A stretch of DNA of 46,154 bases, taken from the NCBI GenBank assembly GCA_003247225.1, contig QKAK01000155.1, positions 1 to 46,154 on the forward strand, written 5' to 3'. Both the position numbers and the translations under genes were made by a program. This document shows, in pieces, positions 1 to 46,154 of the stretch. Each line of letters opens with the position of its first letter. Position 1 is the stretch's first letter. The notes beneath the pieces are model-generated. The model saw only the letters and a program-made list of their open reading frames with translations, ran no database searches and was not told the origin of the DNA. Origin of the DNA: Spirochaetota bacterium. GTDB lineage: Bacteria > Spirochaetota > Spirochaetia > Treponematales > UBA12059.

Positions 1-1
1 C

Positions 2-193
2 TCGGAACAGATCGTCGAGGCTCGGGAGGACGGGAGGGGCGTCGCGCTGGAGTCCTATACCGCCCACGGGCTCACGATCAAGCGGGGCGACGTCATACTA
101 GGGGATAAGGAACTGAACGGCTGGGCGTTCGGCCATGCCGAGGGGCGACCGAGCGAGCCCGGATGGGTACCCAAGGAGAATATCGAGGAGTAG
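2..193 (+). CDS. C-terminal fragment of a protein with an SH3-like domain (truncated at window start)
   Basis: Frame 2 reads SEQIVEAREDGRGVALESYTAHGLTIKRGDVILGDKELNGWAFGHAEGRPSEPGWVPKENIEE then TAG at 191-193; the GWVPKENIEE ending is typical of bacterial SH3-like domains. Confidence 0.6.
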   Translation, partial: SEQIVEAREDGRGVALESYTAHGLTIKRGDVILGDKELNGWAFGHAEGRPSEPGWVPKENIEE

Positions 194-249
194 CGTCTCC
201 AGTACGATCCGGGCGCGCCCCCGCCATTCCCTGCCGTCGCCGCCATTCG

Positions 250-700
250 CGCGCACGCGGAGGTGGGTGTGATTCGAATAATGGTGACAGGATAAACAAG
301 ATAGTACAAGGCTATCGGACGTCGCGTTAGCTTCGACCGAATCATGAACCGGACCTTGAGTACTACCCGCTACCCATTCACGACGCGCCGCCCCGCCCGG
401 GTCTACATCCGACGACTGATACCCACCCCATGCACGGCACGACGCGCCGCCCAAAGAACCTTGCTCGTACTCAGGCCTCGCATGCACGCGGAGGCGGGTG
501 TCCAGGAGACGGCGCCCCTCGCTATGCGAGGGGGCCGCCTCCTGGACAGGCCCTGCCGAGATGAGATTCAAGGCCTGGCTACAATCCCGAGCCTCAGGGC
601 GGCGCGTCGTGACAGGCCCTGCCGAGATGCTATACGAGGCTTGTATATGTTCATGAACCTGCGTGGGGCGGCGCGTCGTGGAGCTCCGATCGCGGAGCGC
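250..700. repeat. Mosaic intergenic repeat region: imperfect ~60-70 bp units in opposing orientations around a central hairpin
   Basis: 15-nt core (C/T)ACGACGCGCCGCCC at 380-394 and 438-452, reverse complement GGGCGGCGCGTCGTG at 598-612 and 667-681; GACAGGCCCTGCCGAGATG at 546-564 and 612-630; GCACGCGGAGG(T/C)GGGTGT at 253-270 and 484-501. Confidence 0.75.
500..547. repeat. Large imperfect stem-loop at the centre of the intergenic repeat region
   Basis: GTCCAGGAGACGGCGCCCCTCGC - TAT - GCGAGGGGGCCGCCTCCTGGAC. Confidence 0.75.
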
Positions 701-703
701 TCG

Positions 704-2338
<1,635 letters not shown>

Positions 2339-2379
2339 GAGAGCTTCCTTGAAGTGTAAGATTCCGTAGTCGTATGCGG

Positions 2380-2408
2380 ATTATGCGGAAAAACCGCTAA
2401 ATACGCAA
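2380..2408 (-). promoter_or_regulatory. Putative sigma70 promoter for the ABC-F gene
   Basis: Minus strand TTGCGT - 17 nt - CATAAT. Confidence 0.5.
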
Positions 2409-2434
2409 GGGTCGGGCGGCGCCCGATCATCGGT

Positions 2435-2462
2435 TTGACACGTCGCTCCGGCATCGTATACG
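2435..2462 (+). promoter_or_regulatory. Putative sigma70 promoter for the cas2-like/prfB operon
   Basis: TTGACA (2435-2440) - 16 nt - TATACG (2457-2462); ATG at 2470. Confidence 0.6.
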
Positions 2463-2469
2463 ATGGCTC

Positions 2470-2784
2470 ATGTTCGTGTCAGTCGTTTGCGACCTCGGCG
2501 GCGAGGATTCCAGGGCCGCCGTATACGCGCTCCTGCCTCAGTACGGCTTCGAGAAGGTCCAGCGGGCCTGCTTCGAGAGCGTGCGCGCCACCGAGAAGCA
2601 GCTCGTCGCGCTCAAGCGCGACATCGACAAGGTGACGGACTACTACGACACCGTCCGCATCTACCAATACCCCGTCGAGGGCCGGCTCGCCATCTCGATC
2701 CTCAAGGAGAATCGATGGAAGAGGGTCGTCGTCAGGGCGCCGGCCGAGAAGGCCCCCGAACGCCCGAGGAGAGACCATGCTTGA
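2470..2784 (+). CDS. Stand-alone Cas2-family (ferredoxin-fold nuclease-like) protein
   Basis: MFVSVVCDLGGEDSRAAVYALLPQYGFEKVQRACFESVRATEKQLVALKRDIDKVTDYYDTVRIYQY: Cas2-like beta1-Asp (VVCDL), YGF.kVQ..CFE, and late DtvRiY strand; no other cas genes nearby. Confidence 0.7.
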   Translation: MFVSVVCDLGGEDSRAAVYALLPQYGFEKVQRACFESVRATEKQLVALKRDIDKVTDYYDTVRIYQYPVEGRLAISILKENRWKRVVVRAPAEKAPERPRRDHA

Positions 2785-3914
2785 AGACTACATGGCGCCG
2801 ATAGCGCAGCTCAAGAAAGAAGTCCTTGAAATCTGGGGGCGTCTTTGACGCCGCTACCATACGCTCCAAGATAGAGACGAAGGAGTCCCAGTCGTCCGAG
2901 CCCGGCTTCTGGAACGACCAGAAGCGCTCCGAGCGCATCATGGGCGAGCTCAAGGTGCTGCGCAACCGGCTCGAGACCTGGGAGGACATCAAGCGCTCGA
3001 CCGACGCGCTCGACGAGATCTACGCGATGGCGATCGAGGAGGGCGAGGGCTCCCTCGAGGAGGAGATAGCCTCGTCGCTCGCCAGCGTCCGCGACCGTTT
3101 CGACAAGGCGGTGACGCTCGAGCTGATGACCGGCGAGGCCGACCGCACCGGCGTCTTCCTGTCGATCCACGCGGGCTCGGGCGGCACCGAAGCCTGCGAC
3201 TGGGCGGGCATGCTGATGCGCATGTACACCCGCTGGGCCGAGCGCCGCGGCTTCAAGTACGAGATCGTCGACATGCTCGAGGCCGAGGGCGGCATCAAGA
3301 GCGTGACGATGGAGATCGACGGCGCCTACGCCTACGGCCACCTGCGCGGCGAGTCCGGCGTGCACCGCCTGGTGCGCATCAGCCCCTTCGACGCCAACGC
3401 GCGCAGGCATACGAGCTTCGCGAGCGTGTCGGCCTTCCCGGTGATAGACGACAGCATCGACGTGACGGTCAAGCCCGACGAGATCCGCATCGACACCTAC
3501 CGCGCCGGCGGCGCCGGCGGCCAGAAGGTCAATAAGACCGACTCGGCGGTGCGCATCACCCACCTCGCCACCGGCATCGTCGTCACCTGCCAGAACGAGC
3601 GCAGCCAGCACAAGAACAAGGACGTGGCGATGCAGGTGCTCAAGAGCCGGCTCTACGACCTGTACCGCAAGGAGAAGGACAAGGAGAACGAGAAGTACGT
3701 CGGCGACAAGAAGGAGATAGCCTGGGGCTCGCAGATACGTTCCTACGTGTTCCAGCCCTATACGATGGTCAAGGACCACAGGACCAAGTTCTTCGTCGGC
3801 AACATCCAGGGCGTCATGGACGGGGACCTCGACCCGTTCATCGACTCGTACCTCCACTTCCTATGGAAGGGCGGCACCGTCCAGGCCGACGGCGACGACG
3901 ACGACGAGGTATAG
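2777..3914 (+). CDS. prfB: Peptide chain release factor 2, with programmed +1 frameshift at codon 23/24
   Basis: ATG at 2777 opens MLEDYMAPIAQLKKEVLEIWGRL-TGA(2846-2848); +1 frame continues DAATIRSKIETKESQ... with SPF and YRAGGAGGQKVNKTDS; GGGGG-CGT-CTT-TGA-C frameshift cassette. Confidence 0.97.
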
Positions 3915-3921
3915 GGCGCCG

Positions 3922-5412
3922 ATGAGTAGGCCGTCGGCCCGCTGGCTCGCCTGTATCGTAGCGGTCTCCGCGACGCTCGCGCCGTCGGCGAGCGCGTCGG
4001 CCCAGGCCGCGTCCGGGACGGCCGTATCGTCATCCGCGCTGACGATAGGCTGGGCCGAGCTCGCCGTCCCGGGCGGCGACGCATCCTCCGGCGCCGGCGC
4101 CGAGTACCGCGACGCCGCGGTGCTCGTCCCCCGCCAGCTCATGCGCGCCCTGGCCTTCGCCGACCTGCGCTACCCGAGCGAAGAGGAAGCCGCCGCGACC
4201 GCTACGCGGGCCGCCCTGGGAGCCGAGGAGAAGGCGAGGAAGGCCGTGTCCGACGCTAGGGCCAAGCGCGACCTGGCGGCCCTGGCGGTACGCGATCCGG
4301 CTAAGCGCGCGAGGGACGTGGCCGAGGCCGAGGCGGCCGTCAGGAAGGCCGAGGCCGCCCTCGAGCTGCTCCTTACTGCCGATCCGACCGACTCGCGGCC
4401 TGACGCCGCCGCTTCCGCCGATATCCGTAGCCTATCGATCGCGTTATCTTCGGCCAATTCCGGCGACGCGCTCCTTCCCGCGGCCTTGGATCCCGCCTCG
4501 CTCTGCAAGGAAAAGAAGCTCGACATGCTCGTCTACGGGTCGCTGCGCGCGCGCGGCGCTTACCTGGCCCTCGACCTATCGCTCTACGTGGCCTCGCTCG
4601 GCCGGTCGGTATGGTCGGAGACCCGCTACGCCTACGCCGACGGGCTCGGGCAGGCGGTCGCGGCCTTCACGAGGCCGCTCGCCGAGGCGGTCATCGGCCG
4701 GCCCTACGCCCGGGTCGGCTTCAGGCTCGAGCCGCCCGACGCCGACCTCTACGTCGACGGCCAGGCGGTCTCCGATGGCTCCCTGCTGTACTTCGAGCCG
4801 GGCCCGCACGAGGCCGTCGCCAAGGCGACCGGTTTCGAGCGAGCCGCCCGCCCGTTCGACGTCGCGCTCGGGGAGGACCTGTTCGTCGACCTGAGCCTCG
4901 ACGCCCAGGCCTCCGTCGGCTGGACCCTGTCCACGGAGCCGGAGGGCGCCGCCGTCCACCTGGACGGGATACGCCTCGGCTACGCGCCGCAGGCGCTGCC
5001 CGGCTCGGCCTTCCCGAGGCTGATACGCGTGAGCATGCCCGGCTTCGAACCCGTCCAGCTCGTCCACAGGCCGGAGGCCCTGATCGACGACCTGACCGTG
5101 GTCCTCGTGCCGGCCGACGGGCTGTCCTTCGACGAGCGCTACGATAGGCGCAAGGACGCCTTCTACCGATCGCTCGGCTGGTTCGTCTCGTCGCTGCCGC
5201 TGACCGTGCTGTCCGGCGGCCTGTTCCAGACCTACTACGCGACGGCGCAGGCCTATTACGAGTCGGGCGAGACCGACGCGGATGTAATCGAACGGCTCGA
5301 CTCGGCGTTCTATACTTCGCAGACGGTCTTCTGGGCCTCGGCCGCGGTCACGGCGGGCTGCGCCGTCTGGGCCGTCGTCCGTCTCGTCGCGTACATCGAG
5401 ATAACCCTGTAG
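3922..5412 (+). CDS. Secreted/membrane protein with PEGA domains
   Basis: N-terminal signal-like segment; VGFRLEPPDADLYVDGQAV and WTLSTEPEGAAVHLDGIRLGYAP are PEGA-like; hydrophobic C-terminal segments. Confidence 0.75.
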   Translation: MSRPSARWLACIVAVSATLAPSASASAQAASGTAVSSSALTIGWAELAVPGGDASSGAGAEYRDAAVLVPRQLMRALAFADLRYPSEEEAAATATRAALGAEEKARKAVSDARAKRDLAALAVRDPAKRARDVAEAEAAVRKAEAALELLLTADPTDSRPDAAASADIRSLSIALSSANSGDALLPAALDPASLCKEKKLDMLVYGSLRARGAYLALDLSLYVASLGRSVWSETRYAYADGLGQAVAAFTRPLAEAVIGRPYARVGFRLEPPDADLYVDGQAVSDGSLLYFEPGPHEAVAKATGFERAARPFDVALGEDLFVDLSLDAQASVGWTLSTEPEGAAVHLDGIRLGYAPQALPGSAFPRLIRVSMPGFEPVQLVHRPEALIDDLTVVLVPADGLSFDERYDRRKDAFYRSLGWFVSSLPLTVLSGGLFQTYYATAQAYYESGETDADVIERLDSAFYTSQTVFWASAAVTAGCAVWAVVRLVAYIEITL

Positions 5413-5432
5413 CGTATGAAAAAGGAGACATC

Positions 5433-6305
5433 ATGAGGTTCGGCGATCGTATACGCAAGCTCCTCGGCATGGAGGTCGTCGGCGACGACGACTGGGACGA
5501 CCTGGCCGACCTGCTCGTCGAGGGCGATCTCGGCGCGGCCTTCGCCGACGAGACGGTCGAGCGGCTCAAGGAGGCCTGCGCCGAGGCCGGCGTCAGGAAC
5601 GGCGACGGGGCCAGGCGCCTGCTCAAGGACGTGCTCAGGCCCTACGCCAAGGCCGTGGACATCAGGCCGATACCCGGCGGGCGCAACGTCGTGATGATGC
5701 TCGGCGTGAACGGCGTCGGCAAGACGACGAGCTCGGCGAAGCTGGCCAAGCTATGGCTAGGTCAGGGTCTGGCGTCGAAGGCGATACTGGCGGCCGGCGA
5801 CACCTTCCGCGCCGCGGCGATCGAGCAGCTCAAGGCCCACGGCGATAGGCTCGGCGTCAGGGTCGTCGCCCAGGAACGCGGCTCGGACTCAGGCGCCGTG
5901 CTCTACGACGCGCTCGAGGCGGCCGCGGCGGACGGCTCCGACCTGGTGATCGCCGATACGGCCGGCCGCATGCATACCAAGGCCAACCTGATCAAGGAGC
6001 TCGAGAAGATGGACAAGATCGTCGCCGCCAAGGCCGATCCGTCCAGGTATAGGCGCCTCCTCGTCGTCGACGCGACGACCGGACAGAACGCGCTCAGGCA
6101 GGCCGAGGCCTTCTCCGCGGCCGTTACGATAGACGGGCTCGTGCTGACCAAGTACGACTCGAGCGCCAGGGGCGGCGTCGCCCTCGCGGTGGCCAGGCAG
6201 CTCGGCATACCGACCGCCTTCGTCTGCGACGGCGAACGATACGAGGACATCCGCGCCTTCGACCCGGAAACCTACCTCGACCAGTTCCTGGGGCTCGAGC
6301 TTTGA
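5433..6305 (+). CDS. ftsY: Signal recognition particle receptor FtsY
   Basis: SRP GTPase motifs GVNGVGKTTSSAKLA, DTFRAAA, DTAGR, TKYD; SD AAGGAGA. Confidence 0.97.
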   Translation: MRFGDRIRKLLGMEVVGDDDWDDLADLLVEGDLGAAFADETVERLKEACAEAGVRNGDGARRLLKDVLRPYAKAVDIRPIPGGRNVVMMLGVNGVGKTTSSAKLAKLWLGQGLASKAILAAGDTFRAAAIEQLKAHGDRLGVRVVAQERGSDSGAVLYDALEAAAADGSDLVIADTAGRMHTKANLIKELEKMDKIVAAKADPSRYRRLLVVDATTGQNALRQAEAFSAAVTIDGLVLTKYDSSARGGVALAVARQLGIPTAFVCDGERYEDIRAFDPETYLDQFLGLEL

Positions 6306-7426
6306 TAGGACCCGCCCGCCTGCTGGCGGCCTCGGTCGCCGCGGCGTTTGCCTTGTCGGCGGCGGCGCCGCTCGCGGCCCAGCCGGCGACCGGATGGTTC
6401 GTCTCCGACCCCTCGGGCCTGGCCATCGAACCGGCCGCCGGGCCAGGCGACGCCGAGTACGCGCTGCTCGTCGCCGAGTCGGGCGGCTCGTTCCGCTCCG
6501 CGCTGTATCGCGACGGCGAGGCGGTACGGGCCTGGCTCAGGACCTACGGCCGGCGCGGGGCACTCGTCCGCGAGGCCATGGAGGAGGGCGGCTCGATCCG
6601 CGAGGAGCGGCTGTACGACGACGCCGGGCAGCCGACCGTCGAGCGTATCTTCCTATCGGGCGGCGCGGTAGAGGAAACCGCCTACGAGTACGCGTCCGGC
6701 AAGTTGGTATCGAAGACGACGAGCCGTGACGGCTCGGTCCTATCGAAGACGAGCTACCTGTACGCGCCGGACGGAAGGCTGGCGATGGCCAGGTCGACGG
6801 GCGGCGTCGCAGCCGGTAGCGCGGCGGCGGCCGGCGCCGACGGCGCCCCGTCGTCGAGCTGGACGCTCGGGCCGCTCGGGCTCGAGCTGCGGTCCTACGA
6901 CGGCGAAGGCCGCCTGGTCAGGGTCTCCGTCTACGCTGGCGCCGAGGAGAAGCGGCGCGAGGAGCGCTCGTGGGCAGGCGGCCGCGTCGAGCGCGTCGTC
7001 GTCGTCGAGTCGTCTGGTGCCGAGCTCGAGACAATATACGCGACCGACGGCCCGGCCGCCGGAAAGGCCGTCTCGGCTATCGAGCGGCGGGACGGCCAGG
7101 AGACCCGCGTCGAACGCCGCTCGTATGACGGCGAGGGCCGGCTGGTCCTCGTGGAGACGTCGTCCGGCGTTACCGGCTCGTCGTCCGGCGGTACCGTCAC
7201 GTCGATCGCCTACGAGTACGGCGATTCGGGCGAGCTGGCCTCCGCCTCGACCAGGATCGACGGCGAGCTCGTCACCGTGGCGCGCTACGAGCCGGACGGC
7301 GCGCGGGTCGAGGAATCGTACGACGCGGGCGAGCTCTTCGCCCGCGTGCGCTTCGAGGACGGCCGCCGCGTGCTCGAGGAACTCCTCGATCACGGCGCGG
7401 TGATCCAGGCGAGGAGCTTCGAATGA
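6302..7426 (+). CDS. Exported protein with YD/RHS-like short repeats, unknown function
   Basis: Signal-peptide-like N-terminus; recurrent YDGEGRLV.., YAPDGRLA.., YEYGDSGELA.. units; TTGA overlap with ftsY. Confidence 0.6.
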   Translation: MIGPARLLAASVAAAFALSAAAPLAAQPATGWFVSDPSGLAIEPAAGPGDAEYALLVAESGGSFRSALYRDGEAVRAWLRTYGRRGALVREAMEEGGSIREERLYDDAGQPTVERIFLSGGAVEETAYEYASGKLVSKTTSRDGSVLSKTSYLYAPDGRLAMARSTGGVAAGSAAAAGADGAPSSSWTLGPLGLELRSYDGEGRLVRVSVYAGAEEKRREERSWAGGRVERVVVVESSGAELETIYATDGPAAGKAVSAIERRDGQETRVERRSYDGEGRLVLVETSSGVTGSSSGGTVTSIAYEYGDSGELASASTRIDGELVTVARYEPDGARVEESYDAGELFARVRFEDGRRVLEELLDHGAVIQARSFE

Positions 7427-8647
7427 GGCGGCGGCCGTGGATACCGTTCGTGGCCAGGCGCTGGTTCGGCTCGAACGCCAGGACCGGCCCGTCCCTCGCG
7501 CCGGCGACCGCGGGCATAGCCGTCGGCGTCGCCGCGCTCCTATGCGTCATCGGCGTGATGAACGGCTTCCAGATGGGCTACATAGACGCGGTGCTCGACC
7601 TCGACAGCTACCATATACGCCTGCGGTCGGGCGACGCCGACGCGGCGCTGGCCGCGCTGCCGGACGCCGTGGCGGCCGTACCTTTCGTCGACCTGCGTAC
7701 CCTCGTCGCCAACCGCCGCGGCAAGGCGGCCGCGCTGCGCATCAAGGTGCTGCCGGACGACGCGCTCGAGCGCGACCGATCCCTGGCGGATAGGATGGAG
7801 TTCCGATCCGGCGGGTACGGAGGCGGCATCGTCATAGGCTCGGTGCTGGCCAGGCAGCTCGACCTGCGGGTCGGGGATACGCTGTCGGCGCTCGACGTGA
7901 AGTCGGACGCGCTCGAGGGCATCACGACCGCGATGGTCGAGCTCCCGGTCTCGGGCGTCTACCACTGCGGGTACTTCGACTACGACGCCGCGCTGGCCTT
8001 CCTGCCGGAATCGGCGGCCGGCGACCTCGGCCGAGGCGAGGCCCGCGTCGTCGGCGTCAAGCTGCGCGACCGCTACGACGACGAGCGCGCCCTGTCGACG
8101 CTCGCGGCGGCCGGCCTGTCGGACGCCGAATCGTGGAGGGTCTACAACCGCGCGTTCTTCGGCGCGCTGCGGATGGAGAAATCGGTGATGATGCTGCTCG
8201 TCGGCCTCATATTCATAGTCGTCGGCGTCAATATCTTCCATTCGATGCGCAAGGCGGTCTACGGCCGCGTCGAGGACATAGCGACGATGAAGGCGCTCGG
8301 AGCGGACTCCTCGAGCGTCAGGCGCGTGTTCCTGCTCGACGGCGCCGCCGCCGGAGCCGGAGGCGCGCTCATAGGCCTCGTCGTCGGCCTGCTCGTCGCG
8401 ACGAACGTCAACGGCGTGTTCGACGCCGTCGAGGCGGTCGTCGCCGCGTTCTACGCCGCCTTCGGCGGGAGCGGGCGAGGCTTCGAGTTCTTCTCTCCCG
8501 ATCTTTTCTATATCGGGGACGTGCCGGTGCGCCTGAGCTTCCCGGAGACGCTGTTCATAACGTCGGCCGGGGCGCTCGCCGCGGTGGCGGCCGCCTGGGC
8601 GGCCAGCTCGCGGGTCTCCCGCATCATGCCCTCGGAGGTGCTTCGCG

Positions 8648-8655
<8 letters not shown>
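7423..8655 (+). CDS. LolC/LolE-family ABC transporter permease
   Basis: N-terminal TM, large periplasmic region, three C-terminal TMs with KALGADSSSVRRVFLLDG. Confidence 0.88.
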
Positions 8656-9324
<669 letters not shown>

Positions 9325-9328
<4 letters not shown>

Positions 9329-10626
9329 AGGGCTCGCCGATAGCCTTCGTGGCGGCCAGGTTCTTCTTCGGCCGCAAGGCGCCCGACGGCGGCCGCGACC
9401 AGGCCAGGAAGGCCCTGGCCGGCGCCGTGCTGTCGGTGGCGCTCAGCCTCGTGCCCCTGATCACGGTCATGCAGGTCGCCGACGGCATGATCCAGGGCAT
9501 CAGCGCCCGCTACGTCGAGCTCGGTACCTACCATGCCCAGGCGCTGCCGTACGCCTCGGCCGACCTCGCCGTGGCCAGGGACGCGGCCCGATCGTCGCCG
9601 GGCGTCACGGGCGCCTGGATAGAGACCCAGTCGGTCGGCGTCGTCTTCGCCAACGGAGCGCGGGAGGGCGCGGCGGTGCGCGGCGTCGAGCCGGGCTTCC
9701 TCGCCGACCCGTCGACGCTGGCCTACCTGCGCGTCGAGGCGGGGGCGCCGACGCTCGAGAAACCGTACGACGCCCTCGTCGGCCAGGCGATGGCCGAGAA
9801 GCTCGGCGTCGGGCCGGGCGACGCGGTCAACCTGATATCGATGCGCAAGGGCTCGGGCGGGGAGCTCCTGCCGCGCGTGACGATACTGACCGTCCGCGGC
9901 GTGGTGTCCGCCGGCTATCGCGACCTGGACGCCCAGTGGCTGTTCATGCGCCAGGACACCGCGGCTCGCGTGCTGCCCAAGGAGAACGCCCGCAGCTTCG
10001 TCGGCATCAAGGCCGGCGACCCCTTCGGCTCGCCGTTCGCCGCCCGCGACGCGGTCGAGGGCCGGCTGCCTCCGGGCTTCTCGACCTACTCGTGGCGGGA
10101 GGTGGAGCGGAACCTGTTCGAGTCGCTCGCCAGCACGAGGACGATGCTGCTCCTGATCATGGCCGTCACCGTGGCTGTCGCCGCCGTCAACGTCTCGAGC
10201 GCGCTCCAGACCCTGGTGCTCGAGCGGGGCCAGGAGATAGCCGTGATGCAGAGCCTCGGGGCGGGCCCGGCCGACCTGGCCAGGATCTTCACCCTCGGCG
10301 GGGCGGCGATAGGCGGGCTCGGGGCGGTCATAGGGGCGGCCGGCGGGCTCCTGGCGAGCGTCCGCGTCAACGAGCTGCTCGCGTTCATCGAGACCGTCGC
10401 CAACGCGGCCCGCTCCGCCGCGGCGCGCCTGTCAGGCGGGGCGGCGGCGCCCCGCTTCAGGGTGCTCGACCCGGCGTACTACCTCGAGACCATACCGGTC
10501 GACGTGCCGTACGGCGAGATAGCCATGGTGGTCGCGGCGACGGTCGCGCTGTCGTTCGTCGCCGCGCTGGGGCCGGCGCGCAGGGCCGCGTCGCTGTCGC
10601 CGCTCGACGGATTCCGAAGGCGATGA
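9325..10626 (+). CDS. LolC/LolE-family ABC transporter permease
   Basis: Same architecture as 7423..8655; MQSLGAGPADLARIFTLGGAAIG. Confidence 0.88.
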
Positions 10627-10654
10627 TGACAATTCCGCCCGGCCGGGGTATAGT
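10626..10654 (+). promoter_or_regulatory. Putative recA promoter overlapped by an inverted repeat
   Basis: ATGACA (10626-10631) - 17 nt - TATAGT (10649-10654); inverted repeat CGCCCGGCC (10636-10644) / GGCCGGGCG (10655-10663). Confidence 0.6.
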
Positions 10655-10709
10655 GGCCGGGCGAACGCGCCCGCGATCGTCGCCGCGTATACAGCACTAG
10701 GAGGACCCC

Positions 10710-11932
<1,223 letters not shown>

Positions 11933-11936
<4 letters not shown>

Positions 11937-12433
11937 GCCTCGTCTACCTGGGGCTCGGCTCTAACTCCGGCGATAGCCCGGCGATACTGCGCGGCGCCCT
12001 CGAGGCGCTGGGCGGCTTCCTGTCCGGGCTGCGCTCGTCGTCGGTCTACAGGACCGCTCCGCGCTACGTCGTCGACCAGGACGACTTCCTCAACCTCGTA
12101 GCGGTCGGCGAGACGGACCTGGCGCCGGCCGAGCTACTGGCCAGGACCCAGGCCGTCGAGGCGGGCTTCGGGCGCGACCGGTCGAGGGAGCGCCGCAAGG
12201 GGCCGCGCACCCTCGACGTCGACGTCCTCCTGTACGGCGAGCTCGTCATCGATACGCCCGAGCTCGTCGTGCCGCATCCCGGCATGACGGAGCGGGCCTT
12301 CGTGCTCGTGCCGCTCGCCGAGCTGTCGCCCGGGCTGGCCGACCCGCGCGACGGGCTGCCGTTCGCCCGCCGCCTCGGCGACGTGGCCGACCAGGGGATT
12401 TACCTGCACGCGGGCCCGCCGCTATACTGCTAG
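11933..12433 (+). CDS. folK: 2-amino-4-hydroxy-6-hydroxymethyldihydropteridine diphosphokinase (HPPK), likely CTG start
   Basis: Frame reads (M)[25 protein letters not shown]...[45 protein letters not shown]; no ATG/GTG/TTG near the N-terminus; absent from ORF track. Confidence 0.92.
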
Positions 12434-12441
12434 GACGACGC

Positions 12442-13212
12442 ATGGAAGCAATAAACGAAGTATCGCCCGAGCCCGAGCGGGCGGGGCGTAGTTATCGCCT
12501 GGCCGATTTCGAGGGGCCTCTCGACCTCCTGCTCTTCCTCATCAAGAAGAACGAGGTCAATATCTACGATATACCCATAGCCTCGATCACCGAGCAGTTC
12601 ATAGCGTCCCTGTCCGAGGCCGAGGGCGCCGACCTGGACGACCTGACCGAGTTCTACATGCTCGCCGCGACGCTCCTGTACATCAAGAGCCGGATGCTGC
12701 TGCCGGTCGAGATGAACCTGGCCGACGAGATCGAGGACCCGAGGCGCGACCTCGTCGAGAAGCTGATAGAGTACCAGAAGTTCAAGAAGCTGTCGGAGCT
12801 GATGGAGAGGAAGGAGCTCGAGGCCGAGTGGACCATCGAGCGCACCAAGATGCAGCGCCCTCTGCCCTTCGGGGACGAGGAGCTGTGGGATAAGATCGAC
12901 GTCTGGGACCTCCTCAAGTCGTTCTCCGGCCTGATGGGCGGCATGTCGAGCGAGCGCATCATCGACATGTACGAGGAGGTGTCGATCAACGAGAAGACGG
13001 CGCTGATCCACGAGCTGCTCGACTCGCGGGAGTCCTTCGGCTTCCACGACCTGGTAACGCGCTCCGGCTCCCTGCTCGACATCGTCTGCGCCTTCCTCGC
13101 CGTCCTCGAGGCGGTCAAGTACCGCGTCATATCGATACACCAGCATCGCCTGTTCGGCGACATACAGATACGTAGACACGAGAAGCGGAGCGCCGATGGA
13201 CCTGAATCTTGA
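12442..13212 (+). CDS. scpA: Segregation and condensation protein A
   Basis: DFEGPLDLLLFLIKKNEVNIYDIPIASITEQF. Confidence 0.95.
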   Translation: MEAINEVSPEPERAGRSYRLADFEGPLDLLLFLIKKNEVNIYDIPIASITEQFIASLSEAEGADLDDLTEFYMLAATLLYIKSRMLLPVEMNLADEIEDPRRDLVEKLIEYQKFKKLSELMERKELEAEWTIERTKMQRPLPFGDEELWDKIDVWDLLKSFSGLMGGMSSERIIDMYEEVSINEKTALIHELLDSRESFGFHDLVTRSGSLLDIVCAFLAVLEAVKYRVISIHQHRLFGDIQIRRHEKRSADGPES

Positions 13213-13747
13213 TCGCGAGGCAGCCGTCCTCGAGACGATACTCTTCCTCGAGTCGGAGCCGGTCGACAAGGCCGCTCTGTCGAGGATAAGCGGCCTGGGC
13301 GCCGACGTGACGGAGGCGGCCCTCGACCACCTGCGCGAGAGCCTCGCGGCGGCCTGCCACGGCATCGAGCTCGTCGAGATGGGCGGCGGCTGGCTGCTCG
13401 TCCCCAAGCGGGAGCTCTGGGAGAGCCTCAAGGACCGCTACGGCCGCAAGAACGAGCAGAAGCTGTCCAGGGCGGCCCTCGAGACCCTGTCGATCATCGC
13501 GTATTCCCAGCCGGTGACCAGGGCCGAGGTCGAGGCCATACGCGGCGTCGCCGCCGACAACATGATACGCTTCCTGCTCGACAAGGGCTTCATCAAGGAA
13601 GTCGGCAAGAAGGACGCGCCGGGCAAGCCGATCCAGTACGGCACCACGAAGGAATTCCTCAAGTTCTTCAGGCTCGGCAGCATCTCCGACCTGCCCAAGC
13701 TCGACGAGCTGGAGCGCGACCGCTTCGAGCTCGAGGGGCGGGCGTGA
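13196..13747 (+). CDS. scpB: Segregation and condensation protein B
   Basis: ALETLSIIAYSQPVTRAEVEAIRGV; overlaps scpA. Confidence 0.95.
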   Translation: MDLNLDREAAVLETILFLESEPVDKAALSRISGLGADVTEAALDHLRESLAAACHGIELVEMGGGWLLVPKRELWESLKDRYGRKNEQKLSRAALETLSIIAYSQPVTRAEVEAIRGVAADNMIRFLLDKGFIKEVGKKDAPGKPIQYGTTKEFLKFFRLGSISDLPKLDELERDRFELEGRA

Positions 13748-14475
13748 GCGCGGGCGAGGACGGCACCAGGATACAGGCGCTGATAGCAAGGGCCGGCCTG
13801 GCTTCCAGGCGCGCGGCGGAAGGGATCATCCTCGCGGGCAGGGTCAGGCTGAACGGCCGCGTCGTCACCGAGCTAGGCACCAGGGCCTTGCCGACCGACA
13901 GGCTGACCCTGGACGGCAAGCCGGTCGTGGCCGAGGAGCGTATCCACCGCCTGGCGCTCAATAAGCCGCCCGGATACCTCTGCGCGATGCGCGACGACTA
14001 CGGCAGGCCGCTCGCCGCGTCGCTGTTCAAGCCGGCCATAGCCGAGCGGGTCTACAACGTAGGGCGGCTCGACCTGGAGTCGTGCGGGCTCATCCTGTTC
14101 ACGAACGACGGCGAGTTCGCCGCCAGGGTAGGCCATCCGTCGTCCGGCCTCGTCAAGGAGTACCTCGTCGAGACCGATAGGCCGATACCGGCCGATTTCG
14201 CGAGGCGCTTCGTCGCCGGGATCGAGGACGAGGGCGAGACGCTCAAGGCGATCGACGTGGCGATAACGGGCGAGCGACGCTGCGCGATACGGCTCGTCGA
14301 GGGCAGGAACCGGGAGATACGGCGGGCGCTGAAGGGCTTCGGCCTCAGGGCGGCGCTATTACGGCGCGTGGCCATAGGGTCCGTGCGCCTCGGCGACCTG
14401 GCCGAGGGCAGCTGGCGCGAGTTGAGCGCCGAGGAGGTCGCCTCGCTGACGGCGACCGCGGAGGGACGACGATGA
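13744..14475 (+). CDS. rluB: RluB/RsuA-family pseudouridine synthase
   Basis: S4 domain RIQALIARAGLASRRAAEGIILAGRVRLNG; NVGRLDLESCGLILFTNDGEF; EGRNREIRR. Confidence 0.88.
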   Translation: MSAGEDGTRIQALIARAGLASRRAAEGIILAGRVRLNGRVVTELGTRALPTDRLTLDGKPVVAEERIHRLALNKPPGYLCAMRDDYGRPLAASLFKPAIAERVYNVGRLDLESCGLILFTNDGEFAARVGHPSSGLVKEYLVETDRPIPADFARRFVAGIEDEGETLKAIDVAITGERRCAIRLVEGRNREIRRALKGFGLRAALLRRVAIGSVRLGDLAEGSWRELSAEEVASLTATAEGRR

Positions 14476-16841
14476 TCGTGGCGATGGACGGGCCGGCGGG
14501 AACCGGCAAGAGCACGATAGCCAGGCTGGTGGCCGAGCGCCGCGGCTTCACGTATATAAACTCGGGCAACCTGTACAGGGCGATAACCTACGGGGCCATG
14601 CGATCGGGCGTGCCGCTCGACGACGAGGCCGCGCTCGTATCCTACGCCGAGGGCGCCGGGCTCGAGTACCGCGGCGGGATCCTGTACCTCGACGGCGAGC
14701 CGGTCGAGGGCCGGCTGCGGAGCGCCGAGGTCGACGCGGTCGTGGCCCAGGTGTCGGCCATCGTGCCCATCAGGCATATCGTCAACCGCCTGATCAGGGC
14801 CATAGGCTCCGGGATAGACGCCGTCGTCGAGGGCCGGGACATCTGCACCGTCGTCTTCCCCGACGCCGAGGTCCAGATATACATCGACGCCAGCGCCGAG
14901 GCGAGGGCCAAGCGGCGCTACGACCAGGGAACGAGTTCGCTAAGTCTCGATGAGATCAAGAAGAATATCGAGATGCGCGACCGGATAGACATGAATAAAG
15001 CCGAAGGAAGCCTTAAAAAAGCGCCGAAAGCCTTCTATTTAGATACGTCGTACTTGACCATAGATCAAGTTTATGACATTGTGGACACGAAAATTCAACA
15101 GCAAGGGAACCCTATGGCCAAGGAAGTGGAAATGGGCGCGGTCGCTCCCTCCGACGACAGCATCCAGACACAGTTACAGGAACAGTATCTAAAAACCATG
15201 AACCACCTGGAAGAGGGTGACCTCGTCGAGGGACAGGTGGTACAGGTCGCCAGCGATTGCGTCTTCGTCGACGTTGGCGCCAAGAGCGAAGGCAAGATCC
15301 CGCTCTCCGAATTCACCGAGCCGCCCAAGGTCGGCGACACCGTGACCGTCGTCCTCATGAAGAAGGAGACGAGGTCCGGCGAGACGTACGTCTCGAAGTC
15401 GAAGGCCGACGAGAAGGTGCACTGGCGGAACGTGCAGAACGCCCACAAGAACCACGAGACGGTCGAGGGCGTTATCGAGAAGGAAATCAAGGGCGGTTTC
15501 GAGGTTAGCCTCGGCTACGGCCTGCGTGCCTTCCTGCCGGTCTCCAAGGCCGACGTGCAGCGCGTAGAGAAGGGCGACGAACTCGTAAAGGTCAAGTCCA
15601 AGTTCTACATCGAGCGGCTGTATTCCGAGAAGCGCGTCAATATCGTCGTCAACCGGCGCGAGTACCTCGAGGAAGCGATCAAGGTCCGCCGCGACGCGTT
15701 CTTCTCGACCGTGCAGATCGGCGACGTGGTAAAGGGCGCGGTCAAGAGCTTCACCAGCTTCGGCGCGTTCATCGACCTCGGCGGCTTCGACGGCCTGCTC
15801 CATATCAACGATATGAGCTGGGGCCACGTCACCAAGCCGAAGGACTTCGTCAAGAAGGGCCAGGAGATCGAGCTCAAGGTCATCAAGATCGACCCCGAGG
15901 AGGGCCGCATCAACCTGTCCCTGAAGCACTTCACCCAGGACCCCTGGGAGACCTTCGAGGAGCGATACCACCTCGACGCCGTCGTCAACGGCACGGTCAC
16001 GAAGCTCACCGACTACGGCGCCTTCATCGAGCTGGAACCCGGCATCGAGGGCCTCGCCCATATCTCCGAGTTCTCGTGGGTCAAGCGCGTCAAGCGCCCC
16101 GACGAGATGCTCAAGATCGGCGACTCCGTCGAGTGCATGATACTCGGCTACGACCTCGACCAGCAGAAGGTTTCGCTGGGCCTGAGGCAGGTCCACGAGA
16201 ACCCGTGGACGACCATCGACGACCGCTTCCCCGTCGGCATGAAGCTGACCAAGAAGGTCGTCAAGATCACCGCGTCCGGCGCCTTCGTCGAGCTCGAGGA
16301 CGGCATCGACGGCTTCCTGCCCGCCGAGGAGCTGTCGTGGACCAAGAAGGTCCGCAACGCCGGCTCCGAGATCCAGGTGGGCGAGGAGATCGAGGTCATG
16401 GTCATCGAGAACCAGCCCAACGACCACTCGATCAGGCTCTCCGTACGCAGGCTGTCCGACGATCCCTGGCAGGCCTTCTCCGGCACGTACCGGGTCGGCT
16501 CGGTCATCGAGGGCACGGTTTCGTCGATCACCGATTTCGGGGTCTTCGTCAAGGTCCCCGGCGACATCGAGGGCTTGGTCAACAAGTCCAACCTGAGCGC
16601 CAGCCGCGACGAGGAGTTCGAGGTCGCGGTCAAGAAGTACGAAGTCGGATCGCCGATCAAGGTGGTCATAACCGAACTCAGCCCGGAGCGCCAGAAGCTC
16701 TCCCTGTCGGTGCGCGACCTGGAGCGCAAGCAGCAGCAGGCCGAGATGTCCCGCTTCATGGACGAGGGCTCCTCGAACGAGGGCTTCACCCTCGGCGACC
16801 TGCTCAAGGAGAAGAAGGACAGCTCTCGCAAGAACGACTAG
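14472..16841 (+). CDS. cmk-rpsA: Bifunctional cytidylate kinase / 30S ribosomal protein S1 fusion
   Basis: CMK: MIVAMDGPAGTGKSTIARLVAERRGFTYINSGNLYRA...GRDICTVVFPDA; S1 from MAKEVEMGAV (codon at 15114) with about six S1 repeats. Confidence 0.95.
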   Translation: MIVAMDGPAGTGKSTIARLVAERRGFTYINSGNLYRAITYGAMRSGVPLDDEAALVSYAEGAGLEYRGGILYLDGEPVEGRLRSAEVDAVVAQVSAIVPIRHIVNRLIRAIGSGIDAVVEGRDICTVVFPDAEVQIYIDASAEARAKRRYDQGTSSLSLDEIKKNIEMRDRIDMNKAEGSLKKAPKAFYLDTSYLTIDQVYDIVDTKIQQQGNPMAKEVEMGAVAPSDDSIQTQLQEQYLKTMNHLEEGDLVEGQVVQVASDCVFVDVGAKSEGKIPLSEFTEPPKVGDTVTVVLMKKETRSGETYVSKSKADEKVHWRNVQNAHKNHETVEGVIEKEIKGGFEVSLGYGLRAFLPVSKADVQRVEKGDELVKVKSKFYIERLYSEKRVNIVVNRREYLEEAIKVRRDAFFSTVQIGDVVKGAVKSFTSFGAFIDLGGFDGLLHINDMSWGHVTKPKDFVKKGQEIELKVIKIDPEEGRINLSLKHFTQDPWETFEERYHLDAVVNGTVTKLTDYGAFIELEPGIEGLAHISEFSWVKRVKRPDEMLKIGDSVECMILGYDLDQQKVSLGLRQVHENPWTTIDDRFPVGMKLTKKVVKITASGAFVELEDGIDGFLPAEELSWTKKVRNAGSEIQVGEEIEVMVIENQPNDHSIRLSVRRLSDDPWQAFSGTYRVGSVIEGTVSSITDFGVFVKVPGDIEGLVNKSNLSASRDEEFEVAVKKYEVGSPIKVVITELSPERQKLSLSVRDLERKQQQAEMSRFMDEGSSNEGFTLGDLLKEKKDSSRKND
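15054..15116 (+). promoter_or_regulatory. Possible internal promoter and RBS for free S1 synthesis
   Basis: TTGACC (15054-15059) - 17 nt - CATTGT (15077-15082, weak); AAGGGA (15103-15108) ahead of in-frame ATG at 15114; local AT-rich patch. Confidence 0.4.
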
Positions 16842-16842
16842 C

Positions 16843-18354
16843 ATGTTCGATCGTATAGATCCCGAGAAGTTCGAGACGCTCCTCGAGATCAATACGCTCA
16901 TCAATTCGAACTACGGCGACGCCACGTCGCTCCTGACTCAGATACTTGAGTCGGCGACGCGGCTGACCGCCGGCGAGGCCTCCTCGCTCATCCTCAGGAA
17001 CGAGGAGGACGGGAAGCTGTACTTCGAGATAGCGCTCGGCCCCGTGGCCCGCGACGTCAAGAAGTTCGTGCTCAACCCGGGAGAGGGCATCGCCGGCTGG
17101 GTCGCCGACCACGGTCAGTCCCTGATCGTCAACGACGTGGAGACGGATTCCCGCTTCTACGGCGACATCTCTAAATCGGTAGACTTCCCCACCTACAGCA
17201 TACTCGCGGTCCCGATGGTGGTCCGCGAGAAATGCGTAGGGCTCTTCGAGATAATCAACAAGAAGGACAAGAAGTACTTCACCCAGAGCGACCTCCAGTG
17301 GCTGGAGATCTTCGCCGTGCAGGCGGCGATCGCCATCGAGAACGCGAAGTACCTGGAGAAGGCCCGCGAGGAGATCGGCTACCTGCGCGACCAGATATCG
17401 ACGGACAAGGGCTATCACGTGCTGATAGCCAAGAGCCCCGATATCGTCGAGAAGCTGGACCTGATCGACAGGGTGGCCAAGACCGACTCGTCCGTGCTGA
17501 TACTCGGCGAGTCCGGCGTCGGCAAGGAGCTGATAGCGGAGCAGGTGCACCTGCGCTCGAACCGCAAGAACAAGCCGTTCGTGCGCGTCAACTGCGCCGC
17601 GCTGCCCGAGGGCCTCCTCGAGAGCGAGCTGTTCGGCCACGTAAAGGGCGCGTTCACCGACGCCGTGCAGAATAGGCGAGGGCGCTTCGAGCTCGCCGAC
17701 GGCGGGACGATCTTCCTCGACGAGATAGGCGACCTGCCGCTCAAGCTGCAGGCCAAGCTGCTGCGGGTGCTGCAGCAGAAGACCTACGAGCGGGTCGGCT
17801 CGAGCGACACGGTCACGGTGGACGTGCGCATCGTCGCCGCGACCAACCGCGACATCGACGCCCAGGTCAAGCGAGGCGAGTTCCGCAGCGACCTGTACTA
17901 CCGGCTGAACGTGCTTCCCGTCTACGTGCCGCCGCTCAGGCAGCGCAAGGAGGACATACCGGCCCTGGCCGAGTTCTTCCTGAAGAAATTCTCGCGCGAG
18001 ACCAAGAAGCAGTTCACCGGCTTCGCCGACCAGGCGATAGAGCACATGCTGTCGTACCCCTGGCCCGGCAACGTCCGCGAGCTCGAGAACGCCGTCGAGC
18101 GCGCGGTCGTCATCGCGAAGGAGAAGACCATAGGCGCGCGCGACCTGCTGATAGGCGACGCCGACACCGGGCGCGACGAGTACCGGGGCAAGAGCCTCAA
18201 GGACGCGCTGGCCATCTTCAAGAAGCATTTCATAGCGAGCGCCCTCGAGGAGCACGGCTGGAACCAGACCGAGACCTCGAAGGTGCTCGATATACAGAGA
18301 ACCTACCTGTCCCGCTTGATCAAAGAATTCGGTATAGCAAACCCTAAGGAGTAA
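16843..18354 (+). CDS. GAF domain-containing NtrC-type AAA+ transcriptional regulator
   Basis: GAF N-terminus; GESGVGKELIAEQVH, ESELFGHVKGAFTDA, DGGTIFLDEIGDLPL, WPGNVRELENAVERAV; C-terminal Fis-like HTH. Confidence 0.93.
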   Translation: MFDRIDPEKFETLLEINTLINSNYGDATSLLTQILESATRLTAGEASSLILRNEEDGKLYFEIALGPVARDVKKFVLNPGEGIAGWVADHGQSLIVNDVETDSRFYGDISKSVDFPTYSILAVPMVVREKCVGLFEIINKKDKKYFTQSDLQWLEIFAVQAAIAIENAKYLEKAREEIGYLRDQISTDKGYHVLIAKSPDIVEKLDLIDRVAKTDSSVLILGESGVGKELIAEQVHLRSNRKNKPFVRVNCAALPEGLLESELFGHVKGAFTDAVQNRRGRFELADGGTIFLDEIGDLPLKLQAKLLRVLQQKTYERVGSSDTVTVDVRIVAATNRDIDAQVKRGEFRSDLYYRLNVLPVYVPPLRQRKEDIPALAEFFLKKFSRETKKQFTGFADQAIEHMLSYPWPGNVRELENAVERAVVIAKEKTIGARDLLIGDADTGRDEYRGKSLKDALAIFKKHFIASALEEHGWNQTETSKVLDIQRTYLSRLIKEFGIANPKE

Positions 18355-18360
18355 GCATCT

Positions 18361-19080
18361 ATGAGCTCTAAGGAAATCGGGGCGACGTCCGCGACTCAGG
18401 CGGCCCCAAAGGATGAGGTAAAGTTCGCCGAGCGGCTCGGCGATTTCATACGCGCCAATCGCGTCGCCCTGGTAGTCGTCGGCTCCCTGCTGCTGGCGGC
18501 CGTCATCGGCCTCGGCGTCTACTCCGTCGTGTCGAGCGATAGGCTCCAGAAGTCGACGGTCGCCCTCGAGGCCCTCGAGGCCGGCTTCGCCGACTGGAAC
18601 GCCCTGGAGGGCGAGGCCCGTACCGCGAAGGGCGGGGAGCTGGTAGCGGAGGCCGACGCCGTGGCGGCAAAGTACGGGAAGCTGTACGCCGCCGGCCGGG
18701 CCTCGATGATTAAGGCCGAGCTGCTGTTCGCGATGAAAGACCTCCCGGGCTCCGAGAAGGCCTACCTGGCGGCCGCCGCCTCGAATCCCGGTTCGCACCT
18801 CGCGCCGGTAGCGCTCGCCAACGCCGCGAGCGTCGCCGAGGATCGCGGCGATAACGAGGCGGCACTGTCGTACCTCGCCAGGGTCGAGGCGGAGTATCCG
18901 TCCGCCCCCGGCATCGGGCGCGTCACGCTGTCGATCGGGCGCATCTACGAGAATACGAAGCGCTACGGCGAGGCCATGGAGGCGTATACCCGCCTGATAG
19001 CGACCGGCGCCGAAAGCGATTGGACAAAGATCGCTCATGCCCGTATAATTCTGCTGAAGTCTCAAGGACTCGCCGACTAA
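18361..19080 (+). CDS. Single-TM tetratricopeptide protein (YfgM-like architecture)
   Basis: N-terminal cytosolic segment, TM VALVVVGSLLLAAVIGLGVYSVV, TPR-like repeats. Confidence 0.65.
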   Translation: MSSKEIGATSATQAAPKDEVKFAERLGDFIRANRVALVVVGSLLLAAVIGLGVYSVVSSDRLQKSTVALEALEAGFADWNALEGEARTAKGGELVAEADAVAAKYGKLYAAGRASMIKAELLFAMKDLPGSEKAYLAAAASNPGSHLAPVALANAASVAEDRGDNEAALSYLARVEAEYPSAPGIGRVTLSIGRIYENTKRYGEAMEAYTRLIATGAESDWTKIAHARIILLKSQGLAD

Positions 19081-19104
19081 CGCGTCCCTAGGCGAATAGC
19101 CATG

Positions 19105-19140
19105 GAAGCCCGGCCGTCCGGCCGGGCTTCAGCCGTTTTC
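19105..19140 (+). terminator. Rho-independent terminator after the cmk-rpsA/regulator/TPR genes
   Basis: GAAGCCCGGCC-GTCC-GGCCGGGCTTC followed by AGCCGTTTTC. Confidence 0.75.
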
Positions 19141-19187
19141 TTAGCCGCTTTATTCACAGATGCGAACACGTTGCTGGAGGGCTCATC

Positions 19188-21593
19188 ATGCCGAGGAAGC
19201 GCTCACGAATCCTGGAGGCGAAGCGATTCTCCTTCGTCATAGCCGTGCTGATTTTCGGCGTCTTCTCCCTGCTGTACTTCTCGACGCGTATCTTCCAGAA
19301 CCTCGAGGGGCCGATCCTCGATACGCACTTCAGGCTCAAGACGACCAAGGAATCCAAGGCCATCCAGGAAGGCGCGGTGCTTTCCCACCAGAACCTGCAG
19401 ATATCCGATAGCATCCTGATCCTTGGCATCGACCAGAAGACCCTGGCCGAATACGGCAAGTGGCCGTTCTCCCGGACGCGGCACGCCGACCTGATCAACG
19501 CGTTCTCGCGGATCAAGGGCCAGGAGAACCGCGAGAGCTCGCTGTTCATCGACGTGTTCTTCATCGAGGAGGACCCGGACCCGACGAACGACGCGCTGCT
19601 GGCGGACGCTATCGGCGATTCCGACAGGGTGTTTCTCGAGACCGTCCTGTCGCCGTACGGCTCCGTGGAGGAGGGCGACCCGATGACGGCCAGGCAAGAG
19701 GCGCTCTACGACGGCTACGGTACCATCGGGAACGTCAAGGGCGACTGGAAGAAGCTCGTGGCCTTCTACGGCTACGAGCCGCCGCTCGAGCCGTTCGCAA
19801 GGGCCGCCTCCGGATACGGCCACGCTAACTTCATGTCGGACTCGGATCAGGTCTATCGCCGCCAGCCCCTCGTGCTGCGCTCGAGCGTGCTCGTGGAGAC
19901 GCTCAGGCTCGACGAGCTGAGGCCGGGCCATACGGTCGACGCGGCGTCGTTCGAGCGGCTGGCGTGGCAGGACGATAGGGGCGGCTACCACGATATAGAG
20001 ACGCCGCTGACCGAGGCGTCTCTCGCCAGGCTCGCCGAGCGCATGGAGGCTGAGGCGCCGCTGCGCATAGTGGACGACGACATGGACGGGACGCCGGACG
20101 ACAGCTACTACGTCGTCAGGCGCTATCGCGACTCCTTCGTGCCGGCCATAACGTTATCGCTAGCCCTGAACTACTTCCATAGGACGCTCGACGAGGTCGA
20201 GGTCGTCGTCGGCTCGCATATCCTGATCCCCTCGCCGAAGGTGATCGATCCCGATACGGGCGAGCTCGTCGATTACGCGATCCAGGTGGAGCCGGACCAG
20301 TTCGACGCCGACGGCAACCTGGTGGCCGAGGGCGAGCGACGGACCCTGCCGGAGATACGCATCCCGATCAACGAGCAGGGCCAGATGATAGTCAACTTCA
20401 TGGGGCCCCGCTCGAGCCCGACCTCCGACGGAGTCCAGACCTTCCCGGTACGCTCGTACTCGGCCTACGCCAACCGGGCGCCCGGCTCCGACCCGGCTAC
20501 CTGGCGCCGCACACTCGCGGTCAAGGACAAGATCCTGATGGTCGGCGCCTTCGCCGCCGGCGTAGCCGAGGACGAGAAGCCGACGCCGCTCGGCATCATG
20601 TACGGCATCGAGATGCACGCGAACGCGCTCAACACCATCCTGATGGACAATTTCATCCATCAGGCCCCCGTATGGGTCGACCTGGCCGTTCTAGGCTTCG
20701 CTATCCTGCTGCTGGCGTTCCTGAGCTCGAGGCTGCCGGCGATAGCCGGCTTCTTCGTCACGATCGGCGCCGTCGCGGCGTACTTCTACGGCGTCAACTA
20801 CGCGTTCGACTCGAGGGCCTACCTGATCAACTTCTCGATGACCTCGCTCGCCGCCGGGTTCACCTTCATCTCGGTGGTCGTCTATCGGGTGTTCACCGAG
20901 GAGCGGGACAAGCGGCAGATACGCGAGACCTTCGGCAAGTACCTGAGCCCGCGCGTGGTCGATCAGCTGGCCAACGATCCGCCCGAGCTCGGAGGCGTCG
21001 ACAAGGACCTGACGGTATTCTTCTCGGATATACGCGGCTTCACGACGCTATCCGAGAATATGACCTCGCAGGAGCTGGTCAACCACCTGAACGTCTACTT
21101 CTCGGCCATGACGGACTTGGCGATCGAGTACATGGGCACGCTCGACAAGTACATCGGCGACGCCATGATGGCGTTCTGGGGCGCGCCGCTGCCGCTGCAG
21201 GACCACGCCGAGCTCGCCTGCAAGTGCGCGCTCAGGCAGATGCAGGTCCTCGACGAGCTGAACGCCGGGTGGCCCGAGGCCAAGCACATCCATATCGGCA
21301 TCGGCATCAACTCCGGCATCATGACCGTCGGCAACATGGGCTCGAGGCAGCGGATGAACTACACGCTGATGGGCGACAACGTCAACCTGTGCTCGAGGCT
21401 CGAGGCGACGAACAAGGAGTACGGCACCCGTATCATCATCAGCGAGTACACGTACGCCCACGTGCGCGACAAGTTCGTGGTGCGAGAGCTCGACAACATC
21501 CGCGTCAAGGGCAAGAACAAGCCGGTGCTGATCTACGAGCTGGTAGACTGCCTCGAGTCGATAGATCCGCCCGCGAAGGTCGCGGCTAAATAG
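19188..21593 (+). CDS. CHASE2 domain adenylate/guanylate (class III) cyclase
   Basis: N-terminal extracellular CHASE2-like region (GIDQKTLAEYGKWPFSRTRHADLI), three TMs, cyclase core FFSDIRGFTTLSE...LDKYIGDAMMAFWGAP...NYTLMGDNVNLCSRLE. Confidence 0.93.
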   Translation: MPRKRSRILEAKRFSFVIAVLIFGVFSLLYFSTRIFQNLEGPILDTHFRLKTTKESKAIQEGAVLSHQNLQISDSILILGIDQKTLAEYGKWPFSRTRHADLINAFSRIKGQENRESSLFIDVFFIEEDPDPTNDALLADAIGDSDRVFLETVLSPYGSVEEGDPMTARQEALYDGYGTIGNVKGDWKKLVAFYGYEPPLEPFARAASGYGHANFMSDSDQVYRRQPLVLRSSVLVETLRLDELRPGHTVDAASFERLAWQDDRGGYHDIETPLTEASLARLAERMEAEAPLRIVDDDMDGTPDDSYYVVRRYRDSFVPAITLSLALNYFHRTLDEVEVVVGSHILIPSPKVIDPDTGELVDYAIQVEPDQFDADGNLVAEGERRTLPEIRIPINEQGQMIVNFMGPRSSPTSDGVQTFPVRSYSAYANRAPGSDPATWRRTLAVKDKILMVGAFAAGVAEDEKPTPLGIMYGIEMHANALNTILMDNFIHQAPVWVDLAVLGFAILLLAFLSSRLPAIAGFFVTIGAVAAYFYGVNYAFDSRAYLINFSMTSLAAGFTFISVVVYRVFTEERDKRQIRETFGKYLSPRVVDQLANDPPELGGVDKDLTVFFSDIRGFTTLSENMTSQELVNHLNVYFSAMTDLAIEYMGTLDKYIGDAMMAFWGAPLPLQDHAELACKCALRQMQVLDELNAGWPEAKHIHIGIGINSGIMTVGNMGSRQRMNYTLMGDNVNLCSRLEATNKEYGTRIIISEYTYAHVRDKFVVRELDNIRVKGKNKPVLIYELVDCLESIDPPAKVAAK

Positions 21594-21601
21594 GATCGCC
21601 G

Positions 21602-22324
21602 GTGAGACGCTCCGTGACCGGGACGGCGTTACGCTCGTCGCTCGCGCTCTGCGTCGCCCTGGCGGCGTCTTCGTGCGGCATCGATACCATCGCGTACCTG
21701 CCGCTGCTATCGACGAGCCGCTCGAACGACGACGTATCGAGCATGGTATTCTCCGGCCCGTACTCCGACGACGACGAGTACCTCGGCCTGGTCGTCTACT
21801 ACAGGATATACGCGAGCTCGTCCGCGGCCGACGTCGACGCGAGCTATATAGCCGCCAAGCAGGCGGACGAGGACGCGGTGCCGGGGGCGGCGGTGGAGAG
21901 CTACCTGGCTTCGTCGTCGTACCTCGGCTACCAGCGGCTCGTGATAGACGATGAGTCGTCATTGCCGTCAATCCGTAAGGCGTACCTGACGGACGAGTAC
22001 TATATAACGGTCGAGTTGCCGTCGGGCGGCGCGAGCGAGCCGTACCTATCGATCATCGACGAGGCTACCGCCGAGCCGATCGAGGTCGACGGCGAGCCTG
22101 CCGTGTATACCATACGCCGGGCGGAGACCGGTTCCGATAACGGCTACCTGACGTTCCTGGACGAGCCGGTAGCGGGCGACGCCGACTACAAGTCCAGTTC
22201 GAGCGATACCGACGAGTATTATTACGTCCAGTTCTACGTGGCCGCCTACGGCATAGATTTCACCGATTTCAGCAATCTGTACGGCGACGCCGTCTCGATA
22301 GGCCGATTGCGGCTATCGATGTGA
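21602..22324 (+). CDS. Putative lipoprotein of unknown function
   Basis: Lipobox LAASSC after hydrophobic N-terminus; Tyr/Ser/Asp-rich mature region; GTG start. Confidence 0.6.
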   Translation: MRRSVTGTALRSSLALCVALAASSCGIDTIAYLPLLSTSRSNDDVSSMVFSGPYSDDDEYLGLVVYYRIYASSSAADVDASYIAAKQADEDAVPGAAVESYLASSSYLGYQRLVIDDESSLPSIRKAYLTDEYYITVELPSGGASEPYLSIIDEATAEPIEVDGEPAVYTIRRAETGSDNGYLTFLDEPVAGDADYKSSSSDTDEYYYVQFYVAAYGIDFTDFSNLYGDAVSIGRLRLSM

Positions 22325-22472
22325 GCGCCCTATAGAAGGCTCGATAGGGCGGACGCCGAAGCTCTGGGGCTTCGGATACTCGACTTCCGATAATGTATAT
22401 TCTGTCTACCAACGAGCATCCCGGAACGCCCGGGGGCGGCGCTAGGGCGATCTGACCCTGGATGGCTCTCTT

Positions 22473-25028
22473 TTAGGCTCGGTACTCCGCGTAGCGCTCT
22501 CCGTACGGCACGACGCTCCCATCGGGAGCCTTCGCGTACTGGGCGACGCGCCTGACCGATATCCTGGCCTCGCGGATGGAGGATCCGTACGCGCTCTCGA
22601 AGATAGCCGGAAGGCCTAGCTCGCGCTTGCCGGCGAACGGCAGCAATAGCGTCACGACGGTTCCGTCGGATTCGACGGAGGACTCGGATAGCCGAGGCTC
22701 GGATTGTATGAAATTTAGGACGGTCGCCTCGAGCAGGCGCGGATCAAGGCCGGTCTCGAGGAGGTCGACGCGGTAGCGCGAACCCCAGTGGACCGACGAC
22801 AGCGACGGGAATTTCCTGCCGTCCGGGCATAGCAGCGCGCGGGCCTCGAGTATCCTGAGGTCGCCGTGCAGGAGACGGTTCGCGGACGACGCGATCTCGA
22901 CCGGATCGGCCGGGAGCGGGCCGGTCAGTATGACGGAGCCGTACTCGTCGGCCGACTCGAAACCGAGCGACATGGGCTCGGATATCTCGAGGCGAGGCAT
23001 GGGGTTGAAGCCCTCGGAGTACGCTATCGGGGCGCCGGCGCGGTCTATGGCCGAGCTGAGCATGGCCTGAAGCTCGTGATGGGCGAAGAAGGCCGCCCTG
23101 CCCTCCTTGGCGTACCGGAACAGCAGCCGATGCCTATCCCCCTGCGCCGGGGCGTGGCGGGAAGCCAGCGGCCGTCCCGCGGCGGACGGCGAATCGGGCG
23201 CGTCCGGGCGCGCGGCCTTGGACAAGGCCGCGATGCGTTCGAGTATATCGTCGTCCCCTTCGACGCGGAGGGAACCATCGCAGGAGCCGCACCTGTCGGA
23301 ACAGCCGTCGGCGCAGGCGGCGGTCAGCGCGGAGTTCCTGGACCGCTCGAGCTCCTGGAGCAGGAATCGCCTCGATACGCGCAGCGATACGCCGGACCAC
23401 GGAAGCTCGGTATCCTCGTCGAAGCCCGATAGTCGGGCGGTCGCGGAATCGCCCGCGGCCTCGAGCGCGGCCTTCCAGGCGCCCTTGTCGCATAGGTCGT
23501 CCCACGCGTCGAAGCGCGCTCCGCGGTTGTACGCGTCGATGATCAGCTCCCCGGTGCGCTCGTCGCCCCTGGAGACGACGCCCTCGAGCCAGGACAGGAA
23601 CGGCGTATGGTAGGTCACCTTGACTCGCGGGTTGCCCTTGAACGCGTCCTTGACGGCGTAGATCCTGGACGCGGCCTCCTCGTAGCCGAGCTGCGGGCTC
23701 CACTGGAACGGCGTATGCGGCTTGGGCACGAAGGTCGCTACGGTCAGGTTGAGCTTTATCGACGGGGCGACGGCCAGCAGCTCCCCGATGAACGATACGA
23801 TGGCGGCTTCTTCCGATACGCCGGCGTCGGGCAGAGGAAGCCCTATCATGAAGTAGAACTTGGCTACCCGGTAGCCGCGCTTCTCGGCCTCGGCGAGGAT
23901 GCGGCCTATCTTCTCGAGGCCGGCGCGCTTGTTCAGCGTCATCTGCCATTGCTCGAGCGGCGTCTCGACGGCGAAGGTCAGGCCGCTCTTGCGGGTGCCG
24001 GACAGGTCCTCGATAAGCTCGAGCGGGAACGACTCGACCTTGAGCGACGGCAGCTGGAAGGATACGCCGTACCCCGACCAGCGCTCGTTCAGGAGCGCGA
24101 CGAGGGGGACGATGCCCGGGTAGTCGCCGGACGACAGCGACGATAGGCTTATCTCGCGGTGGCCGGCCTGGAGCACCTGGGCCTCGACCTCCTCGAGCAC
24201 GCGCTCGGGCGCGCGGAGCCTGCGGGGGCGGTAGAAGTAGCCGGCGTGGCAGAAGCGGCAGCCGTTCGGGCAGCCGCGCATGATCTCGACGACGCCGTGG
24301 TCCTGGACCGGCTTGACGACAGGCACCGGGAACGAATAGCGGTAGGGCGCCTCGGCGAAGCCGTCGTAGACGGCGCGGACGGCCTTCTTGGCCGGACGCC
24401 CGGACGCCGCGGGAATCCAGAACGCGCCCTCCCCGCGCAGCCTCTCTAGCAGCTCGCCGCGGGGGGCGCCGCGCCGCTTGAGCTCGGCCAGCTCGGCGAC
24501 GAGGCCGAAGAAGGACCCCTCGGCCTCGCCTATCCACACGGCGTCGAGGATGGCGGAATACGGCGCCGGGTTCGTTATGGCAGGCCCGCCGGCTATGACG
24601 ATAGGATGATCGTCGCCTCGGTCGGCCGAGCGCAGCGGCACGCCGGACAGGTCGAGCACCGACAGGATGTTCGTGGCGGCCAGCTCGTAGCCGACGGTGA
24701 AGCCGAGGATATCGAACGACGCGACCGGCGCCCCGGTCTCGAGGCCGTAGAGCGGCGTCCCGGAGTCGCGCAGCAGCCGCTCGTAATCGGCCGCGACCGC
24801 GAAGACGCGCTCGCAGGCGACGCCTTCGAGGGCGTTCAGCCCGGCGTATAGGATGCGCATAGCGTTGTTGGCCATGCCTATCTCGTACAGGTCGGGGAAG
24901 CATAGCGCCATCCTGAACGGCGCGTCCGGCTTGGCGAGCGAGCCGCTCTCGCCGCCCAGGTAACGGGCCGGCTTGGCTATCTTGGGCAGCTCGGTCTTGA
25001 ATAGGGCGCAGGGATCGACGCGGGTCAC
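22473..25028 (-). CDS. Radical SAM protein with N-terminal B12-binding-like region fused to DUF2344 (TIGR03960/TIGR03936-type)
   Basis: EIMRGCPNGCRFCHAGYFYRP; DUF2344 region RLLFRYAKEGRAAFFAHHELQAMLSSAIDRAGAPIAYSEGFNPMPRLEI; GTG start overlapping rodA stop (GTGA). The ORF track N-terminus to 25733 is an over-extension. Confidence 0.9.
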   Translation of the reverse strand: MTRVDPCALFKTELPKIAKPARYLGGESGSLAKPDAPFRMALCFPDLYEIGMANNAMRILYAGLNALEGVACERVFAVAADYERLLRDSGTPLYGLETGAPVASFDILGFTVGYELAATNILSVLDLSGVPLRSADRGDDHPIVIAGGPAITNPAPYSAILDAVWIGEAEGSFFGLVAELAELKRRGAPRGELLERLRGEGAFWIPAASGRPAKKAVRAVYDGFAEAPYRYSFPVPVVKPVQDHGVVEIMRGCPNGCRFCHAGYFYRPRRLRAPERVLEEVEAQVLQAGHREISLSSLSSGDYPGIVPLVALLNERWSGYGVSFQLPSLKVESFPLELIEDLSGTRKSGLTFAVETPLEQWQMTLNKRAGLEKIGRILAEAEKRGYRVAKFYFMIGLPLPDAGVSEEAAIVSFIGELLAVAPSIKLNLTVATFVPKPHTPFQWSPQLGYEEAASRIYAVKDAFKGNPRVKVTYHTPFLSWLEGVVSRGDERTGELIIDAYNRGARFDAWDDLCDKGAWKAALEAAGDSATARLSGFDEDTELPWSGVSLRVSRRFLLQELERSRNSALTAACADGCSDRCGSCDGSLRVEGDDDILERIAALSKAARPDAPDSPSAAGRPLASRHAPAQGDRHRLLFRYAKEGRAAFFAHHELQAMLSSAIDRAGAPIAYSEGFNPMPRLEISEPMSLGFESADEYGSVILTGPLPADPVEIASSANRLLHGDLRILEARALLCPDGRKFPSLSSVHWGSRYRVDLLETGLDPRLLEATVLNFIQSEPRLSESSVESDGTVVTLLLPFAGKRELGLPAIFESAYGSSIREARISVRRVAQYAKAPDGSVVPYGERYAEYRA

Positions 25029-26347
25029 GAGTCGTACCTCCTGGCCCCGATGCCGAGGCATAGCCCTACCCCTATGCAGATGCTCCATAGCGACGAGCCG
25101 CCGTACGACAGGAACAGGAGCGGGATGCCGGTGATCGGCATCACCCCCATCGCCATGCCGGCGTTGATCATGAAGTGGAAGAAGATGATGCCGAAGACGC
25201 CGGCGACGAACGCGCTGGAGGCGACGTCGCGCAGCTTGCGCATCGATAGCGCGAGGCGCACCAGGATGTAGAAGAAGAGGCCGAAGACGACGATGCCCCC
25301 GAGGAAGCCGAGCTCCTCGGAGATGATGCTGAAGATGAAGTCCGTGCTCTGCTGCGGCAGGTAACGGTAATGGCTCTGGGTTCCCTGCAGGAAGCCCTTG
25401 CCGGCCACGCCTCCGGAGCCGATGGCCGTGATCGACTGGAGTATGTTCCAGCCCGAGCCGAGCGGGTCGATGCTCGGGTCGAGGAACACGATCAGCCGCT
25501 TGACCTGATAATCCTTGAGGAAGCGCTGGCCGGCCAGGGAGAAGGCCAGGCCGAGCGTCCCGATGCCGGCGCCGTAGGCTAGCCAGTAATAGTAGCGCTT
25601 CTTGAAGAACCTGAAGCCCAGGAGCGCGAGCGCCGCCACGACTATGAGCATCAGCAGTATATAGTAGACGTAGGGCTTCTCGTAGAAGATGCGCAGCACG
25701 ATGGACTGCTCCGCGGCGATCAGCGTCTGCCACAGCGGCATCACGGTAAGCACGACGCCGATTCCGCCGAACAGGATGAACGACAGGAGGTAGCGCTTGT
25801 TGATGCCGCCGATGAAGGCCATCGACAGGTAGAGCGGCACGAAGACGAGGGAGGTGCCGAAGTCGGGCTGCATCAGGATCAGGCCCATCGGGACGGCGAC
25901 GATGGCGAACGACAGCGCGAAGCGCCGGAACGACGACGACTCGTGGGCGCTTCGCTCCAGGTAATGGGCCAGGAACAGGGCCGTGGTGATCTTGACGAAC
26001 TCGGACGGCTGTATCCCGTAGTCGCCCACGATGCCGAGCCAGGAGCGGGCGCCGTTCACGACCTTGCCGAACGCCATGGTATAGACGAGCAAGGCTATCG
26101 ATAGCCCGTACACTATCGGGATATAGTCCGATACGCGCTTCAGGTCTATCATCGCGCAGGCGACGAGGAGCGCCAGGCCCGTGGCGGCCCAGACGATCTG
26201 CTTCGCGTACTCGGTCGACACGAGGTCCCCGGCGCTCGTCACGCCGGACGAGTAGATGAACAGCACGCCGATGACCATCAATATCACGATGGCTATCGGG
26301 ATGGTCCAGTCTATCGACTTGAAGAGCTTCCTGATCGACGCCATCAT
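25025..26347 (-). CDS. rodA: Rod-shape determining peptidoglycan polymerase RodA
   Basis: SEDS protein; MMASIRKLFKSIDWTIPIAIVILMVIGVLFIYSSG start; IGSGGVAGKGFLQGTQSHYRYLPQQSTDFIFSIISEELGF. Confidence 0.95.
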   Translation of the reverse strand: MMASIRKLFKSIDWTIPIAIVILMVIGVLFIYSSGVTSAGDLVSTEYAKQIVWAATGLALLVACAMIDLKRVSDYIPIVYGLSIALLVYTMAFGKVVNGARSWLGIVGDYGIQPSEFVKITTALFLAHYLERSAHESSSFRRFALSFAIVAVPMGLILMQPDFGTSLVFVPLYLSMAFIGGINKRYLLSFILFGGIGVVLTVMPLWQTLIAAEQSIVLRIFYEKPYVYYILLMLIVVAALALLGFRFFKKRYYYWLAYGAGIGTLGLAFSLAGQRFLKDYQVKRLIVFLDPSIDPLGSGWNILQSITAIGSGGVAGKGFLQGTQSHYRYLPQQSTDFIFSIISEELGFLGGIVVFGLFFYILVRLALSMRKLRDVASSAFVAGVFGIIFFHFMINAGMAMGVMPITGIPLLFLSYGGSSLWSICIGVGLCLGIGARRYDS

Positions 26348-28218
26348 TCCATCCTCTGCCCTATCGGCATCGAGCGGCCGAGCAGGCCCAGCTGGGCCGC
26401 CGCTTCCTCGTAGGTCTGACCCGCGAAGTATCCCTGGAACACGAGGTTCGTCGCGTAGGGCGCCCACCATTCCCACGGGTTAGAGGCCTCGATCATCGCG
26501 ACGACGACGATGACGTCGTCGGGGTCTTCGGCGTCGGTCGGTCCGTACCCGACGAACCAGGAGTGCCAACGGTCGGCCAGGCCCACCTCGGCGGTGCCGG
26601 TCTTGCCCGCGACCTTGACCGCCTTGGTGTTGACCGGGTAGCGGGCCGTGCCCTCGACGATGACGCCGCGCAGGTATTCCTTGGTCGTCTTGAAGGTCTC
26701 CTTCGAGATGCTCGAGGCGGTGAGCACCTCGGGCACCACTCGGGTGACGATGGACCCGTCGCGGGGGTCGCGGACCTCCTTGAGCAGGTGCGGCCTGTAG
26801 ATGACGCCCTCGTTGACCACCATGGCCATCATGTCGGCCAGCTGGAGCGGCGTCGTCTGCATGAAGCCCTGCCCGATCGACAGGTTCAGGGTGTCGCCGC
26901 CGAGCCATTTCTCGTGGAAGCGTCGCTCCTTCCATTGCGGCGTCGGCACGAAGCCCTCGGCCTCGCCGGGCAGGTCTATTCCGGTCGCCTGCCCGAAGCC
27001 GAATTCCATCGCGTAGGACACGATGCGCTCGATGCCGAGGCGGTCGCGCCCGACCTCCCAGAAGTACACGTCGCACGACTCGGCCAGGGCCGAGGCCAGG
27101 TCGAGCGGGCCGTGGCCCGGCTTGCGTATATGGCAGCGGAAGACGCGGTCGCCGTAGCTGATCTCGCCGTGGCAGACTATCTTCTCGTCGAGCGGGATCG
27201 CCTTCTCCTCGATGATAGCGGCCGTCATGATGGTCTTGAAGGTCGAGGCCGGCGGGTAGTTCGACTGGATGGCGCGCTGGATCAGCGGCGTCCTCGGATC
27301 GTTGAGCAGCCTGGCGTACTCGTTGTTGCCGCCCTTCTCGACTATCAGGTTGGCGTTGAACGACGGATAGGAGACGAGCGCGAGTATCTCGCCGGTGGCG
27401 GGCTTCAGCACGACGATGGAGCCGATGCGCTCGCCGAGCGACTTCTCGGCGAGTATCTGCGTGGCGCGGTCTATGGTCAGGACCACGTTCTTGCCCATCA
27501 GCGGCGGATCCACGTCGCGCAGCTCCGCGTCGACGCGGCGCCCGCGCACGTCGACGGTCTTGTACTGGCGGCCGTCGGTGCCGCGCAGCAGGCTGTCGTA
27601 CTGGCGCTCGATGCCGGCCTTGCCGATGACGTCGCCGGTCTGGTAGCCGCGGTTGTAGTACAGCTTGAGCTCGTCGCGCGATATGTCGCCGACGTAGCCG
27701 ATGATGTGGGAGAAGCTGCCGGTCTCGAGGTAGTTGCGCTTCGGCCTCGAGTACCACGAGACGCCGGGGAACTCGTCGATGCGCTCGGCTATCTGGACGA
27801 TCACGTCCTGGCCGACGGACGAGGCCACCTCTATCTGCTGGAACAGCCTGTAGTACGACGGCGGGATGCGGCGCCGGAGCTCGTCGACGGGCTCCTCGAG
27901 AACGGAGGCCAGCTTGGCGAACACGGTGTCGCGCATATCGGCCGGGATCTCGGCCGGCACGACGACGAGCGCGAACGAGTCGACGTTGAGCACGAGCGGC
28001 AGATTGTAGTTCCGGTCGTAGATCTCGCCGCGCTGGGCCGGCAGCCGCTCGATCTGCCTGGCTATCGTCACCGCCTTCTTCTGGTACTCGCCGCCGCGTA
28101 TGACCTGCAGGTAGAATAGGTGCGCCGAGTACGCAACGAAGACGACCGTCGCGAGCGCTATCAGCAGCGCCACGCGCACGGGCTCGTTGCGGCGGCCCTC
28201 GGAGATATGGTCGCCCAT
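26344..28218 (-). CDS. mrdA: Penicillin-binding protein 2
   Basis: ASTFK, SCDVYFWEVG, GKTGTAEVG transpeptidase motifs; start MGDHISEGRRNEPVRVALL. Confidence 0.95.
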   Translation of the reverse strand: MGDHISEGRRNEPVRVALLIALATVVFVAYSAHLFYLQVIRGGEYQKKAVTIARQIERLPAQRGEIYDRNYNLPLVLNVDSFALVVVPAEIPADMRDTVFAKLASVLEEPVDELRRRIPPSYYRLFQQIEVASSVGQDVIVQIAERIDEFPGVSWYSRPKRNYLETGSFSHIIGYVGDISRDELKLYYNRGYQTGDVIGKAGIERQYDSLLRGTDGRQYKTVDVRGRRVDAELRDVDPPLMGKNVVLTIDRATQILAEKSLGERIGSIVVLKPATGEILALVSYPSFNANLIVEKGGNNEYARLLNDPRTPLIQRAIQSNYPPASTFKTIMTAAIIEEKAIPLDEKIVCHGEISYGDRVFRCHIRKPGHGPLDLASALAESCDVYFWEVGRDRLGIERIVSYAMEFGFGQATGIDLPGEAEGFVPTPQWKERRFHEKWLGGDTLNLSIGQGFMQTTPLQLADMMAMVVNEGVIYRPHLLKEVRDPRDGSIVTRVVPEVLTASSISKETFKTTKEYLRGVIVEGTARYPVNTKAVKVAGKTGTAEVGLADRWHSWFVGYGPTDAEDPDDVIVVVAMIEASNPWEWWAPYATNLVFQGYFAGQTYEEAAAQLGLLGRSMPIGQRME

Positions 28219-28219
28219 G

Positions 28220-28723
28220 CTAACGGGTATCCTTGGGCACGATGAAGCGGTCGAGCGTCCCGAGCAGCATGAACATGAACGGCGAGACGACCGCGTTATA
28301 GGCGGCCTCGATCCAGAGGGTCGACCCAAGGAAGTCGTAGCCGGCTATCTTGCCCGCGAAGATCGACGATAGGATAGCCAGGTACGCCGCCTTGGCGAGC
28401 GTCATCGAGAAACCGAAGAGCGCCGGCATGAGCAGGCGGTCGATATAGAATTTGCCGGAAAGCAGGTTGGCGAGCCAGGCGACCGCCGTCTTGACGAACG
28501 CGTTGAGGCCGAACGGGGCGGCGCTGATGCCGTCCTGGAGCAGGCCGGCGATGAAACCTACCCCCTGGCCCTGCAGGTTCGGGCTCTTGAAGGCTATGTA
28601 TACGACGGCGATCAGCGAAAGGTCCGGAATGACGGAATAGACCGCTATGAAGCCGAGCCAGGTGGACTGCACGACGATGAGGAGCGATACCAGGGCGAGC
28701 GAGACTAGCCATCTGCGAATCAT
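28220..28723 (-). CDS. mreD: Rod shape-determining protein MreD
   Basis: Small polytopic protein between mreC and mrdA; PDLSLIAVVYIAFKSPNLQGQGVGFIAGLLQDGI. Confidence 0.9.
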   Translation of the reverse strand: MIRRWLVSLALVSLLIVVQSTWLGFIAVYSVIPDLSLIAVVYIAFKSPNLQGQGVGFIAGLLQDGISAAPFGLNAFVKTAVAWLANLLSGKFYIDRLLMPALFGFSMTLAKAAYLAILSSIFAGKIAGYDFLGSTLWIEAAYNAVVSPFMFMLLGTLDRFIVPKDTR

Positions 28724-29591
28724 CTATCGCTCCCCGCGCTTCCAGCGCCGTCACCGTCGCTACGCTGTACGACGAACACGTACTCTATCCGGCCGAAGTC
28801 GATCAGCGGATCCATGTCGAGCTCGAGCGACGTCAGGTAATCGAGGTCCCGGAGCATCGTGACCCTGCCGACGCCGATGCCCGGCGGGTACAGGGACTGC
28901 ATGCCGCTCGTCACCACCAGGTCCCCGTACTGTATCTCGTCCTTCGCGCGCTTCTTGACGTAGCGTATGACGATGGGCGCCTCGTCCGAGCCGGAGCCGA
29001 CGGCTATGCCGTCGTATCGCGATCGCTCGAGCTTGACGGCGACGTACGCGGAGCTGTCGTAGATCGGGGAGACGACGCAGCTGGTGCGCCCGACCTCTAT
29101 GACCCTGCCGACGAGGCCCTCGGCGCCGTCCTGGTAGGCCACGACGGCCTGGTTCTTCGCGATGCCGTTCGTCGATCCCTTGTCGAGGACGAAGGTCGAG
29201 TACAGGTTCTCCGGATCGCGCGCGATTATCTTGGCCGATATGGCGGCGTAGCCCGAGTCGTTCTTGAAGCCGAGCTGCTCGCGCAGCCTCTCGTTCTCGC
29301 GCTTCAGGTCGGTATAGCTGCGCTCGACCGTGCTGAGCGTCTCGAGCCTCGCCAAGAGGTCGTCGTAGTTCCTCTCGAGCCGGCGCAGCTCGGCGATGCT
29401 GTTGACCGTGTCCGATACGAAGGTGCCGACGCTGTCGAAGCCGCGCTGGACGAAGGATAGCACCGATAGCCCGACGCGCTCCGGTACGCCTGCGAGGCTG
29501 CGCGTCGAGACGACGAGCGTGATGAGCGAGACGGCCATGAAGAGCGCGGAACCGATGGCGCGCCGGGGGGCGCGCCGTTCGCGTGCTGCCA
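28720..29591 (-). CDS. mreC: Rod shape-determining protein MreC
   Basis: MAARERRAPRRAIGSALFMAVSLITLVV start; coiled coil; VVTSGMQSLYPPGIGVGRV; ORF track extends too far upstream. Confidence 0.93.
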
Positions 29592-29597
29592 TGACCG

Positions 29598-30641
29598 TTA
29601 TAGGTTCATCGAAGCGGCGGAGCCGAAGGCGACGTCCACGTCGGCGATGGCCTCGAAGTACTTGCCGGCGCCTATCGCGACGCACTCGAGGGGGCGCTCG
29701 GCGAGTATGACCGGCACGCCGGTCTCCTTGGCGATCAGGCGCGGCAGCCCCTTGAGGAGCGAGCCGCCGCCGGCCATGACGATGCCGCGCTCGACGATGT
29801 CGGCGGCGAGCTCGGGCGGCGTCTGGCCTAGCGTCTTCTTGATCTCCTCGACGATCTGGTTGACCGGCTCCTGGAGCGCCTCGCGCACCTCGACCGAGTC
29901 GATCTCGAGCCTGCGCGGTAGCCCGGTGATGGCGTCGGTGCCCTTGATCTCGACCTTCTCGATGACCTTGTCGGGGCTGGCGTTGCCGATCTCTATCTTG
30001 AGCCTCTCGGCCGTCTGCTCGCCTATGATCAGGTTGTGGGCGGCGCGGATATGCTTGATGATCGCCTCGTCGAATTCGTCGCCGCCGATGCGTATCGCGT
30101 TCGTGACGACGAGGTCCTTGAGCGAGATGACCGATATCTCGGTCGTGCCGCCGCCGATGTCGCATATCATGTGGCCGGCCGGCTCGTGTATCGGTATGTC
30201 GGAGCCGATGGCGGCCGCGAGGGACTCCGGCAGGACCTCGACCTCTCGGGCGCCGGCCTTGTACGCGGCCTCGACGACCGCGCGGCGCTCCACCTCGGTG
30301 ATGCAGGTGGGGATGCCGATGACCATGCGCGGCTTGATGAACCATCGCCTCGGGATGACCTTCTGGATGAAGTACTTGATCATCTTCTCGGTGGTGTCGG
30401 GATCGGCGATGACCCCGTCGCGCAGCGGGCGTATGGCGATGATATTGCCCGGGGTCTTCCAGAGCATCTTCTTGGCGTCGGAACCGACCGCGATAACGCG
30501 CTTCGTTCCCCGTTCCACGGCGACGACCGACGGCTCGTTGATGACGATGCCCTTGCCGCGTACGTAGACGAGGGTGTTGCAGGTTCCTAGATCGATACCT
30601 ATATCCATCGACAGCGAGTCAAAGAACTTCCGTTTCGCCAT
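29598..30641 (-). CDS. mreB: Rod shape-determining protein MreB
   Basis: [29 protein letters not shown]; actin-like ATPase motifs; SD AAGGAG. Confidence 0.98.
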
Positions 30642-30666
30642 TATTCGCGCTCCTTACTGCGGTTAT

Positions 30667-31632
30667 TCATGAACGTTCCGATAGCTTCTGCCGCGCGGCG
30701 GCGTGCATCGGGTCGATATTGACGGCCTTGCGCCACGCGGCCCTCGCCTTGATGGGATCGCCCGCCTCGCTGTACACGAGGCCCTCGTAGAACCACGCGT
30801 CGGCCGACTCGCCGTTCAGGGCCTTGATGGCCTCGTACTGCGCCAGGGCGTCGTCGGGGCGGCCGCCCTTCCTATAGATATCGGCGAGCAGGAAGCGGCT
30901 GCGCTCCGCGAGGAAATCGTCAGTCGTGGATTCCAGGGCCGCGGCGGCGAGCCTCTCGCCCTTAGCCGCGTCCCCCGCGTCGACGAAGGCCGACGCGGCG
31001 GCGAGAGAGAGCTCGGGAGAGTCCGGCTTGAGCTCGACGGCCTTATCGAAGTACGAGAGGCTCTCCGCGAGGCGGCCGGCGCCGCGCGCGGCCAGGGCCA
31101 GGTACTCCCAGGTATCGGACTGGTAATAGCCGAGCGACGCCGACTCGTTCAGGTAGTCGATCGCCTCGTTGTAGTAGTCCACGCCCTTATGGTAGTAGGC
31201 CTTGCCGAGCACGTACGACGCCTCCGGCCTCAGCGGGGGATCGGGCGCGATGAGCGCCTTGCGGATAGAGAAGATCGCCTCGTCCATCCTCGCGCCGCGA
31301 AGCTCGCCGTCGGTCTCGGCCAGGCCGAGGTAGAAGGACGCGAATCCGTCGAACAGCAGGTAGAACGGATCGAGCGGATCGACGGATAGCGACACCTCGC
31401 AGGCCTGGGCGACCGCCAGGTAATCCTTGGCGGCCCAGAGGCCGAGCACGTCCTGTTGGCTGACCTTCGGCGACGAGCGGGCGGACGCGATGGCGGATAC
31501 GCCGAACGAGGCGCCCACGGCGCACGCGGCTACGCCGAGCATGACGGCCGAGCCTATGAGCAACCTGCGCCGCCTGCGCTTCCTAAGATATGGGTCGGTT
31601 GTTCTGGCGGTGCCGAAGGATGTATCGTTCAT
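30667..31632 (-). CDS. Single-TM tetratricopeptide repeat protein upstream of mreBCD
   Basis: TPR units (YYQSDTWEYLALAARGAGRLAESLSYFDKAVELKPDSPE; ADAWFYEGLVYSEAGDPIKARAAWRKAVNIDP). Confidence 0.8.
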   Translation of the reverse strand: MNDTSFGTARTTDPYLRKRRRRRLLIGSAVMLGVAACAVGASFGVSAIASARSSPKVSQQDVLGLWAAKDYLAVAQACEVSLSVDPLDPFYLLFDGFASFYLGLAETDGELRGARMDEAIFSIRKALIAPDPPLRPEASYVLGKAYYHKGVDYYNEAIDYLNESASLGYYQSDTWEYLALAARGAGRLAESLSYFDKAVELKPDSPELSLAAASAFVDAGDAAKGERLAAAALESTTDDFLAERSRFLLADIYRKGGRPDDALAQYEAIKALNGESADAWFYEGLVYSEAGDPIKARAAWRKAVNIDPMHAAARQKLSERS

Positions 31633-31644
31633 ACTAGTCGGTTC

Positions 31645-31674
31645 GTTGTATCACGCCGGCGCCGCTATAGTCAA
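31645..31674 (-). promoter_or_regulatory. Putative sigma70 promoter for the TPR-mreBCD-mrdA-rodA operon
   Basis: Minus strand TTGACT (31674-31669) - 18 nt - TACAAC (31650-31645). Confidence 0.5.
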
Positions 31675-31688
31675 TTAAAGCAAAAAAA

Positions 31689-32083
31689 GGGACGAACCTA
31701 TAAGCCGGGTTCTGTACCGCTTGCGCGGCGGCCGCCATCCATCTGCGCCGGGGATCGCTCCCTGGCTTCCGCGGCCTACCCACGGAGTATCGCCTCGACC
31801 TCGCGGTCGCGGCGCGGCGCGAGCCGCGCCTCCGTTGTTCGGCCTTGCTCGCGACGAGGCTTGCCGTGCCGTTCGCGTCGCCGCGAACGCGGTGGGCTCT
31901 TACCCCACCTTTTCACCCTTACCGGCGCCTCGCGGCGCCGGCGGTTCGCTTTCTGTTGCGCTGTCTGTCGCGCGGCCGTCGCCGGCCGCGCTCCCGGTCG
32001 TTAACCGGCGTCGCGCCCTATCGAGCCCGGACTTTCCTCCGCGGAGGCCCGAGGGCTTCCGCGGCGGCGGCCCGGTCCGTCCC
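31689..32083 (-). ncRNA. rnpB: RNase P RNA, bacterial class A
   Basis: Minus strand: GAGGAAAGTCCGGGCTC, ACAGAAAGCGAACCGCC, GGTAAGGGTGAAAAGGTGGGGTAAGAGCCCACC, ACAGAACCCGGCTTATAGGTTCGTCCC; P1 GGGACGGACC/GGTTCGTCCC. Confidence 0.96.
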
Positions 32084-32094
32084 TATAAAAACCG

Positions 32095-32952
32095 TCAGTC
32101 GTCGGAGTCGGACATCGAGTCCTTGCCCGAGTCGTCGTCGGAATCGTCGTCGTACTCCTCGTCGGACTCGTCGCCGAAGTCGTCCAGGTCGGCCAGCGAG
32201 CCGGACTCTATGTCGACGATCATGTCCTCCTGAGACTCCCCGCCGTCCTGGTAGAACAGCACGCGGGAGCAGTACGGGCAGAAGACGATCTTGTCGCTCT
32301 GCCTGACCTCGTTGACGAACTGGGCCGGCAGTATCATCGAGCAGCCGGAGCACACGACGCCCTTGACGGGCACGATGCCGACGCCCTGCTTCGACTTGAT
32401 GATGCGCTCGAACTTGAACACGACCTCGGGGTCTATATCGGAGGTGGTCTCGGCCTCGTCCTTCTTGAGTGCCTCGATCTTGGCCGACATCGACGCGGCC
32501 TCGTTCGTGATCCGCTCCCGTTTCTCGGCTATCTCGGCCTCCTGGGACGAGATCAGGGTCTCGCTCGCCTTGACCTCGACCTCGGCCTCGCGGAGGTTCT
32601 CCTCCTCGCGCTTCAGGTCCTTGCGCAGCTGGTCTTCCTTGAGGCCGGCCTCGGTGATCTCCTTGTTCAGGGCCTCGAACTCGCGCGGGTTCGTGATGGA
32701 GTCCATCTGCTGCTCGGACTTGTCCTTGTGGGCGACGACGTCGGCGAGCTCGGCGCGGAGCTGGCCGACCCTGGACTGCGTCTCCTCGAGCCGGACGCTC
32801 CTGTCGCCGTAGCTCTTGCGGGCCCTCGTGAGCACTTCTTCCTGGGCGGCTATGGACTTAGGCAGCTCGCGCACTTCCTTTTCGATGGCGACGCGCTCCA
32901 TGAGGAGCTCCTGGAACGTTCGTAGCCTCTCGAAAAGCTCTTCCATCAGCAT
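32095..32952 (-). CDS. COG1579-type coiled-coil protein with C4 zinc ribbon and acidic C-terminal tail
   Basis: Long coiled coil, NPREFEALNKEI, VVCSGCSMILP...IVFCPYCSRVLFY; tail DDFGDESDEEYDDDSDDDSGKDSMSDSDD. Confidence 0.9.
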   Translation of the reverse strand: MLMEELFERLRTFQELLMERVAIEKEVRELPKSIAAQEEVLTRARKSYGDRSVRLEETQSRVGQLRAELADVVAHKDKSEQQMDSITNPREFEALNKEITEAGLKEDQLRKDLKREEENLREAEVEVKASETLISSQEAEIAEKRERITNEAASMSAKIEALKKDEAETTSDIDPEVVFKFERIIKSKQGVGIVPVKGVVCSGCSMILPAQFVNEVRQSDKIVFCPYCSRVLFYQDGGESQEDMIVDIESGSLADLDDFGDESDEEYDDDSDDDSGKDSMSDSDD

Positions 32953-33041
32953 ATGTTTTCACCTCGTCCTGGGTAGTTTCGCGAATATCGCGGGATTATA
33001 GCACGACGGGCGCGTCGTGATCAACGACGCGCCCGCGAAGA

Positions 33042-34796
33042 CTAATGGTCGACGTAGTCGCGCAGCTTCTGGCTGCGCTTGAAGTGCCGGAGCTTCTTGA
33101 GGGCCTTGGCCTCGATCTGGCGTATGCGCTCGCGCGTGACGTTGAAGTACAGGCCGACCTCCTCGAGGGTCAGGGAGTAGCCGTCGTCGAGGCCGAAGCG
33201 CATGCGAAGCACCTCCTGCTCGCGAGGCGGCAGCGTCGACAGGACCGAGCGTATCTGCTCCTGGAGCAGCTTGTAGTCGGTCTGGACGCTCGGGTTCTCT
33301 ATCTCCTTGTCCTCGATGAAGTCCCCGAGCAGGCTATCCTCGTCCTCGCCTATCGGCGTCTCGAGGCTTATCGGCTCGCGGGCCACGTTCTTAACGCTCT
33401 TGACGCGGGAGACCGGCCAGCCGAGCTGCTGGGCCACCTCCTCGTCGCTCGGCTCCCGGCCGAGCTTCTGCATCAGCTGGCGCGACTCGCGCACGACCTT
33501 GTTGATCTGCTCGATCATGTGCACCGGCACGCGTATCGTCCTGGCCTGGTCGCTGATCGACCGGGTTATCGCCTGGCGTATCCACCAGGTCGCGTAGGTG
33601 GAGAATTTGTAGCCCTTGCGGTACTCGAATTTCTCGACGGCCTTGATCAGGCCGATATTGCCCTCCTGGACGAGGTCGAAGAAATGGAGCCCGCGGTTCG
33701 TGTACTTCTTGGCGATGGACACGACCAGGCGCAGGTTGGCCTTGATCAGCCTGTCCTTGGCGTTCTTCATCATGATGCGGCCGCGGTTGATCTCCTTGGC
33801 CATCGTGATGATCACGTCGCAGTCGTTCTCGAACGAGTACTCGAGCTCCTCGAGCTTCTTCTCGGTGACCTGGATCTGCCTGATGCGCTCCTTGATCTCG
33901 TCGGAGCTGATGCCGAGGTCGGACTCTATCTGCTCCCTGCGTTCCTTGAGGGTCAGGTTCCTGCCGAGCACGCGAAGCTCGCGCAGGCTGTCGACCTGGA
34001 GCGTGCGCTCGAGCCTGTCCTGCTCCCTGCGGTACTTCTTGATGCGCTTGGCCGCGTTGATGAACTTCTCCGAGAAGGAGTTGATCTCCTCGGGATGCAG
34101 GTCGGCCTCGCCGAGGCGGTCGAGCAGGCCGTCGCGCACCTTCATGAGGCCCTCGTCGGACTTGACGTCCCCGCCGCGGGAGGCGACGCGGCGCTTCGAC
34201 TCCATGTACGACTTGAGGTCGACCTGGGTGTCGCGGAGCACGTCGCGGTAGAACTGGTTGAGCCGGCGCCGCTCGGCGATGCGCTCGGAATTCTCCTTGC
34301 GCTGCTGAGACCCGGCCTCCCGCTTGGCCTTGACGGATATCTGGAAGAACTCGGGGATCAGCATGCCGCTCTTCTTGATGATCCCCTTTATGATGTTCTC
34401 GCCTTCCTCCATCTGCTTCGACAGCTCCACCTCCTGCTCGGCGGTCAGGAGGTTCTCCTTGCCTATCTCGCGGAGGTACAGCCGTATCGGGTCGTCGACG
34501 GCGCTTTCCTTGTCGTTGTAGACGAGGCGCTTCTTTTCCTTGGTCGACGAGGCTTCCGCTTCAGCTTCCGATTCGGCCTCGTGCTCCTTGGGCTCCGCCG
34601 GCTCCTCCAGCTGGAGGTCCTCTTCCTCGAGCTGCACGTTATTGCTCTCGAGGAGGGCCAGCACGCCGTCTATCTTATCGGAATTCAGGTAATCCTCGGG
34701 CAGGAAGTCAGACAGCTCGTCGAAGCTGATAGTCTTCTTGGCCTTCGCGTATTCGAGTAGTTTCGCTATCGCCGGATCGAGTTCAAGGTCGCCCAT
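33042..34796 (-). CDS. rpoD: RNA polymerase primary sigma factor
   Basis: [117 protein letters not shown]. Confidence 0.99.
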
Positions 34797-36582
34797 GCCG
34801 CTCTTCCTTTATCCTGGTTAGTTCTCCGTCTAGATACATTTTTTCATAGAGAAGGTCGTTGAGGGACAGCTCGTCGCCGTCCCGCTCGGCGTCGTACTCG
34901 CGGATACGCGATACGACGCGCTGTTTCCTGGCCTCGAGCGCCCGAAGCTTGACTCGGCGGACCCCGTCGAGGACGAAGCGATCCGGATTGATCGAGTACG
35001 CCCCGTCGGATATCCTCTGCAGTATGAACTCCTTGAGCCCCGCGCTCGTAAGGCGCTCGACGACGGCGGCTACCTGCTGGTCGCCGCTCCTGAAGCACTC
35101 CTCCATGACGATGAACGCGTCCTTCAGCGGCTCATCGTCGAAATCGGCCGGACCTATCTCCGAGCGCGCGGCCTCGAACAGCTCGGCGTTGGCGATGATC
35201 GCGGCCAGCAGCTCGGCGTCGGCGCTCGGCGCGAAATCGTCCGACGCGGTCCGGACTGGCGCCTGAGCGGGCCGCCGAATCGTCCCCTTATCTAAGAATC
35301 GTAAGAAATCGCTCCTGACTGAAGCGGGATCTGCGCCCAAACGAGAGGACGCGGCCAACATGAGCGAGTCACGCCGTATATCCGACGATAGACCCGCCAG
35401 GAACGGGAAAAGATACTCGAACGCCTCCGCTTTTGACTCCGAATCACCCGCCCGAAGCCGAGAGGCGGCATTTTCTAATATAAAATCATCGCAAGTTATA
35501 GTGGAAGCGGCATTTTTTTTCAATCGCTCGGGACCCTTTTTTTCGAGTATCTCGGCGGGATCCTTAGCGCCCTCTATCCTGAGCACCCGGGCGCTCAGGC
35601 CCTTGGCCTCGGCTATGCCGATAGCCCTCTCCGCGGCGCTGATCCCGGCGCCGTCGCTGTCGAAGCTCAGGACCAGGGTCGACGCGTAGCGCTTGAGCAA
35701 CGCGGCCTGCTGCTCGGTGAACGACGTGCCGAGCGGCGCGACCGCGTTGGAGACCCCCGCCGCGTGGAAGGCTATCGCGTCCATGTAGCCCTCGCAGAGG
35801 ATGGCCGTCGAGCTGGTCCTCATCGCCTGCGCGGCCTCGGGAAGGGCGAACAGCGTGTCGTGCTTCTTGAAGATGGCCGTCTCGGGCGAGTTGATGTACT
35901 TGGGGCCGTCTCCGCGCAGCAGCCTGCCCCCGAAGGCGACCACCCTGCCCCTGGCGTCCGCTATAGGGAACATAAGCCGGTCGGAGAAGATCGAGGTCTC
36001 CGGGTATTTCTTCGAGAAGAGGCCGGAACGCGCCAGGAACTCAGCCGAGTACGACTTGCCGCGCAGGAAGCGGTACAGCCAGGATCGTTCGGCCGGGGCG
36101 TAGCCGAGCCTGAACGAGGCGATCACCTCGTCGGGCAGGGCCCTGCGCCGGGCGTACGCGAGGGCCTCGGCTCCGCGCGGGTCGGATACGAGGAAATGCC
36201 TGAAGGTGCCCGCGAGGCGCTCGTACAGCTCGTAGAGCGACTCGCGCTCCTTGGCGGCCCGGGCCTCCTCCGGGTCGTCGTCCCCTTCGTACGAGATGGC
36301 GACGCCGGCCTTCTCGGCGAGCGTCTCGAGGGCCTCGACGTAGCCGCACTTCTCGATCTCCTTGACGAAGGTGATCGCGTCGCCGCCCTTCTTGCAGCCG
36401 AAGCAGTAGAAGAAGCCTCGATCCTCGTTGACGCCGAAGGACGGCGTCTTCTCGTTATGGAACGGGCAGAGGCCGACCCATCGCGAGCCTCGCTTCTCGA
36501 GGCGCACGTACTCGCCGACTATCCTGACTATATCGGTCCTGGATACGATGTCCTGGACGACGCGCTCCGGGATGCGCCTCAT
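34783..36582 (-). CDS. dnaG: DNA primase
   Basis: [35 protein letters not shown] zinc finger; Toprim [28 protein letters not shown]. Confidence 0.97.
35495..35523 (-). promoter_or_regulatory. Near-consensus sigma70-like promoter inside dnaG, reading toward rpoD
   Basis: Minus strand TTGAAA (35523-35518) - 17 nt - TATAAC (35500-35495). Confidence 0.55.
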
Positions 36583-37658
36583 CTGCCCGCTGGCTTCACG
36601 GCGAGCGACGCGGCCTTGACGTGCTCGTCGAGGGTGGCTGAGAAGTAGTGCTCGCCCGCGGCCTCGTCGACGAGCCTGAAATACAGGTAGTCCGATACGG
36701 CCGGCCTCAGGGCGGCGGAGATGGCCGTCATGCCGGGGTTGCAGATGGGGCGCGGGGGGAGCCCGGGGCGCCTATAGGTATTGAACGGGTCGTCGATCCG
36801 CAGGTCGCGGTCGAATATCCTGCTCGGGTGCGGCTTCCCCTGGCGTTCGGTTATGACGTAGACGACGGTGGCGCAGGACTGCAGCGCCATGCCTATCCTC
36901 AGGCGGTTCATGAAGACGCCGGCCATCAGCGGCGCCTCGGCCGGTACCCGGTACTCGCGCTCGACGATGCTGGCGAGGATGACGCGTTCGTGCAGTTCCT
37001 CCGGCGACAGGGCGGCCGATTCGGGCAGCGCCTCGGCGACGCGGCGCTTGAACGTCCCGACCATCAGCTCGACGAGGGCCTTCCCGCCGGCGTCGCGGGG
37101 CAGCAGGTAGGTGTCCGGGTACAGGTAACCGTCGAGCGATTCGGCCGCGACGCCTAGCTCGCGGGCCAGGGCGGCGTCGTCCGCCGCGGCCAGGACGTCT
37201 TCGGCGGCGGCTACGCCGGCGGCCTCGGCGGCGAGCGCGACGGCGCGCACGGTTGCGCCCTCGGGAATGGTCAGCCGGAGCAGCGCCTGCCGCCCCTCGG
37301 CTATCATGCCCAGGATGCGGCTGCCGCTCATGTCGCCCTCGACGCGATAGGTGCCGGCCTTCAGCGAATGCTCGAGCGACCGGGCCTTCATCATCAGCTT
37401 GAACAGCAGCTCGGAGCGTATGATACGTTCCTGGGCGAGCCGCCTGGCTACGGCCGAGCCGGACTCGCCCTGGCCGACCGTGAAGAGCGTCCCGCCGTCG
37501 CCGACCGCGCCCGTGGGCTCGTCGTAGCGGGCCGCTATAGCGAGGGCGCCGAGGCCGAGGGCGACGGCGACGATGACGAGGAGAGCGACGACCGCGAAGG
37601 CGGTCTTGGCGGCCTTGGCCGCCCCGCCCGCCGGTCCGGCCGAGCCGCGGCGGGTCAT
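36579..37658 (-). CDS. mltG: Endolytic murein transglycosylase MltG
   Basis: LASIVEREYRVPAEAPLMAGVFMNRLRIGMALQSCATVVYV...FNTYRRPGLPPRPICNPGMTAISAAL. Confidence 0.95.
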   Translation of the reverse strand: MTRRGSAGPAGGAAKAAKTAFAVVALLVIVAVALGLGALAIAARYDEPTGAVGDGGTLFTVGQGESGSAVARRLAQERIIRSELLFKLMMKARSLEHSLKAGTYRVEGDMSGSRILGMIAEGRQALLRLTIPEGATVRAVALAAEAAGVAAAEDVLAAADDAALARELGVAAESLDGYLYPDTYLLPRDAGGKALVELMVGTFKRRVAEALPESAALSPEELHERVILASIVEREYRVPAEAPLMAGVFMNRLRIGMALQSCATVVYVITERQGKPHPSRIFDRDLRIDDPFNTYRRPGLPPRPICNPGMTAISAALRPAVSDYLYFRLVDEAAGEHYFSATLDEHVKAASLAVKPAGR

Positions 37659-37882
37659 ACGCGTTCCTCCGAGCCGGAATTAGCGGCGTACAGCCCGGGC
37701 AGTCCCTCGAGCTCCTCTACCGATAGGTTCTCGTAGAGGATGAACCTGAACCGGTCGAGGGCCTGGCGCTGGTTCCTGTCAAGCCGTTCCTCGGCGGCGG
37801 ATAGCGAGACGTAGAGGCCCGCCAGCTCGGATCCGGCCAGCTCGACGGAGAACTTCGACTCGTATAGGGTTTTAAACGTCAA
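37655..37882 (-). CDS. Small conserved-looking hypothetical protein
   Basis: 75-aa ORF packed between MBL gene and mltG with end overlaps on both sides. Confidence 0.6.
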   Translation of the reverse strand: MTFKTLYESKFSVELAGSELAGLYVSLSAAEERLDRNQRQALDRFRFILYENLSVEELEGLPGLYAANSGSEERV

Positions 37883-38807
37883 TCTCTACGCCTTCCCTGG
37901 CCAGGACCACCTCGATGCCGTGGTCCTCGATATGCTTAAGGTACCATGACGCCGACTTCAGGATCGAGCCTATCTTCTGGTCGCCGTAGGCCGGCTCGTG
38001 GTGGAACAGGACGAGGCGCTTTATGTTCCACGAGGCGGCGAAGTCGGCGGCTAGGCTGAACGACGAATGGCCCCAGTATTGCTTCTCTATCGCCTCGCCG
38101 AGCGTGTACTGGGCGTCGATGATCAGCGCGTCCGCGCCCCTGAAGTACGACTCGTTCTCGGGCGTACGGTTGAAGTCCTTAGGGTCGAGCTCGGTATCGG
38201 TCGAGTAGATGGCCTTCTTGCCGGCCTCCTCGATGGCGTAGCTATAGCAGCCGCCCGGATGGCTCATCGCGCGGTGCATGACGCGTACGCCGCCTATGTC
38301 GACGCGGCCGTCGAGCCGTATGAACTCCTTGGCGGCGGCCATGTCGTCGAGGCCTACCGGGAAGTACGGCGCCTTCATCTGCCCCTCGAGTATCTCGCGG
38401 AGCCTGGGGTCGGGACTGTACATGCGCAGCCTCGTCCTCGGGTCGAACGCCGGTCCGAAGAACGGGAAGCCCTGGATATGGTCCCAATGGAAGTGCGAGA
38501 AGAACAGGTGCACGTCCGCCGGCTTCCGTTGGGCGGTGATCTCGTTGCCGAGGTTCCTGATGCCGGTGCCGGCGTCGAATACGAGGCGGCACGGCTCCGA
38601 GGTGATCACCTCGACGCAGGCGGTGTTGCCGCCGACGGTCGAGAACAGGTAGTCGGGCAGCCGCGCCAGGAAGATCTCCCGCGACTCCTGGGATTCCAGG
38701 TCAGCCGGCGTTATGCGCTGGACTATCGAGGATATCTTGCTCCGTAGCTTTGCCGGGGTCAGCGGCGTCGGAAGCGAGCCGCGGGCTCCCCAAAAGCGTA
38801 TCTTCAT
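37872..38807 (-). CDS. MBL-fold metallohydrolase (COG1235-like)
   Basis: MKIRFWGARGSLPTPLTP start; FFSHFHWDHIQGFPFF (HxHxDH); GGNTACVEV; FHHEPAYGD. Confidence 0.88.
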   Translation of the reverse strand: MKIRFWGARGSLPTPLTPAKLRSKISSIVQRITPADLESQESREIFLARLPDYLFSTVGGNTACVEVITSEPCRLVFDAGTGIRNLGNEITAQRKPADVHLFFSHFHWDHIQGFPFFGPAFDPRTRLRMYSPDPRLREILEGQMKAPYFPVGLDDMAAAKEFIRLDGRVDIGGVRVMHRAMSHPGGCYSYAIEEAGKKAIYSTDTELDPKDFNRTPENESYFRGADALIIDAQYTLGEAIEKQYWGHSSFSLAADFAASWNIKRLVLFHHEPAYGDQKIGSILKSASWYLKHIEDHGIEVVLAREGVEIDV

Positions 38808-39270
38808 CGATCGTCTCCAATGCCTTGCCGTACGGTATGACGAGGGTCCGGTTGGCCCGCCTGCGGGCTAGCCGCTCGGCGATGTCCCCGGCTCCGATGA
38901 CGGGTCCCTTGCCGATGCCCGGGCAGGAGCCGGCCTCTTCCCGCCAGTCCTCGAGGCTATCGAGGATGCCCGGCCAGAATGGGTACGTCGAGCACTGTAT
39001 CGGCCGCGACCCGTACGCGGCGCATCCCCCGTCGCTCCATAGTATACAATCATTATTCGGCTTTTCCTTCAACGAAATCGCCATCCCCGTACCGATATCG
39101 ACGGCGCGCAGGTACGCGTCGACGAAGGCCCGGAACGGAAGCCCCGACCGGGCCGATAGGCGACGCAGGTCGTCGGCGGATAGGAAGACGTAGCCCGGCT
39201 CGTGCCTGCAGCACGCGGAGCACCTGACGCACTCGAATCGCAGCCCCTCGCGCCAGAACGGTTGGTTCAT
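38701..39270 (-). CDS. YkgJ-family Cys-cluster (zinc/iron-chelating) protein
   Basis: FECVRCSACCRHEPGYVFLSADDLRRLSARSGL...CILWSDGGCAAYGSRPIQCSTYPFWP. Confidence 0.88.
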   Translation of the reverse strand: MNQPFWREGLRFECVRCSACCRHEPGYVFLSADDLRRLSARSGLPFRAFVDAYLRAVDIGTGMAISLKEKPNNDCILWSDGGCAAYGSRPIQCSTYPFWPGILDSLEDWREEAGSCPGIGKGPVIGAGDIAERLARRRANRTLVIPYGKALETIDEDTLLGSPRLASDAADPGKATEQDILDSPAHNAG

Positions 39271-39287
39271 CGGGTTCCTCGCATATA

Positions 39288-39316
39288 AAGAAGGACCGCC
39301 TAACGGCGGTCCTTGT
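39288..39316 (-). terminator. Rho-independent terminator downstream of the tRNA pair
   Basis: Minus strand AAGGACCGCC-GTTA-GGCGGTCCTT followed by CTTTAT. Confidence 0.75.
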
Positions 39317-39320
39317 AGGA

Positions 39321-39402
39321 TGGAGAGAGAAGGATTTGAACCTTCGAAGGCTTAGCCAACAGATTTACAGTCTGCCCCCTTTGACCACTCGGGAATCTCT
39401 CC
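39321..39402 (-). tRNA. tRNA-Tyr (GTA), class II with long variable arm
   Basis: Minus strand GGAGAGATTCCCGAGTGGTCAAAGGGGGCAGACTGTAAATCTG...GGTTCAAATCCTTCTCTCTCCA; anticodon GTA. Confidence 0.96.
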
Positions 39403-39434
39403 AGGGTTAATCCGATCGCCACCGGACTTTCTTG

Positions 39435-39507
39435 AGCCATCTCCCGGAATCGAACCGGGGACCTCGAGATTACAAGTCACGCGCTCTGCCAACTGAGCTA
39501 AGATGGC
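39435..39507 (-). tRNA. tRNA-Thr (TGT)
   Basis: Minus strand GCCATCTTAGCTCAGTTGGCAGAGCGCGTGACTTGTAATCTCGAGGTCCCCGGTTCGATTCCGGGAGATGGCT; anticodon TGT. Confidence 0.97.
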
Positions 39508-39521
39508 GTCGAACGAGCGCT

Positions 39522-39550
39522 ACTATACAGAACGATCGTGAGCGCGTCAA
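39522..39550 (-). promoter_or_regulatory. sigma70 promoter of the tRNA-Thr/tRNA-Tyr operon
   Basis: Minus strand TTGACG - 17 nt - TATAGT. Confidence 0.8.
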
Positions 39551-39561
39551 GCCGGGCGAGC

Positions 39562-39597
39562 AAAAAAAACTATCGGAGCGGCGCGAAGAATCCGCTC
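39562..39597 (-). terminator. Intrinsic terminator overlapping the 3' end and stop codon of the NHL/TPR gene
   Basis: Minus strand GAGCGG-ATTCTTCGCG-CCGCTC CGATAG TTTTTTTT; U8 tract starts directly after the TAG. Confidence 0.7.
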
Positions 39598-41645
39598 TCG
39601 TCCTTGCCCGACCTATCGCGCAGGTAGACCTCCACGCTGAACGGCAGGTAGCTCTTGCCGAAGCCGTCGTCGGCGGACGACAGGTACGACAGCCTATAGC
39701 GGCCGGTGCGAGCCTCCCGCACGTCCTCGGCGACGACGGCCAGCCCTTCCGGCCTATCGGCCCGGTATATCGAGCCCCCGCTCCGTTCGACGAGGAAGGA
39801 CAGGGCCTCGGACGGGCCGCCCTTGCCGACGATGACGGCGTAGAGCGCGATGCCGTTGCTCTCGAGCAGAGACGCCAGCTCGGCGAGCGACGAGCCCTCC
39901 AGGTACGCCTCGTTGACCGAGCCGGTGCCTAGGTAGACCACCGCCCTGCGCCTCGAGGAGCCGAACAGGGTGCCCGCGGCGAGGCGAAGGCCGGAATCGA
40001 AGCGCCAGTCCGCGGCCGGTTCGTAGCCGAGCGCGGCTTGGCCGATGGCCGAGGCGTCGCCGGCCGACGGCGGCTGGGCGACGCGCCCGGCGACGACGAG
40101 CCTGGCCCGCGAGTCGGTACCGGCGCCGAGCGACTCGTAGACGGCGTACGCGGCGTCCCTCGCCTCGAGCCTCATCGTCGCGAGCTCGGGCGAGCCCTCG
40201 AGAAGGAAGGTCAGGTCCACGGCGCTCGACCGATCGAGCGAGCCGTCGAACGATAGCTCCGCCGCGGGCCGTATGGACGACGCGATGTAATCGACCGGCT
40301 TGTCGCCCTCGACGCGCCGTTCCTTGGTCGATACGAGCTCGGAGATATAGAAATTCTGGTAGCCTAGCCCCGTGACGGGCCGTCCGCGCCTATCCTTGAC
40401 CGTTATGTCGAGGCTGACGCGCGGGAAGGAGTCGGAGTAGACCCTGCCGACCTCGACCGAAAGCCCGGCGAACCTGGATGCCGGATCGGACAGGTAGGCT
40501 ATCTCGGAGGCGTCGAAGTCGGCCGCCAGCAGTTCGCCGTTGGCGTCGAAGGCGGCGGACAGTATGCGAGGCTTCCGCCTCTCCGATCGATACAGCTCAA
40601 CCGTAGCCCCGCTCTCGGGGTCTGCTAGCAGCACCCTCGACCCGTCGGCCACGAGCAGCCGGCCGTCGCCGACGGAGCGGATGCCCTCGGGCCGCGATAG
40701 CCCGGATACGCGCGCGCGTCCGAGGTAGTTGCCGTAGCGGTCGAAGGAGAAGATGGCCTTGAGCGCCGCGTCGGCGACGTAGACCACGTCCCCGACGACG
40801 GCGACGCCTGTCGGCAGGCTGAGCCCGTCGAACGACGGGTCCCGGACGCCGAAGGACAGCATCATCGAGCCGTCGCGCGAGTACTTGACGACGCGGGAGA
40901 AGCCGACGTCCGTTACGTATAGGAAGCCGTCGGCGTCGGCGGCGATGTACTGGGGGCCGGACAGCCTGCCCGGTCCGGTCTCGTCGCCCGAGTAGCCGAG
41001 CACGCGGCCGTCGGGCGACAGCCTGGCTATCCTGTCGGCCTGGAACTCGGTGACGAAGAGCGTGCCGTCGTCGAGGCGGGCGCAGGCGAACGGCCTGTCG
41101 AAGCCGGTCGAGCCGGCATTCACGGTATCGACGATGCGGCCGTTCGCGTCGACTACGAGCAGCCGGTCGGTGCCGTGCGAGACGACGATAGCCTTGCCGT
41201 CGGGCAGGGGCTCGATCCAAGAAGGCCTGGAGAACAAGACGGTATCGCCCTTGCTTCCCGGCAGCTCCGCGACGCGGACGTAGCGCGTCGGTTCGGTCAG
41301 GCCCTCGGGCGAGGCCATCGCCCCGGCCAGCTCGAGCCGGCTCTCGACGAAGGGCGAGCCGTCGGCGACGGCCAGGGCGTCGTTCCAGCGCTCGAACGCG
41401 GCGCTCGGGAGGCCGAGCCTGAGGTAGGCCTTGCCGAGCCAGTAGAGGATCAGGGGATCGCGCGGCTCGCTCGACAGGGCCCGCTCGAGCTGGGCGAGCG
41501 ATTCGGCGTAATAGCCCCTGCCGAACGCCTCGACGCCGGTGCGGAACGACTCGGCCGCGAGCGGAGAGTCGATATCGTAGGCGAACTGGGCGCCGGCGGC
41601 CGATACGGCTACGGCTAAAGTCAACGCAATGACGAGCCTTCTCAT
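39570..41645 (-). CDS. Exported TPR + NHL/beta-propeller protein with C-terminal vWA-like region
   Basis: Start MRRLVIALTLAVAVSAAGAQ; TPR unit; NHL-like repeats (GYSGDETGPGRLSGPQYIAADADGFLYVTDVGFSRVVKYSRDG); ORF track over-extends upstream. Confidence 0.75.
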   Translation of the reverse strand: MRRLVIALTLAVAVSAAGAQFAYDIDSPLAAESFRTGVEAFGRGYYAESLAQLERALSSEPRDPLILYWLGKAYLRLGLPSAAFERWNDALAVADGSPFVESRLELAGAMASPEGLTEPTRYVRVAELPGSKGDTVLFSRPSWIEPLPDGKAIVVSHGTDRLLVVDANGRIVDTVNAGSTGFDRPFACARLDDGTLFVTEFQADRIARLSPDGRVLGYSGDETGPGRLSGPQYIAADADGFLYVTDVGFSRVVKYSRDGSMMLSFGVRDPSFDGLSLPTGVAVVGDVVYVADAALKAIFSFDRYGNYLGRARVSGLSRPEGIRSVGDGRLLVADGSRVLLADPESGATVELYRSERRKPRILSAAFDANGELLAADFDASEIAYLSDPASRFAGLSVEVGRVYSDSFPRVSLDITVKDRRGRPVTGLGYQNFYISELVSTKERRVEGDKPVDYIASSIRPAAELSFDGSLDRSSAVDLTFLLEGSPELATMRLEARDAAYAVYESLGAGTDSRARLVVAGRVAQPPSAGDASAIGQAALGYEPAADWRFDSGLRLAAGTLFGSSRRRAVVYLGTGSVNEAYLEGSSLAELASLLESNGIALYAVIVGKGGPSEALSFLVERSGGSIYRADRPEGLAVVAEDVREARTGRYRLSYLSSADDGFGKSYLPFSVEVYLRDRSGKDESGFFAPLR

Positions 41646-42337
41646 CGGGATCCGACCGCCTTCTCGTAGGTCTCGAGGTGTTCTCGTATCTCCTCGTCGT
41701 CGAGCTCCGCGGCTGCTTGGCCGAGGAACCTGCCCGCCTCGGCGAGCATGCCGAGCCTCAGGTAGGTCCACCCTATCGAGTCGGCGTAGGCCGGGTTGCC
41801 GGGATCGGCGTCGAGGGCCTTGCGGCAGCAGGTCAGGGCCTTCTGCAGGTCGCGGTCCGCGCACGCGAGCAGGTAGCCGTAGCCGTTGAGCGCCGTAGGG
41901 TTCTCCGGCTCGAGCTCGAGGGCCTTGGCGTACCATTCGATGCCGTCGTCGAGCCGCCCCTGCTTCCAGCTGGCGTGGCCGAGCGCCGAGAATACCCGCG
42001 GCGACTTCTTATCGGCCTCGAGCAGCTTCTTGAGCTCGTACTCGGCCAGCTTCGCGCGCCCGGTGACGGCGTACACGTAGGCGAGCGTCATGCGGCACTG
42101 GTCGACCCGACGGTCCGGGACCGATTGCGTGACGACCTGCTCCAGGTATAGGAGCGCCTCGTCGAAGCGCCCGAGCCTCGCGTACGAGAGGCCGAGCAGG
42201 TAGGCCAGGTCGACGTACTCGTCCTCGTCGACGGTCGCCTGGCCGAGCGTCAGGATGGCGGCCTCGTAGTCCCCGGACCGGTACTCGTTACCGGCCTTCG
42301 CGATGGCGCCGGCCCCCGACGGCTTGCCCTTCCTCAC
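41642..42337 (-). CDS. Tetratricopeptide repeat protein
   Basis: GTG start overlapping surE stop (GTGA); canonical TPRs (VFSALGHASWKQGRLDDGIEWYAKALELEPENPTALNGYGYLLA). Confidence 0.85.
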   Translation of the reverse strand: MRKGKPSGAGAIAKAGNEYRSGDYEAAILTLGQATVDEDEYVDLAYLLGLSYARLGRFDEALLYLEQVVTQSVPDRRVDQCRMTLAYVYAVTGRAKLAEYELKKLLEADKKSPRVFSALGHASWKQGRLDDGIEWYAKALELEPENPTALNGYGYLLACADRDLQKALTCCRKALDADPGNPAYADSIGWTYLRLGMLAEAGRFLGQAAAELDDEEIREHLETYEKAVGSR

Positions 42338-43056
42338 GACGCCGCGCCGCCCGCCGCGCACGGATACGCCAGCACCCTCGTGACCGCCGCCAGGCCCTTG
42401 CCTATCGCGTCCTCGTCGCTGCCGGCCTCCTGGTGCGTGTCCACCTGGCCGTCCATGAAGAAACAGTACGCGTACCCGTCCGGGCCGTCGAAGAATTTGA
42501 GCGTATCCTTGTAGACGCGGCGGCTCGGGAAGGCCTCGACGACCTCGTAGCGGTGATCCGAAGGGGCGACCGGCGCGTTCACGTTGATGAACACGTCGGG
42601 CGTCCACAGCGAAATGAAGTAGTCGAGCCGCTCGGCTATCATCCGGGCGGCGGCCTCGTAGAGGAACGGGCCGGTATAGGTCGCCAGCGATACGGCGATG
42701 CCCGGCACGCCGTTCATCGACGCCTGCCTCGCGGCCGCGGCGGTGCCCGAGTATACGAGGTCGGTGCCGAGGTTCGGGCCGCGGTTGATGCCGGATACGA
42801 CGACGTCGGGGGAGAACGGCAGCGCGCCGTGCGACGCGAGTATGACGCAGTCGGCCGGCGTCCCCGAGCAGCAGTACTCGCGCTCGGCGAGCTTGCGTAT
42901 CTTGAGCGGTTGCCTGAGCGACATCGAGTGGCTCATGCCCGAGCGTTCCGAGTCGGGAGCCAGCGTCCAGACCTCGTGCTCGCCTCCGAGCGCCTCGGCG
43001 AGGGCCTTGATGCCGTCGCTCGCGTAACCGTCGTCGTTCGTCAGTAGAATTCTCAT
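42334..43056 (-). CDS. surE: 5'/3'-nucleotidase SurE
   Basis: MRILLTNDDGYASDGIKALAEAL; SGMSHSMSL; VSGINRGPNLGTDLVYSGTAAAARQA. Confidence 0.97.
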   Translation of the reverse strand: MRILLTNDDGYASDGIKALAEALGGEHEVWTLAPDSERSGMSHSMSLRQPLKIRKLAEREYCCSGTPADCVILASHGALPFSPDVVVSGINRGPNLGTDLVYSGTAAAARQASMNGVPGIAVSLATYTGPFLYEAAARMIAERLDYFISLWTPDVFINVNAPVAPSDHRYEVVEAFPSRRVYKDTLKFFDGPDGYAYCFFMDGQVDTHQEAGSDEDAIGKGLAAVTRVLAYPCAAGGAAS

Positions 43057-43087
43057 CGAAGCTCCTGGTCCCCTGTTCGGGCGATCG

Positions 43088-44245
43088 CTATACGGCGATC
43101 ATACCAGCCCCGACCGATATTTCCAAGGCGTGCGGCTTAAAGCCGAAGATGCGCTCGTATTCCTCGAGGCGCGACCTGTACTCCCCTAAGGCCTGGTCGG
43201 ACATCGCGCTGACCGTGCAGCCGCCGAATCCCTTGCCTATCATCCGGCTGGCCAGCACGCCGTCTATCTCGACGGCGCGCTTCACGAGCCAGTCTATCTC
43301 GGGGCAGGATATCTCGTAGCTGTTCCTGAGGCCCGACTGGGACTTGTTCAGGATCTTGGCGAACGCGTGGAGGTCGCCGTGCAGCGAGGCCTCCCTCGCC
43401 TCCTTGACCCGCTGGACTTCCTCGACGAAGAAGGCGCAGTGCCGCCTGATCCGCTCCGGCATCAGCCCCATATACTCGTCGAGGTCGTCGATCGTGAAGT
43501 CCCGGAGCCGCTTTGAGCCGGAACCGTCCATCATAGACAGGCCCTTGGCGCAGTCGTCGCCGCGCTGTCGCATCTCGCTGTCGACCGGCGGCCGCGGCAC
43601 CTTCGAGTCGGTCAGGACGAGGCGCGCGTCGGCGAAGACCGAGGGAAGGCTCTCGCCGCTCTCGGCCGCGGCGTCGACGTAGACCATGGCCCCGTCGGAG
43701 CTGGCGAGCGTCGCGAGGTAGGCGGCCGCCTTGGTGTCGCGCTCGAAATAGCCGCGGTCGGTACGGACTATGGTGCGCGCCAGCTCCTCCGGCGACGGAT
43801 CGAAGCCGGCCACCAGGGCGGCCGCCTTGGCGGCCGCGCACTGCAGCGCGGTCGCCGACCCGAGGCCGAGGGCCTGGGGTATGTCGCCGGAGACCGTTAT
43901 ATTGAAGCCCTTGAGCCCGGACGGCTCGCCCGCGTAGGCGTACAGGGCCGCCTTGACGTAATTGGCCCAGCGGTCCTCCCTCTTATACTTAAGGTTGGAC
44001 AGGTTCGTGCGCTTGCGCTCGTTCAGGTCGGCGGCGTAGAAGCGTATCGACGAGTCGCGTCGGCCGGATACGGCTACCGAGATGCGCCTGTCCATCGGGA
44101 AGGCGATCATGAGGCCATCGCTTTCGGCGGTATGCTCGCCTATGAGGCGTATACAGCCGGGAGCTGAAACGACGACGTCGGGTGACGCTTCGTACTCCAA
44201 GCGATGCAGTTGGGCGATATCCGTCGTTTCCACAGTAGTCTTCAT
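43088..44245 (-). CDS. galK: Galactokinase-like GHMP kinase (degenerate sugar-binding signature)
   Basis: APGCIRLIGEHTAESDGLMIAFPMDRRI; PQALGLGSATALQCAAAKAA; ASRMIGKGFGGCTVSAM. Confidence 0.75.
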   Translation of the reverse strand: MKTTVETTDIAQLHRLEYEASPDVVVSAPGCIRLIGEHTAESDGLMIAFPMDRRISVAVSGRRDSSIRFYAADLNERKRTNLSNLKYKREDRWANYVKAALYAYAGEPSGLKGFNITVSGDIPQALGLGSATALQCAAAKAAALVAGFDPSPEELARTIVRTDRGYFERDTKAAAYLATLASSDGAMVYVDAAAESGESLPSVFADARLVLTDSKVPRPPVDSEMRQRGDDCAKGLSMMDGSGSKRLRDFTIDDLDEYMGLMPERIRRHCAFFVEEVQRVKEAREASLHGDLHAFAKILNKSQSGLRNSYEISCPEIDWLVKRAVEIDGVLASRMIGKGFGGCTVSAMSDQALGEYRSRLEEYERIFGFKPHALEISVGAGMIAV

Positions 44246-44331
44246 ATAATGCCGCTATCATACTTCAAAAAAGCGGCTCCAGCAATGAAAAATACTTTTT
44301 TATGCGGGCGCCCCGGCCCTGCCGACTCGTT

Positions 44332-44360
44332 TTGACAATAGCACGGCGAGGGTATACTAT
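44332..44360 (+). promoter_or_regulatory. sigma70 promoter, -10 box adjacent to the start codon
   Basis: TTGACA (44332-44337); TATACT (44353-44358, 15-nt spacer) or TACTAT (44355-44360, 17-nt spacer); ATG at 44367. Confidence 0.7.
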
Positions 44361-44366
44361 ACTGCT

Positions 44367-44948
44367 ATGCGAGTCCCGTTCAAAAAGCTGCGCTTCTTGA
44401 CGGCCGCCGTCGTTGCGGCCGCCGGTATAGCCTCTTGCGTCTCCGCGCCGGCCGATGCGCCCGAGCCCGTAGTCGAATCGCTCGTCACCGAGCCCGTCGA
44501 GTCCGTCGAGCCGTCCCCTGAGCCGGTCGCGATCGAGCAGCCGGCTCCGTTCGATCCGGACTCGGTCAGCGTCGAGATGAAGCAGGCGACCTTCTTCGAC
44601 GTCCGGGCGCTCATCCAGGGCCTCAACTCCATCATCCAGGCGCAGGACTACGAATCGTGGTCCTTGGCCCTGACCGACGCCTATCGATCGTACTATTCGT
44701 CTTCCGATACGCTGGCCAGGATATCCGAGGCGCCGGTGCTGAAGCGACAGGGCGTCAAGCTGAGGAGCCTGCAGGACTACTTCATCTATGTAGTCTATCC
44801 GTCGAGGCAGAACGATAGGGTCGACGATATAGAGTTCATAGACGCCACCCATATCCGCGCGATCACCGTCAACGCCAAGGGCGAGCGCCTGGTACTTTAC
44901 AACCTTGAAAAAATCGGCGATACATGGAAGATCGCGATCTGGAGGTAA
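44367..44948 (+). CDS. Putative lipoprotein
   Basis: MRVPFKKLRFLTAAVVAAAGIASC lipobox; Pro/Glu-rich linker then SnoaL/NTF2-like-sized domain. Confidence 0.7.
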   Translation: MRVPFKKLRFLTAAVVAAAGIASCVSAPADAPEPVVESLVTEPVESVEPSPEPVAIEQPAPFDPDSVSVEMKQATFFDVRALIQGLNSIIQAQDYESWSLALTDAYRSYYSSSDTLARISEAPVLKRQGVKLRSLQDYFIYVVYPSRQNDRVDDIEFIDATHIRAITVNAKGERLVLYNLEKIGDTWKIAIWR

Positions 44949-44950
44949 TC

Positions 44951-45673
44951 ATGAAGCGTAGCATTTGCACGTTCGTCGTTTTAGCCGTCCTAGCCTCGGC
45001 GCCCGTATGGAGCCAGACGGCCTCGAGCGGGGAGCGAACCGTCGAGGAATCGTACCTGCAGGATCCGCTCGAGACGATGATCATCCGCGAGCAGGCCTAT
45101 TCCGACAGCAAGGACATGAAGCTCGTGGCGCTTCAGTACATCCGCCAGGCGCTCGACGAGGGCCGGGCCAGCTCCGAGGTGCGCAAGGCGCTCGAGTACC
45201 TGGCCCTCGAGAGCTCCACCACCGTGGTCCGGGCCGGCGGCGTCGGCCGCGTGCTCAACAACTACCCCGACGTACGGCGCGAGGCTTGCCTGATGCTCGG
45301 CGAGATCAAGACCGAGGAGGCCAAGGACGCCCTGCTCAAGGTGGCGCTGGCGGATAACGAGCCGATGGTCATCGCCGCGGCGATACGCTCCATCGGTAAG
45401 ATCGGCATCATGAACGGCGACGACGTGACGCAGACCATCGCCTTCGTGGTCAACCGTTTCGACATCCTGTTCCCCGACAACAGCCTGGCGTTCGAGAGCC
45501 TCGTCGCGCTCGAGGCGCTCGCCGAGGCGAACGGCGGCATCAAGGATCCGGCCGCGATCCGCGCCATCATGAAGATCGCCGACGGCTCCTACATCACCCC
45601 GGTCAGGCAGAAGGCCAAGGACCTGCTCACCACCCTCCGGAAGTACTCCGCCTCGTCCGGCTCCGGCAAGTAA
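44951..45673 (+). CDS. Exported HEAT-repeat-like protein
   Basis: SD GGAGGT before ATG 44951 (MKRSICTFVVLAVLASAPVWSQ); repeats RREACLMLGEIKTEEAKDALLKVALADNEPMVIAAAIRSIGKIG. Confidence 0.75.
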   Translation: MKRSICTFVVLAVLASAPVWSQTASSGERTVEESYLQDPLETMIIREQAYSDSKDMKLVALQYIRQALDEGRASSEVRKALEYLALESSTTVVRAGGVGRVLNNYPDVRREACLMLGEIKTEEAKDALLKVALADNEPMVIAAAIRSIGKIGIMNGDDVTQTIAFVVNRFDILFPDNSLAFESLVALEALAEANGGIKDPAAIRAIMKIADGSYITPVRQKAKDLLTTLRKYSASSGSGK

Positions 45674-45690
45674 CCGGAGGCTCGCATGAA

Positions 45691-45723
45691 GGCCGGCGCA
45701 GGTGGCGCCGGCCTTTTTTTTAC
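45691..45723 (+). terminator. Rho-independent terminator
   Basis: GGCCGGCGC-AGGT-GGCGCCGGCC followed by TTTTTTTT. Confidence 0.9.
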
Positions 45724-45788
45724 CTTATCGCCCGGAAGCGTTATATTTAATAGGAGGCGCGGCGACGATCGCGCCGGGGAGGCGATAT

Positions 45789-45938
45789 ATGGATGTCGAT
45801 GGAGTGGTTCCTACCCTTCCGCCGCAGCCCATTCCCGAGCGTACCGTTCCGGTCGAGCGGCCGCCCGAGCCGGAACCTGAACCCGAGCGGGCGCCGAGGG
45901 ACGACGGCTCCGGCACGATGCTGGACCTGTACGCCTGA
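45789..45938 (+). CDS. Small Pro/Glu-rich protein (49 aa)
   Basis: MDVDGVVPTLPPQPIPERTVPVERPPEPEPEPERAPRDDGSGTMLDLYA; GGGGAGG-like SD upstream. Confidence 0.5.
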   Translation: MDVDGVVPTLPPQPIPERTVPVERPPEPEPEPERAPRDDGSGTMLDLYA

Positions 45939-45941
45939 AAA

Positions 45942-45998
45942 AGAAAACCGCGACGATCGACTCGCGGCCTAGGGCCGTATCGATGGTCGCGGTTACTC
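45942..45998 (-). terminator. Terminator of the tRNA-Arg transcript
   Basis: Minus strand AACCGCGACCATCGA...CGGCC-CTA-GGCCG...TCGATCGTCGCGGTT followed by TTCTTTTTC. Confidence 0.7.
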
Positions 45999-46010
45999 GC
46001 CGTCGGCGTT

Positions 46011-46084
<74 letters not shown>

Positions 46085-46094
46085 GACAGGCTAA

Positions 46095-46124
46095 GTAGTA
46101 CGCCAGAACGCGCCCCGTTGTCAA
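46095..46124 (-). promoter_or_regulatory. Putative promoter of tRNA-Arg
   Basis: Minus strand TTGACA - 18 nt - TACTAC; perfect -35, weak -10. Confidence 0.5.
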
Positions 46125-46154
46125 CCTTCCATTCCGCGCAGCTTTCGTATAGCA

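Follow-up and report, generated by a model that had tools for sequence, protein, structure and literature searches.

To our knowledge, few branches of the Cas2 family that stand outside CRISPR have been described. Cas2 is thought to be derived from stand-alone nucleases or to share ancestry with them (PMC3150331). The relatives in the Cas2/VapD group include RNases and DNases with a paired Asp, for which cleavage of RNA or DNA was reported in vitro (PMC10491678, PMC11980593), while nuclease activity is unreported for some Cas2 proteins (PMC10491678). The closest described case to the protein analyzed here is BPSL1038, from a Burkholderia sub-family of Cas2/VapD nucleases, which is likewise a chromosomal Cas2-fold protein without CRISPR (PMC10491678). 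Leaderless transcripts are common in Leptospira, with about 440 having leaders under 10 nt (PMC5243855), and the translation of leaderless mRNA in E. coli is influenced by stress and IF3 (PMC8138138). A search of the open-access literature (titles, abstracts, and passages) found no description of the family reported below. In the same literature, no paper was found that joined Cas2 with prfB, or the term leaderless with Treponema start sites.

We analyzed a 46,154-nt stretch of DNA from a Spirochaetota bacterium (contig QKAK01000155.1, hereafter the window), in which a small gene, designated cas2L, lies directly ahead of prfB (Table 1). With regard to identity and architecture, we are highly confident that cas2L encodes a CRISPR-independent Cas2-fold protein and is the first cistron of a cluster continuing with prfB, a PEGA-like gene, and ftsY.

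Table 1. Features of the cas2L locus, in window positions
Feature	Position	Strand	Description
Putative sigma70-type promoter	2435..2464	+	TTGACA 2435-2440, TATACGAT 2457-2464; ends 5-7 nt before ATG
cas2L	2470..2784	+	ATG to TGA, 104 aa; CRISPR-independent Cas2-fold protein; first cistron, predicted to be leaderless
prfB (RF2)	2777..3914	+	Second cistron; ATG 2777; Shine-Dalgarno-like AGGAG upstream
Third gene	3922..5412	+	Exported-looking, PEGA-like repeats by eye; most long loci have a homologue at this position
ftsY	5433..6305	+	Signal recognition particle receptor GTPase by sequence; cluster end; homologues in the same place where DNA suffices

The initial annotation had recognized a Cas2-like pattern in the 104-aa product, and profile searches and structure prediction confirmed it. 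The product scored 36.8 bits against Pfam CRISPR_Cas2 (cut-off 23.8) and 22.5 bits against NCBIfam TIGR01573, slightly below the cut-off of 24.5, and was matched by several PADLOC Cas2 models. The AlphaFold2 model (pLDDT 92) was composed of strand 2-8, helix 12-24, strands 28-31 and 34-37, helix 42-55, and strands 61-69, 72-79, and 82-87. When this model was compared with the PDB using Foldseek, the top matches were Cas2 proteins (E about 1e-3 to 1e-2, probability 1.00), and the best free-standing Cas2 structures gave TM values of about 0.51-0.58 by query and 0.60-0.71 by target. The match to VapD was lower (0.46 and 0.56), and thus the structural check against Cas2 and VapD that had been suggested placed Cas2 nearest. 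Viral proteins gave weak matches only.

The profile alignment of cas2L with canonical Cas2 spans residues 1-68. The conserved YQYP and KWRR segments are located at the end of this alignable part or beyond it, and the predicted C-terminal strands (72-79 and 82-87) appear to bear conserved residues of their own. Seven residues (E36, K49, D60, R63, Q66, P68, and W83) were invariant across 93 family sequences, and position 8 was acidic in all 93 (88 D, 5 E). Glu at position 8 was observed in L053, L134, L139, L108, and L111, which represent about three lineages. Since Glu is tolerated at this position, a requirement for structure or charge fits as well as catalysis does.

The cas2L family profile matched 92 of 393 Spirochaetota genomes. 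One of these matches was the canonical Cas2 of a cas1-cas2 locus, which reached only 26.9 bits, whereas the other 91 scored 77.8-163 bits. The dN/dS values of close pairs were mostly 0.03-0.10, with one pair at 0.22; strong purifying selection acts on cas2L. The low dN/dS and the 92 profile matches together indicate that cas2L is a real gene. An orthologue was present in 39 of 59 relatives, and the profile found a single copy in the window's own genome (95% complete, 224 contigs); the Pfam Cas2 six-frame search missed the window's cas2L itself and is therefore no proof that other Cas2 genes are absent. Scanning 84,980 species with short exact cas2L patterns, the profile being applied within the phylum, gave hits in Spirochaetota only, and searches of plasmid, phage, and viral-contig records gave no relatives. 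When canonical spirochaete Cas2 sequences were included in a tree, the cas2L family formed a separate clade (support 100/100). The cas2L tree broadly tracks taxonomic families, its inner forks being weak owing to the few columns, and vertical inheritance within Spirochaetota is the best reading. These results bear on whether Cas2L is a VapD-type, toxin-like nuclease whose antitoxin has gone unrecognised. The superfamily is shared and VapD toxins were reported as RNases (PMC11980593), but no small partner gene lies between the promoter and prfB, the Foldseek scores bring Cas2L nearer to Cas2 than to VapD, and the broadly taxonomic tree is joined by no plasmid or phage relatives, which makes a toxin very unlikely.

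The cas2L family is independent of CRISPR. All 30 canonical cas2 genes had a cas1-like ORF no more than 1.5 kb away, compared with 0 cas2L-family loci. Among the 59 relatives, Cas1 was present in 17 of the 39 with cas2L and in 10 of the 20 without it, showing no association. Cas1 (PF01867) was not found in the 95%-complete genome, nor were CRISPR-like repeats found within the window, in agreement with the earlier statement that the window holds neither cas1 nor a repeat-spacer array. The accompanying suggestion of a Cas2-type fold outside CRISPR is supported by the lack of cas1 near family loci and by the separate clade. Because linkage to cas1 was tested and was not found, the cas2L product is not a CRISPR Cas2, although by sequence it still belongs to the Cas2 family. 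A CRISPR-Cas adaptation subunit, either a remnant or shared, would account for the Cas2 sequence signature; with no family locus near cas1, no link to the presence of Cas1, and a clade apart, such an origin is extremely improbable. Elsewhere in the window, a 60-nt direct repeat is present as an imperfect pair (72%) at 545-670, with a spacing of 66.

To describe the linkage with prfB, we compared the cas2L loci of class Spirochaetia. prfB was the next gene on the same strand in 83 of the 84 judgeable loci; two further contigs ended before it, and in one locus, L090, cas2L was detached. This linkage had been set beforehand as a test of the initial annotation, and it is kept through the whole class. 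The upstream neighbour of cas2L varies between the loci while the association with prfB stays, and the order after cas2L is prfB, the PEGA-like gene, and ftsY. Distances of cas2L and prfB showed a moderate correlation (Spearman 0.49, from pairs that are not independent). In the window, the cas2L TGA (2782-2784) overlaps the prfB start (ATG 2777-2779) by 8 nt, as had been described. However, the two genes overlap in just 5 of 81 loci (median gap 22 nt), and thus the 8-nt overlap itself is not a conserved feature. A Shine-Dalgarno-like stretch preceded prfB in all 23 cas2L-bearing starts inspected, and together with the rarity of the overlap this argues against the coupling through overlap that had been proposed. 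prfB carries a programmed +1 frameshift site, CTT TGA C (2843-2849), after TGGGGGCGT, with TGGGGGC at 2834-2840. The frameshift motif was present in 82 of 83 cas2L-bearing loci and in 24 of 24 cas2L-lacking loci, and within the class its presence therefore does not follow that of cas2L. It was not seen near the N-terminus of the seven prfB genes from another Spirochaetota class.

The promoter of the window's cas2L can be read with a spacing of N16 to TATACG or N18 to TACGAT, and no Shine-Dalgarno sequence precedes the ATG. A promoter scan of the window found this match, compared with 0.1 expected in shuffles. The arrangement TTGACA-N16-18-TAnnnT ending 4-9 nt before the ATG, without Shine-Dalgarno, was found in 77 of 86 class loci, which, being from related genomes, are non-independent, versus 1 of 191 control ORFs (at least 200 aa, from the AT-richer loci of the same set). 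Similarly, TTGAC was found at -50 to -26 in 74 of the same 86 related loci. Among 1720 shuffles it occurred in 36, and among 389 control ORFs, a set that includes some spurious ones, in 2. With initiation about 7 nt past the -10 box, the mRNA would begin at the AUG, and the conserved geometry predicts a leaderless cas2L mRNA. The linkage to prfB pointed out in the initial annotation held class-wide; the conserved promoter and the reach of the family beyond the class had been missed. The cas2L promoter shares sequence with a promoter-like site on the minus strand (2453-2482), which might drive the divergent ABC-F-like gene (704-2338).

A number of relatives lack cas2L and keep prfB, indicating that cas2L is not needed for RF2. 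In cas2L-lacking genomes of the same order, at least 9 of 24 prfB starts, belonging to two families, had TAnnnT 6-7 nt before the ATG. prfB itself looked leaderless in L151-L154, L157, L159-L161, and L163, with a clear -35 in L151, L152, L160, and L163 (ATGACA, ATGACA, TTTACA, and TTGACA, respectively). By eye, the cas2L-lacking L155, L156, and L158 appear to retain the promoter, with a leader after it. In the other class, the prfB of L201, L204, and L205 (3/7) was leaderless-looking by eye, with TTGACA-N17-TAnnnT ending 6-7 nt before the ATG. Judging from these upstream regions, the promoter may be an old property of prfB, ahead of which cas2L would have been placed. The same starts can be read as signs of a regulator, in which RF2 expression is tuned, in concert with the frameshift, either by the leaderless cistron or by its protein binding its own 5' end, so that the fold binds rather than cuts. 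The conserved leaderless geometry of cas2L points the same way as the leaderless-looking prfB starts in the two families and in the other class. This regulatory reading is nonetheless unlikely, given that the first cas2L codons vary at their third positions and that RF2 is already under frameshift control with or without cas2L.

In the seven members from the other class, cas2L is solitary among differing neighbours, and most of the seven have a Shine-Dalgarno-like stretch. The cas2L family, and not its linkage to prfB, reaches beyond class Spirochaetia. L090 (G386), from a Treponema relative, is the sole class member with cas2L detached from prfB; here cas2L has a Shine-Dalgarno sequence, lacks the leaderless-type promoter, and adjoins an NYN-domain-like ORF. 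The solitary members, the detached copy, and the many relatives that retain prfB without cas2L are all consistent with the main rival to our interpretation, according to which Cas2L has a separate role with nucleic acid and its position is held by a good promoter, with rearrangement harming the supply of RF2. A conserved cas2L-prfB order can reflect the sharing of such a promoter. Against promoter sharing, prfB stays next to cas2L in 83 of 84 judgeable loci despite the differing upstream gene, and the leaderless start is retained as well. We regard it as a serious contender, at somewhat less than even odds.

The explanation that we prefer, with a probability of roughly 0.55, is that Cas2L is produced from a leaderless first cistron and acts as an RNA-binding homodimer in dosage with RF2. 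The strong sigma70-type promoter would give a transcript beginning at the cas2L AUG or a few nt from it, and Cas2L would be translated from this leaderless mRNA. RF2 would be made from this transcript too, by way of the prfB Shine-Dalgarno sequence and the +1 frameshift. Cas2L, as a putative homodimeric RNA-binding protein, is probably a weak endoribonuclease that would use the paired acidic residue 8. It would act on mRNA or rRNA near the ribosome, with its dosage kept with RF2 and a possible tie to termination. An RNA-binding or RNA-cutting homodimer is favoured because the Cas2/VapD relatives include nucleases with a paired Asp and because leaderless translation in E. coli is affected by stress and IF3. 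The mechanistic part of this explanation is tentative, at well below even odds. It is doubtful that a domesticated Cas2 serves as a translation-associated RNA-binder or RNase co-made with RF2, with the leaderless start and frameshift jointly tuning termination; if true, this would be a new link from a CRISPR-type fold to translation termination.

These findings suggest a CRISPR-type fold with a housekeeping role near protein synthesis. The cas2L branch is old, strongly selected, and fixed beside a core translation gene, and its cellular role can thus be tested by gene removal. The conserved, predicted leaderless start of the RF2 operon also provides a case for asking what purpose leaderless translation serves.

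Compared with known systems, Cas2L shares the ferredoxin-like fold, the Asp at the end of strand 1, and the YG..VQ..FE and D..R.Y signatures with canonical CRISPR Cas2 (PF09827, TIGR01573, COG1343), which also provides its best Foldseek matches. Unlike canonical Cas2, it has no cas1 nearby and no array in the window, forms its own clade, and is found in a prfB neighbourhood; its C-terminal strands bear family-specific YQYP and KWRR segments. VapD of the VapXD-type toxin-antitoxin shares the superfamily and the acidic residue (PMC11980593), whereas cas2L has no adjacent antitoxin gene and lies first behind the promoter with prfB directly next. Similarity to VapD is lower, and the Cas2L model lacks the extra helices that VapD has in the loops following strand 1 and helix 2 (PMC11980593). 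The acidic catalytic residue of Cas2/VapD nucleases at the end of strand 1 is present in Cas2L, where 88 of 93 sequences have D and the other 5 have E. In contrast to the Leptospira leaderless mRNAs, the predicted leaderless geometry of cas2L is conserved at a single locus across the class, and no mapping of its transcripts was found. Cas2L lacks both the D(X20)SST motif of BPSL1038, its residues 29-31 being KVQ, and the C-terminal helix, the Cas2L model ending in strands; phylum and context also differ. Cas2L belongs with the non-CRISPR Cas2/VapD proteins and differs from the described BPSL1038.
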